DNA of 64,000 nucleotides, from contig NZ_QCXS01000003.1 of NCBI RefSeq assembly GCF_003260015.1, forward strand, positions 858,315-922,314, given 5' to 3'. This stretch comes from Nakamurella deserti (GTDB lineage Bacteria; Actinomycetota; Actinomycetes; Mycobacteriales; Nakamurellaceae). Position numbers and translations under genes: made by a program. The notes beneath the pieces were generated by a model that was not told the origin of the DNA, made no database searches, and saw only the letters and a program-made list of their open reading frames with translations. Of this stretch, positions 1 to 64,000 are shown in pieces (the first letter of the stretch is position 1; each line of letters starts with the position of its first letter).

Positions 1-836
1 TCACCCCGCACTGCGCCGCGGTCGATCCGGGGGCGCTGGTCCGTGGTCTCGCGGATGCGGTCGTCGGGGCGGGCGTCACGCTGCACGAGTCGACGGCGGT
101 GACCTCGATCGCACCGGGCAGGGTGGTGACCGACCGGGGAACCGTGACCGCCGACGTGGTGGTGCGGGCCACCGAGGCGTACACCGCGGGACTTCCGGGC
201 GCGACCCGCGCGCTGGCTCCGGTGTATTCGCTGATCACGGCCACCGAAACGCTGACCGACGCGCAGTCGGCGGCGGTCGGGCTGCTGGACCGGCCGACGT
301 TCGGTGATCACGGCAACCTGGTGATCTACGGGCAACGCACCCACGACGGGCGCATCGTCTTCGGCGGACGCGGGGCGCCGTACCACTTCGGGTCGCGGAT
401 CCGGCCGGAGTTCGACGCGGACGCGACGGTGTTCGCGTCGTTGCGGCGGACGCTGGTGGAGCTGTTCCCGGCGCTGCGGGGCATCCGCTTCACGCACGCA
501 TGGGGTGGGCCGCTGGGGATCCCGCGGGACTGGCACGCCTCGGTCGGCTTCGACCGGGCGAGCGGGACCGCCTGGGCCGGCGGCTACGTGGGCGACGGCG
601 TGAGCACCAGCAACCTGGCCGGCCGGACGCTGGCCGACCTGATCACCGGCACGGGGTCGGAGCTGGTCACGCTGCCGTGGGTGAACCACCGGTCGCGCCG
701 GTGGGAGCCGGAGCCGCTGCGATGGGCGGGCATCAACGGGGGGCTACGGCTGGCGGCGCTGGTGGACCGGCGCGAAGCGGCGACCGGCCGACCGTCGCGG
801 CTCGGCACCGTGCTGGGGGCGTTGACCGGGGACTGA
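1..836 (+). CDS. FAD-dependent oxidoreductase (DAO family), C-terminal part
   Basis: The reading frame is open from the window edge (first full codon at 3), so the N-terminal FAD-binding Rossmann motif lies upstream and is not seen. What is visible is the second half of a glycine-oxidase/amine-oxidase-like flavoprotein: an FAD-contacting strand VVVRATEAYT, a substrate-domain sheet, and near the C-terminus WAGGYVGDGVSTSNLAGRTL, the glycine-rich segment that closes over FAD in DAO enzymes. Such proteins oxidise amines or amino acids. The resemblance is to gamma-glutamylputrescine oxidoreductases, but the substrate cannot be read from this fragment. It ends at TGA 834-836, 81 bases before the next gene. 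Confidence 0.75.
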   Translation, partial: TPHCAAVDPGALVRGLADAVVGAGVTLHESTAVTSIAPGRVVTDRGTVTADVVVRATEAYTAGLPGATRALAPVYSLITATETLTDAQSAAVGLLDRPTFGDHGNLVIYGQRTHDGRIVFGGRGAPYHFGSRIRPEFDADATVFASLRRTLVELFPALRGIRFTHAWGGPLGIPRDWHASVGFDRASGTAWAGGYVGDGVSTSNLAGRTLADLITGTGSELVTLPWVNHRSRRWEPEPLRWAGINGGLRLAALVDRREAATGRPSRLGTVLGALTGD

Positions 837-873
837 GCCGGTCCGCGCCCCGGGCCGGGCGCGCAAGGGCCGA

Positions 874-917
874 TAGGCTCGGTGCGCTGCACGAACCGAT
901 GAGAGGACCGCCCGACC
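874..917 (+). promoter_or_regulatory. candidate promoter and leader of the coiled-coil gene
   Basis: TAGGCT at 874-879 resembles an actinobacterial -10 element. It is followed by a leader of roughly 30 bases with the purine run GAGAGGA about 9 bases before the ATG at 918. This would be a leadered promoter, unlike the many leaderless ones elsewhere in the window. No clear -35 is visible. Confidence 0.3.
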
Positions 918-2882
918 ATGCCCCGACCGCTGGACGACGACGACTCGGACGGCGCCCGCGGGGGTCGCCTGCGCCGCTGGGGACGGTCCCTGATCGGCCG
1001 TGGCCGCGAGGAACAGGCCGCCGAGGAGGCGGCCGACGCCGCCGCCGCCGAGGCCGCGCGCGAGCAGGCCGAGCGGGACGCCGCCGCCGAAGCTGCGGCG
1101 GCCGCCGCGGCGGCGCAGGCCGCCGAACGTGAGCAGGCCGAACGCGCGGCCGCGGCACGGGAGGCCGCCGACGCCGAGGAGCGGCGCCGGGCCGAAGCGG
1201 CCGCTGCCGCGGAAGCGGAAGCCGCGGCGGTCGCCGAGCGCGACGCCGCCGCCCGGGCCGAGGAAGCGGCCGCTGCGCTCGAGGAAGCCATGCAGGCCGC
1301 CGCCGACCGGGAGGAGCTCGCGCGCGCCGAACGCGCGGAGACCGAACGCGCACAAGCCGAACGCGCACGCGAGCAGGCCGCCCACCGCGCCGCGCAGGAG
1401 GCGGCCGAGGCCGCCGACCGGGAACAGCTCGCGCGCGCCGAGCACGCGGAAACCGAACGCGCACAAGCCGAACGCGAACGCGAGCAGGCCGCCCACCGCG
1501 GCGCGCAGGAGGCGGCCGAGGCCGCCGACCGGGAACAGCTCGCGCGCGCCGAACACGGGGAAACCGAACGCGCACAAGCCGAACGCGAACGCGAGCAGGC
1601 CGCCCACCGCGCCGCGCAGGAAGCGGCCGAGGCCGCCGACCGGGAACAGCTCGCGCGCGCCGAACACGCGGAAACCGAACGCGCACAAGCCGAACGCGCA
1701 CGCGAGCAGGCCGCCCACCGCGCCGCGCAGGAAGCGGCCGAGGCCGCCGACCGGGAACAGCTCGCGCGCGCCGAACATGCGGAAACCGAACGCGCACAAG
1801 CCGAACGCGCACGCGAGCAGGCCGCCCACCGCGCCGCGCAGGAAGCGGCCGAGGCCGAGGAGGCCGCCGCAACGCATCGCCGCGCCGACGAGCAGGCAGC
1901 GCGCGAGGCCGCCGACCGCCGGGCCGCCGAGCAGGCGGCAGCGGTGGAAGCCGGCCGCGCGGCCGACGAACGCGCCCACGCCGCGCGGGCCGAGCGCGAG
2001 CAGATCGCCGAACGCGAGCGCGAGCAGGCCGCTCACCGCGCCGCCCGGGAGGCCACCGAGGCCGCCGACCGGCAGGCCGCCGAGGTGGCGGCGGCCGCCG
2101 AGGCCAGCCGCCTCGCGGCCGAGCGCGCCGCCCAGGAGGCGACCGCCCGTCAGGCTGCGGAGGTCGCCGCCGCGGAGGAGGCGAGCCGCCGGGCCGCGGC
2201 CGCCGGCGAGCAGGAGGCCGCTGCGCGTCAGGCCGCCGACGTCGCCGCGGTCGGGACACCCGCGTCGGCCACGGTGTCGGACGCGCACGTCCCGCCGCCG
2301 TTGAGGGAGCGACCGGCGGCGACGCTGCCACACGAGTCGGTGTTCGTGCCCTGGACGCCCGGGCCCAAGGGTGGCCGCATCGTGCTCGACAAGCTGGACG
2401 TGGCCACGAACCGCCGACTGGTCAACGCGGCCCTGGTCGAGGGGATCAACGCCGAAGGTCCCATCCACATCGAGCGTCTGGCCCGGTTGATCGCCGCGTC
2501 GTTCGAGGTGCGCAAGTTGTCGCCCGGCCGGGTCACCGACATCGCCGCGGTGATCCCGAAGTCGACCGTTCGCACAGAGGACGGCACGGTGTGCTGGCCG
2601 GCCCGGGTGGACCCCGTCGGGTACGAGGGTTTCCGCAGCTCCCCGGAACCGGAGCTCCGGCCGACCGAGCACATCCCGCGCCACGAGCTGGCCAACGCGA
2701 TGCGCGACGTGGTCACGCTGCAGGGACCGACCGCGGTGGCCGAGGTCTTCGGGATCACCCGCCGCATCTTCGGCGGGAAGCGGGTCACCGCCAACGTCGA
2801 GGCCCGCATGGCGGCGGCCCTCGACGAGGCGGTCACCGAGGGGCGCCTCGCACGCGACGGGGACATCGTCAGCGTCGGCTGA
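918..2882 (+). CDS. Ala/Glu-rich coiled-coil repeat protein with DUF3320-like C-terminal domain
   Basis: This 654-residue protein starts at ATG 918 behind a purine-rich ribosome site. A short basic N-terminus leads into about 400 residues of almost uninterrupted Ala/Glu/Arg/Gln heptad-like sequence, predicted to be a long alpha-helical rod. Inside it lie five near-identical 37-residue repeats (residues about 130-314). A Pro-rich linker precedes a globular tail (about 480-650) with the pattern of DUF3320: a paired-helix segment, then CWPARVDP, an FRSS segment, PRHELANAM and a final helical stretch. In known proteins DUF3320 closes large superfamily-I helicase-like proteins (DUF4011 type). Here no helicase is attached. 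Function is unknown; a scaffold or nucleic-acid-associated tether is inference. No signal peptide or membrane segment is seen. Confidence 0.7.
   Translation: MPRPLDDDDSDGARGGRLRRWGRSLIGRGREEQAAEEAADAAAAEAAREQAERDAAAEAAAAAAAAQAAEREQAERAAAAREAADAEERRRAEAAAAAEAEAAAVAERDAAARAEEAAAALEEAMQAAADREELARAERAETERAQAERAREQAAHRAAQEAAEAADREQLARAEHAETERAQAEREREQAAHRGAQEAAEAADREQLARAEHGETERAQAEREREQAAHRAAQEAAEAADREQLARAEHAETERAQAERAREQAAHRAAQEAAEAADREQLARAEHAETERAQAERAREQAAHRAAQEAAEAEEAAATHRRADEQAAREAADRRAAEQAAAVEAGRAADERAHAARAEREQIAEREREQAAHRAAREATEAADRQAAEVAAAAEASRLAAERAAQEATARQAAEVAAAEEASRRAAAAGEQEAAARQAADVAAVGTPASATVSDAHVPPPLRERPAATLPHESVFVPWTPGPKGGRIVLDKLDVATNRRLVNAALVEGINAEGPIHIERLARLIAASFEVRKLSPGRVTDIAAVIPKSTVRTEDGTVCWPARVDPVGYEGFRSSPEPELRPTEHIPRHELANAMRDVVTLQGPTAVAEVFGITRRIFGGKRVTANVEARMAAALDEAVTEGRLARDGDIVSVG
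1305..1859 (+). repeat. five tandem 111-bp in-frame repeats
   Basis: Copies begin with GAC at 1305, 1416, 1527, 1638 and 1749, each encoding 37 residues starting DREQLARAE (first copy DREELARAE). Copies differ by only a few substitutions (for instance REREQ versus RAREQ, and RGAQ versus RAAQ), implying recent duplication or ongoing homogenisation. The period is not a multiple of 7, so a continuous heptad would need one stutter per unit. Confidence 0.9.
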
Positions 2883-2934
2883 GGCTCGGGCGACGCCGGT
2901 GGTCCTCGACGGGGATCGCGACGGGCCGGGCGGC

Positions 2935-3022
2935 ACGCTCCGGTCCAGTGCCCGATCGGCGTCGTGACGGGGGCCAGGGCGGGACGCTCCGGTCCAGTGC
3001 CCGATCGGCGTCGTGACGGGGG
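2935..3022. repeat. two 39-bp direct repeats, 49-bp period
   Basis: A 39-base segment at 2935-2973 recurs without change at 2984-3022, in the gap between two convergent genes. Each copy contains the palindrome CCGATCGG. I see no U-tract hairpin, so this is not a classical terminator. It may be a replication-slippage duplication. Confidence 0.8.
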
Positions 3023-3102
3023 GCGGTCGTCGGGTTGCGGCAGGCTGCCGCCGTCGCCGGCCGGGCCATGCCACCGGACCTCACCCCCGACCCGCGCTGT
3101 CC

Positions 3103-3690
3103 TCACCCCCGCCGTCGCCGCACCGCCCACAGACCCCCGACCAGCAGCACCATCCCCACCGCTGCTCCGACCGCGGTCGGCCACCACACGGCCCACCCAC
3201 CCGGCTCGCCGCCGTCCATGGCTCCGCCGTCCGGCGGGGTGCGCGCGATGGCCGTCGTCGCGGCGTTCGGCGGGTGGCCGGCTCCCAGCACCGCCATCAC
3301 CTCGGGCGTGATGTCGCCGGTGGTGGCACCGCACAGGCCCACGGTGGCGGCGGCGTCGGGGACGACCAGGTACCGCCGGCCGGGCTCGAACGACATCCCG
3401 CACGCCGACGCCTGATGGTGCGTGGACACCGTCGTCGTGGGGGCGACCTGCCCGCGGTAGACCGTCTCGACCCGCAACTCCCACGTGTCGTAGCCGGTCC
3501 CGTCGGCGTCACCGGCATGGTCGGGACCACCCGCCGCCGTCGCGGTGAAGACCGTCGTCGACCTCGGGTCCTGCACCATCTCGACGAGCGGTCGTTCCAC
3601 GCACGAGCACGCCCAGGCCGGCACCGGCGCCGGCACGGTCGCCAGCCCGGCCACCATCACGGCGAGCAGCAGTGCCCAGCGGACCCTCAT
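3103..3690 (-). CDS. secreted, C-terminally anchored Cys-rich protein (TIMP/netrin-like)
   Basis: This 195-residue protein has an N-terminal signal sequence (MRVRWALLLAVMVAGLATV), followed after the likely cleavage site AWA by CSCVERP, the Cys-X-Cys opening typical of TIMP/NTR-like folds. Further cysteines occur in SACGM and GLCGA, as expected for disulfides in an exported domain. The C-terminus has one hydrophobic span (AVGAAVGMVLLVGGLWAV) and a stop-transfer RRRRG, so the mature protein would face outward from the cytoplasmic membrane. It lies 21 bases downstream of the ABC-2 exporter permease on the same strand and may be co-transcribed with it. Molecular function is unknown. Confidence 0.65.
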   Translation of the reverse strand: MRVRWALLLAVMVAGLATVPAPVPAWACSCVERPLVEMVQDPRSTTVFTATAAGGPDHAGDADGTGYDTWELRVETVYRGQVAPTTTVSTHHQASACGMSFEPGRRYLVVPDAAATVGLCGATTGDITPEVMAVLGAGHPPNAATTAIARTPPDGGAMDGGEPGGWAVWWPTAVGAAVGMVLLVGGLWAVRRRRG

Positions 3691-3711
3691 GACCTTCCCT
3701 CCGGTCGGACC

Positions 3712-4746
3712 TCAGGTGATGTCGCGCCGCCGGAACAGCGCGACGGACACCGTGAGCACCACCACCGCGTAGGCCAGCAGCACGATCCCGCCGTGCAGGT
3801 TGGACACCGGGATGAGCTCGGGGTCGAGGTTGCCGGTCTGCTGGTCGTAGACCGGGTCCCCGTACACGGTGATCCCACCGTCCTGCACCCACGCACGCAG
3901 GCCGACGGTGAACTGGTACGGCTGCAACCGCGGGCTGATGCCGCCCAGGACGGTCTCGACGACCGCGAAGTACACGAACGCCACCCCGAGAGCCGCCGCG
4001 GTGTTGCGCATCAGGTTCGCCAACCCGAACCCGAGCACGGCCATCGGCACCACCAGCAGCGCCGCCCGCACCGACACCTGCAGCGTCGTCGGCCAGAACG
4101 CGTCGGCCGACGATCCCAGTGACGACACCGGCAGGCCCCGCTGCGACATCAACAGGCGTGCGGACGACAGCCAGATCGCCTGCGCGACGAACGCCAGCAC
4201 CACCACGAGACCGAGCAGCGTCAGCAGCTTGGCCCCGAGCAACCGCAGCCGCCGGGGCTCGAAGAACAGCCAGGCCACGATGTTGCGGCTGGACCACTCG
4301 GCGCCGATGACGGTGGACGCGAGGACGAAGGCCGCCATCGCGACGGCGATCCCGACCGCCGACGTCAGGCCGGGTACCTGTTCCGGCGTGAACGGACGGG
4401 CGTCGAGGAAGTAGTCGAGCGGGAAGCTGTCCACGGTCGGCGCGACGCCGCAGGTGTCGCTCGATTCGCCGGCGGCCAGGCACGCGTCGACCGACCGCTG
4501 GATCTCGACGACCTGCTGGTCGCGCGCCACGGTGGCCTGCGCGTAGTCGGCCTCGGTCGGCTGCGCGTGCTGCGACCAGATGAACGCCATCGCGACGAGG
4601 TAGCCCACCGCGGAGACGAGCAGCAGCACCCGGGTGAACCGCCGGGCCGACAGCCGCCGCCACTCGGTCGCGAGCAGCCGGTTGAAGGTCGGTGCCTCCG
4701 CGCCGGGACCCGCCGTCGCAGACCCGGAGGTGTCGACGGCGGTCAC
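3712..4746 (-). CDS. ABC-2 type transporter permease
   Basis: This 344-residue integral membrane protein has about six hydrophobic spans: one near the N-terminus (FTRVLLLVSAVGYLVAMAFI), a large extracytoplasmic loop with two cysteines, then five spans ending in IVLLAYAVVVLTVSVALF. The layout matches ABC-2 exporters. It overlaps the upstream ATPase gene by 4 bases (ATGA), so the two are translationally coupled and form one exporter. Substrate is unknown; such pairs commonly export drugs, peptides or envelope components. Confidence 0.85.
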   Translation of the reverse strand: MTAVDTSGSATAGPGAEAPTFNRLLATEWRRLSARRFTRVLLLVSAVGYLVAMAFIWSQHAQPTEADYAQATVARDQQVVEIQRSVDACLAAGESSDTCGVAPTVDSFPLDYFLDARPFTPEQVPGLTSAVGIAVAMAAFVLASTVIGAEWSSRNIVAWLFFEPRRLRLLGAKLLTLLGLVVVLAFVAQAIWLSSARLLMSQRGLPVSSLGSSADAFWPTTLQVSVRAALLVVPMAVLGFGLANLMRNTAAALGVAFVYFAVVETVLGGISPRLQPYQFTVGLRAWVQDGGITVYGDPVYDQQTGNLDPELIPVSNLHGGIVLLAYAVVVLTVSVALFRRRDIT

Positions 4747-5693
4747 GCGGCCACCTCGGCCGCGGCCGACGGACCGGCCGCGGATCCGGGCTCACCGGTC
4801 AACGTCAGGAACACGCTCTCCAGGTCCGCCGACACCGGTGACAGCTCCGACAGGTAGAGCCCGGCGTCGCTGAGCGCCCGGGTGATCTCGGCGGCGTCGG
4901 TCACGCCACCGACCCGCAGGGTGGCGTCGTCCCGGGTGACCGTGAACCCCCGGGCCCGCAGCACGTCCGCGCCCGACGCGAGGTCGCCGACCCGGACCCG
5001 GACCTCACCGCTGCTCCCCGCGGCGAGCAGTTCCGCGACGGACCCGGACGCGATGACCGCGCCGTGCGACATGATCGCCACCCGGTCGCAGACCTGCTGG
5101 ACCTCGGCCAGCTGGTGCGACGACAGCAGCACCGTGCGGCCACCGGCCCCCAGCCGCACGATGAGCTCCCGCACCTCCTTGATGCCGGCGGCGTCGAGCC
5201 CGTTCCCCGGCTCGTCCAGGATGATCAGCTCCGGGTCCTTCAACAACGCCGCCGCGATGCCGAGGCGCTGTTTCATGCCCAGCGAGTAGCCCTTGACCCG
5301 GTCGCCGGCGCGGCCGCTCAGGTCGACCAGCTCCAGCATGGCGTCGACCCGGGACGTCGGCAGACCGGTCGCGGAGGCGAGCAGTTCGAGGTTGCGGCGC
5401 CCGCTGAACTGCGGGAAGAACAACGGCGTCTCCACCAGCGCACCGACCCGGCCGATGACCGCCGGCAGGTCGGTGGGGATCGGCCGGCCGAACATCGTCA
5501 TGGTGCCGCCGTCGGGGCGGGCCAGGCCGAGCAGCAGCCGGATGGTCGTCGTCTTGCCGGAGCCGTTGGGCCCGAGGAATCCGAAGACACCACCGGCGTC
5601 GACGGTCAGGTCCAGCCCGCGGACCGCGTGCTCGGGCGGCTTGTTGAACCGTGTGTAGGTCTTCTGCAGACCACGGATCTCGATCACTGCCAT
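4743..5693 (-). CDS. ABC transporter ATP-binding protein
   Basis: This 316-residue ATPase has Walker A GPNGSGKTTT, Q-loop region, signature YSLGMKQRLGIA, Walker B ELIILDEPGNGLD and switch histidine SSHQ, all in order and intact. A C-terminal extension of about 80 residues after the core is typical of ABC-2 exporter ATPases (CcmA/DrrA type). The ATG at 5693 has GAGGGGAC upstream. It is the first gene of an ABC-2 pair and probably of a three-gene unit with the TIMP-like protein. Confidence 0.92.
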   Translation of the reverse strand: MAVIEIRGLQKTYTRFNKPPEHAVRGLDLTVDAGGVFGFLGPNGSGKTTTIRLLLGLARPDGGTMTMFGRPIPTDLPAVIGRVGALVETPLFFPQFSGRRNLELLASATGLPTSRVDAMLELVDLSGRAGDRVKGYSLGMKQRLGIAAALLKDPELIILDEPGNGLDAAGIKEVRELIVRLGAGGRTVLLSSHQLAEVQQVCDRVAIMSHGAVIASGSVAELLAAGSSGEVRVRVGDLASGADVLRARGFTVTRDDATLRVGGVTDAAEITRALSDAGLYLSELSPVSADLESVFLTLTGEPGSAAGPSAAAEVAA

Positions 5694-5762
5694 CGGAGTC
5701 CCCTCGTCGGTCGCCCCACTATGTCAGTGATCGGCCCACCGGCCCATGGGCCTGCGTCCCGG

Positions 5763-6920
5763 TCAGCGGGCCGTCACCGGGAGGAACAGCGACCCCCGCC
5801 GGCTACCGGCGGCCGTCCGGGCCGCGACGACCAGCCAGGTGCTGAGGAGCACGGCGAACAGCACACCGGCCACGACCGCCCACCCTGCGGAACCCGTGCG
5901 CAGGGCCATCCCGTTCGCACCGGTGACACAGGTACCGACCGGGAAGGTGAACGACCACCACGTCAGGGAGAACGGCAGGCCACCGCGCCGCACGGTCCGC
6001 GCGGTAACGGTCACCGCGTACCCCGCCCACCCCAGTGCCAGGACGAGAACCACCGTCCCGTAACCGGTCCCGAAGACCGACAGGGCGTCTGCGGTCGGTC
6101 CGGGCCGTGCGACGGCGGCCGCACCGGCGAGCAGGTTCACCGCCGTCACCGACTGGCCCAGCGGTCCGAGGACGATCCACAGCGTGGGCACCATCCGCGC
6201 CGGTCCGGGCGGGAAGACCGCCAGCCGGTGGCACAGCAGGAGGATCACGACCACCGAGGCCGTCAGACTGAACCCGACCATGGCGTAGCCGGCCACCACC
6301 AGCGCGACCCGGGCCCCGCCGGCAGGCAGGTGCGGGACCAGCAGGGCACCGGTGGACGCCGAGACCATCGGCGGCACGACCGACATCAGCCACCCACCGA
6401 ACGCGCCACCGATGGTCAGCCGGTGCCGGCGCACCAGCAGGTACGGCACGACCACGGCCCCGACGAGACCGGCGAGGGTCCCGGCGATCCAGAGCGCCAC
6501 GTCGATCCCCAGCGCCCACCGCTCGCCGACGACGTCCGCTCCGACCAGGAGGGTGGCGGCCCCGACCGTCATCAGCGCCATCGGCGGGGCGCCGTAGAAG
6601 TGCGCCATCACCGGGTCGCCGAGATACCCACGGGCCGTGGTCGGACACCGCCACCAGTGCACGGCAGTCGCCACCGTCAACGCCGGCAGCAGGAACGTGG
6701 CGAGCCCCCAGAACCCGACCGCCACCGACCGCAGTCCCGGCACGGTCACGGTCAGCGAGGCGGCGGCCACCGCGACGATCCCGGTACCCATCACCGAGGC
6801 GTACCAGTTGGGGGTGAGTGCCGCGAACACCGACCGCGGGTCGGCCAGATCGGCCAGCAGACCGAACCGCACCCACCGGTGCGGCGCGGGAGCGGCGGTG
6901 GGGACGAGGATTCCGGTCAT
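5763..6920 (-). CDS. TDT-family (TehA/SLAC1-like) transporter
   Basis: This 385-residue membrane protein has about ten hydrophobic segments. The N-terminal LTPNWYASVMGTGIVAVA is the hallmark of the tellurite-resistance/dicarboxylate transporter family, and LTWWSFTFPVGT is the matching signature in the second half. TDT proteins act as anion channels or carriers for C4-dicarboxylates, sulfite or halides; the substrate here is unknown. I start it at ATG 6920 because longer frames run into the divergent LysR gene and lack membrane-protein character. The divergent regulator and the operator-like palindrome between them suggest LysR control. Confidence 0.85.
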   Translation of the reverse strand: MTGILVPTAAPAPHRWVRFGLLADLADPRSVFAALTPNWYASVMGTGIVAVAAASLTVTVPGLRSVAVGFWGLATFLLPALTVATAVHWWRCPTTARGYLGDPVMAHFYGAPPMALMTVGAATLLVGADVVGERWALGIDVALWIAGTLAGLVGAVVVPYLLVRRHRLTIGGAFGGWLMSVVPPMVSASTGALLVPHLPAGGARVALVVAGYAMVGFSLTASVVVILLLCHRLAVFPPGPARMVPTLWIVLGPLGQSVTAVNLLAGAAAVARPGPTADALSVFGTGYGTVVLVLALGWAGYAVTVTARTVRRGGLPFSLTWWSFTFPVGTCVTGANGMALRTGSAGWAVVAGVLFAVLLSTWLVVAARTAAGSRRGSLFLPVTAR

Positions 6921-6967
6921 GACGACGACCCTGCCGCCGCCGGCAGGGACCCGGTAGCCGGGCATGC

Positions 6968-6983
6968 GTTGTGGGGTTACAAC
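6968..6983. promoter_or_regulatory. LysR-type operator candidate
   Basis: GTTGTGGGGTTACAAC has 5-bp perfect arms (GTTGT/ACAAC) around a 6-base spacer and contains T-N11-A, the LysR box pattern. It lies in the 97-bp divergent gap between the TDT transporter and its LysR gene, centred about 42 bases before the presumed LysR transcription start. Confidence 0.5.
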
Positions 6984-7004
6984 CTCTGTTTGTGACGGTG
7001 GCGG

Positions 7005-7010
7005 TAGGGT
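7005..7010 (+). promoter_or_regulatory. leaderless -10 element for LysR gene
   Basis: TAGGGT is followed by 7 bases and then GTG 7018, so transcription would begin at or next to the start codon. This supports the GTG over the in-frame ATG at 7033. Confidence 0.4.
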
Positions 7011-7017
7011 CGGGGCC

Positions 7018-7953
7018 GTGCTCAGCTCCCGGATGCCCGACCTCGCCGCCCTGGAGGTGCTGCTCGCGGTGGCCCACACCGGCAGCCTGAACGCCGCGGC
7101 CCGCCAGGTCGGCGTCAGCCAGCAGGCGGTCTCGGCGCGGATCGCGGCGATCGAGACGCAGACCGGGGTACCGCTGGTCCGGCGCACCCCCCAGGGTTCC
7201 ACCCTCACCCCGGCCGGCGTGACGGTGGCGGCCTGGGCCGACCGGCTCATCGGCATCGCCTCGGAGTTCGACACCGGACTCGCCACGCTGCGCCGCGGCC
7301 GCCGCAGTCACCTGCGGCTCAGCGCCAGCCTGACCGTCGCCGAGCAGCTGCTGCCCCGCTGGCTGGTCGCGTTCCACAGTGCGGCCCGGGCGTCCGGGCG
7401 GGAGGCCACCGAGGTCACGCTGAGCGCCACCAACAGCGACCGCGTCCTCGCCGACATCCGCGCCGGTTCGGCCGATCTGGGCTTCATCGAAGGGCCGTCG
7501 GTCCCCCGCGGCATCCGCAGCCGGGTCGTCGGCCGGGACCACCTGGTGGTGGTCGCCCGGCCCGACCACCCCTGGGTGCGCCGCGGGCGGGCACTCACCG
7601 CCGAGGCGCTCAACGACACCCCGCTGGTCAGCCGCGAGGAGGGGTCCGGTACCCGCGACGCGCTGAGCACCGCCCTGCGCAAGGTGCTCGGCTCCCGCGA
7701 GCAGGCGACGCCGGTGATGGCCCTGTCGACGACCTCGGCGGTCCGGGCCGCGGTGCTGGCGGGCGCCGGTCCCGCCGTGCTGAGCGCGCTGGCGCTGGCC
7801 GACGACCTGTCCACCGGGCGGTTGCGCGCGGTACCGGTGTCGGGTCTGGACCTGTCGCGCACGCTGCGGGCGGTGTGGACGGGCCCGCCACAGCCACCGG
7901 CCGGCGCCGCCCGCGATCTGTTGAGTCACATCGTGGTCCACCATCAGCACTGA
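7018..7953 (+). CDS. LysR-family transcriptional regulator
   Basis: This 311-residue protein has an N-terminal winged helix-turn-helix with the LysR pattern (LEVLLAVAHTGSLNAAARQV, then VSQQAVSARIAAIE) and a C-terminal periplasmic-binding-like effector domain. It is transcribed divergently from the TDT transporter, the usual arrangement for a LysR regulator and its target. It ends 18 bases before the convergent HAD gene. The effector is unknown; an organic anion is a reasonable guess from the transporter family. Start GTG 7018 was chosen from the -10 spacing; ATG 7033 is the alternative. Confidence 0.88.
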   Translation: MLSSRMPDLAALEVLLAVAHTGSLNAAARQVGVSQQAVSARIAAIETQTGVPLVRRTPQGSTLTPAGVTVAAWADRLIGIASEFDTGLATLRRGRRSHLRLSASLTVAEQLLPRWLVAFHSAARASGREATEVTLSATNSDRVLADIRAGSADLGFIEGPSVPRGIRSRVVGRDHLVVVARPDHPWVRRGRALTAEALNDTPLVSREEGSGTRDALSTALRKVLGSREQATPVMALSTTSAVRAAVLAGAGPAVLSALALADDLSTGRLRAVPVSGLDLSRTLRAVWTGPPQPPAGAARDLLSHIVVHHQH

Positions 7954-7971
7954 CGCACCGCGCCCGGTGGG

Positions 7972-8748
7972 TCAGAACCAGCGTTCGAGGACCTCGGCGA
8001 CCGCGTCGTGGTGGTGCAGACCGATGACCTCGTCGGCGACGGCGTGGACCTCGGTGTGACCGTTGCCCATGGCGACGCCGTGACCGGCCCAGCTCAGCAT
8101 CTCCAGGTCGTTGGGCATGTCCCCGAAGGCGATGACGTGCGCCGGGTCGATGCCCCAGCCCTGCGCCAACCGGTCCAGGGCGGTGCCCTTGTTGACGCCG
8201 GGGGCGGCGATCTCGACGAGGCCGTCGTCGGTGGAGTAGGTGACGGCCACCCGGTCACCGGCGGCGGCCCGGGCGTGGGCGGCCAGGTCGGCCGATCCCT
8301 CGGTGCCGCGGACCAGCAGCTTGGCGACCGGCTCGGCGAGCAGCTCCGCCCGCGGTACCCGCTGGAACACCCCGTCGGCCCACGGGTGGTCGTAGCTCTC
8401 CTCGGCGAAACACGACGCGAGCTGGGTGCCCGCCCGCTCGACGGCCAGCGCGAAGCGCGGCTCGAGACGGGTGAGGTCGGCGACGAACTCCTGCGCGACG
8501 TCGGCGGTCAGCAGGGACGCCGACAGCACCTCCTGGGCGGCGATGTCGTACACGATCGCCCCGTTCATGCACACCGCGATGCCGTCGAACCCGGCGTCGA
8601 TGACCGGCCCCAACCACCAGACGGGGCGGCCGGTGGCGATGACCACCCGCGCCCCCGCCGCGTCGGCCCGCTTCAGGGCCGCCGCCGTGCGGCTCGTGAC
8701 GACCCCCAGATCGTTCAGCAGGGTCCCGTCCATGTCGGACACCACCAT
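7972..8748 (-). CDS. HAD-superfamily phosphatase, Cof type
   Basis: This 258-residue protein carries the HAD motif I SDMDGTLL at residues 4-11, motif II region VIATGRP, a conserved lysine in the KGTALDRL segment and motif III/IV FGDMPNDLEML. The C2B-type cap lies between motifs II and III, as in Cof/YbiV sugar-phosphate phosphatases. A longer in-frame extension upstream carries no HAD-like sequence, so ATG 8748 (or GTG 8766, which has GGAGG directly beside it) is the likely start. It acts in the cytoplasm on a small phosphorylated metabolite, probably a sugar phosphate or flavin precursor; the exact substrate is not determinable. Confidence 0.87.
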   Translation of the reverse strand: MVVSDMDGTLLNDLGVVTSRTAAALKRADAAGARVVIATGRPVWWLGPVIDAGFDGIAVCMNGAIVYDIAAQEVLSASLLTADVAQEFVADLTRLEPRFALAVERAGTQLASCFAEESYDHPWADGVFQRVPRAELLAEPVAKLLVRGTEGSADLAAHARAAAGDRVAVTYSTDDGLVEIAAPGVNKGTALDRLAQGWGIDPAHVIAFGDMPNDLEMLSWAGHGVAMGNGHTEVHAVADEVIGLHHHDAVAEVLERWF

Positions 8749-8857
8749 CGCCGGAGCACTCTGCACCCTCCGATTGTGCCCCCGCCCGGGTGTCCGCCGG
8801 ACCAACACCCGGCGCAGTCGCGATTGCGCGACCGGGAAAGGTGGGAAAGAGCACGTC

Positions 8858-9202
8858 ATGGCAGACACCGGGAAGGGCGTCGACGACGTCTGGGACGACT
8901 GGAAGGACGCGGTGAACATGACCGCGTCGGAGATCGAGCACTGGCTGGAGACCGACGAGTCGAAAGAGGTCGGTCAGAAGAAGGACGGCGACGGCGAGTC
9001 GACCGGCCACCACTCCGGCCGCCGCATCGTGGAGATCCTGCACACGAAGAAGGCCGACCTCACCGACGACGACGTGCAGTGGATGCACAAGGTGGTCGGC
9101 TACGTCCACCGGCACCGGGCGCAGGGACCGTCGAAGGACGTCGAGCACTCCCGGTGGCGCTACTCGCTGATGAACTGGGGCAACGACCCGCTCAAGAAGT
9201 GA
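8858..9202 (+). CDS. DUF3140 family protein
   Basis: This 114-residue acidic cytoplasmic protein matches DUF3140: an N-terminal VWDDWKDAVNMTASEIEHWL helix, a Lys/Ser linker, a GHHSGRRIVEIL segment, then DDVQWMHKVVGYVHRHRAQ and a final RWRYSLMNWGNDP. The family is common in actinobacteria and cyanobacteria and is uncharacterised; its members are often near DNA-metabolism genes, though here the neighbours are a HAD phosphatase and a convergent YccF gene. A GGAAAG run sits upstream of the ATG. Confidence 0.8.
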   Translation: MADTGKGVDDVWDDWKDAVNMTASEIEHWLETDESKEVGQKKDGDGESTGHHSGRRIVEILHTKKADLTDDDVQWMHKVVGYVHRHRAQGPSKDVEHSRWRYSLMNWGNDPLKK

Positions 9203-9221
9203 GCGCGATGGTGGGCGCGGC

Positions 9222-9638
9222 TCAGTACGTCCGGGCAGCGGTGCCGCGCCACTGCAGGTAGGGGTCGTCGGTGGGGACGATGACCTTGCCCAGCGGCATC
9301 AACGTCACCGGGATCAGCTTGAAGTTGGCCAGGCCCAGCGGGATGCCGATGATCGTGATGTACAGCGCCACCCCGGTGACCAGGTGTCCGATCGCGAGCC
9401 AGATGCCGGCGAAGATCAACCAGATCACGTTGCCGATGGCCGAGGCCGACCCGGCGTCGGCACGGTCGACGACCCGCCGGCCGAACGGCCACAGCGCGAA
9501 GCCGGCGATCCGGAACGACGCGATCCCGAACGGGATCGTGATGATCAGGATGCAGCAGACCACACCGGCCACCACGTAGCCGAGCGCCATCCAGATCCCG
9601 CAGAGCACGAGCCAGATGACGTTGAGGATGGCGTTCAT
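9222..9638 (-). CDS. yccF: YccF (DUF307) inner-membrane protein
   Basis: This 138-residue protein consists of two internal copies of the YccF unit: NVIWLVLCGIWMALGY near the start and NVIWLIFAGIWLAIGH after residue 68, each followed by a hydrophobic span and an I(P)FG or IPLG turn. Four membrane segments result. The start codon overlaps the stop of the molybdenum hydroxylase gene by 4 bases (ATGA), so it is the last gene of that operon by position. YccF function is unknown, and why it is coupled to the hydroxylase is unclear. Confidence 0.88.
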   Translation of the reverse strand: MNAILNVIWLVLCGIWMALGYVVAGVVCCILIITIPFGIASFRIAGFALWPFGRRVVDRADAGSASAIGNVIWLIFAGIWLAIGHLVTGVALYITIIGIPLGLANFKLIPVTLMPLGKVIVPTDDPYLQWRGTAARTY

Positions 9639-12334
9639 GGACCCAGTGTCCCCGGTTGCGCCGCCTCGGCCACCCCGGCCGCCCGGAGTCCCGCCCAGAT
9701 CCGGTCCCAGGTCAACGGCAGCGACGTGAACCGGACACCGGTGGCGTCGGCGATCGCGTTGACCAGGGCGGGTGCGACCGGGTTGTAAGGCGATTCGCTC
9801 ATCGACTTGGCCCCGAACGGACCCAACGCGTCCGAGGTCGCGGCGAACAGCACCTCGGTGCGCGGCACGTCGGCGAACTGGGGGATGTGGTACTCCCGCA
9901 GGGTCGTGGTGAGCACCCGCCCGTCGCCCGGATCGACCCGCATGTCCTCGTACAGCACGGTGCCGACGGCCTGGGCGACGCCGCCCTCGACCTGGCCGCG
10001 GCACTGGACCGGGTTCATCACGAAGCCCGCGTCGGCGGCCTGCACCGACTGCAGGATCCGCACCTCTCCCGTCCGCACGTCGACCGCCACCCGGAACCCC
10101 TGGACGTTGAAGGCGATGGAGCGGCCGGACCCGTCGTCGCGGCCGCGGCCGACGAGCCCGGCGGTCGGGCCGGTGGCCACCATCATCCGGGTGCGCAGGT
10201 CCTCCGCCGCCCGGAGCACCGCGTGCCCGGCGACCACGACGCCGGTCGAACCGTAGGCGCCGGTGTCGTGCTCGACGGCGTCGGTGTCGGACGGGACCAG
10301 CCGGACCCGGCCGACCCCGACCCCGAGCACCGACGCGGCGATCTGGGTGTGCACGGTGGCGGTGCCGTTGCCGAACTCGGCGGTACCCACCCGCACCGTG
10401 TAGCTGCCGTCCGCCTCGGCGGTGACCGAGGCGTCGGCGAAGTGCCCGCGCGGCGGGATGGTGTCGATCATCGACATCGCCATCCCGGTGCCGACCCGCC
10501 AGTGCGGCCCCGGCGGCGGCGACACCCCGTTGCCGCGGTGCATGGCCGACCGGACCAGGTCCAGGCACTCGTCGGCGCCGTGCGAGCCGTAACGCACGTC
10601 GTGCGGTTCGGGGGTGGTCGACAGCATCGGCTCGCCGGGTCGCACCACGTTGCGCCGCCGGACCTCGTACGGGTCCAGGTCGAGCCGTCGGCAGACCTCG
10701 TCCAGTGCCCCCTCGACGGCCAGGATGACCTGTCCGAGGCCGTAGCCGCGGAAGGCCCCCGCGGGCGGGGTGTGGGTGTAGACCGCCGCGGCGTCGACCT
10801 TCTTGTTCGGGCAGTGGTAGACGGTCAGCGACTCGTTGCAGCCGTGGAACATCACGCCGATCGCGTGGTTGCCGTAGGCGCCGGTGTTGCTCAGCACGTC
10901 CACCGCGATCGCGGTGATGTCGCCGTCGGCGGTGGCGCCCATCCGGACCCCGATGCGCATCGGATGCCGGCTCGGTGCGCCGACGAACTGCTCGGAGCGG
11001 GTGAACTCCAGCTGGACGGGACGCCCGGTCTTGAGCATGCCGAGCAGGACGACGTCCTCGGTGAGCAGTTCCTGCTTCGCCCCGAACCCGCCACCGACCC
11101 GCGTGGTGAGCACCCGCAGGTCGCGGCGGTCCACGCCGAAGATGCGGCACAGCTCGTCGCGCACCAGGAACGGCACCTGGGAGCTGGTCCGCACGACCAG
11201 GCGGCCGTCGGGGGCCCGCCAGCCGACCGACCCGTGGGTCTCCAGATGCGCGTGCTGTACCCGCGGGGTCGTCCAGACCTGCTCGACGATCACCGCGGCG
11301 TCGGCGAACCCGCTCTCCACCGAACCGATCTCGGAGTGCACCTCGGCGGCGACGTTGCCGCGGCCGTCGATCATCCGGCAGGTCGCGGGGTCCTTGTCGG
11401 CGTGCACGGCGGGTGCCTGGGGATCCCGGGCGCGTTCGGGATCCACGACGGCCGGCAGCACCTCGTAGTCGACCGCGATCGCGCGACAGCCCGCCTCGGC
11501 GGCGGTCACCGACTCGGCGATCACCGCGGCGACCCGCTGGCCGACGAACCGTACGACGGTGTCGAAGACGCGGGTGTCGTCGATGTCGTCGAGCCGGTTC
11601 TCGTGCCGCCCGGTGGAGAACAGCACGTCCGGGGAGTCGTCGGCGGTGAGGACCGTGACCACCCCCGGCACCCGCAGGGCGGCGGTGACGTCCATCGACC
11701 GGATGCGGGCATGGGGGTGCGGGCTCCGCAGCAGCTTCGCGTGCAGCAGCCCCGGCAGCGCGAGATCCAGCGTGAACGGCTCCGTCCCGGTGACCACCCG
11801 CACCGAGGCGGGCGCGGCCACGGACTGCCCCACGGGCGGGCGACCCGGCTCGGACCGCACGTTGACGACGCCGCGGACGGCGTCCTCGACGGCGCGGTAT
11901 CCCGTGCAGCGGCACAGGTTGCCCTTGAGCTTGCGCGGCAGGTCGTCCAGGTCGGCGGGGCCGAAGGTCGACGCCGTGACGACCATCCCGGCGGTGCAGA
12001 AGCCGCACTGGAAGCCCTGGGCGGCCACGAAGTCCGCGGCCACCGGGTGCAGCTCGCCGTCGCTGAGTCCGGTGACCGTGGTGACCGCGTGACCGACGGC
12101 CTGGTGCGCGGGGAACACGCACGAGTGCACCGGCGCGCCGTCGACGAGCACCGAGCAGGCGCCGCAGTCCCCCGCGTCGCAGCCTTTCTTGACCCCGAAG
12201 TGCCCCTGCTCGCGGATGAACGTCCGCAGGCACTGGCCGGGCCGCGGCGCGGCGGTGGCGGCGGTGCCGTCGATCTCGACGACGGCGTCCGGCGGCGCCG
12301 TGACCGTCGCCGGCTCGCTGCTCAGGGTGGTCAC
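9635..12334 (-). CDS. xanthine-dehydrogenase-type hydroxylase, fused 2Fe-2S and molybdopterin subunits
   Basis: This 899-residue protein joins two usual subunits. Residues about 1-165 form the iron-sulfur subunit: a plant-type cluster GCDAGDCGACSVLVDG and a second four-helix cluster with GFQCGFCTAGM and GNLCRCTGY. From about 185 to the end is the molybdopterin subunit, with GGGFGAK, GAFRGYGLGQ and a C-terminal GAKSMSESPYN whose Glu aligns with the catalytic base position. With the FAD subunit encoded just upstream (4-base GTGA overlap) it would hydroxylate a purine, most likely hypoxanthine/xanthine to urate given the uricase and guanine deaminase genes nearby. The substrate is inferred from context; other heterocycles are possible. 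It is cytoplasmic, with no signal peptide. Confidence 0.87.
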   Translation of the reverse strand: MTTLSSEPATVTAPPDAVVEIDGTAATAAPRPGQCLRTFIREQGHFGVKKGCDAGDCGACSVLVDGAPVHSCVFPAHQAVGHAVTTVTGLSDGELHPVAADFVAAQGFQCGFCTAGMVVTASTFGPADLDDLPRKLKGNLCRCTGYRAVEDAVRGVVNVRSEPGRPPVGQSVAAPASVRVVTGTEPFTLDLALPGLLHAKLLRSPHPHARIRSMDVTAALRVPGVVTVLTADDSPDVLFSTGRHENRLDDIDDTRVFDTVVRFVGQRVAAVIAESVTAAEAGCRAIAVDYEVLPAVVDPERARDPQAPAVHADKDPATCRMIDGRGNVAAEVHSEIGSVESGFADAAVIVEQVWTTPRVQHAHLETHGSVGWRAPDGRLVVRTSSQVPFLVRDELCRIFGVDRRDLRVLTTRVGGGFGAKQELLTEDVVLLGMLKTGRPVQLEFTRSEQFVGAPSRHPMRIGVRMGATADGDITAIAVDVLSNTGAYGNHAIGVMFHGCNESLTVYHCPNKKVDAAAVYTHTPPAGAFRGYGLGQVILAVEGALDEVCRRLDLDPYEVRRRNVVRPGEPMLSTTPEPHDVRYGSHGADECLDLVRSAMHRGNGVSPPPGPHWRVGTGMAMSMIDTIPPRGHFADASVTAEADGSYTVRVGTAEFGNGTATVHTQIAASVLGVGVGRVRLVPSDTDAVEHDTGAYGSTGVVVAGHAVLRAAEDLRTRMMVATGPTAGLVGRGRDDGSGRSIAFNVQGFRVAVDVRTGEVRILQSVQAADAGFVMNPVQCRGQVEGGVAQAVGTVLYEDMRVDPGDGRVLTTTLREYHIPQFADVPRTEVLFAATSDALGPFGAKSMSESPYNPVAPALVNAIADATGVRFTSLPLTWDRIWAGLRAAGVAEAAQPGTLGP

Positions 12335-13137
12335 GCCAGTTCCTCCAGGACCTCGTGAGCCAGCACGGCGGTGATGTGCCGCCGCCACGGTGCGGCGCCG
12401 TAGACGTCGTCGACCCAGTGGCCGGCCACGACGGCGTCGAGGCGGGCGACCAGGTCGGGCACCGGCCCGCGCGGCACCCGCAGGGTGAACGGCCGGGTGG
12501 TGGTGGCGCTGACCGTCAGCACGACGTCGGCGCCGTCGGTGCGGCCGATGATGACCGCGGACGACCGGCCCAGCGGCGCCAGCGCCAGCTTGCGCATCGC
12601 GTACGTCGCCCGCAGCGCCGCACCGGGCAGCACGATCTCGCGCAGCACCTCGCCGGGCCGCAGCACGTTGACGGTGTCGCCGACCACGAAATCGGTGACC
12701 GGCAGGACGTACTCGGTGCCGTCGGGGCGCCAGACGAGCACCCGCCCGTCGGCGGCGGCGGTCAGCGAGATCATCGAGCCCGCCGGGTAGGAGACGCACA
12801 GGTTGCCGCCGACGGTACTGCGGTTCCAGATCTTGAACGAGGCCAGGAACGCGTCGCAGCAGTCGGCGACCAGCCGGCTCAGGTGCGGCCACTCCACCGG
12901 CGGCTGCAGGGCACGCAGCTCGGCCACCGTGCAGGTGGCGGCGATGTGCAGCCCGTCGGGCCGGACGGTCAGCGGCTCCCAGTCGAGCTCGCTGAGATCG
13001 ACCAGGCGGCGCAGGGTGTCGTGGGGTTCCCCGTACAGCGCGGTGCCGCCGGCGAGGAAGGCGTCGCCGGGACGTGGATCGGCGAGATCGGCGCGGTCCC
13101 GGGCGACCAGCACCTCGGTCACCGTCGTCAGATCCAT
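12331..13137 (-). CDS. FAD-binding subunit of molybdenum hydroxylase (CoxM/XdhB type)
   Basis: This 268-residue protein shows the FAD-binding PCMH pattern: AFLAGGTALYGE near residue 28 (pyrophosphate loop), a second FAD contact NRSTVGGNLCVSYPAG around residue 105, then the CO-dehydrogenase flavoprotein C-terminal domain. It passes electrons from the iron-sulfur clusters to NAD or another acceptor. GAGGAC lies ahead of ATG 13137, and the 3' end overlaps the fused hydroxylase gene by 4 bases. It lies only 13 bases after the ABC permease gene, so the importer and hydroxylase may share a transcript. Confidence 0.87.
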   Translation of the reverse strand: MDLTTVTEVLVARDRADLADPRPGDAFLAGGTALYGEPHDTLRRLVDLSELDWEPLTVRPDGLHIAATCTVAELRALQPPVEWPHLSRLVADCCDAFLASFKIWNRSTVGGNLCVSYPAGSMISLTAAADGRVLVWRPDGTEYVLPVTDFVVGDTVNVLRPGEVLREIVLPGAALRATYAMRKLALAPLGRSSAVIIGRTDGADVVLTVSATTTRPFTLRVPRGPVPDLVARLDAVVAGHWVDDVYGAAPWRRHITAVLAHEVLEELA

Positions 13138-13150
13138 CGGGTCCTCACCC

Positions 13151-14044
13151 TCAGCGCTTGCCGGCGTTCGGTCCCCACTGTGCCAGCACGGCCGATTCGA
13201 TGATGGTCGCGATCTCGTACAGCACGATCGAGATGACCACCGAGAACACCACGATGGCCCAGACGCCGGTCTTGTTGGCGCCCTGGTACTTGTTCAGCAG
13301 ACCGCCGAAGCCTTCGCTGCCGGACAGCCACTCGGCCAGCATGGCACCGACGACGGCCCCGGGTACGGAGATCCGCACGGCGGCGAAGAAGTGCGGTAGC
13401 GCGGACGGGATCCGCACTCTGAACAACGCGTCCCGGTCGGAGCCGCCGTAGACCTTGACCACGTCCAGCGACTGGGGCGAGGCCGACCGCAGTCCGATGA
13501 CGATGTTCACCAGCGCCGGGAAGAGCACCACGATCGCGCCGATGGCGGCGATCGCGGCCTTGCCGGTGAACATCATCAGCAGCACCGGCGCCATCGCCAC
13601 CAGCGGCACCGAGCGCAGCAGCATCGCGATCGGCATGAACGCGAACTCCACCGCCGGCAACAGCACGAACAGGGCGGCGACGACCAGCGCGATGGCCAGG
13701 CCGGTGAAGAAGCCGATGGCCGCGTCGACGAGCGTCGTGCCCAGCGCTCCCCACAGCTCCGAGCGGGCCGCTTCGGCCGACAGCGACTGGGGCCGGATGC
13801 CGCGCGTCGTCGGAGCCGAGGTGAACAGGTAGTCCCAGACGTTGCCCGGCGTCTTGCCGACCAGCGGGTTGACGTCGAAGACCTTGAACAGCGCCACCCA
13901 GATGACGCCGAGGCCGACGAGCGCCGAGATCAGCACGGTGGCCGACAGCAGGGTGCGCCGGGCGACCACCCGGGCGATGGAGGGCTGCGCGTCCTCCGTG
14001 GCCGTGGGGGTGGCGCGAGCGGCGGGATCGAGAACGGCGGTCAT
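13151..14044 (-). CDS. ABC importer permease (SsuC/TauC/ThiX type), second copy
   Basis: This 297-residue permease has about six membrane spans and the BPD-type EAA loop (VKVYGGSDRDALFRVRIPSA). A long N-terminal segment and a periplasmic loop (FTSAPTTRGIRPQSLS) precede the core. It is separated by one base from the upstream permease gene, so two different permeases probably form a heterodimeric channel rather than the usual homodimer. The solute is inferred to be a purine, pyrimidine or related nitrogen compound from the surrounding catabolic genes. Confidence 0.85.
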   Translation of the reverse strand: MTAVLDPAARATPTATEDAQPSIARVVARRTLLSATVLISALVGLGVIWVALFKVFDVNPLVGKTPGNVWDYLFTSAPTTRGIRPQSLSAEAARSELWGALGTTLVDAAIGFFTGLAIALVVAALFVLLPAVEFAFMPIAMLLRSVPLVAMAPVLLMMFTGKAAIAAIGAIVVLFPALVNIVIGLRSASPQSLDVVKVYGGSDRDALFRVRIPSALPHFFAAVRISVPGAVVGAMLAEWLSGSEGFGGLLNKYQGANKTGVWAIVVFSVVISIVLYEIATIIESAVLAQWGPNAGKR

Positions 14045-14045
14045 G

Positions 14046-14909
14046 TCAGCTTCCGGCCTTTCCGGCGGTCCACGGGGTGACGAACCGGGCGACCAGACCG
14101 ACCAGGAAGTAGGCCAGGCCGGCGACCGCTCCGCTGATGAGGGCCAGGAACCACAGGGTGGGGACGTCGCCGACGGCCTGCGCGGAGCGCAGCAGCTTGC
14201 CGAGCTTGTTCTCCCCGCCGCTGCCCAGGTACTCGGCCAGGATGGCCCCGAGGAACGCGGCCGGCGCGGCGATCCGCAGCGCGCCGAAGACGCTGGGCAG
14301 GGCCGCGATCAGCTGCACCTTGCGCAGCATCGTCCAGCGGCCGCCACCGTAGGCCCGGACGACGTCCAGGCTCGTCGCCGAGGCGGCCCGGAAGCCGAGC
14401 AGCGTGCCGACGACGGAGGTGAAGAAGACCGACAACGCGGCCAGGGTGATCGACGGGACCTGGGGGTTGTCCAGGCCGGCGACGATCACCAGCACCGGTC
14501 CGATCGCCACCAGCGGGATGCAGTAGGTGACGATCGCCAGCTGGGTGACGATCTGTTCCAGCCGGGGCAGCAGCAGGACCAGCGAGGCGAACAGGAAGGC
14601 GGCGAGGTTGCCCCACAGGAACCCCCACGCCGCGGAGCCGAGCGTGACCTGCAGGTTCGTCCACAGCGACACCCACTGGGCGCCGTCGAAGAACCGGGCG
14701 GCCACCGAGAACGGGGTGGGGATGGCGCGGCTGGACTGGAACAGGGTGATCGACGCGATCCACCAGATCAGCAGGATCAACGCGACGCCGATGGTGGCAC
14801 CCACCCAGGACGGCAGCTGCGTGATCCGCCGGCCCAGTGGCGTGCGCGGATCACCCGCGGGCGCGGGCGGGGGTGCCGTCTGGACCGGAGTGGCCACGGG
14901 GGTGCTCAT
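14046..14909 (-). CDS. ABC importer permease (SsuC/TauC/ThiX type), first copy
   Basis: This 287-residue permease is related to the following gene. It has a Pro-rich cytoplasmic N-terminus, six hydrophobic spans and the EAA-loop equivalent VVRAYGGGRWTMLRKVQLIAAL. ATG 14909 overlaps the ATPase stop codon by one base (TGATG), indicating coupled translation. It is part of the ATPase-permease-permease set with the binding protein encoded just upstream. Confidence 0.87.
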   Translation of the reverse strand: MSTPVATPVQTAPPPAPAGDPRTPLGRRITQLPSWVGATIGVALILLIWWIASITLFQSSRAIPTPFSVAARFFDGAQWVSLWTNLQVTLGSAAWGFLWGNLAAFLFASLVLLLPRLEQIVTQLAIVTYCIPLVAIGPVLVIVAGLDNPQVPSITLAALSVFFTSVVGTLLGFRAASATSLDVVRAYGGGRWTMLRKVQLIAALPSVFGALRIAAPAAFLGAILAEYLGSGGENKLGKLLRSAQAVGDVPTLWFLALISGAVAGLAYFLVGLVARFVTPWTAGKAGS

Positions 14910-15757
14910 CAGTGCTCGTCCGATCCGGTGCCGCCGCGTCCGAAGAGGATCTCCGACAGCTGATCGTGGTAGGCGTGGAACTCCGGGGTGCGCATCATGT
15001 CGGGGGTCCGCGGCCGGGGCAGGTCGATCGACACCACCTCGGCGATCCGGCCCGGCCGGGGACTCATCACCGCGACCACGTCGGACAGGAAGATCGCCTC
15101 GGAGATGCCGTGGGTGACCATCAGCGTGGTGGCGGGCTTCTCGGTCCAGATGCGCAGCAGCTCGACGTTCAGCCGCTGCCGCGTCATGTCGTCCAGCGCG
15201 CCGAACGGCTCGTCCAGGAGCATCACGCTGGGTTTGACGGCCAGGCACCGGGCGATGGCGACTCGCTGGCGCATCCCACCGGACAGCTGCGCGGGTTTGG
15301 CGTCCTCGAACCCGGTGAGCCCGACGAGCCCGACCAGGTCGTCGATCAGGCCCGGTTCCGGGGTGATGCCGGCGACCTCGAGCGGCAGCCTGATGTTGTT
15401 GCGCACGGTCCGCCACGGCAGCAGCGCGGCCTCCTGGAAGGCGATGCCCAGCTGGTGGGTGCGCTGGATCTCCAGCGTCGACATCCCGTTGATCAGCGCC
15501 TTGCCCGCCGTCGGCGTCTCCAGACCGGCGAGGATGCGCAGGATGGTGGACTTCCCGCAGCCTGACGGACCGAGCAGCGACAGGAACGAGTTCTTCGCCG
15601 TCCCGAGGTCGGTGTCGGTCAGGGCCGTGACCGAGGTGCGGCCCATCGAGAACTTCTTCGACAGTCCCTGCAGGCTGATGCCGGTGGCCGACTTCGGGTC
15701 GTACGCCGCCCCCCGGGCCGACGGTGTGGCAACCGGTTCGGTGGTGGAGTGCGTCAT
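14909..15757 (-). CDS. ABC importer ATPase (SsuB/TauB type)
   Basis: This 282-residue ATPase contains Walker [12 protein letters not shown]-loop FQEAALLPW, signature [13 protein letters not shown], Walker [13 protein letters not shown] and switch VTHGISEA, all matching nitrate/sulfonate/taurine-type importers. AGGAAGGG lies about 9 bases ahead of the ATG. It is cytoplasmic and energises the two following permeases. Confidence 0.92.
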
Positions 15758-15863
15758 CGGGGGTGCCCTTCCTCGGAGTGTGCGGCGGCCGACACCGGGG
15801 CGGTCGCCGTCGGGACCATGGTCGTGGTGGCACGGGTGTCCGCGCCACCACGACCCGTCGGCG

Positions 15864-17054
15864 TCAGCCCGTGATCAGATCCGGGTACGCCGCGTAGACC
15901 TCGTCGAGCAGCGACAGGTCGAACAGCTCCTCGGCGGAGGTCTCGTAGCCGGTGAGCTTGATGGCCTCGACGATCTGCCCCTGCAGCTCCTCGGTCAGGG
16001 TGAAGATGCCGTTCTGCTTCGTGTCGTCGGAGACGATCAGCTCGTTCTGCGCGGTGGCCTGCTTGACCTCGTTCTCGACGTCGAGGTTGAGGTCCTTGCC
16101 GTACTTGTTGGCCGACAGCTCCGCCGAACCCTGCGGGTCGGCGATGGAGTCGGTCCAGCCCTTGATCTCGGCCCAGAGGAACGCCTTGAGCATCTCGCGG
16201 TCGTTGTCGATGGTGTCCTGCAGCACGGTGAAGGTCTCGGCGGTCAACGGCAGCCCGTTGTCGGCGAAGACCAGCGTGACCGGGGTGAAGCCCTTCGCCT
16301 CGGCCAGGAACGGCTCGTTGGTGACGTAGGACATGAAGCCGTCGACCTGGTTCTCGTACAGCGGCGCCGGGTCGTACTGCACCGGCGTGATCGTCAGCTG
16401 GTCGGCGGTCAGTCCGTTCGCCTTGAGGAAGCCCTCGAAGATCGACTGGTTGGTGCCCGCCTGGACGCCGATGTTCTTGCCGACGAGGTCGGCCGGTGTG
16501 CTGATCGGCTTGCCCTCCTGCAGCGACAGGATGCAGAACGGGTTCTTCTGATAGGTCGAGCCGATGATCTTCAGCGGCGCGCCGGTGTCGAGGATGTAGC
16601 GGGCGGTGGCGTCCGGCGCGGACAGTCCGATCTGCACCTCACCGGTGGCGACGAGCTCTTCCGCCGAGGACGGGACCGGCCCGGACACCAGCTCGACGCT
16701 CGAGAACCCGGCCTCGGTGTAGTAGCCCTTCTCGGTGGCGAAGAACTCACCGGCGAACTCGTAGTTCTTCACCCACGACAGCTGGAGTTTGATGTCGCCG
16801 TACGTCCCGGCCGGGGCCATCGTCATGCTGCCACCGGCGGCCGAGGAGGACATCGAGGCGGACGCCTCACCCGCCGACGACGCGACCGCCGAGGTGGCCG
16901 ACGAGGCGGAACTCGCCGCCGGCGTCTCCGCGCCGCCACACGCGGCGAGGATCCCACCGCCGCCCAGAGCGGCGGCGGACAGACCGGCCACCCGCAGGAA
17001 ACTGCGGCGGGACACCGGACCGCGGTCGTCGGGGCGGATCAGCGGGTTGGTCAT
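15864..17054 (-). CDS. NMT1/THI5-like ABC substrate-binding lipoprotein, Tat-type signal
   Basis: This 396-residue protein starts with a twin-arginine signal ([14 protein letters not shown]) and a lipobox LAAC at residue 39, so it is predicted to be exported by Tat and lipid-anchored outside the membrane. A low-complexity Ala/Ser linker (about 48-80) precedes an NMT1/THI5-like domain with the opening [17 protein letters not shown]. Such proteins bind small heterocycles or aromatic and sulfonated solutes. ATG 17054 has GGAG upstream. The gene lies between the urease genes and the hydroxylase genes, suggesting import of a nitrogen heterocycle (inference). Confidence 0.87.
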
Positions 17055-17331
17055 CGGTCACTCCATCAGGAACGAAGGGGAGCCGCACGGCCGGGCCACG
17101 GCGTGGTCAGGTCGGTCGGCTCGACGGCGAGGGTGGTTCCGGGCGTACGACGACGGGTCGGTGGGCGACCCACTGGGTGCTCCCCGGACGGAGCGCAGCT
17201 AGGTGGACCCTCGCGCAGGTTCGTGAAATTCGTGTAACACGCGCGTTGCCGAACGTCGACGCACGCCGGTGGCAGGTTGTGAGGTGATCGAGGGTGGCAC
17301 AGCGCGCCCGGCAGGTCGCTCGGCGTGAACT

Positions 17332-18057
17332 TTACCGGTCGCCGATGGCCGGGCGGACCCCCGCACGCCAGTGCTGGAACAGCGCGCCGGCGCCCGAGCG
17401 GTGGGCGTCGCCACCGAGGTGGCGGGCGACCGCGCCCTCACCGGCGAGCGGGAACAGCCGGACGCCGGGCGGCGGGTCGGCCGGCGGACGACGACCGAAC
17501 AGGCTGACGGTGTCCACGATGCGGTGTGCGCCGAGCAGCCCGACGCGGTGCCGGCGCACCGGGTCCGTGAGGTCGAGGTCCTCGGCGAGCAGTGGGCGCG
17601 CGCCGTGGGCGACGCGCGTCCGCGACCGGAGGGCACCGCCGCGTTCGCCGGAGCGGCCGAGCACCAGCGTCTCGCGCAGCAGCGCGACCCCGGTGGCCGC
17701 GAGGTCGACCCGGGTGGTGCGGGTCACGTCCGCCCCGTCCGCCACGACGAACGGCTCGGCCTTCCAGGTCAGCGAGGCACCGTCGGCGACGGTGATGTCG
17801 ACCCGCCACGACGACGCGCCACCCCTGCCGTCGTAGGCTACGGTGCCCGCCGTGTCGACGAGCTCGAGATGACAGCCCGCCCCGACGTCGACGCCCAGGG
17901 CCACGTGGTCACCGGCGAGCAGCAGCGCCGTCGTGCCGACCAGCGCGATGCGGGCGCCGTCGGCGGTGGTGCGCAGGGTGCGCGGGCTCAGGTGCGACGT
18001 GCGCAGCGTCAGCTCCGGACGGCCGCCGGTGCCCGCCCGGATGCCGACGAACGTCAC
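17332..18057 (-). CDS. ureD: urease accessory protein UreD
   Basis: This 241-residue protein has the UreD/UreH pattern: [14 protein letters not shown] opening, [20 protein letters not shown]-like beta strands (here with AGDHVAL), TWKAEPFVV and a conserved RET segment. UreD bridges apo-urease to the UreF-UreG complex and channels nickel to the active site. The GTG start overlaps the ureG stop by 4 bases, making it the last gene of ureABCFGD. A TAA stop follows, then a 277-base gap. Confidence 0.9.
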
Positions 18058-19085
18058 GTCCGGGCGGGCGTGGGCTCGTGGGTGTGGGTGTGCCCGCCGT
18101 GGTCGTGGGTGTGCTCGCCGGTGTGCGGGTGCACCTGCGCCCCGCCGTCGGCGTGGCTGTGCCCATGTCCCCCGCCGTCTTCGTCGGCGTGGCTGTGCAC
18201 AAGTCCCCCGCCTTCTTCGTCGGCGTGGCTGTGCAGATGTCCCCCGCCTTCTTCGTCGGCGTGGCTGTGCAGATGTCCCCCGCCGTCTTCGTCGGCGTGG
18301 CTGTGCAGATGTCCCCCGCCTTCTTCGTCGGCGTGGCTGTGCACATGTCCCCCGCCTTCTTCGTCGGCGTGGAAGTGCGGCGCCATGGGGCCGGGATCCT
18401 GGGGCACGTGGTCGCCGGAGCGGTGCGATGACAGCATCGTGTGCACCCAGGCGGTGAGGGCGTCGATGGACGTGCGGTCCAGGCGGGACAACCCCAGGAC
18501 CGGACGGCCGTCCCGGGCGGCCTCACCGTCGGCGATCATCTGCGGGACGTCGACCCCGACGTACGGCGCCAGGTCGGTCTTGTTGACCACCAGCAGATCG
18601 GCGCGGCCGATCCCGGGACCGCCCTTGCGCGCCACGTCACCGCCGCCGGCCACGTCCAGGACGAAGATCTGCGCGTCGACCAGCGCCGGCGAGAAGGTGG
18701 CGGTCAGGTTGTCGCCGCCGGACTCGACGAGCACCACGTCCAGCGGCGAGAAGTCCCGCTCCAGGTCCTCGACGGCGAGCAGGTTCGCGGTGACGTCGTC
18801 GCGGATGGCGGTGTGCGGGCACGCGCCGGTCTCGACGGCGCGGATGCGGTCGGGGTCGAGCACCCCGGCGGACCGCAGGAAGCGGGCGTCCTCGTCGGTG
18901 TAGATGTCGTTGGTGATGACGCCGAGCCGCAGCTCGGTGGCCAGCTCGCGGCAGATCAGCGCGATCAGCGAGCTCTTGCCGGTACCGACGGGTCCGGCGA
19001 TGCCCAGACGCAGCGAACGGGCCGCGGTGGTGTCGGGCAGGTGGGAATCAGGCAGGTGGGAATCAGGCAGGTGGGAATCAGGCAC
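18054..19085 (-). CDS. ureG: urease accessory GTPase UreG with histidine-rich C-terminal tail
   Basis: The GTPase core has the P-loop GPVGTGKSS at residues 31-39, the nickel-binding Cys-Pro-His (89-91) in TGACPHT, VESGGDN as G2/switch region and NKTDLAP as the guanine-specificity motif. After about residue 230 an unusual 107-residue tail follows with 27 histidines: six 12-residue units such as [12 protein letters not shown], then [19 protein letters not shown]. Known UreG proteins usually have no tail or a His-rich N-terminus. No ureE is present, so the tail may store or deliver nickel (inference). GTG 19085 overlaps the ureF stop by 8 bases. The N-terminus has three PDSHL repeats before the core. 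Confidence 0.93.
18162..18377 (-). repeat. six tandem 36-bp repeats coding the UreG His tail
   Basis: Six contiguous 36-base units encode residues 237-308 of UreG, each giving HSHADE(E/D)GGG plus two variable positions (first unit begins HFH). Units alternate EE and ED versions, suggesting expansion by duplication of multi-unit blocks. A degenerate 10-residue unit and a non-repetitive His-rich end follow. Confidence 0.9.
19038..19082 (-). repeat. three tandem 15-bp repeats at the ureG 5' end
   Basis: The unit CCTGATTCCCACCTG occurs three times, encoding PDSHL x3 directly after the GTG start of ureG. The first copy contains the TGA that ends ureF. The unit length is a multiple of 3, so copy-number change would keep ureG in frame. 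Confidence 0.85.
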
Positions 19086-19863
19086 GGAACAACCTCTGGG
19101 TCGTGGTGGCATGGAGTTCGGCCCACTCCTCGATGAGGGGTGCGGCCAGGGCGGGGATCTCGTCGATGGTGCCGATCGGGGCGAGCCGGGCGGCCAACCG
19201 TTCGATCTGCGGTTGGGCCTCGAGGACCCAGCGGGTGGTGAGGACCGGATCGACCGGCTCGATCTTGAGCACGGCCGCGGCGATGGTGGCGGCGTCGTCG
19301 TTGCCGATCAGCCGGACCAGTTGCGCCGCCGACAGACCCGAGACGGCGGCGGTGACGCCCAGGACGACCGCGCGGCAGGGGTGCCGCAACGCGGTCAGCG
19401 CCGCCAGGCCGGCCGCCGCCGGCCAGAGCGAGCGCAGCAGCCGTAGGTAGCCGCGGGCGGCCAGTGCGGACGCCTCCCGTAGCGCCGGGCTGACGGTGCG
19501 GGCCTGCCAGGCCTCGTCGACGGCCGCCAGTCCGTCGAAGCGGCCGTCGATCGCGAGGTGCCGGGCGACGACGGCGGTCCCGGCCTCGACCGCGGTGACG
19601 GTGGCCAGGCGCGCGGCGATCAGCTCCGGGACCTCGGCGACCGACACGCCGTGCCGCATGGCCGGTTCCAGCCCCGCGGACTGGGTGTGCGCGCCGGTCG
19701 GCAGCCGGGCGTCGGCCAGCAGCATCAGCATCAGCTCCGCCGACCCGACGCTCGCCTCGGTGGGAGCGGCGGCGCTGTCCGGCCGCGGGTCGCCGGATCG
19801 TGGCAGTTCCCGCCCGCTCGGCGGATGGGGACCGCCACGATGCGGCAGGGTGCGGGCCACCAT
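19078..19863 (-). CDS. ureF: urease accessory protein UreF
   Basis: This 261-residue, largely helical protein has the UreF start motif [23 protein letters not shown] at about residue 45 onward and conserved Arg/Glu helices through RLFRA at the end. UreF binds UreD and UreG in the nickel-loading complex. The first 40 residues (Pro/Arg/Ser-rich) have no counterpart in the family, so the real start might be internal. However, ATG 19863 overlaps the ureC stop by one base (TGATG), which favours it. Confidence 0.88.
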
Positions 19864-21560
19864 CAGAACAGCGAGTAGAGCTGGGCCAGCGGCAGGCTCG
19901 ACGCCGGCGCGGGCACGATGAGCTCGTCGTCGACCCAGATGGAGAACGTCTCCGGGTCCACCCGGATCGCCGGCAGCACGTCGTTGTTGATCATCTGCGC
20001 CTTGCCGACGTCGCGGGTCGGCTTGACCCCGTACAGCCTGCGACGCAACCCCAGTCGGCCGGCGAGTCCGTCGTCGACCGCGGCCGGGGAGACGAACGAC
20101 ACCGACAGGTCGGCGCCGATCGCGTCCCCGAACGTCGGGCGCATCAGCACCGGCTGCGGGGTCGGGATGGAGGCGTTCGGGTCGCCCAGCGCCGCCAAGG
20201 CCAGCGCGCCGCCCTTGATCACCACCGACGGCCGGACACCGAAGAACTTCGGCTCCCAGAGCACGAGGTCGGCGACCTTGCCCGCTTCGATCGAGCCGAT
20301 CTCGTCGTCCAGGCCGTGCGCGATCGCCGCGTTGATCGTGTACTTGGCGACATACCGCTTGGCCCTGATGTTGTCCGCAGCGCCGCCGAGTGATCCGCGG
20401 CGCGCCTTCATCACGTGCGCGACCTGCCAGGTGCGGGTGATGACCTCGCCGATGCGGCCCATCGCCTGCGCGTCCGACGACGTGATCGACATGGCGCCCA
20501 TGTCGTGCAGGATGTCCTCCGCCGCGATCGTGGTCGCGCGGATCCGGGACTCGGCGAACGCCAGGTCCTCCGGCACCGCCGGGTTCAGGTGGTGACAGAC
20601 CATCAGCATGTCGAGGTGCTCGGCGATGGTGTTGACCGTGTGCGGCAGCGTCGGGTTGGTCGAGCCCGGGATCACGTTCGGCAGCCCGGCGATGGTGAGG
20701 ATGTCGGGGGCGTGGCCGCCGCCGGCGCCCTCGCAGTGGAAGGCGTGGATGGAACGGCCGCCGATGGCGCCGACGGTGCTGGCGACGTAGCCGGCCTCGT
20801 TGAGCGAGTCCGAGTGCAGCGCGACCTGCAGGCCCCAGTCGTCGGCGGCCCTCAGCGCGGCGTCGATGGCGGCGGGGGTGGAACCCCAGTCCTCGTGCAC
20901 CTTGTAGCCGCCCGCGCCGGCCAGCGCCTGCTCTTTCAGCGCGGCCGCCGACACGGTGTTGCCCTTGCTCATGATCAGGAAGTTCATCGGGAGCGCGTCG
21001 AGGGACCGGTGCAGCGACGTCAGGTGCCACGGGCTCGGGGTGACCGTGGTGGCCTTGCTGCCCTCACTCGGTCCGGTGCCGCCGCCCGCGAGGGTGGTCA
21101 GCCCGGTGGCCAGCGCCTCGTGGATCTGCGACGGCGACAGGAAGTGCACGTGCAGGTCGATGCCACCGGCGGTGAGGATCCGACCCTCGCCGGAGATGAC
21201 GTCCGTGCCGGGGCCGATCTCGAGGTCCGGGTGCACACCGTCGGCGATGTCGGGGTTGCCCGAGCGGCCGAGCGCGACGATGCGGCCGTTGCGGATGCCG
21301 ACGTCGGCCCGGACGATCCCCCAGTGGTCGAGCACGATCGCGTTGGTGATGACGGTGTCCAGGGCGCCGTCGGCGCTGGTCCGCATCCCCTGCGCCATCG
21401 ACTCCCGGATGGACTTGCCGCCACCGAAGACGGCCTCCTCACCGCCGGCCGTCCAGTCCTGCTCGATCTCGATCCACAGGTCGGTGTCGCCGAGGCGGAC
21501 CTGGTCACCGACCGTCGGGCCGTACAGCGCCGCGTACTCGGCACGACTGATCTCAACCAT
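19863..21560 (-). CDS. ureC: urease alpha subunit
   Basis: This full-length 565-residue catalytic subunit hydrolyses urea to ammonia and carbamate in the cytoplasm. Nickel-ligand motif HVHFLSPSQ, carbamylated-lysine segment [26 protein letters not shown] and flap cysteine segment MVCHHLNPA are all present, so the enzyme should be active once loaded with nickel. The ATG start overlaps ureB by 8 bases. Urea would come from allantoicase and the downstream ureidoglycolate step encoded 8 to 13 kb away. Confidence 0.97.
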
Positions 21561-21894
21561 CGAGAGCTCCCGTGCTGTCTTTGATCTGGAGGCCCGGCAC
21601 GATGCGGCGGCCCTTGAACGCGACCGCCGTCACCGTGCGGGAGGCTCCGGGTTCGAACCGCCGGGAAGTGCCCGACGGGATGTCCAGCCGGAAGCCGTGC
21701 GCCGCGGCGCGGTCGAAGTCGAGCGCGCTGTTGGACTCCGGCAGGTGCAGGTGCGAACCGATCTGCACCGGGCGGTCACCGGTGTTGACGATGACCAGCT
21801 CCAGACGCTCGGCGTCGGTGCGATCGGCGTTGAGCGTGATGGTGCCCTCGGCGGTGCGGATCGCACCCGGGCCGGACGACGAAACGGAAGCCAT
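21553..21894 (-). CDS. ureB: urease beta subunit
   Basis: This 113-residue protein shows the UreB pattern: [11 protein letters not shown], then [31 protein letters not shown] and [18 protein letters not shown]. It is a separate small subunit as in other actinobacteria, not fused with UreA. It follows ureA by 8 bases and overlaps ureC by 8. Confidence 0.95.
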
Positions 21895-21902
21895 GACCGC
21901 CC

Positions 21903-22205
21903 CTACTTGATGGGTGAGTGGATGGTGACGAGCTTGCGCCCGTCCGGGAACGTGGCCTCGATCTGGACGTCGGGGATCATCTCGGCGACGCCCTCCATGA
22001 CCTGGTCGCGGGACAGCACGTCGCGGCCCTGCTCCATCAGCTCGGCGACACTGCGGCCCTCCCGGGCGCGCTCGATGACCCAGGTGGTGAGCAGCGCCAC
22101 CGTCTCCGGGTAGTTCAGCACCACGCCGCGGGACAGCCGGTCGCGGGCGACCATGCCCGCCACGGACAGCAGCAGTTTCTCGGTGTCGGCCGGGGTGAGG
22201 TTCAC
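21903..22205 (-). CDS. ureA: urease gamma subunit
   Basis: This 100-residue protein is the standard UreA length, with [20 protein letters not shown], a [17 protein letters not shown] helix and the C-terminal [17 protein letters not shown] 22205 overlaps the preceding DUF6986 gene by 4 bases (GTGA), so urease synthesis is coupled to the malate synthase/DUF6986 genes. Confidence 0.96.
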
Positions 22206-23528
22206 GGGCGCGCCTCCTGGTCGGGGTCGGTCGGGGTCTCGGGCACGTCGACGCCGGGGACGGCGTTGCGGACCAGGTAGCGGCGCACGACCGCCGGTCC
22301 GATGCCGCCGGCCTCGTGCAGCTCGGCGGTGGTGACGGCTCCGCACCGCACGGCGGCCGCCAAGTGGCGGGCGAGCGCGAACGCGGTGGCAGGCTCGTCC
22401 ATCACGCCGGAACCGCTGCATTGCCGGTGGTAGTCACCGAGCCGGCGGGCGGCCTCGTCCGCGCCGGCGCGGAAGAACGCGAAGGTGGCCGCGAACCGGG
22501 TCGGCAGCTGCGCCGGGTGCAGGTCCCAGCCCTGGTAGATGCCCGACCGCAGCGCACGCCCCACCCCGTCGGCATGCGCCTCCCAGCGAGCCAGGACCGT
22601 CCCGTCGTCACCCACCGGCACCTTGTTGTCCGAGCCGTCGCTGACCCTGACCCCGGTCTCGGCCGCGGCCAGCTGCATCAGCGACTTGGCGAAGTCGGCG
22701 ACCGGGTGCCGCAGGTTCTGGTACGCCCCGAGGATGCCCAGGCTCGCGGTGTAGTCGTAGGTCCCGAAGTGCAGGCCGCTGACCCGGCCCTGCGAGGCGT
22801 GGATCATCGCCGCCACCGGGACCCGGCCGTCGGCCCCGAGCACCGTCTGCGGAGTCTCCACCTGGATCTCGAAACGCAGGCTGCCCACAGCGATCCCGTA
22901 CTGCTCCTCCAGCGCCGCCAGCACCTCGACGAACACCGAGACCTGCTGCTGAGAAGTGACTTTGGGCAGCGTGACGACGAAGCCCCCTGGAAGCACATCG
23001 GTCTCGGCGAAGAGTGCGTCGAAGAACAGACCCAGCGTGCGGAGCCCCCGGGCCCGGGTCTCCGGCGCGAGCGACCGGATGCGCAGCCCCCACGAAGCGG
23101 GCAGCTGTCGCGGGGTCGTCCCGGCCAGCTCGGCGACGGCGGCGGCCGCGCGGCGGGCGTGGGCGTCCTCGTCGGCGTCGTCCGCGGCCGTGCCGCGGTG
23201 CGCGCGGAAGCCGTCCTCGAAATCGATGCGCAGGTCCTCGATCGGCTCCGCGGCGAGCTTGGCCAGCGTGCGGGCGGCGAGGTCGGCCCGGTCCTGCGGG
23301 GCGGCCAGCGTCGCCAGCAACGCCTCCCACTGCCGCGGACGGTCGTCGACCGCGGCCGTCGCGGCCAGCCGCCACTCCCCCACCGTCGCGGCCGAGAACC
23401 TCGGCACCGGCACGTAGACGGTGTGCACCGGGCCCGGACCCGGCGGCCCGGGGTAGGCGTCCCGGTACCGCCGGTCCTCCTCGGCGAGGGCGGCGTCCCA
23501 TCCGGCGAGCCGGCCGGACGGCCAGCCG

Positions 23529-23545
<17 letters not shown>
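22202..23545 (-). CDS. DUF6986 aldolase/citrate-lyase-like protein
   Basis: This 447-residue protein appears to belong to the HpcH/HpaI aldolase or citrate-lyase-beta superfamily: metal and substrate motifs [12 protein letters not shown] around residue 110 and [13 protein letters not shown] around 225, then [16 protein letters not shown]. These are TIM-barrel signatures of enzymes that make or break C-C bonds next to a carboxylate. It is encoded between malate synthase (17-base overlap) and ureA (4-base overlap), so its job probably concerns glyoxylate or ureidoglycolate. No ureidoglycolate lyase is visible in the window, and this is the best positional candidate. The activity is not known. 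Confidence 0.75.
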
Positions 23546-25121
<1,576 letters not shown>

Positions 25122-25240
25122 TCCGGTCCTTTCGTTGCACGCGGCAGCGCGTCGGCCCGGCCCATGCTGCCGCAGCCATGTGTCACCGGGATTACCGGGG
25201 GTGTGGCCGACGGCGCAACCCCGGGGGCGGCGGTGGCGGC

Positions 25241-25253
25241 TACCGTGGAGCGG
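25241..25253 (+). promoter_or_regulatory. leaderless -10 element for flavin reductase gene
   Basis: TACCGT at 25241-25246 is followed by 7 bases and GTG 25254. The intervening GGAG could also serve as a ribosome site. It lies in the 132-base divergent gap shared with aceB. Confidence 0.35.
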
Positions 25254-25796
25254 GTGATCGAGCCGCTGAGTGACGCCCGTCCGCGCCTGACCGGTCGGGC
25301 CTCGGACGGCGCGGTGACGCCCCGGATGATGAAGGACGTGCTGCGCAACTTCGGCACCGGCGTCACCGTCATCACCGCGATGTCGCCCGACGGGCCGATC
25401 GGCTTCACCTGCCAGGCGTTCGCGTCGCTGTCGCTGGACCCGCCGCTGGTGAGCTTCTGCCCGGCGCGGACGTCGACGACCTGGCCGCGGATCCGCGAGA
25501 TCGGGCAGTTCACCATCAACATCCTCGCCGACGACCACTCGTGGCTCAGTGACACCTTCGCGCAGGCCGGCGCGGCCGGCACCGACAAGTTCGACGGGGT
25601 CGGCTACACCCTGTCGTCCGGTGGCAGTCCGGTGCTCGAGGGCGTCCTCGCCTGGGTCGACTGCCGGTTGCGCGCCGAGCACGACGGTGGCGACCACACC
25701 ATCGTGGTGGCCGACGTGCTGGACCTGGACGCCACCCCCGACGTGATGCCGCTGTTCTACTTCCGTGGTGACTACCTGGGGCAGCGGCAGGCCTGA
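25254..25796 (+). CDS. flavin reductase-like domain protein
   Basis: This 180-residue protein has the flavin-reductase (HpaC/RutF-like) fold signature: VLRNFGTGVTVIT, GFTCQAFASLSLDPPLVSF with the FMN-contact Ser/Thr run, and LADDHSWLSDTFA. Such proteins bind FMN and supply reduced flavin to a partner monooxygenase or act on their own. No monooxygenase gene is adjacent. It is transcribed away from aceB, and whether it serves the purine pathway is unknown. Confidence 0.85.
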   Translation: MIEPLSDARPRLTGRASDGAVTPRMMKDVLRNFGTGVTVITAMSPDGPIGFTCQAFASLSLDPPLVSFCPARTSTTWPRIREIGQFTINILADDHSWLSDTFAQAGAAGTDKFDGVGYTLSSGGSPVLEGVLAWVDCRLRAEHDGGDHTIVVADVLDLDATPDVMPLFYFRGDYLGQRQA

Positions 25797-25811
25797 CGGG
25801 TCCCGGCCGTC

Positions 25812-26309
25812 GTGACCGGGACGCCCGCCGCCACGTCAGATCCGGCCTCGGTCACCCGCCCGCGAGCTCGCATCCTCCGCTGGGGGTCCGCGGGCATCGT
25901 GCTGACGGGTGTCACCCTGCTGGTCATGGTGTGGGTGGCGCCGGGTGTTCCCACCGGTGCAGTCTGGGCGATGGTCGGCGGTCTCGCCGTCACTTCGCTC
26001 GCCGGCGCCGGCATGCTGCGCCGTGCACGACAGTGGCAGCGGCTCGCCACGGTGACGGCGACCCGCACACCCGCCCTGGTCGAGGTGATCGACGTGCACC
26101 TCAGCAGGACCGGCTTCGTGGTCGACTACCGACCGATCCGCGGCGCGACGCTGCCGCACAGCTTCACCATCGGCCGGTGGTTCGACCTCGAGCCGCCGGT
26201 ATCCGGCGAGCGACTCGAGGTGTGGTCCTCGGCCCCCGACGGCGGCGGTCCGCTGCTGATGCGGCAGCACGACGGGACGTGGTGGGCCGCGTCCGGCTCG
26301 CTGCACTGA
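25812..26309 (+). CDS. two-span membrane protein, paralogue of the next gene
   Basis: This 165-residue protein has two hydrophobic spans (IVLTGVTLLVMVWVA and AMVGGLAVTSLAGAGML), then a cytoplasmic or extracytoplasmic beta-rich domain ending WWAASGSLH. The C-terminal 75 residues align with the end of the following protein (VDYRP, LEVWS, GPLLxRQ, ASGSLH). GTG 25812 lies 15 bases after the flavin reductase stop. The family is not recognised and function is unknown. Confidence 0.6.
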   Translation: MTGTPAATSDPASVTRPRARILRWGSAGIVLTGVTLLVMVWVAPGVPTGAVWAMVGGLAVTSLAGAGMLRRARQWQRLATVTATRTPALVEVIDVHLSRTGFVVDYRPIRGATLPHSFTIGRWFDLEPPVSGERLEVWSSAPDGGGPLLMRQHDGTWWAASGSLH

Positions 26310-26421
26310 GGACCGCACGCTTCCGGCCCTGTGGTGTCGCCGTCGCGGTCCTCTGGTCTACTTCCGCGGTGACCACCCGGGGCATGGCCGGCTCTCGTTC
26401 GACGATGGTCGGACGGACCTG

Positions 26422-27204
26422 ATGACCGACCGGCCGAAGGCGCGCGTCCGGGAGGCGCCGCCGACCGGGCCTGTCGCCGCCGTCCGGCGCCAGATGCGCA
26501 GCTGGCGGTGGGCTGCGGCGTCCCTCGTCGCCTTCACCGTCCTGCTCGCGGCCGTCGTCGTGTGGCAGCTCCCGACGTCCTTCGCTCGGGCAGTGGGCGC
26601 GGCGACAGAGGTGACTGCTGTGGTCGGATCCGTGCTGCCGGCCGACGACCAGCCCCGCAAGGCACGCCACGGTCCGGTGTGGTCGATAGGTCTTCGGTGG
26701 ATCGACGCCGCGGCCCCCGGCGGGTTCCGCGAAGGCACCGCGCGAGTCACGGCCGACGACCCCCCGCTCGCCGCTGGCCGGGAGGTGTCGGTCTTCGTCA
26801 TCGCCGCGTCCGACGAGGCCTCGCTCGGCCTCGACACCGGCGATGCCGGCAGGGCCTGGCTGATGATCTCCGTCATTGTGGTCACGTTGGCGTCCGCCGT
26901 TGGCATGTGGTGGTCGACGCGGCGCTGGAAGCGACTGCTCCGGGTGCGACTCGACCGCGACCCGGCGAGGGTGTCCGTCGTGCGCGTCCGACGCTCGAAG
27001 GCCGGCTGGGGCGTGGATTACCGGCCCCTCGAAGGCGTCCGGTTGCCGAACGGACTCGGCTTGATCAAGCGTGGCGACCTCGTTCCTCCCGAACCGGAGG
27101 AAGAGCTCGAGGTGTGGTCCCTGGGCGCCGACGGCACCGGACCGCTACTGGTGCGACAGGTGGACAACGACGTCTGGTGGACGGCGTCCGGCTCACTGCA
27201 CTGA
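26422..27204 (+). CDS. two-span membrane protein, paralogue of the preceding gene
   Basis: This 260-residue protein has spans near residues 32-52 (AAASLVAFTVLLAAVVVW) and about 150-170 (LMISVIVVTLASAVGMWW). The loop between them, about 95 residues, is extra relative to the preceding gene. The C-terminal domain (VDYRPLEGVRLP to WWTASGSLH) is shared with it. Basic residues at the N-terminus place that end inside the cell. This looks like a tandem duplication followed by gain or loss of the loop. Function is unknown; the loop holds no cysteines or obvious catalytic motif. Confidence 0.65.
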   Translation: MTDRPKARVREAPPTGPVAAVRRQMRSWRWAAASLVAFTVLLAAVVVWQLPTSFARAVGAATEVTAVVGSVLPADDQPRKARHGPVWSIGLRWIDAAAPGGFREGTARVTADDPPLAAGREVSVFVIAASDEASLGLDTGDAGRAWLMISVIVVTLASAVGMWWSTRRWKRLLRVRLDRDPARVSVVRVRRSKAGWGVDYRPLEGVRLPNGLGLIKRGDLVPPEPEEELEVWSLGADGTGPLLVRQVDNDVWWTASGSLH

Positions 27205-27301
27205 GCGCTCACCCTGCCGTCCCCCGACAGGATCCGTGGTGGGCACCTGCTCGGCGGCCCAAGAACCGGGTGGCAGCGCCATCGACTCGGACCGGGGCAT
27301 C

Positions 27302-27336
27302 GATGTTCTGGATGAGGGCCCGTCAACCAGAACATC
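27302..27336. repeat. 10-bp inverted repeat with 15-base loop
   Basis: GATGTTCTGG at 27302-27311 pairs perfectly with CCAGAACATC at 27327-27336. It lies in the 243-base gap between convergent genes. The arms are less GC-rich than their surroundings. It could be a transcript-end hairpin or a protein-binding site. Confidence 0.6.
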
Positions 27337-27399
27337 TCGGCGTTGTTCCGGGTTGAGGACGGCTCCGGCTCCCCGTGCCGGCCCATCCTGCAGCGACAA

Positions 27400-27434
27400 C
27401 CGGCCGCCGACCCGGAGAGCGGGTCGGCGGCCGG
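27400..27434. terminator. bidirectional hairpin terminator between convergent genes
   Basis: A perfect 15-bp stem (27400-27414 with 27420-27434) encloses the loop GAGAG. It is entirely G/C apart from one A/T pair, just beyond the stop of the minus-strand TmpA-like gene and downstream of the plus-strand paralogue pair. There is no U-tract, as is common for actinobacterial stem-loop terminators. Confidence 0.6.
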
Positions 27435-27447
27435 GATGTGCGGCGGC

Positions 27448-28818
27448 TCAGGAGTCCCAGATGGGCCCGAAGGCGGGAACCCCACGTCGCTGCAGCTCGC
27501 TGACCATCTTCAGCGTCGCCGCCTTGTTCGAGATGCAGATGACGGCCTCGGCGCCGCTCTCCAGGTAGGCCTTGTAGGCCAGCTCGGCCAGATCGGGCTT
27601 GCCGTCCTCGTCGGTGTTCCACAGGATCGCCTGTGGCTGGGCGGCGAGGATCTGGTCGACCAGCTCGGTGCCGTAGGTGCGCTCCGGGTGGCGGGTGACC
27701 CAGACCAGCTGAGCGGGCGTCGGATCGTTGAGCAGGTGCGGCAGGCACGGTGCGATGCCGCTGCCCGTGGCGACCCAGACGACCTTGGTGAACAGCCGGG
27801 CGCAGGTACCGACCCCGGTGGTGGGGACGCCGCGGACCCACAGGTGTTCAGGGGCGTCGGCGATCAATCCCGACGTCCAGTCACCGGCGCGTGAGACGGC
27901 CATCCGGAATCCCGGCTCGTCGGGGGTGACCATGTTGGCGAAGGCGTGCCACTGGCCGAGCGGGCGGCGGGCGATGTGCAGCGCCGAGCCGGTCCGCGGC
28001 CGCTTCTCGGTCGGGAAGCTGACCAGCGCGACGTGGTCGGACGGCCTGACGACCTCCACCGGCACCCGGCGCAGCTGCAGCCACGGGATCGCCGCCCCGA
28101 TCAGCAGCACCACCAGGATCCAGGTGTTCGGCGACGCGGCCACCGCCGCGACGACATCGCCGCCGTTGCTGATCGCGACGAGGAAGGTCAGGGCGACGAA
28201 CAGGCTCAGCGCGAGCCAGCCGCCGTAGCGGTGGGTCGATTCGAAGACGTCGTGGTGGCGCTCCCGCATCGACGGACGGGCGCAGATCGCGATGACGACG
28301 AGATCGGTGGCGATGAGCAGGGCGACCACGACCAGCGGGGTGTGCACGCCACCGGCGGCGCCGATGTGCGGCTGGGTCGACAGCACCGCGGTGAACGCGC
28401 CGAACCAGGCGGTGGCGGCGATCGCGCACCCGACGTGGACGCCGCCACCGACGTGGTGCACCTTGGCCAGCGCCGCCCGCACCCGCAGTGGCCAGCTCAG
28501 CGGCGCCCGGGTCGCCACCGCGAACAACGCGTTGACCACGTACTGGTGCCGGATCAGCACCGCCACGGCCATGTTGACGCTGGCGGCGGTGATGGTCGTG
28601 ACGAACAGGGCCGCCGCCGTCGGCGCACTCAGCAGCAGTACGAGTGCGTACATCGCATTGACGGTCAGGCCGGCGGCGATCAACCGGTGGAACGGGGTGA
28701 ACCGGCTCCCGGCCAGCCGGTGGCCGGGCGACACCGGCGGCAGGTCGATCACGTGCGTGACCGGACGGGGAGCCCGTGCCGTGGGGATCGCCGGCCGGTG
28801 CAGGAGTTCGGTGCTCAT
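27448..28818 (-). CDS. TmpA-like membrane flavoprotein oxidoreductase
   Basis: This 456-residue protein has an N-terminal membrane half (about residues 45-265, six or more spans). Paired histidines in KVHHVGGGVHVGCAIAA and in HHDVFESTHRYGGWLA resemble haem ligands of ferric-reductase-like proteins. The C-terminal half (about 270-456) looks like a ferredoxin-NADP-reductase-type domain: VVWVATGSGIAPCLPHLL is the nucleotide-binding Gly-rich turn and LVWVTRHPERTYG the following strand. The layout resembles fungal TmpA and the membrane reductase modules of some NRPS-like proteins. It would move electrons from NAD(P)H across the membrane. Whether it serves uricase or the hydroxylase is unknown; it lies downstream of the permease gene on the same strand, beyond a 319-base gap. 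Confidence 0.7.
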   Translation of the reverse strand: MSTELLHRPAIPTARAPRPVTHVIDLPPVSPGHRLAGSRFTPFHRLIAAGLTVNAMYALVLLLSAPTAAALFVTTITAASVNMAVAVLIRHQYVVNALFAVATRAPLSWPLRVRAALAKVHHVGGGVHVGCAIAATAWFGAFTAVLSTQPHIGAAGGVHTPLVVVALLIATDLVVIAICARPSMRERHHDVFESTHRYGGWLALSLFVALTFLVAISNGGDVVAAVAASPNTWILVVLLIGAAIPWLQLRRVPVEVVRPSDHVALVSFPTEKRPRTGSALHIARRPLGQWHAFANMVTPDEPGFRMAVSRAGDWTSGLIADAPEHLWVRGVPTTGVGTCARLFTKVVWVATGSGIAPCLPHLLNDPTPAQLVWVTRHPERTYGTELVDQILAAQPQAILWNTDEDGKPDLAELAYKAYLESGAEAVICISNKAATLKMVSELQRRGVPAFGPIWDS

Positions 28819-29137
28819 CAGGTGCCTCGCTCGCCAGGTCCCGGCTGATCCGGGGCTGCTCCCAGCGTCGCCGGAACACGGCGTGCCGGCCCTCGGCCGA
28901 TCGCGCCCCGCACGGGATGACGTCGTCCTCCACCGATCGGTGGACCGGGGGTCGCGGATCTGACGTCGACGGGCCGGCCGGTCACCTCGAACCCCTCCGC
29001 CGAGGCGACCACCCACGGTCCGGCCCGTCGTCGTCGGGACCCAGACGGAGGGTCGCCGGGCACCGGTTGCACGGTCGATCCGGAAAGATCCGACGATCGC
29101 GCCCGGGTGCCGGGCGGCGCTCACCGACCGGTCGGAG
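28819..29137. other. 319-base non-coding gap
   Basis: No supported gene was found. The part near 29100-29135 holds two hairpins that probably end the permease transcript. The remainder must contain the promoter of the TmpA-like gene, but I see no clear -10 element; GAGGCACCTG precedes its ATG. Confidence 0.5.
29100..29135 (-). terminator. paired hairpins after the NCS2 permease stop
   Basis: Two bases past the stop codon (minus strand) lies the 12-base palindrome CCGACCGGTCGG (29124-29135). It is followed by a 7-bp stem CGCCCGG/CCGGGCG with a 3-base loop (29100-29116). Together they could end transcription of the guanine deaminase-to-permease operon. Confidence 0.4.
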
Positions 29138-30541
29138 TCAATGGGCGGCGCCCTCGGACCCGCCGCCCGCCGCGGCCGGCGCGCCGCTCCCGAGGTGGTT
29201 GAAGAGCAGGTTGAGCACCACGGCGAAGATGGCACAGGCGCTGATCCCGGACTCGAAGATCTTGTGCAGCCAGTCCGGCATGTGCAGGTAGATCTCCGGC
29301 ACCGTGATGGGGATGATGCCGACGCCGATCGAGGTGGCCACGATGAGCACGTTGGAGTTGGTGAAGGTGACCCGGCTCAGCGTCCGGATGCCCGATGCCG
29401 CCACCGACCCGAAGAGCACGATGCCGGCGCCACCGAGCACCGGCTGCGGGATCGCGTTCATCACCCGCCCGAGCACGGGCAGCAGTCCGAGGACGACCAG
29501 GATGCCGCCTCCGGCCGCCACCACGAAGCGGCTCTTGATCCCGGTCATCGCGACCATGCCGACGTTCTGGGCGAAGGCGCTGATCGGGAAGCCGTTGAAG
29601 ATCGGCGCGATGGCGGTGGCCCCCATGTCGGCGCGCAACCCGTCGGCGATGCGTTTGCGGTCGACGTCGGTCCCGAGGATCTCGCCGACCGCGAGCAGGT
29701 CGGCGGTGGTCTCGGCCATGATCACCAGGATCACGATGCACATGGAGATGATGACGCCGATGCGGAACTGCGGGGCGCCGAAGAAGAACGGCTGCGGCAG
29801 CTGGAACACCGGCCCGGTGCCGACCGCGCCCCAGTTGACCTTGCCCATGACGGTGGCGATGCCGGTGCCGACGACGAGGCCGACCATGACGGCCATCCGG
29901 GCGAAGAGGCCCCGGCCGAAGCGGGCCACCGCGAGCGTCACGAACAGGGTGACCGCGCCGAGTGCGAGCGCCCAGCCGGCGGCGTAGTTCGGGTTGTCGA
30001 CGAGCTCACCGTTGACCCGGATCGTCGCGTTGCCGCGGATCCAGCGCAACGCGACCGGGAACAGCGACAGCCCGATGACGGTGATGACGCAGCCGGTGAC
30101 CACCGGCGGGAAGTACCGGACGAGCTGGGCGAACAGCGGCGCGATGACGAAGCCGAAGACACCGGCCACGATCACCGCCCCGAAGATGACGGCGAGCCGG
30201 GCGTGCGGGTCGCCGATGGCGGTGTCGGTGGCGGCCGCGGTCATGGTGCCGACCGCGGCGAACGAGACCCCCTGCACCAGGGGTAGTTTTGATCCGACGA
30301 ACGGCAGCCCCAGGGACTGCAGCAGGGTTCCGAGCCCGGACACGAACAGCGCCGCGGTGACCAGGGTGGCGATCTCGGTGCCGCTGAGACCGGCTGCCGC
30401 ACCGATGATCAGCGGCGGGGACACCACCCCGGCGTACATCGCCAGGATGTGCTGGAGGCCGAAGAAGAAGGCGGACCCGACGGGGAGCTTCTCGTCCTCT
30501 GGACGGACGACGTCAGTGGTGGAGCTGGTGGACGTACTCAT
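29138..30541 (-). CDS. NCS2 (uracil-xanthine type) purine permease
   Basis: This 467-residue membrane protein has about 12-14 spans with NCS2 signatures: FFFGLQHILAMYAGVVSPPLI at the start, VQGVSFAAVGTM, VIMAETTADLLAVGEI with the substrate-binding Glu, and NGFPISAFAQNVG. It imports xanthine, urate or a related base with protons. ATG 30541 overlaps the uricase stop by one base. This is the last gene of the allantoin block. Confidence 0.92.
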   Translation of the reverse strand: MSTSTSSTTDVVRPEDEKLPVGSAFFFGLQHILAMYAGVVSPPLIIGAAAGLSGTEIATLVTAALFVSGLGTLLQSLGLPFVGSKLPLVQGVSFAAVGTMTAAATDTAIGDPHARLAVIFGAVIVAGVFGFVIAPLFAQLVRYFPPVVTGCVITVIGLSLFPVALRWIRGNATIRVNGELVDNPNYAAGWALALGAVTLFVTLAVARFGRGLFARMAVMVGLVVGTGIATVMGKVNWGAVGTGPVFQLPQPFFFGAPQFRIGVIISMCIVILVIMAETTADLLAVGEILGTDVDRKRIADGLRADMGATAIAPIFNGFPISAFAQNVGMVAMTGIKSRFVVAAGGGILVVLGLLPVLGRVMNAIPQPVLGGAGIVLFGSVAASGIRTLSRVTFTNSNVLIVATSIGVGIIPITVPEIYLHMPDWLHKIFESGISACAIFAVVLNLLFNHLGSGAPAAAGGGSEGAAH

Positions 30542-31443
30542 CAGATGAACCCCGCGATCCCGGACCAGACGGCCGGGGGCACCGGCGCGTCATCACGAAC
30601 GACGGCCGCCTGGATCAGCCCGTAGGGCCGATCCGCCGCGTAGAAGACCTCGTTGTCGTTGTCGAGTCCGAAGTGCTTCATGTCGACCAGGAAGTGGTGC
30701 TTGTTGGGCATCGAGAACCGGATCTCGCCGACCTCCGGGAACACCTGCAGCACCGCCTCTCCCATCGCGTAGAGCGTCTGCTGCAGGGCCAGCGAGTGGG
30801 TGGTGGCGAAGGTCTTCAGCAGCAGCGCCCGGATCCCGGTGAAAAGGGCGTCCCAGTCGGCGCTGTCGGGGTCCATCCCGACGTACACCCAGCGCGCCGT
30901 GCAGGCGGTGGCCAGGATGCGGTCGTTCGTCTCGATCAGCGACGTGTACTCGACCTGCGGGAAGCCGTGGAACTCGCTGTGCGCACTGTTGAGCAGCACC
31001 AGGTCGGTCAGCCCGGAGATGACCGTCTCGGCGGGTCCGTCCTTCCACACCACGGTGGTGCGGACCTCCGAGGAGCCGCGGACGAACGAGTGCCCGACCG
31101 GCTGGCCGTCGGCGTACACCGAGTTCCACGCGTACTCCTCGATCTCCTGCCGGGACCCGGTGATCCAGTCGTACTTGTCGACGAAATTGCGCGCCATCCG
31201 CAGCGCGAACTCCTCGATCGCGCCCACCCCGCCGGTCTTGGCCAGCGCGTAGACGGTGTTCTTCTGGGTGTCGGTGGCGATGACCCGGCCGTTGTCGCCG
31301 GTGCTGTGCGCCGCGGTGAAGTCACCGATCAGCTGGCTGGTGACGTTGAGGTCCTTGATGACGTGCTGCGGCTTGCTGCGGTCGAGGTGGACCAGCCGCA
31401 CCTCCGCCTTGCCGTACCGGTTCTCCCCGAGCCTGATCCCCAT
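30541..31443 (-). CDS. urate oxidase (uricase)
   Basis: This 300-residue, cofactor-free uricase oxidises urate to 5-hydroxyisourate. Two T-fold halves are visible, with family motifs ATDTQKNTVYALAK (the catalytic Thr/Lys region) and IRFSMPNKHHFLVDMKHFGL in the second half. ATG 31443 follows the HIU hydrolase gene by 161 bases, the only sizeable gap inside the operon, so an internal promoter is possible. Confidence 0.95.
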   Translation of the reverse strand: MGIRLGENRYGKAEVRLVHLDRSKPQHVIKDLNVTSQLIGDFTAAHSTGDNGRVIATDTQKNTVYALAKTGGVGAIEEFALRMARNFVDKYDWITGSRQEIEEYAWNSVYADGQPVGHSFVRGSSEVRTTVVWKDGPAETVISGLTDLVLLNSAHSEFHGFPQVEYTSLIETNDRILATACTARWVYVGMDPDSADWDALFTGIRALLLKTFATTHSLALQQTLYAMGEAVLQVFPEVGEIRFSMPNKHHFLVDMKHFGLDNDNEVFYAADRPYGLIQAAVVRDDAPVPPAVWSGIAGFI

Positions 31444-31604
31444 GTGTTCCCATCCCGTGCGGTGGCTCCCGGCGCCGGGGTCGCCTCGCGGTGCCCGGTG
31501 GTGCCGACGATGGGGATCATCCTGACCGGTTCAGATGACGACGGTGTGAAGATCTGCGCCGCCCGCGGTCACATCCCCGGAACACCGTCGCAGGTGGGAG
31601 CGGT

Positions 31605-31937
31605 TCAGCTGCCCAGGTACGTGGAGTACGTGTAGGTGCCGGCGAGTACCGGCAGGTGGTAGTGCGTGCGGGCCCCGTCCAGCCGGATGGTCAGGGTGAT
31701 CGCCGGGTAGAACGCGCCTGCGGCGAGGTGACCCTCGGTGTCCAGGGTGACCCGGAACTCGCCGGGTGCCACCGGCTCCTCGTTCAGCCGGCCGATCCGG
31801 CCGTCGGCGTCGGTGATCCCGTCGCCGGCCGGCAGCCAGGTGCCGTCGTCCGCGCGCCGTTCGAGCCGGCCGGGCACCCCTGCGGCGGGGACACCCCGGG
31901 TGGTGTCGAGGATGTGGGTCGAGATCCGATCGATCAT
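31605..31937 (-). CDS. 5-hydroxyisourate hydrolase (transthyretin-like)
   Basis: This 110-residue protein is the normal length for HIU hydrolase, which opens the ring of 5-hydroxyisourate. N-terminal STHILDTTRGVPAAGVP holds the catalytic His; Arg in the FRVTLDTE region and THYHLPVLAG supply the other active-site residues. The C-terminus reads STYLGS instead of the usual YRGS tetrapeptide, an odd replacement. It overlaps the OHCU decarboxylase gene by 4 bases. Confidence 0.93.
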   Translation of the reverse strand: MIDRISTHILDTTRGVPAAGVPGRLERRADDGTWLPAGDGITDADGRIGRLNEEPVAPGEFRVTLDTEGHLAAGAFYPAITLTIRLDGARTHYHLPVLAGTYTYSTYLGS

Positions 31938-32437
31938 GCCGGGACCGCCTTCTCCAGTCGGAGCGCCGCGATCGCCCGCAGCTCGCGGATGACCACGTCG
32001 TGCTCGGTGCCGTCGTCGTTACCGAGGCGCTGCTCGAGCGCCGCGAGCATCTCCGCCCCGCTGCGGCCGCTGGCGCAGATGAGGAAGATGTGGCCGAAGC
32101 GTTCCTCGTAGCGCCGATTCGCAGCGGCGAAGGCGTCGTGTTCGCCGGCAGCGACACCGCTCTGCTCCGACGCCGACCGGGCGGCGTCGGAGCCGGACGC
32201 GCGTTCCCCGATCCGCGGGTGCCGGGCGAGCGCGGTGGCGACCTGGTCCCAGGTGATCGCCGCCGACGCCCGGAACCCGTGGTCCAACAACGCCTGTCGA
32301 CTCTCGAAGGGCCGCGCACCGATCAGCGAGTCGACCCAGGTGTCGATGTCGAGGCAGCCGTCCAGCAGCGGACGCACGGTCGCGTCGTCGGAGGTGTTGA
32401 AGGTCCGCAGGTCCATCGTCGTCGGGTTCACAGTCAC
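31934..32437 (-). CDS. OHCU decarboxylase
   Basis: This 167-residue protein decarboxylates 2-oxo-4-hydroxy-4-carboxy-5-ureidoimidazoline to S-allantoin. The catalytic His lies in ARHPRIGERA, with the partner motif GHIFLICASGRS and a C-terminal Arg/Glu helix. The GTG start overlaps the allantoicase stop by 4 bases. It and HIU hydrolase are separate proteins here, not fused. Confidence 0.93.
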   Translation of the reverse strand: MTVNPTTMDLRTFNTSDDATVRPLLDGCLDIDTWVDSLIGARPFESRQALLDHGFRASAAITWDQVATALARHPRIGERASGSDAARSASEQSGVAAGEHDAFAAANRRYEERFGHIFLICASGRSGAEMLAALEQRLGNDDGTEHDVVIRELRAIAALRLEKAVPA

Positions 32438-33522
32438 CAGGTCAGGGTCAGCAGCTGCTCGGCGGACAGGTCCTTCACCGCGGCGAACGGGATGCCGTAC
32501 GACGCCAGCATCGCCGCGTACGCGGACGACGGCAGCAGCCGCAGCCAGTGCGCGATCGCCTCCGACAGCGCGGCCGGGGCGAGCTCACCGAAGAGGTGCA
32601 GGCGGGAGAAGCCGCCGTCGGGATAGACGTCGACCCGGACGGCGGTGATCTCGTCGGTGACGTGGTCCAGCCGGAACCGGTTGTGCGCGTCGGAGGAGAT
32701 CTTGCTGCGCGGCAGGATCTCCACCCAGGGCGCGTCCGCGTCGGTGCGGGCCGACAACCGGACCCAGCCCGGGGCGTTGCCGAGGAAGTAGTGGGTGTCG
32801 AAGTCGACGTAGTCCAGCGTGGACGGGCCGGCCAGGGTGACGACCACGTAGTCGTTGCCGGCGGTGCGGCGGCGGGCGGTCTCCCAGCCCTCGGCCATCG
32901 AGCGCGCGACACCGGGGTAGAGCAACAGCCGGGCGTCGGAGTAGAACATGTCGCTGATCTCGGCGACGTCGCCGCCGTGCTGCAGGGCGGCCAGATCGAT
33001 GCGCGACCCGAGGACGCGCGGGTCGGGCACCGCGGTGCCGCGGACGCGCAGCCGGGCGACGCCACCGTCGGGGAAGATGTTCAGCCGGACGTGGGTGAAG
33101 GCGTAGTGGTTGTGCACCCGGTAGGTGTTTTTGGTGTTCCCGCGTGCGGCCGAGCTCGGCACGATGGTGGTCCAGTCGGCGGCCTGCAGGGTCTCCTCGT
33201 CCGGGCTGCCGTCCATCCAGACCGCCTCGACGGAGATCTCCGGCGGATAGTTGCCGAGGAACCAGGCGGTGTCCACGACGATCTCGTGGATGACACCGGG
33301 GGCACCGAGCTGCACCACGGCCCAGTCGTGTCCCGGGGTCCGGCGGCGGCGGGTCTCCCAGCCGTCGTAGATCTTGCCGTGCGCACCGAACGTGGAGGTG
33401 TCGTGCACCGACTCGCCCGGCAGGATCAGCGCCTCCCGCGGGGCGAAGAACTCGTCGCTGGCGTAGCGGACCGAGCCGCCGAGGGCGCGGCTCGCGAGGT
33501 CCAGGTCGGTGCGCTTGGCCAT
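32434..33522 (-). CDS. alc: allantoicase
   Basis: This 362-residue protein is built of two allantoicase jelly-roll repeats: KIYDGWETRRRRTPGHDWAV in the first half and AEGWETARRRTAGNDYVVV in the second, each followed by an NIFPDGG or DVYPDGG segment. It converts allantoate to urea and ureidoglycolate. The start at ATG 33522 has AGGAG four bases upstream; an in-frame ATG 12 bases earlier is less likely. The route through allantoicase, rather than allantoate amidohydrolase, means urea is produced, fitting the urease genes nearby. Confidence 0.94.
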   Translation of the reverse strand: MAKRTDLDLASRALGGSVRYASDEFFAPREALILPGESVHDTSTFGAHGKIYDGWETRRRRTPGHDWAVVQLGAPGVIHEIVVDTAWFLGNYPPEISVEAVWMDGSPDEETLQAADWTTIVPSSAARGNTKNTYRVHNHYAFTHVRLNIFPDGGVARLRVRGTAVPDPRVLGSRIDLAALQHGGDVAEISDMFYSDARLLLYPGVARSMAEGWETARRRTAGNDYVVVTLAGPSTLDYVDFDTHYFLGNAPGWVRLSARTDADAPWVEILPRSKISSDAHNRFRLDHVTDEITAVRVDVYPDGGFSRLHLFGELAPAALSEAIAHWLRLLPSSAYAAMLASYGIPFAAVKDLSAEQLLTLTW

Positions 33523-33540
33523 GGTGCTCCTCATCTGCGG

Positions 33541-34881
33541 TCAGAACCGCTGGGTCAACAGCTGTCCGGCGACCGTGCTGTCGTCCAGCCGGGTGCCGCG
33601 CAGCCAGCATGCTCTCACCCGCCCGGTCAGCTGCGCACCCAGGTAGGGCGTGACCGGGTGCTTGTGACGAATGAGATCGGTTGTGACGGTGTAGGTCTCG
33701 TCGACGGCGAGGGCGATCAGATCAGCGTCGGCGCCGAGGGTGAGACGCCCTTTGTGCGGCAGGCCCACGAGATCCGCGGGTCCCCGGGACATCCACTGCA
33801 GCACCTGCGGCAGGCTTATGCCGCGGCGGCGCGCCTCGGTCAGGGTGGCCGCGAAGCCGAACTGCAGCCCGGCGATGCCACCCCAGGCGAGCCCCAGGTC
33901 GCCGACGTCGAGGATCTTCAGCTCCGGCGTGGACGGCGAGTGGTCGGTGACGACGATGTCGATGGTGCCGTCCAGCAGCGCCGCCCACAGCGCCTCCTGG
34001 TCGGCGTGCCCACGGATGGGCGGGCAGCACTTGTACTGGGGCCGGCCGTCGGGGATGTCCTCGGCGGCGAGAGTCAGATAGTGCGGGCACGTCTCGGCGG
34101 TGATCGGGACCCCGTCGGCCTTGGCCTGCCGGATGAGCTCCGCGCCGGCCGCCGACGACAAGTGCACGATGTGCACCCGGCAGCCGGTCCGCCGGGACGT
34201 CTCGATGACGGTCCGCACGGCGGCGGCCTCGGCGGTGTCCGGCCGGGAGGCGACGAACGCCTGGTAGTCGCGGCCGAGCGGGGTCGGTGACACGTGCAGC
34301 ACGGCCGGGTCCTCGGCGTGTACCAGCAGCAGCCCGTCCAGGCCCGCGATGACCGTCATGGCCCGCTCCAGTTCGGCGGCCGCGAGCGGCGGGAACTCGG
34401 GCACCCCGGAGTCCTGCAGGAAACACTTGACGCCGAACACCCCGGCGGCGAAGAGCTCCGGCAGGTCGTCGAGGTTGGTCGGCACCGCCCCGCCCCAGAA
34501 GCCGGTGTCGACCCGGCACCGGCCGCGGGCCGCGGCCTTCTTGGTGGCCAGCGCGGCCGCGGTGAGGGTGGGCGGCAGCGAGTTCAGCGGCATGTCGATC
34601 AGCGTGGTGACGCCGGCCGCCGCGGCCGCCGCGGTGGCGGTGTCGAAACCCTCCCACTCGGTGCGGCCGGGTTCGTTGATGTGCACGTGGGTGTCGACGA
34701 TGCCCGGGATGAGCACCTCGTCGTCGGCCAGCGTCCACTGCTGCTGCGCGGCGACGGCGGTGCCGAACTCGTGGATGCCGACGATGCGGCCGAGTCTGAC
34801 GGCCAGCGAGACGGGCCGCTCCTCGCCGTCGACGATCGCCCGCCGGGCGTGGACGGCGAGCTCGGCGAACGGGCCGGGCAT
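33541..34881 (-). CDS. allB: allantoinase
   Basis: This 446-residue amidohydrolase opens the hydantoin ring of allantoin to allantoate. Metal ligands and carbamylated lysine motifs are present: GIVDTHVHINEPGRTEWEG, KCFLQDSG, ETCPHYL and VTDHSPS. Start MPGPFAE at 34881 overlaps the guanine deaminase stop by one base. An 18-base gap with a ribosome site separates it from allantoicase. Confidence 0.95.
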   Translation of the reverse strand: MPGPFAELAVHARRAIVDGEERPVSLAVRLGRIVGIHEFGTAVAAQQQWTLADDEVLIPGIVDTHVHINEPGRTEWEGFDTATAAAAAAGVTTLIDMPLNSLPPTLTAAALATKKAAARGRCRVDTGFWGGAVPTNLDDLPELFAAGVFGVKCFLQDSGVPEFPPLAAAELERAMTVIAGLDGLLLVHAEDPAVLHVSPTPLGRDYQAFVASRPDTAEAAAVRTVIETSRRTGCRVHIVHLSSAAGAELIRQAKADGVPITAETCPHYLTLAAEDIPDGRPQYKCCPPIRGHADQEALWAALLDGTIDIVVTDHSPSTPELKILDVGDLGLAWGGIAGLQFGFAATLTEARRRGISLPQVLQWMSRGPADLVGLPHKGRLTLGADADLIALAVDETYTVTTDLIRHKHPVTPYLGAQLTGRVRACWLRGTRLDDSTVAGQLLTQRF

Positions 34882-35357
34882 CAGTACGCGGTCCGGTCGG
34901 CCTTGGCGAGCCACGCGGTGAACACGTCACGGGCACCGTCGGTGTCGACCTGGACGAACGGGATCGTGCGGTCGCCCATCGGGCCGGCCAGCTCGCTGTA
35001 GATGAACGAGTCGTCGAAGCCGCCGTACGCGGCGTCGTCCTTGGTGCCGGCGAAGTAGACGACCTCGGGACGGGCCCAGTAGACCGCGCCGAGGCACATC
35101 GGGCACGGCTCGCACGACGAGTAGAGCTGGAAACCGTCGAGCTGGAAGGTGCCCAACGCGGCACACGTGCGGCGGATGACGGTGATCTCCGCGTGCGCCG
35201 TCGGGTCGTTGGTCGCGATGACCTCGTTCCAGCCCTCGCCGACGATCGCACCGTCCTTGACCAGCACCGCCCCGAACGGGCCGCCGGCCCCGGACGCCGC
35301 CCCCTCGGCCGCCAGCTCGAGTGCGCGCGTGAGGAACCGGTGTTCGAAGTCCGCCAT
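34881..35357 (-). CDS. guaD: guanine deaminase (cytidine-deaminase fold)
   Basis: This 158-residue zinc deaminase closely resembles Bacillus GuaD along its whole length: GPFGAVLVKDGAIVGEGWN, DPTAHAEITVIR (zinc His and catalytic Glu), SCEPCPMCLGAVYWARP (zinc cysteines) and FDDSFIYSEL. It converts guanine to xanthine, the entry point of the pathway. It is the first gene of the seven-gene minus-strand operon and seems to be read from a leaderless transcript. Confidence 0.92.
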   Translation of the reverse strand: MADFEHRFLTRALELAAEGAASGAGGPFGAVLVKDGAIVGEGWNEVIATNDPTAHAEITVIRRTCAALGTFQLDGFQLYSSCEPCPMCLGAVYWARPEVVYFAGTKDDAAYGGFDDSFIYSELAGPMGDRTIPFVQVDTDGARDVFTAWLAKADRTAY

Positions 35358-35364
35358 GGGTCGA

Positions 35365-35370
35365 ACTCTA
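35365..35370 (-). promoter_or_regulatory. leaderless -10 element of the guaD operon
   Basis: On the minus strand TAGAGT is followed by 7 bases and the ATG of guaD. No Shine-Dalgarno sequence is present, which fits a leaderless start. This would drive guaD through the NCS2 permease. Confidence 0.4.
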
Positions 35371-35482
35371 GGGATGAGGTTGACCGGTGAGGGTCGGGGG
35401 GATGACGCGGCTGTTACGCGCGGGCGGCCCGACAGGTGCCGGCGCGCGCGGGCGGCAGCGGCGACGGCACCGGCACCAGCAC

Positions 35483-35670
35483 CGGCAGCGGCAGCGGCAG
35501 CGGCAGCGGCAGCGGCAGCGGCAGCAACAGCAGCGGCGGTACCGGCGGCAGCAACAGCAGCGGCAGCGGCAGCAACAGCAGCGGCGGTACCGGCGGCAGC
35601 AACAGCAGCGGCAGCGGCAGCAACGGCAGCGGCAGCGGCAGCGGCAGCGGCAACAGCACCAGCAACAGCC
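35483..35670. repeat. GGCAGC-type microsatellite tract
   Basis: About 190 bases consist of GGCAGC hexamers interrupted by AACAGC and GGCGGTACC segments. A block with GGCGGTACC flanked by AACAGCAGC runs occurs twice (around 35525 and 35575), showing higher-order duplication. The plus strand is free of T apart from the two GGTACC sites, so strand composition is highly skewed. Confidence 0.85.
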
Positions 35671-35777
35671 GGTGTGGAACCGGCTCGTCGCGGCGTCACA
35701 GCACAGTTGTGCACCGTTTCGGCGCGTGACCCGCGCCCGTTCCCCCGTGAGCCCGCCGGACGGGGCATCCTCGACGT

Positions 35778-37049
35778 ATGAGCACTCCGTCCGACGGCTC
35801 CCGGTCCGACCTGTCGCCGTTCGACCAGCGGCACCCCGCGGCCGGCGACTCCGAGGCGACCGCGCAGATCATGCGGCACGCCCCGGTCAAGGGGCGGCCG
35901 ATGACCGAGCAGGAGCAGCTCGAGCACGAGATGTTCGAGCTGGCCGACACCAACCACGACGGTGTGCTGTCGCGGACCGAGCAGTTGGCGTTCCGCGCGT
36001 ACCTGGCCCGGGCGAAGGCGGGCAAGGAGATCCACGAGCCGCTGCCCAACGACCCGGTGCCGCACGGCGCCGACCTCGGCCCGCTGGCGTGGCACGAGTT
36101 CGTGGCCGGCGACCTGCCGCCGGCCCGGCAGAAGCGCTGGCGGCGGGTGGCCGGCCGGACGCTGGGCAAGGCCTGGGGCGACTCGCTGTTCGGTCTCAGC
36201 GCGCAGGCGGCGTTCTGGTGCGCGCTGTCCACCGCGCCGATCCTGCTCGCCCTGCTCGGGCTCGTGGGACTCATCGCGCCGCTCTTCGGGCCGGACACCA
36301 TCGCGGCCATCCAGGACCAGGTCGACCGCTTCCTGCACGGGTTGTTCAACCCCGAGGTCGCCTCGGATCTCGTCGGCAACACCGTGGAGACGATCCTCGA
36401 TCGCGGCCGCACCGACGTGGTCTCGGTGGGCCTGATCATCAGCCTGTGGGCCGGCTCGTCGGCGATGTCGGCGTTCGTCGAGGCCATCACCGTCGCCTAC
36501 CGCCAGCACGAGTTCCGGCACCCCGTGGTGGAGCGGTTCTTCGCGCTGGGGCTCTACCTGATCGCCCTGGTGTTCGGCATCCTGCTGCTGCCGCTGATCG
36601 CGATCGGCCCGGAATACCTGCCGCGGCTGTTCCCCCAGGACTGGCGGGACAACGTCACCAGCGTCATCGGCTTCAGCTACTACCCGGCCACCGTGCTGGT
36701 CCTGCTGCTGCTGCTCACCACGCTCTACAAGGTCGCCCCCAAGGTCAAACATCCGTGGGTGCGTGGAATCCCGGGCGCGCTGCTGGCGGCGGCGATGTTC
36801 CTGGTGTTCAGCTTCGGGCTGCGGCTGTACCTGGCCTACGTCTACAGCCACGGCCTGACCTACGGGGCGCTCGCCACCCCGATCACCTTCCTGCTCTTCT
36901 ACTACTTCGCGTGCATGGCGATCATCCTGGGCGCCCAGTTCAACAACGCGCTGCTGGAGTACTTCCCGGTCCGCAACCGCACCCGGAGCATGCGGGCGGC
37001 GCACCCGGACCCCCAGCACGACACCGTCCCGGCGGCCGATCCCGCCTGA
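35778..37049 (+). CDS. YihY/BrkB-family membrane protein with N-terminal EF-hand
   Basis: In this 423-residue protein a cytoplasmic N-terminal region of about 120 residues contains a canonical EF-hand loop at residues 57-68 (DTNHDGVLSRTE: Asp1, Asn3, Asp5, Gly6, Leu8, Glu12). It is followed by the YihY/BrkB domain of six membrane spans, with FGLSAQAAFWCALSTAPIL, WAGSSAMSAFVEAI and FLLFYYFACMAIILGAQFNN as the family signatures. YihY proteins are of uncertain role (possible transporter or exporter). The EF-hand suggests calcium sensing or structural calcium (inference). The stop lies 4 bases from the convergent LysR gene. Confidence 0.88.
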   Translation: MSTPSDGSRSDLSPFDQRHPAAGDSEATAQIMRHAPVKGRPMTEQEQLEHEMFELADTNHDGVLSRTEQLAFRAYLARAKAGKEIHEPLPNDPVPHGADLGPLAWHEFVAGDLPPARQKRWRRVAGRTLGKAWGDSLFGLSAQAAFWCALSTAPILLALLGLVGLIAPLFGPDTIAAIQDQVDRFLHGLFNPEVASDLVGNTVETILDRGRTDVVSVGLIISLWAGSSAMSAFVEAITVAYRQHEFRHPVVERFFALGLYLIALVFGILLLPLIAIGPEYLPRLFPQDWRDNVTSVIGFSYYPATVLVLLLLLTTLYKVAPKVKHPWVRGIPGALLAAAMFLVFSFGLRLYLAYVYSHGLTYGALATPITFLLFYYFACMAIILGAQFNNALLEYFPVRNRTRSMRAAHPDPQHDTVPAADPA

Positions 37050-37053
37050 GCGC

Positions 37054-39351
<2,298 letters not shown>

Positions 39352-39382
39352 CGGACCGCTCCGCGGGGTGGAGGCGGAAGCC

Positions 39383-39940
39383 ATGAGCTCGGAGAACGGG
39401 ACGCCGGACCGGATCGTCGGACGACGGCCGGCGGTGTCACGGCGTGACCGGCTCATCCTGACGGTGATCGCCGTGCCGTACCTCGGTTTCCTGGCCTGGA
39501 CCTGGTCGCGCGGGAGCTGGTCGAGCAGCGCCGTCTTCCTGACCGTCGTCACCGCGTCCGGCGTCATGCGTCTGCGCCGCCCCACCGTCGTCGACGCGGG
39601 CGGCATCACCCGGCGCTGGCGACTCCGGAGCTCGCTGAGATGGGACGAGATCGAGCTCGTCACCGGCGCGCAGCCGGGCGTCGAGCGCGTCCGGCTGTCG
39701 ATGAAGGACGGTAGGACCGTCACCCTCGACGACGTCCACGTCGACCTCTCGGCGGCCGTCGCCGCGATGGGCGGGGTCCCGTTCGCGCGGCCGGCGCGAC
39801 CAGCACCGACGACGCACCACACCCACCGGGACCCAGCGGCCGACATCGAGCGCCGCGTCCGCGCTGTCGCCGACCGCGGGAAGCTGCTGGACGCCGAGTA
39901 CCGGCGGATCCGCCGCGGGCGCCCCACCGACGGACCGTGA
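39383..39940 (+). CDS. PH-like-domain membrane protein
   Basis: This 185-residue protein has two membrane spans (RLILTVIAVPYLGFLAW and SAVFLTVVTASGVM) followed by a beta-rich segment, TVVDAGGITRRWRLRSSLRWDEIELV, typical of bacterial PH-like domains that sit just after membrane hairpins. A charged helix closes the protein. ATG 39383 has GAGGCGGAAG upstream. It begins 31 bases after dgdA and could share its transcript. Function is unknown. Confidence 0.65.
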   Translation: MSSENGTPDRIVGRRPAVSRRDRLILTVIAVPYLGFLAWTWSRGSWSSSAVFLTVVTASGVMRLRRPTVVDAGGITRRWRLRSSLRWDEIELVTGAQPGVERVRLSMKDGRTVTLDDVHVDLSAAVAAMGGVPFARPARPAPTTHHTHRDPAADIERRVRAVADRGKLLDAEYRRIRRGRPTDGP

Positions 39941-39941
39941 G

Positions 39942-40712
39942 TCAGCCCGTTATCGCGGTCGACCCGGCGACGGCGGTGCCGGGCACCGTCAGCGGCACCG
40001 CGACGTCGGGTGGGGTGAGCGTCCAGCTGGTCACGTAGGCCTCGTAGGTCGTGCCCAGGTCGACGGTCATCGGAACCGTTTGCGGGGCCAGACCGGGGCC
40101 GGGCGTGACGACGACCGACTCGGCGGTGACCGGCGCGTCGGTCTCGGTGAGGTTGCGCCAGCTCAACCGGACGAAGGCGCTGCCTCCCGGTGCGACGCTG
40201 ACGGTGTGCGACGGCTGATCGGTGCCGACCTCGCCGACCACCCCGGGCACCGGGGCGACGTTCACGGGAGCTCCGTCGGCCTCGAACATCTCGATCTCGG
40301 GGAACCCGGACAGCTCGATCGGCGCCGACGTGCAGTTGACGGCGGTGAGAGCGACGTACCGCGCTCCCATCGCGGCGTCCGCGCCACCCTGGATCACCGG
40401 CACGCCGCCGTCGGCGCAGCGGCCCGCGGCAGCCGCGGGGACGTCCGTGGTGGCCGCGGTCCCGGCGACCGAGGACGGGGTGGGCGGCACTTCCCCGGTC
40501 GGCGTCGGCGCCGTCGCCGCTGGGGTGGAGTCGGCGACCGTCGTCGCGGAGTCGGCGACCGTCGTCGTGGAGTCGGCGACCGTCGTGGTGAACCCCCCGG
40601 CCGTGCCGGTCGCGGCCGGGCGGGAGGTGCCCGCACACCCGGCGGTCAACGCCACCCCCGCGACGAGGACGGCGACGGAGCGACGGACGGACCGGGCGGC
40701 GGTGGCGGACAC
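39942..40712 (-). CDS. DUF4232 lipoprotein
   Basis: This 256-residue protein has a signal peptide RRSVAVLVAGVALTAGCAG whose lipobox Cys is at about residue 26, then a Thr/Val/Ala-rich linker with four near copies of TTVADS, then a DUF4232 domain: YVALTAVNCTSAPIELSGFPEI and VRLSWRNLTE. DUF4232 proteins are exported and widespread in actinobacteria with no known function. GTG 40712 is chosen because upstream in-frame sequence lacks signal character. Confidence 0.78.
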   Translation of the reverse strand: MSATAARSVRRSVAVLVAGVALTAGCAGTSRPAATGTAGGFTTTVADSTTTVADSATTVADSTPAATAPTPTGEVPPTPSSVAGTAATTDVPAAAAGRCADGGVPVIQGGADAAMGARYVALTAVNCTSAPIELSGFPEIEMFEADGAPVNVAPVPGVVGEVGTDQPSHTVSVAPGGSAFVRLSWRNLTETDAPVTAESVVVTPGPGLAPQTVPMTVDLGTTYEAYVTSWTLTPPDVAVPLTVPGTAVAGSTAITG

Positions 40713-40807
40713 CCGCCCATCCTGGTGCACCGGGAGCGCCCCGGCGGCCATTTCGGGGTCGTCGGACCGGGCGTCCTCCACGGCCGGGTGGTGTCGGTGT
40801 CCGTCGG

Positions 40808-40813
40808 TATCGT
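40808..40813 (+). promoter_or_regulatory. leaderless -10 element of the helicase gene
   Basis: TATCGT is followed by 8 bases and ATG 40822, which supports that start over the ATG at 40837. Confidence 0.35.
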
Positions 40814-40821
40814 GCACGGCG

Positions 40822-44097
<3,276 letters not shown>

Positions 44098-44150
44098 CCG
44101 GGGTGACCGGCACCATCCGCTGTGCCGCAGAACGGTCCGCGCCCACCCGG

Positions 44151-44156
44151 TACGGT
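44151..44156 (+). promoter_or_regulatory. leaderless -10 element of the phosphoribosyltransferase gene
   Basis: TACGGT is followed by 6 bases and ATG 44163. Confidence 0.35.
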
Positions 44157-44162
44157 CGTCGC

Positions 44163-44669
44163 ATGGCCGCCGAACCCGCATCCGTACGTGAAGTCCTGAG
44201 CTGGGAGCTGTTCGGCTCCGCGTCCCGGGAGCTCGCCCAGTCGATCGCCGACAGCGGCTTCCAGCCCGACATCGTCGTCGCCATCGCCCGCGGCGGCCTG
44301 CTGCCCGCGGGGGCACTGGCCTACGCCCTCGGCACCAAGGCGGCGGGCACCCTCAACGTGGAGTTCTACACCGACATCGAGGAGACTCTGCCCGACCCGG
44401 TCGTGCTGGCCCCGCTGTTGGACACCGAGGCACTGCAGGGCAAGAAGCTGCTGGTGGTCGACGACGTCGCCGACTCGGGACGCACCCTGGACCTGGTGAT
44501 GCGGCTGCTCTCCGAGCACGCCACCGAGGCCCGCTCGGCGGTGCTCTACACCAAGTCACGCACCATCATCCAGCCCGACTTCTCCTGGCGGGCAACCGAT
44601 CTCTGGATCACCTTCCCCTGGTCGGCGCAGAAGCCGGTCACCGGAGTGGATGCCATCAACGACGCCTGA
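44163..44669 (+). CDS. phosphoribosyltransferase
   Basis: This 168-residue type I phosphoribosyltransferase carries the PRPP-binding motif LLVVDDVADSGRTL and the first-loop segment VAIARGGLLPAG. A WITFPW segment near the C-terminus resembles xanthine/guanine phosphoribosyltransferases (Gpt type). It may salvage xanthine or guanine, which would compete with the purine degradation encoded upstream, but substrate class is uncertain. It ends at TGA 44667-44669, inside the first unit of an 18-bp repeat. Confidence 0.85.
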   Translation: MAAEPASVREVLSWELFGSASRELAQSIADSGFQPDIVVAIARGGLLPAGALAYALGTKAAGTLNVEFYTDIEETLPDPVVLAPLLDTEALQGKKLLVVDDVADSGRTLDLVMRLLSEHATEARSAVLYTKSRTIIQPDFSWRATDLWITFPWSAQKPVTGVDAINDA

Positions 44670-44757
44670 GCCGGGTGGTGACGCTGAGCCGGGTGGTGAC
44701 GCTGAGCCGGGTGGTGACGCCTGAACCGGGTGGTGACGCCTGAACCGGGCGGTGCTG
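44666..44757. repeat. about five tandem 18-19 bp repeats
   Basis: The unit CTGAGCCGGGTGGTGACG occurs three times exactly (44666-44719), then twice in variant form (CCTGAACCGGGTGGTGACG and a final degenerate copy). It starts on the stop codon of the phosphoribosyltransferase and fills most of the gap to the convergent serS. Confidence 0.85.
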
Positions 44758-44779
44758 CTCCCCCGAAACGGACCTGCCG

Positions 44780-46039
44780 TCAGACGGGCGTCAGCTCGGT
44801 CAGTCCACCCATGAACGGCTGCAGCGCCGCCGGGATCCGCACCGAACCGTCGGCCTGCTGGTGGTTCTCCAGGATCGCCACGATCCAGCGGGTGGTCGCC
44901 AGCGTGCCGTTCAGGGTCGCCGCGGTCTGCGGCTTGCCGTCCTCGTCGCGGTAGCGGATGTTGAGCCGGCGGGCCTGGAACGTGGTGCAGTTCGAGGTCG
45001 ACGTGAGCTCCCGGTACGCCTGCTGCGACGGCACCCACGCCTCGCTGTCGAACTTGCGCGCCGCCGACACCCCGAGGTCACCGGCCGCGACATCGATGAC
45101 TCGGTACGGGATCTCCATCAACCCCAGCATCTCCTCCTCGAAAGCGACCAGGCGCTCGTGCTCCGCGGCGGCATCCTCGGGCTTGCAGAAGACGAACATC
45201 TCGACCTTGTCGAACTGGTGCACCCGGATGATGCCCTTGGTGTCCTTGCCGTACGAGCCGGCTTCGCGCCGGAAGCAGGACGACCAGCCCGCGTAGCGGA
45301 CCGGACCGGCGGCGAGATCGATGATCTCCTGCGAGTGGTACGCCGCGATCGGCACCTCGGAGGTGCCGACGAGGTAAAGGTCGTCGGCCGGCAGGTGGTA
45401 GACCTCGCTGGAGTGCTCGCCGAGATAGCCGGTGCCGTCCATCGTCTCGGGCTTGACCAGCACGGGCGGGATCATCGGGGTGAAGCCGTTGGCCAGCGCC
45501 CGGCTGATCGCCAGGTTCAGCATCGCCAGCTGCAGCTGAGCACCGACGCCGCGCAGGAAGTAGAACCGGGCACCGGACACCTTCGCTCCGCGCACCGTGT
45601 CAATGGCGCCCAGCAGCTCACCGATCTCGGCGTGGTCGCGCACCGGGAAGTCGAACGTGGTCGGCCTGCCCACCTCGCGCAGCACGACGAAGTCGTCCTC
45701 GCCGCCGGGCGGGGCGTCGGCGATGACGTTCGGGATGGCCTTGTGGGCGGCGACCAGGGCGGCCTCGGCGGCCTTCTCCGCGGCCTCCAGCTCGTCGACC
45801 TGGGCGGCGAGCGCCTTGCCCTGCTCGAGCAGGCCCGGGCGCTCCTCCTTGGACGCCTTGCCGATCGTCCGGCCGAACGCCTTCTGCTCGGCGCGCTTGG
45901 CGTCGGCGGCGACGATGGCCGCCCGGCGGGTGACGTCGAGGTCCTGCAACTCGTCCACCAGCGCGGGCTGGGCGCCACGCGCCAGCTGCGAGGTGCGGAC
46001 GAGGTCGGGATTGTCGCGGAGCAGGCGCAGATCGATCAC
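44780..46039 (-). CDS. serS: seryl-tRNA synthetase
   Basis: This 419-residue class II synthetase has an N-terminal coiled-coil arm for tRNA-Ser (residues about 30-100). It is followed by motif 2 [21 protein letters not shown], a TSEVPIA segment and C-terminal motif 3 region with [18 protein letters not shown]. It charges tRNA-Ser with serine and is essential. GTG 46039 is chosen because [11 protein letters not shown] is the usual N-terminus and a -10 element lies 7 bases upstream. Upstream in-frame Pro-rich sequence is repeat-derived and not part of the protein. Confidence 0.96.
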
Positions 46040-46046
46040 GGGCGTC

Positions 46047-46052
46047 AGCCTA
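46047..46052 (-). promoter_or_regulatory. leaderless -10 element of serS
   Basis: On the minus strand TAGGCT is followed by 7 bases and the GTG start. No Shine-Dalgarno sequence is seen. Confidence 0.4.
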
Positions 46053-46054
46053 GT

Positions 46055-46575
46055 TGCTGGCTCGGGACGGACCGGCCGGTCCGGCGGGGCCGCGGTCGGT
46101 CCGGCCGGGCGGGGCGGATCGGTTGGTCCAGCCGGGCAGGCGCCGGTCGGTCTTGGCGGGCGGGGCGGCGGTCGGTCCGGCCGGGCGGGGCGGATCGGTT
46201 GGTCCCGCCGGGCGGGGCGACTGTCGGTCCTGCCGGGCGGGGCGACTGTCGGTCCAGCCGGGCGGGGCGGATCGGTCCAGCCGGGCGGGGCGGATCGGTC
46301 CAGCCGGGCGGGGCGGATCGGTCCAGCCGGGCGGGGCGGATCGGTCCAGCCGGGCTGTTGGCGGTCGGTAGAGCCGGGCGGGACAGATCGGTTGGGTCCA
46401 GCCGGGCTGTGGGCGGTCGGTGGGCCGGGCGGGGCAGCCGGTGAGCCGGTCGACCGGTCCTGCCGGGCGGAACGCGGTCGGTCCAACCCGGCGGGCGGGC
46501 GCCGGTCGGTCTTGTCAGGCGGGGCGGCAGTCGAACCAACCGAGCAGGACGGACAGTCGGGCCAGCCGGGCGGGC
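46055..46575. repeat. degenerate 23-bp GC-rich tandem repeat field
   Basis: A run of about 520 bases is built from a roughly 23-base unit whose core is GCCGGGCGGGGCGGATCGGT. Four exact consecutive copies occupy 46261-46352 and the rest are diverged or partly deleted copies. Frames in both directions read as Pro/Gly/Arg-rich repeats with no independent support. The field lies directly behind the serS promoter and ahead of the divergent HNH gene. Confidence 0.85.
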
Positions 46576-46761
46576 GGCGGCACCGTCCGGCTGGCCACGG
46601 CAGGTAGTCCCACGATCGTCAGCGCGGGCAACCCGTTCGATTCGGGCGGATCCGGCGGTGGTCGGTGACGGCGGGAGTACGCGGACGTGAGCACCCTCGC
46701 AGCCATCACCGGTGACGACCCTCCCTGTGGACAACCCCATCGCACTGCCGTACAGGTGTTC

Positions 46762-46767
46762 TAATCT
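46762..46767 (+). promoter_or_regulatory. leaderless -10 element of the DUF222/HNH gene
   Basis: TAATCT lies 6 bases before ATG 46774, in a locally less GC-rich stretch. The 186 bases between it and the repeat field hold no gene that I can support. Confidence 0.4.
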
Positions 46768-46773
46768 TGTTCC

Positions 46774-48105
46774 ATGTCCACCGCCCTCGCCTCGCCGACC
46801 GCCACTCACGGCCGTGCACTGCTGGCGCGGATCGCCGAGCAGCTCGAGGCACTGGGCCGACTCGCGTACGGCCAGGTCGCGGCCGAGGAGCTGCAGGACC
46901 TGGCCCGCTCCACCGAAGCGGTGGCCCGGCTGGTGCTCGCCGTGCAGGTCGCGCAGACCGTCGCGATCGACCAGCGGGGCCTGGCGACGGCCGCGTCGTG
47001 CCCGTCGACGGCGTCACTGTTGCGACAGCTGCTGCGCATCCCGGCGCACGAGGCTCGGTCCCGGGTCCGCGCCGCCCGCGCGACGCGGCCGCGGGACCTG
47101 CCGTCGGGCGGCGAGGCGCCTGCGGAGCTGCCGCTGCTCGGTGCCGCTGTCGACAGCGGCCTGCTCGACCGGTCGCACCTCGACACCGTCATCGCGACGA
47201 TGCACCGACTGCCCACCGCCCTCGCCGACGACGTGCGCGTCGAGGCCGAGCAACAGCTCGTCTCCTACGCCACCGACCTCGAGCCCGACCAGTTCCGCAA
47301 GGTCGCCGCCCACCTCGCCGAGGTGCTCGACCCGGACGGCGGGCTCGACCAGGACGCAGCGGCCGCCCGGGCGGAGTTCACCATCGGCGTCCGCAACGCC
47401 GCCACCGGACTGACACCGGTCCACGGCCGGCTGGACGACCTGTCGGTCGAGACACTGCGCCTCGCCATCGACGGCCTCGCAGCACCTCGGCCCGCGTCCG
47501 ACGGGGTGCCTGACCCGCGACCGCCCGCGGTCCGGCGGGCCCACGCACTGATCGAGGTGATCCGCCGCGCCGTCGGTCACGCCGACCTGCCCGGTCACGG
47601 CGGCCGCCGCCCGCAGATCACCGTCACGGTGCCGTGGGATCCCGCCCGCCGACAGCTCGGGGCCGCGGTGACCGACAGCGGTGCGACGCTGACCGCGCGC
47701 ACCCTCCGGCAGCTGCTGTGCGACGCGGACGTGCTGCCGGCCGTGCTCGGAGGCGACAGCCAGGTGCTCGACCTCGGCCGCTCCACCAGAACCTTCAGTC
47801 GCGCGATCCGCCGGGCGATCACCATCCGCGACCGCGGGTGCGCGTTCCCGGGGTGTGACCGCCCGCCGTCGTGGACCGATGTGCACCACCTCCGGTTCTG
47901 GACCCGCGACCTCGGACCCACCAGCTACGACAACGGTTGCCTGCTGTGCCCGTACCACCACGCCGAGATCCACAAGGAACAGTGGCAGGCCCGCATGTCC
48001 ACCGACGGCGTGCCGGAGTTCGTCCCACCCCGCTGGATCGACCCCGAGCGACGGCCGCGGCGCAACACCGTGCACCACCTGGCTCCGGTCCTCGAGCCGC
48101 CGTGA
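46774..48105 (+). CDS. DUF222 / HNH endonuclease domain protein (13E12-like)
   Basis: This 443-residue protein has an N-terminal helical DUF222 domain (residues about 15-290) and a C-terminal HNH nuclease fold: CAFPGCDRPPSWTDVHHL, then DNGCLLCPYHHAEIH, giving the zinc cysteines and the His-Asn-His residues. These families are highly expanded in actinobacteria (13E12 repeat proteins of mycobacteria) and are probably mobile or selfish. The protein looks complete, with intact catalytic residues. It sits inside an otherwise conserved serS-pheA neighbourhood. Confidence 0.9.
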   Translation: MSTALASPTATHGRALLARIAEQLEALGRLAYGQVAAEELQDLARSTEAVARLVLAVQVAQTVAIDQRGLATAASCPSTASLLRQLLRIPAHEARSRVRAARATRPRDLPSGGEAPAELPLLGAAVDSGLLDRSHLDTVIATMHRLPTALADDVRVEAEQQLVSYATDLEPDQFRKVAAHLAEVLDPDGGLDQDAAAARAEFTIGVRNAATGLTPVHGRLDDLSVETLRLAIDGLAAPRPASDGVPDPRPPAVRRAHALIEVIRRAVGHADLPGHGGRRPQITVTVPWDPARRQLGAAVTDSGATLTARTLRQLLCDADVLPAVLGGDSQVLDLGRSTRTFSRAIRRAITIRDRGCAFPGCDRPPSWTDVHHLRFWTRDLGPTSYDNGCLLCPYHHAEIHKEQWQARMSTDGVPEFVPPRWIDPERRPRRNTVHHLAPVLEPP

Positions 48106-48179
48106 GACCGCGCCGGCCTCGGCTCCTCCCGCACGAGCGCGCGCAAGCCCGCGTCCGCGGCCCGGCCGCTCCCGGCATC

Positions 48180-48533
48180 ATGGAGGGCGTGCTGGATCTG
48201 GACCGACTCGAATTCGAAGACCTGGTGAGCGAAGCCCTGGACATGATCCCGGAGCAGTTCACCCGGGCGATGGACAACGTCGTGGTGCTGGTCGAGGAGA
48301 AACACCCGACCGAGAGCCTGTACGGGCTGTACCACGGGGTCGCCCTCACCGAGCGGACCCATCAGTACTCCGGCGCCCTGCCCGACACCATCACCATCTA
48401 CCGCCAGCCCATCCTGGCCCGGGCCACCTCTTACGAGGGCGCCCGCGAGCAGGTCATCACCACCGTCATCCACGAGGTCGCACACCACTTCGGCATCGAC
48501 GACGACCGGCTGGACGAGCTCGGCTGGGCGTGA
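48180..48533 (+). CDS. zincin-like metallopeptidase family protein (DUF1025)
   Basis: This 117-residue protein is all the family needs: LEFEDLVSEALDMIPEQF at the N-terminus, a YGLYHG strand, LPDTITIYRQPI and the zinc motif VIHEVAHHFGIDDDRL, which has HExxH plus a third Asp ligand. It is soluble and cytoplasmic. No substrate is known for this group. Its homologue in mycobacteria lies next to serS and the pheA pair, as here. Confidence 0.9.
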   Translation: MEGVLDLDRLEFEDLVSEALDMIPEQFTRAMDNVVVLVEEKHPTESLYGLYHGVALTERTHQYSGALPDTITIYRQPILARATSYEGAREQVITTVIHEVAHHFGIDDDRLDELGWA

Positions 48534-48579
48534 CCCCGTGGGACGATCGGCTCCCGTCCCGAACCCCCGGAGCAGCCCC

Positions 48580-49530
48580 ATGATCCGCGTCGCCACCATC
48601 GGCACCAGCACCATCACCGAGCGCTTCGCCGAGGGTGTGGCCGCCGTCGACGGGATCACGATCAGCCACGTCCACTCCCGCGATCCCGCGAAGGCGGCCG
48701 CCACCGCTGCGACTTTCGGCGCGGAACCCGCCTCGGACCTGGCCGCGCTGCTCGCCTCCGACGCGATCGACGCGGTCTACGTCGGCAGCCCCAACAGCGT
48801 CCACCACGGGCAGGTACTCGCCGCGGTCACCGCCGGCAAGCACGTCCTCGTCGAGAAGCCGGCGGTGCCGACCGTCGCCGAATGGGACGAGCTGGTCGAC
48901 GCGGCCCGCGCGTCCGGGGTGGTGCTCATCGAGGCGATGCGCACGGCCTACGACCCCGGGCTGGACGCCGTGCGCGCCGCGCTGCCCGCTGTCGGAACGG
49001 TCCGACGCGTCTCCTTCCGGTACGGCAAACGGTCCTCGCGGTACGACCAGGTGCTGACCGGGGAACGGGTCAACATCTTCGATCCGGCGATGGCCGGTGG
49101 CGCACTCAACGATCTGGGCGTCTACTGCGCGCACGCCCTGGTCTCCCTGCTCGGTGAACCCGAGCGCGTCGCGGCGGCCCTGGTACCGATCGCCGCCGGC
49201 TCCGACGGTGCGGGGGCCGCGCTCGCCGTCTACGAAGGCTTCGTCGCCGATCTGAGCTGGTCCAAGATCACCGACTCCGCGCTGCCCAGTGAGATCCAGG
49301 GCGAAGTCGGCACCCTCGAGGTCGATGCCATCGACAGCGCGCGCCGGCTCACCCTGCGGTTCGTCGACGGCCGGGTCGAGGAGCGCACGGTGGACGCACC
49401 CGCGGGGACCCTGACCGACGAGGCCCGCCGCTTCGCCGAGCTCATCGCGGCGAACGGCGACCACACGCGCGACCAGCAGTGGACGCGACAGACGCTGCGG
49501 CTGCTGGAAGCCATTCGGGCGGCGGGCTAG
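48580..49530 (+). CDS. Gfo/Idh/MocA-family oxidoreductase
   Basis: This 316-residue NAD(P)-dependent dehydrogenase has an N-terminal Rossmann domain starting MIRVATIGTSTIT, a YVGSPNSVHHG strand and LVEKPAV, the conserved Lys-containing motif. The C-terminal substrate domain includes GGALNDLGVYCAHAL, with its His. It probably oxidises or reduces a sugar or cyclitol derivative. A CCGGAG ribosome site precedes ATG 48580. It ends 2 bases before the methyltransferase gene. Confidence 0.87.
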   Translation: MIRVATIGTSTITERFAEGVAAVDGITISHVHSRDPAKAAATAATFGAEPASDLAALLASDAIDAVYVGSPNSVHHGQVLAAVTAGKHVLVEKPAVPTVAEWDELVDAARASGVVLIEAMRTAYDPGLDAVRAALPAVGTVRRVSFRYGKRSSRYDQVLTGERVNIFDPAMAGGALNDLGVYCAHALVSLLGEPERVAAALVPIAAGSDGAGAALAVYEGFVADLSWSKITDSALPSEIQGEVGTLEVDAIDSARRLTLRFVDGRVEERTVDAPAGTLTDEARRFAELIAANGDHTRDQQWTRQTLRLLEAIRAAG

Positions 49531-49532
49531 GC

Positions 49533-50339
49533 GTGGACCTCCCCGCCGTCATCGCGGAGGCGACCGCGGTGCTCACGGCGGCCGGGGTCCCGACGCCGGG
49601 CGAGGACGCCCGGCGGCTGGTGCAACACGTCGTCGGGGCGGCGACTCAGGTCGACGATCCCGCGGGGGTCGCCGCACTCGTGCAGCGGCGGGCCGACCGG
49701 GAGCCGATGCAGTACCTGCTCGGGCGGGCGTCGTTCCGGGGGCTCACGCTGGCGGTCGGGCCCGGCGTGTTCGTGCCGCGGGCCGAGACCGAGCAGACCG
49801 TGCAGCTGGCGATCGACGCGCTGGCCGCCGCCGGGGCGCATCCGGTCGGGGTGGACCTGGGCACCGGGTCGGGCGCGGTCGCGCTGGCGATGGCTGCGGA
49901 GGTGCCGCAGGCGACGGTGGTCGGGGTGGAGGTCGCACTGGAGGCGTTCGCCTGGGCCGAGCGCAACGCCCGCGGCGTCGACAACGTCCGGATGCTCCTC
50001 GGCGACCTGGCCGACGCGCTGCCGGAACGCGACGGTGCCGTCGACGTGGTGATGTCGAATCCGCCGTACATCCCGACCGGAATGGTGCCGCGGGAGGTCG
50101 AGGTGCGGCGGCACAGCCCGGCGGTCGCGCTGTTCGGCGGCACGGACGGGATGGACGTGCTGCGACAGGTGTCGACCACCGCGCGGCGGTTGCTCCGCAT
50201 CGGCGGGACGCTGGTCATCGAACACGGTGAGCAGCAGGCCGCGGCGGTCGCGGCGATCCTGGTCGCGGACGGCTGGCGCGACCCGGCCACGCACCGGGAT
50301 GCGGCGGGCCGGGACCGCGCCACCACCGCCCGCCGCTGA
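49533..50339 (+). CDS. PrmC/HemK-like protein glutamine methyltransferase
   Basis: This 268-residue protein has the PrmC layout: a helical N-terminus, YLLGRASFRGLTLAVGPGVFVPRAETE, the SAM motif VDLGTGSGAVALAMA and the substrate motif SNPPYIP. PrmC methylates the GGQ glutamine of release factors. The true prmC normally sits beside prfA, and no prfA is seen here, so this may be a second, paralogous methyltransferase. GTG 49533 nearly abuts the upstream oxidoreductase stop. Confidence 0.8.
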   Translation: MDLPAVIAEATAVLTAAGVPTPGEDARRLVQHVVGAATQVDDPAGVAALVQRRADREPMQYLLGRASFRGLTLAVGPGVFVPRAETEQTVQLAIDALAAAGAHPVGVDLGTGSGAVALAMAAEVPQATVVGVEVALEAFAWAERNARGVDNVRMLLGDLADALPERDGAVDVVMSNPPYIPTGMVPREVEVRRHSPAVALFGGTDGMDVLRQVSTTARRLLRIGGTLVIEHGEQQAAAVAAILVADGWRDPATHRDAAGRDRATTARR

Positions 50340-50390
50340 ATGCCGCTGACCGCACCCTCCGGTCGCGCTGCCGGGGCGTCGCACCCTCGG

Positions 50391-50449
50391 CATAATGCGG
50401 GGGCCGTCCGGGTCGCGCCCCGGGACACCGAGAACGTCTGAGGGAGCAC
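50391..50449 (+). promoter_or_regulatory. candidate promoter and leader of the sugar kinase gene
   Basis: CATAAT at 50391-50396 resembles a -10 element. A leader of about 45 bases ends with GAGGGAG five bases before ATG 50450, so this gene appears to be leadered. Confidence 0.35.
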
Positions 50450-51397
50450 ATGACCACGATCGCCGTCGTCGGGGAAGTCGTCGCGGATGCGGTCCTCCCG
50501 CCGGACGGGGTGCGCGACCACGTCGCCCACCTGACCGTGCACCCCGGCGGAGGACCGGCGAACTTCGCGGTCGCGCTCGCCCGGCTGGGCACCGTCGCCC
50601 GGTTCGCCGGTCGGCTCTCGACCGGATCGCTGGGATCGCTGTGCCGGTCGTCGCTGGAGGCCTCCGGCGTCGACCTGTCGACGAGTGTCGCGGCGGCCGA
50701 ACCCGCGACGCTGGCCATCGCCAAGCTCGCCGAGGACGGCGCCGCGTCGTACGAGTTCTACGTCGACGGCACCGCCGACTGGCAGTGGACGCCCGACGAG
50801 CTGGCGCCGCTGGTCGCCGGCGGCGGTGACGACGCCCCGGTCGCCATCCACACCGGGACGCTCGCGCTGGCCCTGCAGCCGTCCGGCCAGGTCATCGAGG
50901 ATCTGCTCGCCGCGGCCCGGTCGCACCTCACCGTGTCGATCGACCCCAACCTGCGGACGGCGCTGATCCCGGTCGAGAAGTACCGCGCGAAGATCGCGCA
51001 CTGGGCGGCGCTGGCCGACATCGTCCGGCTGTCCGAGGACGACCTCGTACAGCTGTGGCCGGGCGCGTCCCCGGAGGACGCCGCTGCCACCCTGCACGAG
51101 CACGGCGTGGTGCTGGCCGTGGTCAGCCTCGGCGCCGAGGGGGCGTTCGCGTCGCTGCGCGGCGAGCACGTCCGGGTGCCGGTGGCGGGCCGGGCGGTGG
51201 TCGACACCGTCGGCGCCGGGGACTCCTTCCACGGCGGGCTGCTGCACCACCTCGCCGGAGCCGGGGCGCTCGGCGGCCGGCTGGACGATCTCACCGTCGA
51301 CGGGCTCCGCGAGGCACTCGAGTTCGCGTCCAAGGTCGCCGCCGTCACCGTCTCCCGGGCCGGAGCCAACCCGCCGTGGGCTCACGAGCTGACCTGA
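50450..51397 (+). CDS. PfkB-family carbohydrate kinase
   Basis: This 315-residue protein has the PfkB signatures: N-terminal VHPGGGPANFAVALARLG and the C-terminal DTVGAGDSFHGG with the catalytic Asp and anion hole. The family phosphorylates fructose, ribose and related sugars; it resembles fructokinases, but the exact sugar is uncertain. It has its own ribosome site. No sugar transporter is adjacent. Confidence 0.88.
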   Translation: MTTIAVVGEVVADAVLPPDGVRDHVAHLTVHPGGGPANFAVALARLGTVARFAGRLSTGSLGSLCRSSLEASGVDLSTSVAAAEPATLAIAKLAEDGAASYEFYVDGTADWQWTPDELAPLVAGGGDDAPVAIHTGTLALALQPSGQVIEDLLAAARSHLTVSIDPNLRTALIPVEKYRAKIAHWAALADIVRLSEDDLVQLWPGASPEDAAATLHEHGVVLAVVSLGAEGAFASLRGEHVRVPVAGRAVVDTVGAGDSFHGGLLHHLAGAGALGGRLDDLTVDGLREALEFASKVAAVTVSRAGANPPWAHELT

Positions 51398-51503
51398 GGC
51401 GGTCGGTCCGGCGCTGACGGCGGTCCGGTCTCCGGTGCTGCGGTCACCGGCCGTCTCCGTGGGATACCGGCGCTGTTCGCCTGGTCCGAGCGGTAACGGC
51501 CCG

Positions 51504-51517
51504 GACCCCGAGGGGTC
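51504..51517. repeat. 6-bp inverted repeat between convergent genes
   Basis: GACCCCGAGGGGTC is a short palindrome in the 221-base gap between the kinase and the convergent MFS gene. It could help end transcription, but the stem is short. Nothing else was found in the gap. Confidence 0.35.
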
Positions 51518-51618
51518 GTCCCGGCAGTCGAACCGGGCGGGCCTCGTCGCGGGAATGGACGGCGGCAGCCTGGTCGTCGTCGGTCAGGTGCGCCGGCGCG
51601 TCTCCGGCCGGACGTCGC

Positions 51619-52797
51619 TCACCGCGCCGAAGGCACCGGCACCACCAGCCGTCCGCGTCGGTGCACCGCCCAGACCGCCAGCGCCACGGCCAGCAGACCC
51701 GATCCGCCCGCCATCACCGCGGTCCAGCCGCCGACGTGCCACAGCAGCGACGCGAGCGCCGAACCGATGGCGCCGCCGACGAAGTTGATGGTGACGAAGG
51801 CGGTGTTGAGCCGGCTCCTGGCCTCCGGGTCGACGGCGAACATCCGCGACTGGTTCAGCACGTTCATCGCCTGGATGGCGATGTCGAGCACCAGGACCGC
51901 GATCAGGATGACGATGATCGAGCGCTGCCCGACCGCCGCCAGCACCAGCGACGCGATGGCCACCGCGATCGCCGCGCCGGTGACCGGCACCGACCAGCCG
52001 CGGTCGTGCAGTCGACCGGCCCGCTGTGCCGCCACCGCCCCCGCCAGGCCGACCAGCCCCACCAACCCGATCTCGGTCACCGAGTAGCCGTACGGCTCGT
52101 CGCTGAGCAGAAAGGTGATTGCCGTCCAGAACAGGGTGAACACGCTGAAGCCGATCGAGCTGATCACCAGCGTGACCGGCACCGGCCGGTTGCGGCGCAC
52201 CGCGGCGAACACCGAGCCGAGCAGCGTGCCGTAGCCGATGCGCTCGCGGGCCGGCAGCACCGGCAGCGCCCGCCAGAGCACCGCCGCGAACACGAGCGCG
52301 ATCGCCCCGGCCAGGACGTAGATCGCGCGCCAGCCGAAGGCGTCGGCGACCAGACCGCTGATCGTCCGCGACAGCAGGATGCCGATCAGCACCCCCGACA
52401 CCACGGTCCCGACGATGCGGCCACGGTCGGCCGGCTCGGCCAGGTCACCGGCCAGCGGGATCAGCAGCTGGCCGGCCACCGTGGTCAACCCGACCAGCAC
52501 CAGCGACACCAGGAGCAACGCGAACCCCGGTGCGACGGACGCCGCGAACAGGGCCACCGACGACGCCACCAGCACCGCCGGGATCAGCCGCCGCCGGTTC
52601 AGCACGTCCCCCAGCGGCACGACGAGGAAGATGCCGACCGCATAGCCGACCTGGGTGACCGTGACCAGCAGACCGGCCGACCCGACCGAGACGCCGAACG
52701 ACCGGGCGATCTCCTCCAGCAGCGGCTGGGCCCAGTACAGGTTGCCGACGGCGGCGCCGCCGGCGACGGCGAACAGCAGGGTGAGCGCGCGGGTCAT
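51619..52797 (-). CDS. MFS transporter (drug-efflux type)
   Basis: This 392-residue protein has twelve predicted membrane spans. NLYWAQPLLEEIARSFGVS at the N-terminus and PLGDVLNRRRLIPAVL in the loop between spans 2 and 3 are typical of YwfA/YnfM-like MFS exporters. ATG 52797 has GGAAGGAC upstream. Divergent transcription with a MmyB-type regulator suggests drug- or metabolite-induced expression. Confidence 0.88.
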   Translation of the reverse strand: MTRALTLLFAVAGGAAVGNLYWAQPLLEEIARSFGVSVGSAGLLVTVTQVGYAVGIFLVVPLGDVLNRRRLIPAVLVASSVALFAASVAPGFALLLVSLVLVGLTTVAGQLLIPLAGDLAEPADRGRIVGTVVSGVLIGILLSRTISGLVADAFGWRAIYVLAGAIALVFAAVLWRALPVLPARERIGYGTLLGSVFAAVRRNRPVPVTLVISSIGFSVFTLFWTAITFLLSDEPYGYSVTEIGLVGLVGLAGAVAAQRAGRLHDRGWSVPVTGAAIAVAIASLVLAAVGQRSIIVILIAVLVLDIAIQAMNVLNQSRMFAVDPEARSRLNTAFVTINFVGGAIGSALASLLWHVGGWTAVMAGGSGLLAVALAVWAVHRRGRLVVPVPSAR

Positions 52798-52938
52798 GGT
52801 GTCCTTCCGAACCGGGGTGGATCCCCGGGCGACGTCCTCATCCAACGCGCCGGCGACCGTGGGCGGCAGACCGGGCCGGACCCAGGTCCCGCGGGAACCA
52901 GGTACTCACAGGACACCCCTGGTCCGCCCGACCAGACG

Positions 52939-52944
52939 TAGCGT
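52939..52944 (+). promoter_or_regulatory. leaderless -10 element of the XRE regulator gene
   Basis: TAGCGT is followed by 8 bases and ATG 52953. Confidence 0.35.
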
Positions 52945-52952
52945 TGCCGGTC

Positions 52953-53810
52953 ATGGACCAGCAGGCGGAGATCCGCGACTTCCTGGCGTCCCGCCGCGCC
53001 CGGCTCTCCCCCGAGGACGCCGGCGTCCCGCTGTTCGGCGGCACCCGCCGGGTCCCCGGGTTGCGCCGCGAGGAGGTCGCGCACCTCGCCGGGGTCAGCG
53101 TCGACTACTACAACCGGCTCGAACGGGGCCGGGCCCGGGGCGTCTCGGCCGAGGTCCTCGACGCGGTCGCCCGGGCGCTGCAGCTCGACGACGTGGAGCG
53201 CGACCACCTCTTCGACCTGTTCGGAACGCCGGCCCAGTCCGCCACCCGACGCCCGCCCCGCGCCCGGCCGAGCGGGGTGCGCCCGACCGTGCAGGCCGTC
53301 CTCGACGGACTGTCGATGCCGGCCTTCGTGCAGAACGCCCGGCTCGAGATGATCGCCGCCAACCAGCTGGGCCGCGCGCTGTACGCCGCGCCGGGCGAGC
53401 AACAGATGACGCTGCCGTTCAGCCTGCCGCGGTTGCTGTTCCTGGACCCGCGCAGCGCCGACTTCTACCGCGAACCCGCCCGAGTCATGCGCGCCCAGGT
53501 GGCCCTGCTCCGCACCGCCGCCGGTCGCGACCCGGACGACGAGGCCCTCGTCCAGCTCGTCGGGCAGTTGTCCACCCGGTCGGCGGACTTCCGGACCCTG
53601 TGGGCGACGCACGACGTGCAGCGCTACCGGGAGGGCGTTAAACGGTTCCGGCACCCGGTCGTCGGCGACCTGGACTTCGTCGGTGAGTCGTTCGAGCTCG
53701 CGTCCGACCCCTCGCTGGTGCTGCTGACCTACACCGTCGAGCCCGGCTCCCCCACCGCCGAGGCGCTGCGCCTGCTCGCGAGCTGGACCGCCGAGGCGCC
53801 GGTCCGCTGA
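52953..53810 (+). CDS. XRE-family regulator with MmyB-like ligand domain
   Basis: This 285-residue protein has an N-terminal helix-turn-helix of the MmyB type (VPGLRREEVAHLAGVSVDYY then RLERGR) and a C-terminal PAS-like MmyB domain (MPAFVQNARLEMIAANQLG, VGESFELASDPSLVLLTYT) that in this family binds a small lipid-like molecule. It is divergent from the MFS gene across 155 bases and is its likely regulator. Confidence 0.9.
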   Translation: MDQQAEIRDFLASRRARLSPEDAGVPLFGGTRRVPGLRREEVAHLAGVSVDYYNRLERGRARGVSAEVLDAVARALQLDDVERDHLFDLFGTPAQSATRRPPRARPSGVRPTVQAVLDGLSMPAFVQNARLEMIAANQLGRALYAAPGEQQMTLPFSLPRLLFLDPRSADFYREPARVMRAQVALLRTAAGRDPDDEALVQLVGQLSTRSADFRTLWATHDVQRYREGVKRFRHPVVGDLDFVGESFELASDPSLVLLTYTVEPGSPTAEALRLLASWTAEAPVR

Positions 53811-53904
53811 GCACGGGTGCCGCCGCAGGCACGCTGGGTAGAGCGGACAGCAGCGGCGCACCTCGCCCGACCTCGGCGCGACGCCCGACCTGAGGGAGAC
53901 CACC

Positions 53905-54258
53905 ATGACCGGACCGGTACCGCGGCACGATCACCAGAGCATCGACCAGTGGGCGCAGCAGGGTCTCGTGAATTCGCAGGGCCGCACCTCACCCGAGTCG
54001 GACCTGCCCGAGGTCCCCGACCGCATCGAAGGTGCGGACGGCCCGCACGCCGGGGGCCTGCAGGCGTCGGGGATCCCGACCGCACCGGCCGCACCGCCGG
54101 CCGACAGGAGCGACGAGGGCGAGGACCGGGATGCCGTCACCGCCGGCGGCGAACCCGGGACGGTCGCGAGCCCGGGCGATGCGGCGGAGACAGCCGCGTA
54201 CGAGGGGGACGGCGCCTACAGCGAGGGCCGGCACGCCTCCGGCCCGCCGGCGGGCTGA
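53905..54258 (+). CDS. hypothetical acidic disordered protein
   Basis: This 117-residue protein is rich in Gly, Asp, Glu, Ala and Pro, with no hydrophobic segment. Only the N-terminal 30 residues (IDQWAQQGLVNSQG) might fold. ATG 53905 follows a GAGGGAGA ribosome site, which supports translation. It ends 4 bases from the convergent DUF1707 gene. I do not recognise the family; low-complexity composition makes homology unreliable. Confidence 0.5.
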   Translation: MTGPVPRHDHQSIDQWAQQGLVNSQGRTSPESDLPEVPDRIEGADGPHAGGLQASGIPTAPAAPPADRSDEGEDRDAVTAGGEPGTVASPGDAAETAAYEGDGAYSEGRHASGPPAG

Positions 54259-54262
54259 CCGG

Positions 54263-54934
54263 TCAGCGCCAGCCATCCACCAGGTCGGTGACGATCTTCT
54301 TCAGCCCGCCCGTGCGCGGCTGCCGGATGTGGATGGCGCCGTAGCGCTTGACCCCGACCAGGCTCAGCGACAGCGGCGGCGGCCCGTGGAAGCCGGCGCT
54401 GGGCACGTTGTTGTGCACCGCGGCGCCGCGCAGGTCCAGACCCTCGTAGCGGACCGCGGTACCGGGCGGGACCCGCAGGTGCGTGGTGCCGCCGAGGTTG
54501 GACCGGAAGTCGATGGTGACGTGCGGGGTGGTGAGGTGCGCCTGGGTGAAGTCGAGCTTGGTGCCCGCACCCATCCCCTCGACGGTGATCAGCGACGGCA
54601 CCGTCCAGTTGCCGGTGAACTGACGCGACCCGTAGCCCCGCAGCTGCAACACGTCGCCCGGGGACCGCGGGGCCGCGGCGGCCGACGGGGTCGGTTCGGG
54701 CAGCGTCGACGCGGGATCGTAGGGACGGCCGGACAGCTGCAGTCCGGGCAGGTCCAGCAGCAGCAGGTTCAGGTCGGCGCGGGTCCGAGCCTCCATCGCC
54801 CGCCGGCTGCGGTCGCTGAACTCGCCGATGTCGATGTAGCCACGGCCGGTGGCGCGCTCCAGCAGTTGCAGCGCGTGGGCACGCTCGGCGTCCGACACCC
54901 GCAGGTCGCGCGGGTGGATCTGGGGACCGGTCAT
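54263..54934 (-). CDS. DUF1707 domain protein
   Basis: This 223-residue protein has an N-terminal DUF1707 domain (LRVSDAERAHALQLLERATGRGYIDIGEFSDR), a short helical domain typical of actinobacterial envelope-associated proteins. It is followed by a beta-strand region with regular short strands (FTGNWTVPSLITVEG, HVTIDFRSNLGGTTHLRV) resembling the cell-wall-active antibiotic response (LiaF-like) fold. No membrane span is present. ATG 54934 fits a leaderless promoter. Function is unknown. Confidence 0.82.
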   Translation of the reverse strand: MTGPQIHPRDLRVSDAERAHALQLLERATGRGYIDIGEFSDRSRRAMEARTRADLNLLLLDLPGLQLSGRPYDPASTLPEPTPSAAAAPRSPGDVLQLRGYGSRQFTGNWTVPSLITVEGMGAGTKLDFTQAHLTTPHVTIDFRSNLGGTTHLRVPPGTAVRYEGLDLRGAAVHNNVPSAGFHGPPPLSLSLVGVKRYGAIHIRQPRTGGLKKIVTDLVDGWR

Positions 54935-54941
54935 GCATTCC

Positions 54942-54947
54942 AGGTTA
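54942..54947 (-). promoter_or_regulatory. leaderless -10 element of the DUF1707 gene
   Basis: On the minus strand TAACCT is followed by 7 bases and ATG 54934. Confidence 0.35.
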
Positions 54948-55035
54948 GAGAAGGCGGCGACCGTCGGCATCGGGGTCTTCCCTGACCCGATCGGGGACAC
55001 CGGGCCTCCCCGACGGCCGTGAAAGGCTGGCCCCC

Positions 55036-55617
55036 ATGTGGATCAGGGTGGTGCAGCTGGTCCTGTCGTGCGCGGTGCTCGGGGTCGGCGTCGCGCTGCT
55101 GCTCACGCCGGCGTTGGGCTCGGACGGCTTCTCGACGATGGTCAGCGGCCTGTCGCTCTCGCTCGACGCGCCGTTCCTGCTGGTCAATGTGGTGGTCGGG
55201 GTCATCCTGGTGGGGCTGGCCTGGCTGAAGGGGCGGCGCCCCGCCCTCGGGACGGTGGTGCAGCCCGTCGTCACCGGGACTGTCGTGACCGCGGTGCTGG
55301 AGCTGCTGTCGGCGCCGTCCGGACTGGTGGCGCGGAGTGTGATGCTGCTGGCCGGTTTCGCCGTGGTCGCCGTCGGGGTGGCGGGCTACCTGGGCAGCGA
55401 CACCGGGTCCGGTCCCGCCGAGGCGCTGTCCACGGCCTACGACCCGCCGATCCCGTTCCGGTGGAGCTACAGCGTCTTCCAGGGCGCGAGCGCGCTGCTC
55501 GGCTGGCTCCTCGGAGCCGCGGTCGGGCCCGGCACCGTGCTCGTCGTCCTGCTGCTGGGGCCGGCGGTTGATCTCGTCGGACGGCTCTCGCCACGGCTCC
55601 GGGTGCACGCCGCCTGA
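55036..55617 (+). CDS. YczE/YitT-like membrane protein
   Basis: This 193-residue protein has five predicted spans. The N-terminal VVQLVLSCAVLGVGVALLL and the LGSDGFSTMVSGL loop match YczE-type proteins, and the conserved GSGPAEALSTAY loop supports it. YczE in Bacillus is linked to surfactin/peptide production, but most members are uncharacterised. AAAGG precedes the ATG at 55036. A 266-base gap with short GC-rich repeats, and no gene that I can support, follows. Confidence 0.8.
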   Translation: MWIRVVQLVLSCAVLGVGVALLLTPALGSDGFSTMVSGLSLSLDAPFLLVNVVVGVILVGLAWLKGRRPALGTVVQPVVTGTVVTAVLELLSAPSGLVARSVMLLAGFAVVAVGVAGYLGSDTGSGPAEALSTAYDPPIPFRWSYSVFQGASALLGWLLGAAVGPGTVLVVLLLGPAVDLVGRLSPRLRVHAA

Positions 55618-55883
55618 GCAGCCGGGCCGACCCGACTCCGCGGTCCGGGCATGCGCACCGGGTCCGGCGCACCCGCCTCCGCGCCCCAGCCTGCGCGCAC
55701 CCGCCTCCGCGCACCGGGGTCGCGATCTGCCCATCGAATCGGCGTCTGCCCAGCCTGCAGGGTGAGCGGACCCGGATTTGTGCGGCAGACCGGCCACCAC
55801 AGGCCCGGCCAGACACGGTCAGCTCGGGCCCGGTCAGGCGCGGACAGTCCCGGGCAGATCAGGTCACGGCAGCCCCGGTCCGG

Positions 55884-56501
55884 TCAGGTCGCCTCGCGCC
55901 GGCCGGGTGTGAGGTCCCAGGACTCGCAGTGCCAGCCGACGGTGGGCGTGCCGGTCACCACGATGACCCCGGTGTTCACCAGGTAGTTGGCCAGGGCGAA
56001 GTCGCGGGTGATGTTGGCGCACCGCAGTGACGCCCAGATCCGCAGCAGGCCACCGTGGCTGACCACGAACGCGGAGTCGTCGCCCGCCGCGCTGATCTCG
56101 GCCATCGCCGCGTCCATCCGGCGCATCAGGTCGTGTCCGTCCTCACCGCCCGGCATCCTCGGGTCGAGCCTGCCGTCGAGCCAGGCGTGCATCACCTCGA
56201 GGAAGACCTCCATCGCCGCGTCGTCGTTGCGGCCCTCCAGGTCGCCGACGCTGAACTCGCCGAGTGTCGGACGGATCGTCAGGTCCAGCCCGCGGTCGTC
56301 CGCGAGCGGCGCGGCGGTCAGCTGGGCCCGCAGGTGCGCGGAGGTCCAGATGCGGTCGAACGGCTCGCCGCGGAAACGGTCGACCAGCGCGGCCGCCTGC
56401 TCCTTCCCCCGGGCGGTGAGACCGGGTCCCGGTGGGGCGGTGTCGAGCAGGCCGGCGATGTTGCCCGGGGTCTCCCCGTGCCGCACCAGGGTCACCTTCA
56501 C
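55884..56501 (-). CDS. histidine phosphatase family protein (phosphoglycerate mutase-like)
   Basis: This 205-residue protein has the catalytic VRHGETPGN near the N-terminus, the second Arg in the RIWTSAHLRA segment, a Glu around residue 83 and the second catalytic His in FVVSHGGLLR. It would hydrolyse a phosphoester in the cytoplasm; true mutase activity is unlikely to be decidable. The GTG start overlaps the pheA stop by 4 bases, as in the mycobacterial pheA-gpm2 pair. Confidence 0.9.
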   Translation of the reverse strand: MKVTLVRHGETPGNIAGLLDTAPPGPGLTARGKEQAAALVDRFRGEPFDRIWTSAHLRAQLTAAPLADDRGLDLTIRPTLGEFSVGDLEGRNDDAAMEVFLEVMHAWLDGRLDPRMPGGEDGHDLMRRMDAAMAEISAAGDDSAFVVSHGGLLRIWASLRCANITRDFALANYLVNTGVIVVTGTPTVGWHCESWDLTPGRREAT

Positions 56502-57421
56502 CGGCCGGCCCCGAGTCCGTCGACGAACGCGCGGGCACGGGCGAACGCGGCGGGCGATGCGAAGGCGGGCGGTGTGTGGGCGGTCCCGGCGCCGCGGGGG
56601 TACGAGCCGAGGAAGCGGACGCCGGCCGAGCGGCGGTGCAGGGCGGCGACCGCATCGGCCATCGCCGGGTCGTCGATGTGGCCGTCGGCGTCGAGCAGGA
56701 AGAAGTACTTGCCGAGTTCGGAGCGGGCCGGTCGCGACTCGAGCCGGGTGAGGTTGATCCCCCGGTTCGCCAGTTCGGCGAGCACCGACAGCAGCGATCC
56801 GGGCTCGTCCTGCACGTAGACGACCAGCGAGGTGCGGTCGTTGCCGGTGCGGGGCACCGGCGGGCCGGGCAGTCGCAGCAGCACGAACCGGGTGACGGCA
56901 CCGTGGATCTCGCCGATGTCCTCGGCCGCGGACACCAGCCCGTAGTGACGCCCCGCGGCGGGTGCGGCGGCCGCGGCGTCGAGCTCACCGGCGGCGACCG
57001 CGGCGGCCGCGGCGGCGGTCGAGCCGAAGACCACGCTCTCGGCGGCCGGCAGCCGGGAAGTGACGAAGGAGCGCACCTGGGCGTGCCCGTGCGGGTGCGA
57101 CCCCAACTTGCGGATGTCGGCCGTCGACGTACCCGCCCGCACCAGCAGGTCGAGTCGGACCGTCACGTACGCCTCGGCGCTGATCACCAGCGGCTCGCCG
57201 TGCGTCAACTCGTCCAGGGTCAGCGGCACCGCACCTTCGACCGAGTTCTCGATCGGCACGCAGGCGGCCTGCATGGCGCCGGCCCGGACGTCGGCGATCG
57301 CGGCTCCGACGCTGCCGGCCGGGTGCAGCTCGACGTCACCGTCCGCCCGCTGCCGCAGCTCCAGCGTCGCCTGCTCGGTGAAGGTGCCTGCGGGTCCGAG
57401 GTACGCCCAGCGCTGAGTCAC
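56498..57421 (-). CDS. pheA: prephenate dehydratase
   Basis: This 307-residue monofunctional enzyme makes phenylpyruvate from prephenate for phenylalanine synthesis. The catalytic domain starts WAYLGPAGTFTEQA and includes VPIENSVEGAVPLTLD and, ahead of the ACT domain, AVTRFVLLRL. The C-terminal ACT domain (SLVVYVQDEPGSLLSVLAEL, then INLTRLESRP) is the phenylalanine feedback site. GTG 57421 follows TAGTGT by 6 bases. Confidence 0.96.
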   Translation of the reverse strand: MTQRWAYLGPAGTFTEQATLELRQRADGDVELHPAGSVGAAIADVRAGAMQAACVPIENSVEGAVPLTLDELTHGEPLVISAEAYVTVRLDLLVRAGTSTADIRKLGSHPHGHAQVRSFVTSRLPAAESVVFGSTAAAAAAVAAGELDAAAAAPAAGRHYGLVSAAEDIGEIHGAVTRFVLLRLPGPPVPRTGNDRTSLVVYVQDEPGSLLSVLAELANRGINLTRLESRPARSELGKYFFLLDADGHIDDPAMADAVAALHRRSAGVRFLGSYPRGAGTAHTPPAFASPAAFARARAFVDGLGAGR

Positions 57422-57427
57422 TCCCTC

Positions 57428-57433
57428 ACACTA
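57428..57433 (-). promoter_or_regulatory. leaderless -10 element of pheA
   Basis: On the minus strand TAGTGT is followed by GAGGGA and the GTG start. GAGGGA might double as a ribosome site. Confidence 0.4.
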
Positions 57434-57502
57434 AGTGGCACTGAGTTGGGCGAGCGCATCGCTCTCGACCGCGGTTCCCAGCCCGGCCGCACCCACGGTC
57501 TC

Positions 57503-57508
57503 TACGCT
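57503..57508 (+). promoter_or_regulatory. leaderless -10 element of the CPBP gene
   Basis: TACGCT is followed by 8 bases and ATG 57517, in the 95-base divergent gap shared with pheA. Confidence 0.35.
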
Positions 57509-57516
57509 GGCCCGTC

Positions 57517-58320
57517 ATGGCCCTCTCCCGCGTGCTCGCGCTGCCCGCCGCGGCGCCGGACCCGACCCCCCGACCCGACACCCCACGGTCCATCCGCTTC
57601 GAGATCCTGGTGGTCTTCGCGGTCACCCTCGGCGCCAGCGGCGTCCGCGCCCTCATCACCCTGATCGACAACCTGCTCAAGCCGGTACCGCTGGCCGGAC
57701 AGCAGGTCAGCGTGGTGGCGCCGCAGTCGTCGGTGAGTTGGGCCGACCTCGCGCTCCAGCTCACCAGCATCGCCGTCGGCGTCGCGTGGGGACTGCTGGG
57801 CGTCCACCTGCTGTGGCGCGCGGGCTTCCGGCTCGGTCGTGACATCGGGCTGTCCTGGCGCTTGGGCGATCTTGGCCGGGCGGTCGGCCTGGCGGCGGCG
57901 ATCGGCCTCACCGGGCTGGTGTTCGTGGTGATCACCTACCGGCTCGGGATCAGTGCACGGATCGCCCCGGCGACGTTGGACGAGCACTGGTGGACGATTC
58001 CCGTCCTGGTCCTCGCCGCCCTCGAGAACGGCTTCCTGGAGGAGGTTCTCGTCGTCGGCTACCTGCTCACCCGGCTCCGGCAGCTGCGGGTGGACCCCTG
58101 GGTCGCGGTCGCCCTGTCCGCGCTGCTGCGCGGCAGCTACCACCTGTACCAGGGGTGGGGGCAGGCACTCGGGAACCTGCTGATGGGGCTGGTGTTCGGC
58201 TTCGTGTGGCTCAAGTGGCGGCGGCTCTGGCCGCTGATCGGGGCCCACACGCTGATCGACGTCGGCGCGTTCGTCGGCTACTTCTTCGTCGCCGACTGGT
58301 GGAACAGCCTGCTCAGCTGA
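57517..58320 (+). CDS. CPBP-family intramembrane protease-like protein
   Basis: This 267-residue membrane protein has about seven spans. CPBP (Rce1/ABI-type) motif 1 appears as ENGFLEEVLVVGYLL, keeping the Glu-Glu pair but with Val instead of the usual Arg, as in a common actinobacterial subgroup. Motif 2 is GSYHLYQG and motif 3 GAHTLIDVGAF. It is a probable membrane metalloprotease or its inactive relative. Its last 8 bases overlap the convergent PhzF-like gene. Confidence 0.85.
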   Translation: MALSRVLALPAAAPDPTPRPDTPRSIRFEILVVFAVTLGASGVRALITLIDNLLKPVPLAGQQVSVVAPQSSVSWADLALQLTSIAVGVAWGLLGVHLLWRAGFRLGRDIGLSWRLGDLGRAVGLAAAIGLTGLVFVVITYRLGISARIAPATLDEHWWTIPVLVLAALENGFLEEVLVVGYLLTRLRQLRVDPWVAVALSALLRGSYHLYQGWGQALGNLLMGLVFGFVWLKWRRLWPLIGAHTLIDVGAFVGYFFVADWWNSLLS

Positions 58321-59161
58321 CGCCCATCCGCACCGCGCCGCCGCTGACCCGGATGCCGCCGGCCGGCCCGACGTCCACGGTGAGCCGGCTCGGCCGGCCG
58401 ACGTGGCGTCCCTGGTGGATGGTCACCGTCGCGGGTGGGGTGACCGCGCCGGTCGCGCGCAGGTACGCGCCGACCGAGGCCGCCGCCGACCCGGTCGCCG
58501 GGTCCTCGGTGATGGCGCCGACCGGGAACAGGTTGCGGGCCTCGAAGGTCGTCGGGTCCCGCTCGATCAGCACCGTCACCGTGCCCGCCCACCCCTGCTC
58601 GTCCATCAAGGCCCGCACCGCGGCGGGGTCGAAGCCGAACCCGTCGAAGGTCGAGGGGTCACGCAGGACGACCACCGGATGCCGGTTGCCCGCGAACGCC
58701 TCCGCCGGCGGGTGACGGTCGTCCAGGTCGCTGCGATCGAGGTGCAGCAGCGTCAGCAGCCGGTCCAGGACCTCGCGCTCCAGCGTCGTGACAGCGGGCT
58801 CGACGCTGGTGAAGGTGGCCCGGATGCCGTCGGCGGTCGTCGCGGTCGCGATCACGACGAGGCCCGGCGCCGTGGCGAAGCGGAACGTCCCGACGCCCTG
58901 CCGTTCGGCGAGCGCCACCGCGGTCGCGACCGTGGCGTGACCGCAGAACGGGACCTCGGCCTGCGGGGAGAAGTACCGCAGCGTCAGGGCTCTCGGGTCG
59001 GCGGGATCACGAGCGACCACGAACGCGGTCTCGGCGTGCCCCACCTCGGCGGCGACGCGCTGCATCGTCGCGTCGTCCAGGTCGGTGGCGTCCAGCACGA
59101 TGCCGGCCGGATTGCCGCCACCCGGCCCGTCGGCGAAAGCGGCGTACTCGAGAACGTCCAT
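58313..59161 (-). CDS. PhzF-family isomerase-like protein
   Basis: This 282-residue protein has the two-fold diaminopimelate-epimerase-like structure of PhzF. Catalytic Glu lies in VGHAETAFV, with FCGHATVATAVAL in the first half and EDPATGSAAASVGAYL in the second. No phenazine genes are nearby, so this is a generic PhzF-type isomerase of unknown substrate. ATG 59161 is preferred over upstream in-frame starts because MDVLEYAAFADGPGGGNPAG is the standard N-terminus. Confidence 0.9.
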   Translation of the reverse strand: MDVLEYAAFADGPGGGNPAGIVLDATDLDDATMQRVAAEVGHAETAFVVARDPADPRALTLRYFSPQAEVPFCGHATVATAVALAERQGVGTFRFATAPGLVVIATATTADGIRATFTSVEPAVTTLEREVLDRLLTLLHLDRSDLDDRHPPAEAFAGNRHPVVVLRDPSTFDGFGFDPAAVRALMDEQGWAGTVTVLIERDPTTFEARNLFPVGAITEDPATGSAAASVGAYLRATGAVTPPATVTIHQGRHVGRPSRLTVDVGPAGGIRVSGGAVRMGVS

Positions 59162-59303
59162 CCGACGATGGTGGCGCGCCCGACCCACCGGATCAACGGC
59201 CACCCGGGAACGGGTGGCCCCGGTCGGTGGTCACGGCGACGGCGTCCGAGGGTCCGGGGTACGGTCCGGCGCACAGGTGTCGCGCACCCTCGGGAGGACA
59301 CGG

Positions 59304-59864
59304 ATGAGACCTCTGCGCTACGCGATCAACGTCACCCTCGACGGCTGCTGCCATCACGAGGCCGGGATTCCTCCCGACGACGAGTCGATGCGCTTCTGGA
59401 CCGCCGAGCTGGGACGGGCCGATGCGCTGCTCTTCGGCCGGGTGACCTACGAGATGATGCGGTCCGCCTGGCGTCGACCGGACAGCGGTTCGTGGCCCGA
59501 CCGGATGGGGGCGGACGCGATCCCGTTCGCCGAGACCATCGACACCGCGCCCAAGTACGTCGTGTCGGGCACGCTCGACGCGGTCGACTGGAACGCCGAC
59601 CTGGTGCGCGGGGACGTGGTGGACGCCGTCCGACGACTCAAGGAGGAGCCGGGCGGGGGCCTGTTCGTGGGTGGCGTGACGCTGCCCATGGCGCTGGCGG
59701 ACGCAGGCCTGATCGACGAGTACACGTTCGTCGTGCAGCCGGTCGTGGCCGGGCACGGGCCGACGTTGCTCGCCGGGCTGCACGGACGCCTCCCGCTCGG
59801 GCCCGTGGGTCGCCAGGAGTTCCGGTCCGGCGTGACCGTCCTGCGCTACCGGCCGCGGACCTGA
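59304..59864 (+). CDS. RibD C-terminal/dihydrofolate reductase-like protein
   Basis: This 186-residue protein of the YwjB/YyaP type has a DHFR-like fold with INVTLDGC, LLFGRVTYEMM and the nucleotide-binding GGGLFVGGVTLPMAL, followed by DEYTFVVQPVVAGHG. It probably binds NADPH. The physiological substrate is unknown. GGGAGG lies six bases before ATG 59304. Confidence 0.9.
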   Translation: MRPLRYAINVTLDGCCHHEAGIPPDDESMRFWTAELGRADALLFGRVTYEMMRSAWRRPDSGSWPDRMGADAIPFAETIDTAPKYVVSGTLDAVDWNADLVRGDVVDAVRRLKEEPGGGLFVGGVTLPMALADAGLIDEYTFVVQPVVAGHGPTLLAGLHGRLPLGPVGRQEFRSGVTVLRYRPRT

Positions 59865-59899
59865 CCGTCCGCCGCCGCCCCGGGGCCGGACCAGACCCC

Positions 59900-59921
59900 C
59901 GGGGTGCACCGCGACACCCCG
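59900..59921. terminator. hairpin between convergent genes
   Basis: The 7-bp stem CGGGGTG/CACCCCG (59900-59906 with 59915-59921) has an 8-base loop in the 61-base convergent gap. It is preceded by a second GC-rich palindromic stretch around 59876-59900. Confidence 0.35.
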
Positions 59922-59925
59922 CAGG

Positions 59926-60879
59926 TCAGCGCAGCGTGAACTGACGACCCAGGATGCCGTCGCGGGCCCGGCGCTCGGCGTCGGTGAGCGGCGCATCGGA
60001 GGCCAGCGCCCGCTGGAGGCGCTCCTCGAAGGCGAGCGCGGGCTCGTTCCACTCGGTCGGGTGCGCGTCGCGGTCGAGGTCCCACACCGGGACCAGCCGG
60101 CCGTGGGCGCGGAACGACCCGACGTAGCGGGAGCCGTCACCGAGGTCGAGTTCGTCGGCCGCCGCCAGTCGGGCGAGGGCGGCCATCACGGTCGCCTCCT
60201 CCTCGGGGCGGACCCAGCGCAGGTGCGCCTTCTCGCCGGCGTCGACCCAGTAGGCACCCGGCAGCTCGGCGACCTTCGCGGTCGGCATGATCGCCGAGTT
60301 GGCCCGCTCGAGGGTGAGGGCCACCTCGCTGCCCGGCTCGGCCTCGACGTCGAGCCACCAGCCGAACGTCTCGTGGACGGTGACGTCCAGCGGGCCGTCG
60401 AAAAGGAGGTCCTGCAGACGGTTGCCGGCGGTCGCCCGGCCGACGACCGACAGCACCTGGGAGGGGCCGGCGTCCAGCGCCCACTCCAGCGCGGCGGCGA
60501 CGTCCCGGGACAGGTCACCGGAGTGCGTCTGGACCTGCAGACCCAGCAGGATGGAACCGTCGGCGCGGGTCAGCGCGGCCGCCGCGGCCGGCAGCACGCT
60601 GCCGAGGGTGATCGACGGGACGTCCTCGCGGTCGATGGTCAACGGCGCGGTGGCCGACGGTACGAACTCACGCAGCGCGATCAGCTCGGTCTCGGCCGCC
60701 AGACCGGCGAAGGGACGGGCGACGATGAGGTTCTCGGCGTCCCCCGAGCCGTGGCAGGCCTTGTAGCGGCGGCCCGAGCCGCAGGGGCACGGCTGACGCG
60801 GATTGATGCCGTCGGCGGCGGGGGCGCCGTCCTGGGCGATCTGGGCCGAACGGGAACGTCGCGATGTCTTCTGAGCCAC
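59926..60879 (-). CDS. SEC-C motif protein (DUF5926-like)
   Basis: This 317-residue protein has an N-terminal basic segment, then the SEC-C zinc motif PCPCGSGRRYKACHG at about residue 31, then a DUF5926-type alpha/beta region ending GILGRQFTLR. SEC-C motifs bind zinc and tether proteins to SecB-like or ribosomal partners. GTG 60879 fits a TACCGT element 6 bases upstream. No enzymatic function is known. Confidence 0.83.
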   Translation of the reverse strand: MAQKTSRRSRSAQIAQDGAPAADGINPRQPCPCGSGRRYKACHGSGDAENLIVARPFAGLAAETELIALREFVPSATAPLTIDREDVPSITLGSVLPAAAAALTRADGSILLGLQVQTHSGDLSRDVAAALEWALDAGPSQVLSVVGRATAGNRLQDLLFDGPLDVTVHETFGWWLDVEAEPGSEVALTLERANSAIMPTAKVAELPGAYWVDAGEKAHLRWVRPEEEATVMAALARLAAADELDLGDGSRYVGSFRAHGRLVPVWDLDRDAHPTEWNEPALAFEERLQRALASDAPLTDAERRARDGILGRQFTLR

Positions 60880-60885
60880 CCCGTC

Positions 60886-60891
60886 ACGGTA
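60886..60891 (-). promoter_or_regulatory. leaderless -10 element of the SEC-C gene
   Basis: On the minus strand TACCGT is followed by 6 bases and GTG 60879. Confidence 0.4.
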
Positions 60892-60949
60892 GTGCACCGG
60901 TGCCGCCCGTCCGGCGCGTTCGGCCCTCCCGCGGCGGCCGGTCGGCGCC

Positions 60950-60955
60950 TACCGT
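60950..60955 (+). promoter_or_regulatory. leaderless -10 element of the septum-formation-like gene
   Basis: TACCGT is followed by 6 bases and GTG 60962. The two divergent starts share 82 bases, each with its own element of identical sequence. Confidence 0.4.
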
Positions 60956-60961
60956 GAACCC

Positions 60962-61819
60962 GTGGACCGGCGGTGGAGCGGCGTGGCGGCGCTGCTGCTG
61001 GCCGTGTTCGCCGCGGTGCTGGTGCCGCAGGCGTTGCGGCCGGGGATGGACGGCCGGGCGGTCGCCGCCCCACTGCCGGCGCCCCCGGCGGTCGGGACCT
61101 GCATGGTCCTGGGACCCCGCATCGCCACGCCGGTCGACTGCGCACGACCGCACGACGGCGAGGTGTTCACCACCTGGGACGCCGACGATCCGCGGCGTCC
61201 CGTGAACCGGCATTCACTGGCCTGCACCGACGAGCTGGCCGCCTCCCGCGGCGACCCACCGCAGCTGCACGGCTGGCAGCTCACCGTCTTCAACGTCTCG
61301 ACCCGGTTGATCCGGGCGCCCCGCGACCAGCGGCTGGGCGACGGGGCCTGGGCGGCGTGTGTCCTGCGGCCCGCCGACCGGTCGCGCTACGAGGGCACCG
61401 CCGTCGGACTGCCGGCCGACGCGGTGGAACGGCCCGGCGCGTTCGGGGACTGCGCGTCCGGGTCGCTGTACTTCCGGCTGCCGTGCACCGACCGGCACAC
61501 GGTGGAGCGGCTGGGGACGGCGTCCGGGACGCTGCCCCGGGCGTCGGCCGCGTCGCTCGGCGACAACGGACTGCCGGCGGACCTGGACGCGGCGCTGACG
61601 GCGAGCTGCCACGACCTGGCCGGCGACCTGACGCGCAGCGGCGACCCCACCCGCGGCGGCCGGCTGACGCCCGCGGTGGTCCGCTCGAGCATGGTGCCGG
61701 CGATCTCACCGTCACCCGACCTCGTCGCGTGGTCGGTCGACTGCGTCGTCGACAGCGGCGAACTGGAGCTGACCGACTCGGTCGTCGGGCTCGGGGACCG
61801 CGCGCTGCCCACCGGATGA
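60962..61819 (+). CDS. secreted/anchored septum-formation-like protein
   Basis: This 285-residue protein has an N-terminal membrane segment (GVAALLLAVFAAVLVPQAL) and an exported domain with Cys pairs in the septum-formation (PF13845-like) pattern: GTCMVLG, VDCARPHDGEVF, SLACTDELA, AACVLRP, and a second half with LPCTDRHTVERLG. Similar proteins occur in actinobacterial envelopes; the role in septation is not proven. The start is supported by the leaderless element. Confidence 0.75.
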   Translation: MDRRWSGVAALLLAVFAAVLVPQALRPGMDGRAVAAPLPAPPAVGTCMVLGPRIATPVDCARPHDGEVFTTWDADDPRRPVNRHSLACTDELAASRGDPPQLHGWQLTVFNVSTRLIRAPRDQRLGDGAWAACVLRPADRSRYEGTAVGLPADAVERPGAFGDCASGSLYFRLPCTDRHTVERLGTASGTLPRASAASLGDNGLPADLDAALTASCHDLAGDLTRSGDPTRGGRLTPAVVRSSMVPAISPSPDLVAWSVDCVVDSGELELTDSVVGLGDRALPTG

Positions 61820-61829
61820 GGGCGGCCGG

Positions 61830-62954
61830 TCAGGGGGCGGCGGCGGGCTTGCGCCGGGCGTCGAGATCCCGCTCGGGGCCGGTCAGCGGACCGGCACCGA
61901 CCCGGGCGGCCGCGGGCGGCAGGATCCAACCGGTCGGGTAGTGGACCCGGACGGGATCGACGAGACGCGCCCAGGACGCGGCGACCGCGGCGGTCAGCCC
62001 GGCCGTGACTGCGGCCACCAGGTCGACCACGACGTGCAGTTCGACCAGGTTCGCGCGGGCTTGGAGGCTGCCCGGGTCCAGCGCCCGGATCACGGTGGCC
62101 AGCGCCAGCAACCCACCGAGCACCCACGCCGCCCACCACCAGCTGACCAGCCGGGACGGGGAGCGGTGCACCGGGCGGGGCGGCTGCGCCGGGGTGACCG
62201 GAGCGGCTGCGCCCTGCGGGGTGACGGCGGGCTGCGGCAGGTCGACCGTCGGCAGCTGCGCGGAACGCCACCGCATCCGGTCCGGCCGGACGGGCTCGGG
62301 TGCCGGCGGCGGGGCGGTCCGGAGCACGGCGTCCACCTCGGCGACGACGACCCCGGCGCCGTACAGGTTCCAGCCGGGCAGGAGCAGCCAGAGCAGCCGC
62401 CGTGTCGCCGACCGGGTCGGACGCACCCGCGCACGGTGGGCGGCCCAGGCCGCGGCCCTGCCCGACGCCGGGACGAACGCCACCGCCGTGGCCAGGCCCA
62501 GCAGCGGGGCCGCCCAGCCGGCCGCGACGACCAGCGCGTCGCTCCACCGCACCAGATCGACCGGGAGCACCTCCGTGCGCCCGCGGACCAGCAGGACGTA
62601 CCGGAAGGTCTCCGCGGCCGCGGCGATCACGCACATCACCGCGGTGGCCCGGGCCAGCAGGACGACCGAGCGCAGCTCGCGGCCCGGCGCCGGCGGCGTC
62701 GGCGTGGTGGCCGTGCCGTCCGGGATCCACACCGACGGGGTGAAACCCCACCGCGGGGTCACCGGATACCGGGGTGGACCGGCGTACGGGACGGTCCGCG
62801 TCGGTGGGGTCGGCCCGGGGGCGCCGGGCGGCCGGTGCGCGAACCACCGCCACCGGGTCACCGGCGGCGGGCCGGTGACCGCACCGCAGTGCCCGCAGCG
62901 CCCGGCGGCAGGTGGCAGCGACGAGCCGCACCGCCGACAGCGGAAGGCGTCCAC
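61830..62954 (-). CDS. DUF4328 membrane protein with zinc ribbon
   Basis: This 374-residue protein has an N-terminal zinc ribbon with two CxxC pairs (FRCRRCGSS, GRCGHCG), a Pro-rich linker of about 60 residues, then about six membrane spans of the DUF4328 type. These include LLWLLLPGWNLYGAGVVVAE and WWWAAWVLGGLLALATVI. Function is unknown. The GTG start follows the rhodanese-like gene by 7 bases on the same strand, with that gene downstream. Confidence 0.8.
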   Translation of the reverse strand: MDAFRCRRCGSSLPPAAGRCGHCGAVTGPPPVTRWRWFAHRPPGAPGPTPPTRTVPYAGPPRYPVTPRWGFTPSVWIPDGTATTPTPPAPGRELRSVVLLARATAVMCVIAAAAETFRYVLLVRGRTEVLPVDLVRWSDALVVAAGWAAPLLGLATAVAFVPASGRAAAWAAHRARVRPTRSATRRLLWLLLPGWNLYGAGVVVAEVDAVLRTAPPPAPEPVRPDRMRWRSAQLPTVDLPQPAVTPQGAAAPVTPAQPPRPVHRSPSRLVSWWWAAWVLGGLLALATVIRALDPGSLQARANLVELHVVVDLVAAVTAGLTAAVAASWARLVDPVRVHYPTGWILPPAAARVGAGPLTGPERDLDARRKPAAAP

Positions 62955-62961
62955 CGGGCGG

Positions 62962-63303
62962 TCAGATGACCTGGGGCGGATCGGCGGTCTCGGAGACCAG
63001 CGGCTTGCCGAGCCGCTCCCACATCGACATGCCGCCCTCGACGTTGACCGCGTCCCAGCCGTTGCCGTTGAGGTAGCTCGTGACCCGCGCCGAACGGCCG
63101 CCGCTGCGGCAGATGACGTAGACGGGGTCGCCGTCGGGCACCTCGTCGAGCCGCTCGGCCAGGGTGGTCATGGGGATGTGCACGGCGTCCGGTGCGTGTC
63201 CGGCGGCCCATTCGTCGTCCTCGCGGACGTCGAGCAACACGGCGTCCTCCGGCAGGCGGCTGACGGGGATCTCGGGGAATTCGGGCGCGGTCACGAGGGC
63301 CAT
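62962..63303 (-). CDS. rhodanese-domain protein
   Basis: This 113-residue, single-domain rhodanese has an active-site loop CRSGGRS, whose Cys carries the persulfide, and the conserved strand VLLDVREDDEWAAGHAPDAVHIP. It probably transfers sulfane sulfur in the cytoplasm. It lies between the pentapeptide gene and DUF4328, all on the minus strand, so the three may form a transcript. Confidence 0.92.
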   Translation of the reverse strand: MALVTAPEFPEIPVSRLPEDAVLLDVREDDEWAAGHAPDAVHIPMTTLAERLDEVPDGDPVYVICRSGGRSARVTSYLNGNGWDAVNVEGGMSMWERLGKPLVSETADPPQVI

Positions 63304-63375
63304 CCTGCCACCGGAGCCCGGGCGGGGTCGGCGGGTGCACCCGGTACCGCCGCGGCGGCTGCGTCGAGCCCGCGG

Positions 63376-64000
63376 TCAGGCGGCCCAGTGCGCGGGGCGG
63401 CGCAGCACCGCGGGGATGGTGGTCCGGGCGTCACCGCGGGCCGACTCGAGCTGCGGCTGGGTGAGGAACAGTGCGGTCGCCAGCCGAGCGCCGCGGAGGT
63501 CGGCACCGCGCAGGTCGGCGCCGAGCAGATCGGCTCGTGAGAGGTCGGCGCCGCTGAGGTCGGCCCCGATCAGATAGGCGCCCCGCAGCGAGGCCGCGAC
63601 GAGGTCGGCGCCGGTCAGACGTGTGCCCACCAGATCGGCGCCGCGACGCTGCTTGGACCGCGGGACCGGCCCTCGCACGTGGTCGCTCACCCGGCCCAGG
63701 ACGGCACCGACCCGGGCGGTCAGGCCGGGCAGGTCGACCTCCCCCAACGCCGCCGGGTCGAGGCCGGCCAGCGCGGCGGTCTCGTCGACCAGCGCGTCGA
63801 CCTCGCGCCGCCGGGCACCGTCCACCAGGGTCTGCGCCTCGGCCAGGTACCAGCGGGACTCGTGCAGCTCGCGCATGACGCCGAACGCCGCGAACACCGC
63901 CGGTCCGAGCGGAACACTGCCGCCGAACGTGACCTGGACGACCTGCTGGCCGGCGCCGAAGCAGTCGAACACCACGCAGCCCGGGAAACCGCTGTCCCGC
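63376..64000 (-). CDS. pentapeptide-repeat protein, C-terminal part
   Basis: The minus-strand frame is open to the window edge, so the N-terminus is missing. Visible residues begin at an FPGC-VFDCFGAGQQ segment. In actinobacterial homologues this follows a Cys-rich N-terminal cluster (CGNC and CC), expected just beyond the window. After a helical section come pentapeptide repeats of the A(D/N)LxG form: GADLVGTRL, GADLVAASL, GAYLIGADL and SGADLSRADL onward, about ten units, forming a right-handed beta-helix. Function is unknown. Confidence 0.82.
   Translation of the reverse strand, partial: RDSGFPGCVVFDCFGAGQQVVQVTFGGSVPLGPAVFAAFGVMRELHESRWYLAEAQTLVDGARRREVDALVDETAALAGLDPAALGEVDLPGLTARVGAVLGRVSDHVRGPVPRSKQRRGADLVGTRLTGADLVAASLRGAYLIGADLSGADLSRADLLGADLRGADLRGARLATALFLTQPQLESARGDARTTIPAVLRRPAHWAA

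Follow-up and report, generated by a model that had tools for sequence, protein, structure and literature searches.

A histidine-rich, repeat-amplified C-terminal tail on UreG in an actinobacterial urease operon without ureE

In urease maturation, UreE hands nickel to UreG, whose CPH site forms upon GTP-dependent dimerization and releases the metal through UreF/UreD into urease (PMC10121161). In the text available from Haas et al. 2009, UreG bears a terminal histidine stretch in all but two of the genomes that have ureG and lack ureE, and such a stretch, whether N- or C-terminal, is proposed as a possible compensation for UreE (PMC2770081). Table 1 of that study includes Mycobacterium, Streptomyces, Arabidopsis, Sorangium, Herpetosiphon, and others, and Zambelli et al. 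2007 is cited there for the compensation idea in M. tuberculosis UreG. Histidine-rich tails have also been described on UreE itself: the Klebsiella tail can reportedly be removed with little loss of activation (PMC13044922, PMC7055735), the Helicobacter pylori tail is reported to be necessary for taking nickel from HypA, and the addition of a His-rich segment to H. pylori UreE increased urease activity (PMC13044922). Bradyrhizobium HypB carries 24 N-terminal His residues and binds 9 Ni per monomer, and a storage role is supposed (PMC7055735).

We analyzed a 64-kb stretch of Nakamurella deserti DNA (the window), the minus strand of which reads ureA-ureB-ureC-ureF-ureG-ureD from 22211 to 17332. 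The genes are ureA, encoding the urease gamma subunit (21903..22211; NF009712, 152.2 bits), ureB, encoding the beta subunit (21553..21894; TIGR00192, 106.6 bits), ureC, encoding the alpha subunit (19863..21560; NF009685, 1000.1 bits), ureF (19078..19776, with a provisional start codon; PF01730, 46.6 bits), ureG (18054..19085), and ureD (17332..18057; PF01774, 88.4 bits). The ureG gene shares bases with both neighbors, its stop codon with the ureD start (GTGA) and its GTG start with the ureF stop, so the end of the tail described below is the end of the protein and the operon is tightly packed. Just 87 bases separate ureC from the ureF start used here, and ureE therefore cannot fit between them. 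Gene order and family scores together bear out the claim of an earlier note on this DNA that the six genes lie back to back without ureE. The same operon order holds in 18 of the 20 C-tail loci examined; of the other two, L051 is truncated inside ureC by the end of its contig, and L059 has ureD before ureG. The ureC-ureF gap of one congener (G004, locus L286) spans 1.2 kb and was considered as a ureE site, which we reject: the open reading frame there (L286, 5830-6612) belongs to the PEP_mutase family (221 bits), and an overlapping minus-strand frame gave no match.

Downstream of ureD, profile matches identify a minus-strand ABC transporter (13151..17054) composed of an NMT1/THI5-like binding protein (15864-17054), an ATPase (14909-15757), and two permeases (14046-14930 and 13151-14044), and its order beside urease is the same in G004. 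More broadly, between 9222 and 25700 urease lies amid xanthine-dehydrogenase-like genes, the NMT1/THI5-type transporter, a DUF6986 gene, and a frame that is malate-synthase-like by its look, and this region is perhaps a purine or ureide breakdown cluster.

The ureG gene encodes 343 amino acids from its GTG start at 19085, with repeat extensions at the N and C termini of a GTPase core (residues 25-218; 18432..19013, minus strand). This core has a P-loop (residues 31-38), the ESGGDN and NKxD motifs, and the CPH motif (residues 89-91; 18813-18821), and its gene shares a urease operon with ureF and ureD. The protein scores 236.1 bits against TIGR00101, above the curated cutoff of 204.2, and 59.8 bits against the HypB model TIGR00073, below the cutoff of 121.2. 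A Pfam scan returned cobW and a sub-threshold MeaB match alone, with UreE_N and UreE_C domains absent, and the solved-structure relatives are PDB 5xkt and 4hi0. Across 25 aligned UreGs, no variation is seen in the CPH nickel motif or in the principal residues of the GTPase motifs (the invariant columns include G31, P32, V33, G34, G36, K37, C89 P90 H91, E121-N126, and N168 K169 D171). Judged from its sequence, the core is an ordinary UreG.

The C-terminal tail, taken from D230 (18057..18398, minus strand), holds 27 His residues and no Cys and is predicted to be disordered: the AlphaFold2 block means of pLDDT are 78-98 over residues 21-230 and 38-59 from residue 231 on. Counted from GPM (residue 232), it comprises 112 residues with 27 His, 22 Asp/Glu, and no Cys; counted from H237, it is the 107-residue extension with 27 His that the earlier note had described. 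Tandem Repeats Finder (TRF) reports a 36-bp unit in 6.3 copies with 95% matches at 18146-18372. Six tandem units (18156..18371) encode HADE[ED]GGG[HL][VLG]HS and are followed by a His-rich, nonrepeated end of 33 residues (18057..18155); that note also had six 36-bp repeats and a His-rich end. The N terminus carries an exact 15-bp repeat in 3.3 copies (19036..19084, minus strand; TRF) that encodes (PDSHL)x3 and is absent from the description in the earlier note. The protein thus has terminal His stretches of the kind tabulated by Haas et al., with 27 His in the C-terminal tail and three in the N-terminal repeat. The six 36-bp units vary at four positions, every one of them amino-acid-changing, and in unit 5 one His is replaced by Leu. 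With no synonymous change among the units, the array looks young, and with all changes altering amino acids and one His lost, it bears no sign of strict purifying selection.

Searching the 17 genus genomes with up to three mismatches, we found the 36-bp repeat nowhere outside the ureG of its own genome (G000, six copies) and that of G004 (three copies), whose tail consists of three copies of the unit and a shortened fourth. A degenerate form of the unit had no exact match in viral contigs, and none of 13 NicO permease loci carried the ureG repeat. G000 and G004 agree in all of the unit's first 35 bases, against 83% overall identity of the ureG cores (72% at third positions), and a recent exchange of the array between the two was therefore considered. 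Of the 12 third positions in the unit consensus, 1 differs, for which p is 0.11 at 28% divergence, so transfer need not be invoked.

TRF returned 31 rows, some overlapping, for the whole window. Among them are a 111-bp repeat in five copies with 96% matches (1299-1857), located in a long plus-strand frame (903-2882) and encoding a 37-residue repeat rich in Ala, Glu, and Arg; a 23-bp array in 14 copies with 79% matches (46083-46435), directly upstream of a minus-strand gene that looks seryl-tRNA synthetase-like in sequence; and a low-complexity array of GCGGCA in 33 copies (35452-35652) that is open in several frames.

UreG C termini were compared across relatives, as the earlier note had suggested. 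Of the 17 genus genomes searched, 11 bear ureG, and all 11 carry a C-terminal tail with one shared opening motif, which also opens the tail in a genome from a different family of the same order (L022). The tail is present in the best 18 of 80 named loci, and the module that opens it is missing in the other 62. These best 18 belong to Microbacterium, a Microbacteriaceae MAG, Micrococcus, Glaciihabitans, Gordonia, Kineococcus, Pseudokineococcus, Microlunatus, Rhodococcus, a Nocardioidaceae MAG, Ruania, Phycicoccus, Nocardiopsis, Occultella, two Nocardioides, Saccharopolyspora, and Streptomyces griseus; one of them (L060) was missed by the motif filter and its tail was recognized by eye. The module, DPGPM-x-x-H-x-H, was found in 48 distinct proteins (47 counted plus L060), and DPGPM itself occurs in 19 of the 149 UreG genes of our class sample. 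All 50 rows with the module continue from DPGPM into x-x-H-x-H; the sequence beyond varies, and this drifting part remains His-rich. Across the 47 distinct tails, the number of His residues after DPG ranges from 3 to 27 with a median of 7, and the His fraction ranges from 0.11 to 0.40 with a median of 0.27.

A FastTree phylogeny of 175 UreG cores, constructed without the tails, places 46 C-tail rows and L194 on one side of a branch with support of 99; L194 (genome G245) was scored as having no tail and ends in DPGAPAPHVHR. By this core phylogeny, the C-terminal tail marks one actinobacterial UreG clade. The earlier note had considered a long C-terminal version unusual, which does not hold, as the tail is the rule throughout this clade. 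What stands out in the window is amplification: its 27 His residues, against the median of 7, are the highest count of the 47 tails, and G004 comes next with 21. Congeners, Micrococcus, Gordonia, and a Microbacteriaceae MAG carry single units of a like kind (HADEDGGYVHSH and similar), which suggests that the array arose by amplification of an old unit. Separately, C-terminal His tails without DPGPM were seen at L209 and L238 (genomes G073 and G289) and at L077 (Planotetraspora), and are perhaps independent gains; the tail in G073 also holds repeats of the SADGIS kind.

The earlier note had named a ureE elsewhere in the genome as evidence against its reading, and we found none with either UreE domain. 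In the tail-bearing genome itself (99.55% complete), which has ureG, UreE_N gave no match at E 0.001 and no UreE_C match was found. Across the genus, UreE_N exceeded the cutoff in none of the 17 genomes, with sub-threshold matches (E <= 0.1) in six, that of the window's own genome covering 25 positions at 15.1 bits. UreE_C was found in one of the 17 (G005:C19:104170-104388, 25.9 bits), inside an 799-aa frame and in a genome without ureG. As positive controls, UreE_N exceeded the cutoff in Corynebacterium glutamicum and Haloferax volcanii, and UreE_C did so in C. glutamicum only. UreE_N was also absent from all 17 named tail-bearing genomes, of unstated completeness, that correspond to the best 18 loci minus L060. 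The HypB model found nothing over its cutoff in the window's own genome, where its sole match is UreG itself at 60.8 bits, and among the 17 genus genomes it exceeded the cutoff in G006 alone. In the class sample, no genome with one of the 19 C-tail UreGs has HypB; among the other 10 C-tail congeners, one does (G006), so that HypB was not found in 28 of the 29 C-tail-lineage genomes searched for it.

A nickel permease, which the earlier note had proposed to look for, is present: a NicO-family protein at 310 bits on another contig. NicO matches occur in 10 of the 17 genus genomes and in 8 of the 11 that bear ureG, leaving 3 of the 11 without a match. In G004, NicO and ureG are ~6 kb apart, with NicO located beyond the ABC transporter genes, which come after urease in the window as well. 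The third NicO copy of genome G015 (L049) is a weak match (45 bits), RcnA-like by its look, with a very long His/Asp loop that differs in sequence from the ureG repeat.

We then considered a class sample of 393 genomes, with ureG called at E <= 1e-40 and scoring limited to the 7 or 15 top candidates of each genome in the searches for UreG, UreE_N, and HypB. Of these genomes, 147 have ureG and 8 have UreE_N over the cutoff; UreE is missing in 139 of the 147, the ordinary state in this class. The resulting UreG set comprises 149 genes from 137 of the 147 genomes. We call a UreG UreE-linked when a UreE_N match lies no more than about 3.5 kb away, and we score a tail as at least three N-terminal or at least four C-terminal His residues; N-terminal starts were chosen by script, so the N-terminal counts are approximate. 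All eight UreE-linked UreGs of this set have no terminal His, and 119 of the 141 others meet the tail rule. Four genomes have both operons, and in each of them the UreE-less UreG of the set bears 3-4 N-terminal His, against none on its UreE-linked counterpart. A second UreE_N place was found in G406 (C30). The association of tail with UreE status (Fisher p 1.2e-6) ignores kinship; with just 1-2 independent pairs available in the tree, it is agreement with a known rule and not a fresh test. Terminal His tails tend to accompany a lack of UreE. By the tail rule above, 22 of the 141 UreE-less UreGs are tail-less, and 11 of these 22 come from genomes that lack HypB, so the tail is not obligatory. 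HypB was tried as an explanation of these tail-less proteins and rejected, since it is no more frequent in their genomes (11/22) than in those of UreGs with tails (54/119; Fisher p 0.82).

We consider it somewhat probable that the tail serves UreG as a flexible arm for holding nickel, amplified by tandem duplication. In a lineage in which UreE was not found and HypB was found in one of the 29 genomes searched, the UreG GTPase would catch cytosolic Ni(II) by its terminal His residues, and the captured metal would pass from the tail to the CPH site, raising the local supply of UreG's own site. GTP hydrolysis would then move nickel from the CPH site via UreF/UreD to apo-urease. Without UreE, a tethered multi-His arm could raise the odds of UreG being loaded. 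The short DPGPM-x-x-H-x-H module with a few further His would be ancestral. Tandem duplication in this genus would then have multiplied a unit like HADE..GGG(Y/H)VHSH, most of all in this species with its six units, and amplification should raise nickel capacity, with a presumed benefit, without creating a new step. A urease trimer needs six Ni. Scaled from published ratios, the tail would hold about 20 Ni per dimer by the HypB ratio and about 7-11 by those of the Proteus and Klebsiella UreE tails. In favor of this reading are the P-loop and CPH motif of the core, the disordered, Cys-free tail with its 27 His, the failure to find UreE or HypB beside a NicO permease in this genome, the spread of the tail through the genus and the named loci, the His-free termini of the eight UreE-linked UreGs, the C-terminal His tails seen outside the clade, and the analogy with Bradyrhizobium HypB. 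Speaking against it are the 22 tail-less UreGs without UreE, the clade members with 3-4 tail His, the dispensable UreE tail of Klebsiella, the purely amino-acid-changing differences among the repeats, and the three ureG-bearing congeners that gave no NicO match.

The earlier note had proposed that UreG carries its own nickel reservoir and that the chaperone step is built in. The reservoir is the better part of that proposal, and the built-in chaperone step goes beyond the evidence: the transfer site of UreE is folded (GNRH), the Klebsiella UreE tail is dispensable, and some members of the UreG clade have only 3-4 tail His. The UreE tail data from Klebsiella and H. pylori fit capture and storage better than a replaced hand-over. 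A more tentative extension, which we regard as possible but doubtful, is that the ureG 3' minisatellite makes nickel supply copy-number variable, such that species, and perhaps strains, would tune the nickel held through gain or loss of 36-bp units, each unit contributing one HxHSH cluster.

The strongest rival is that a short tail is functional and its six-fold repeat is a neutral minisatellite expansion, the extra His being harmless on a disordered end in a GC-rich genome. Other tandem arrays are present in the window (1299-1857, 46083-46435, 35452-35652, and others), the UreG N terminus also has its exact 15-bp repeat, tails with 3-4 His exist elsewhere in the clade, and the units lack synonymous change in an array that looks young. 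Against this, the His fraction remains fair to high across the 47 tails (0.11-0.40, median 0.27), and a second species, G004, has repeats of the same unit, though shared ancestry could account for the latter. On balance, we judge neutral expansion unlikely, though to be taken seriously.

Two other explanations are less likely still. The tail could be a general transition-metal sink off the urease delivery path, buffering or detoxifying Ni, Zn, or Cu. His-rich termini do bind several metals, B. japonicum HypB is described as binding Zn, Cu, Co, Cd, and Mn too (PMC7055735), and H. pylori Hpn as guarding against Ni overload (PMC4671568). However, terminal His residues are missing from the eight UreE-linked UreGs and present on most UreE-less ones, sometimes within one genome, a contrast that ties the tail to nickel supply for urease and makes a general sink improbable. 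A role without metal, in which the disordered arm docks UreG on UreF/UreD or urease with DPGPM as the contact and the His incidental, could draw on the constancy of x-x-H-x-H after the module in 50 of 50 rows and the variability beyond, but past the module His remains abundant even as the sequence changes, and we give docking very little credence.

The nickel-holding arm remains our preferred reading, and its clade offers means of studying it. UreGs with tails of 3 to 27 His form a natural set for asking what a His tail does, differing repeat numbers within one genus would make nickel capacity a controllable variable, and the genomes of this clade, with no UreE found in them and HypB likewise not found in 28 of the 29 examined for it, suit the question.

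The known systems resemble this UreG in part. The UreE tails of Klebsiella and Proteus are likewise flexible C-terminal His tails that add nickel capacity in urease maturation (PMC13044922), but UreE is a separate folded chaperone with a GNRH site at its dimer interface, and its domain was found neither in the window's UreG nor in the genome. The HypB "nickelin" of Bradyrhizobium and Rhizobium is, like UreG, a G3E nickel GTPase with a long His-rich terminus; it differs in serving hydrogenase and in having its His run at the N terminus, whereas the window protein is a UreG with a C-terminal tail. We found no repeated C-terminal UreG tail from actinobacteria in the open-licence literature searched, and no actinobacterial C-terminal UreG tail in the available text of Haas et al. 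2009 (PMC2770081). The UreGs of that study are the closest relatives in kind, being UreGs without UreE whose His stretch is proposed as compensation, and the compensation idea is largely prior knowledge, published in 2009. In the same text, the Herpetosiphon stretch is C-terminal, and that of Sorangium, with about 36 His by our count, exceeds the 27 of the window. The window UreG differs from the Haas set in its C-terminal tail, which is anchored on the DPGPM-x-x-H-x-H module specific to the clade and made up of repeats that are 36 bp long in the DNA. Its repeat-amplified C-terminal tail is a new form of the known His-tailed UreG.
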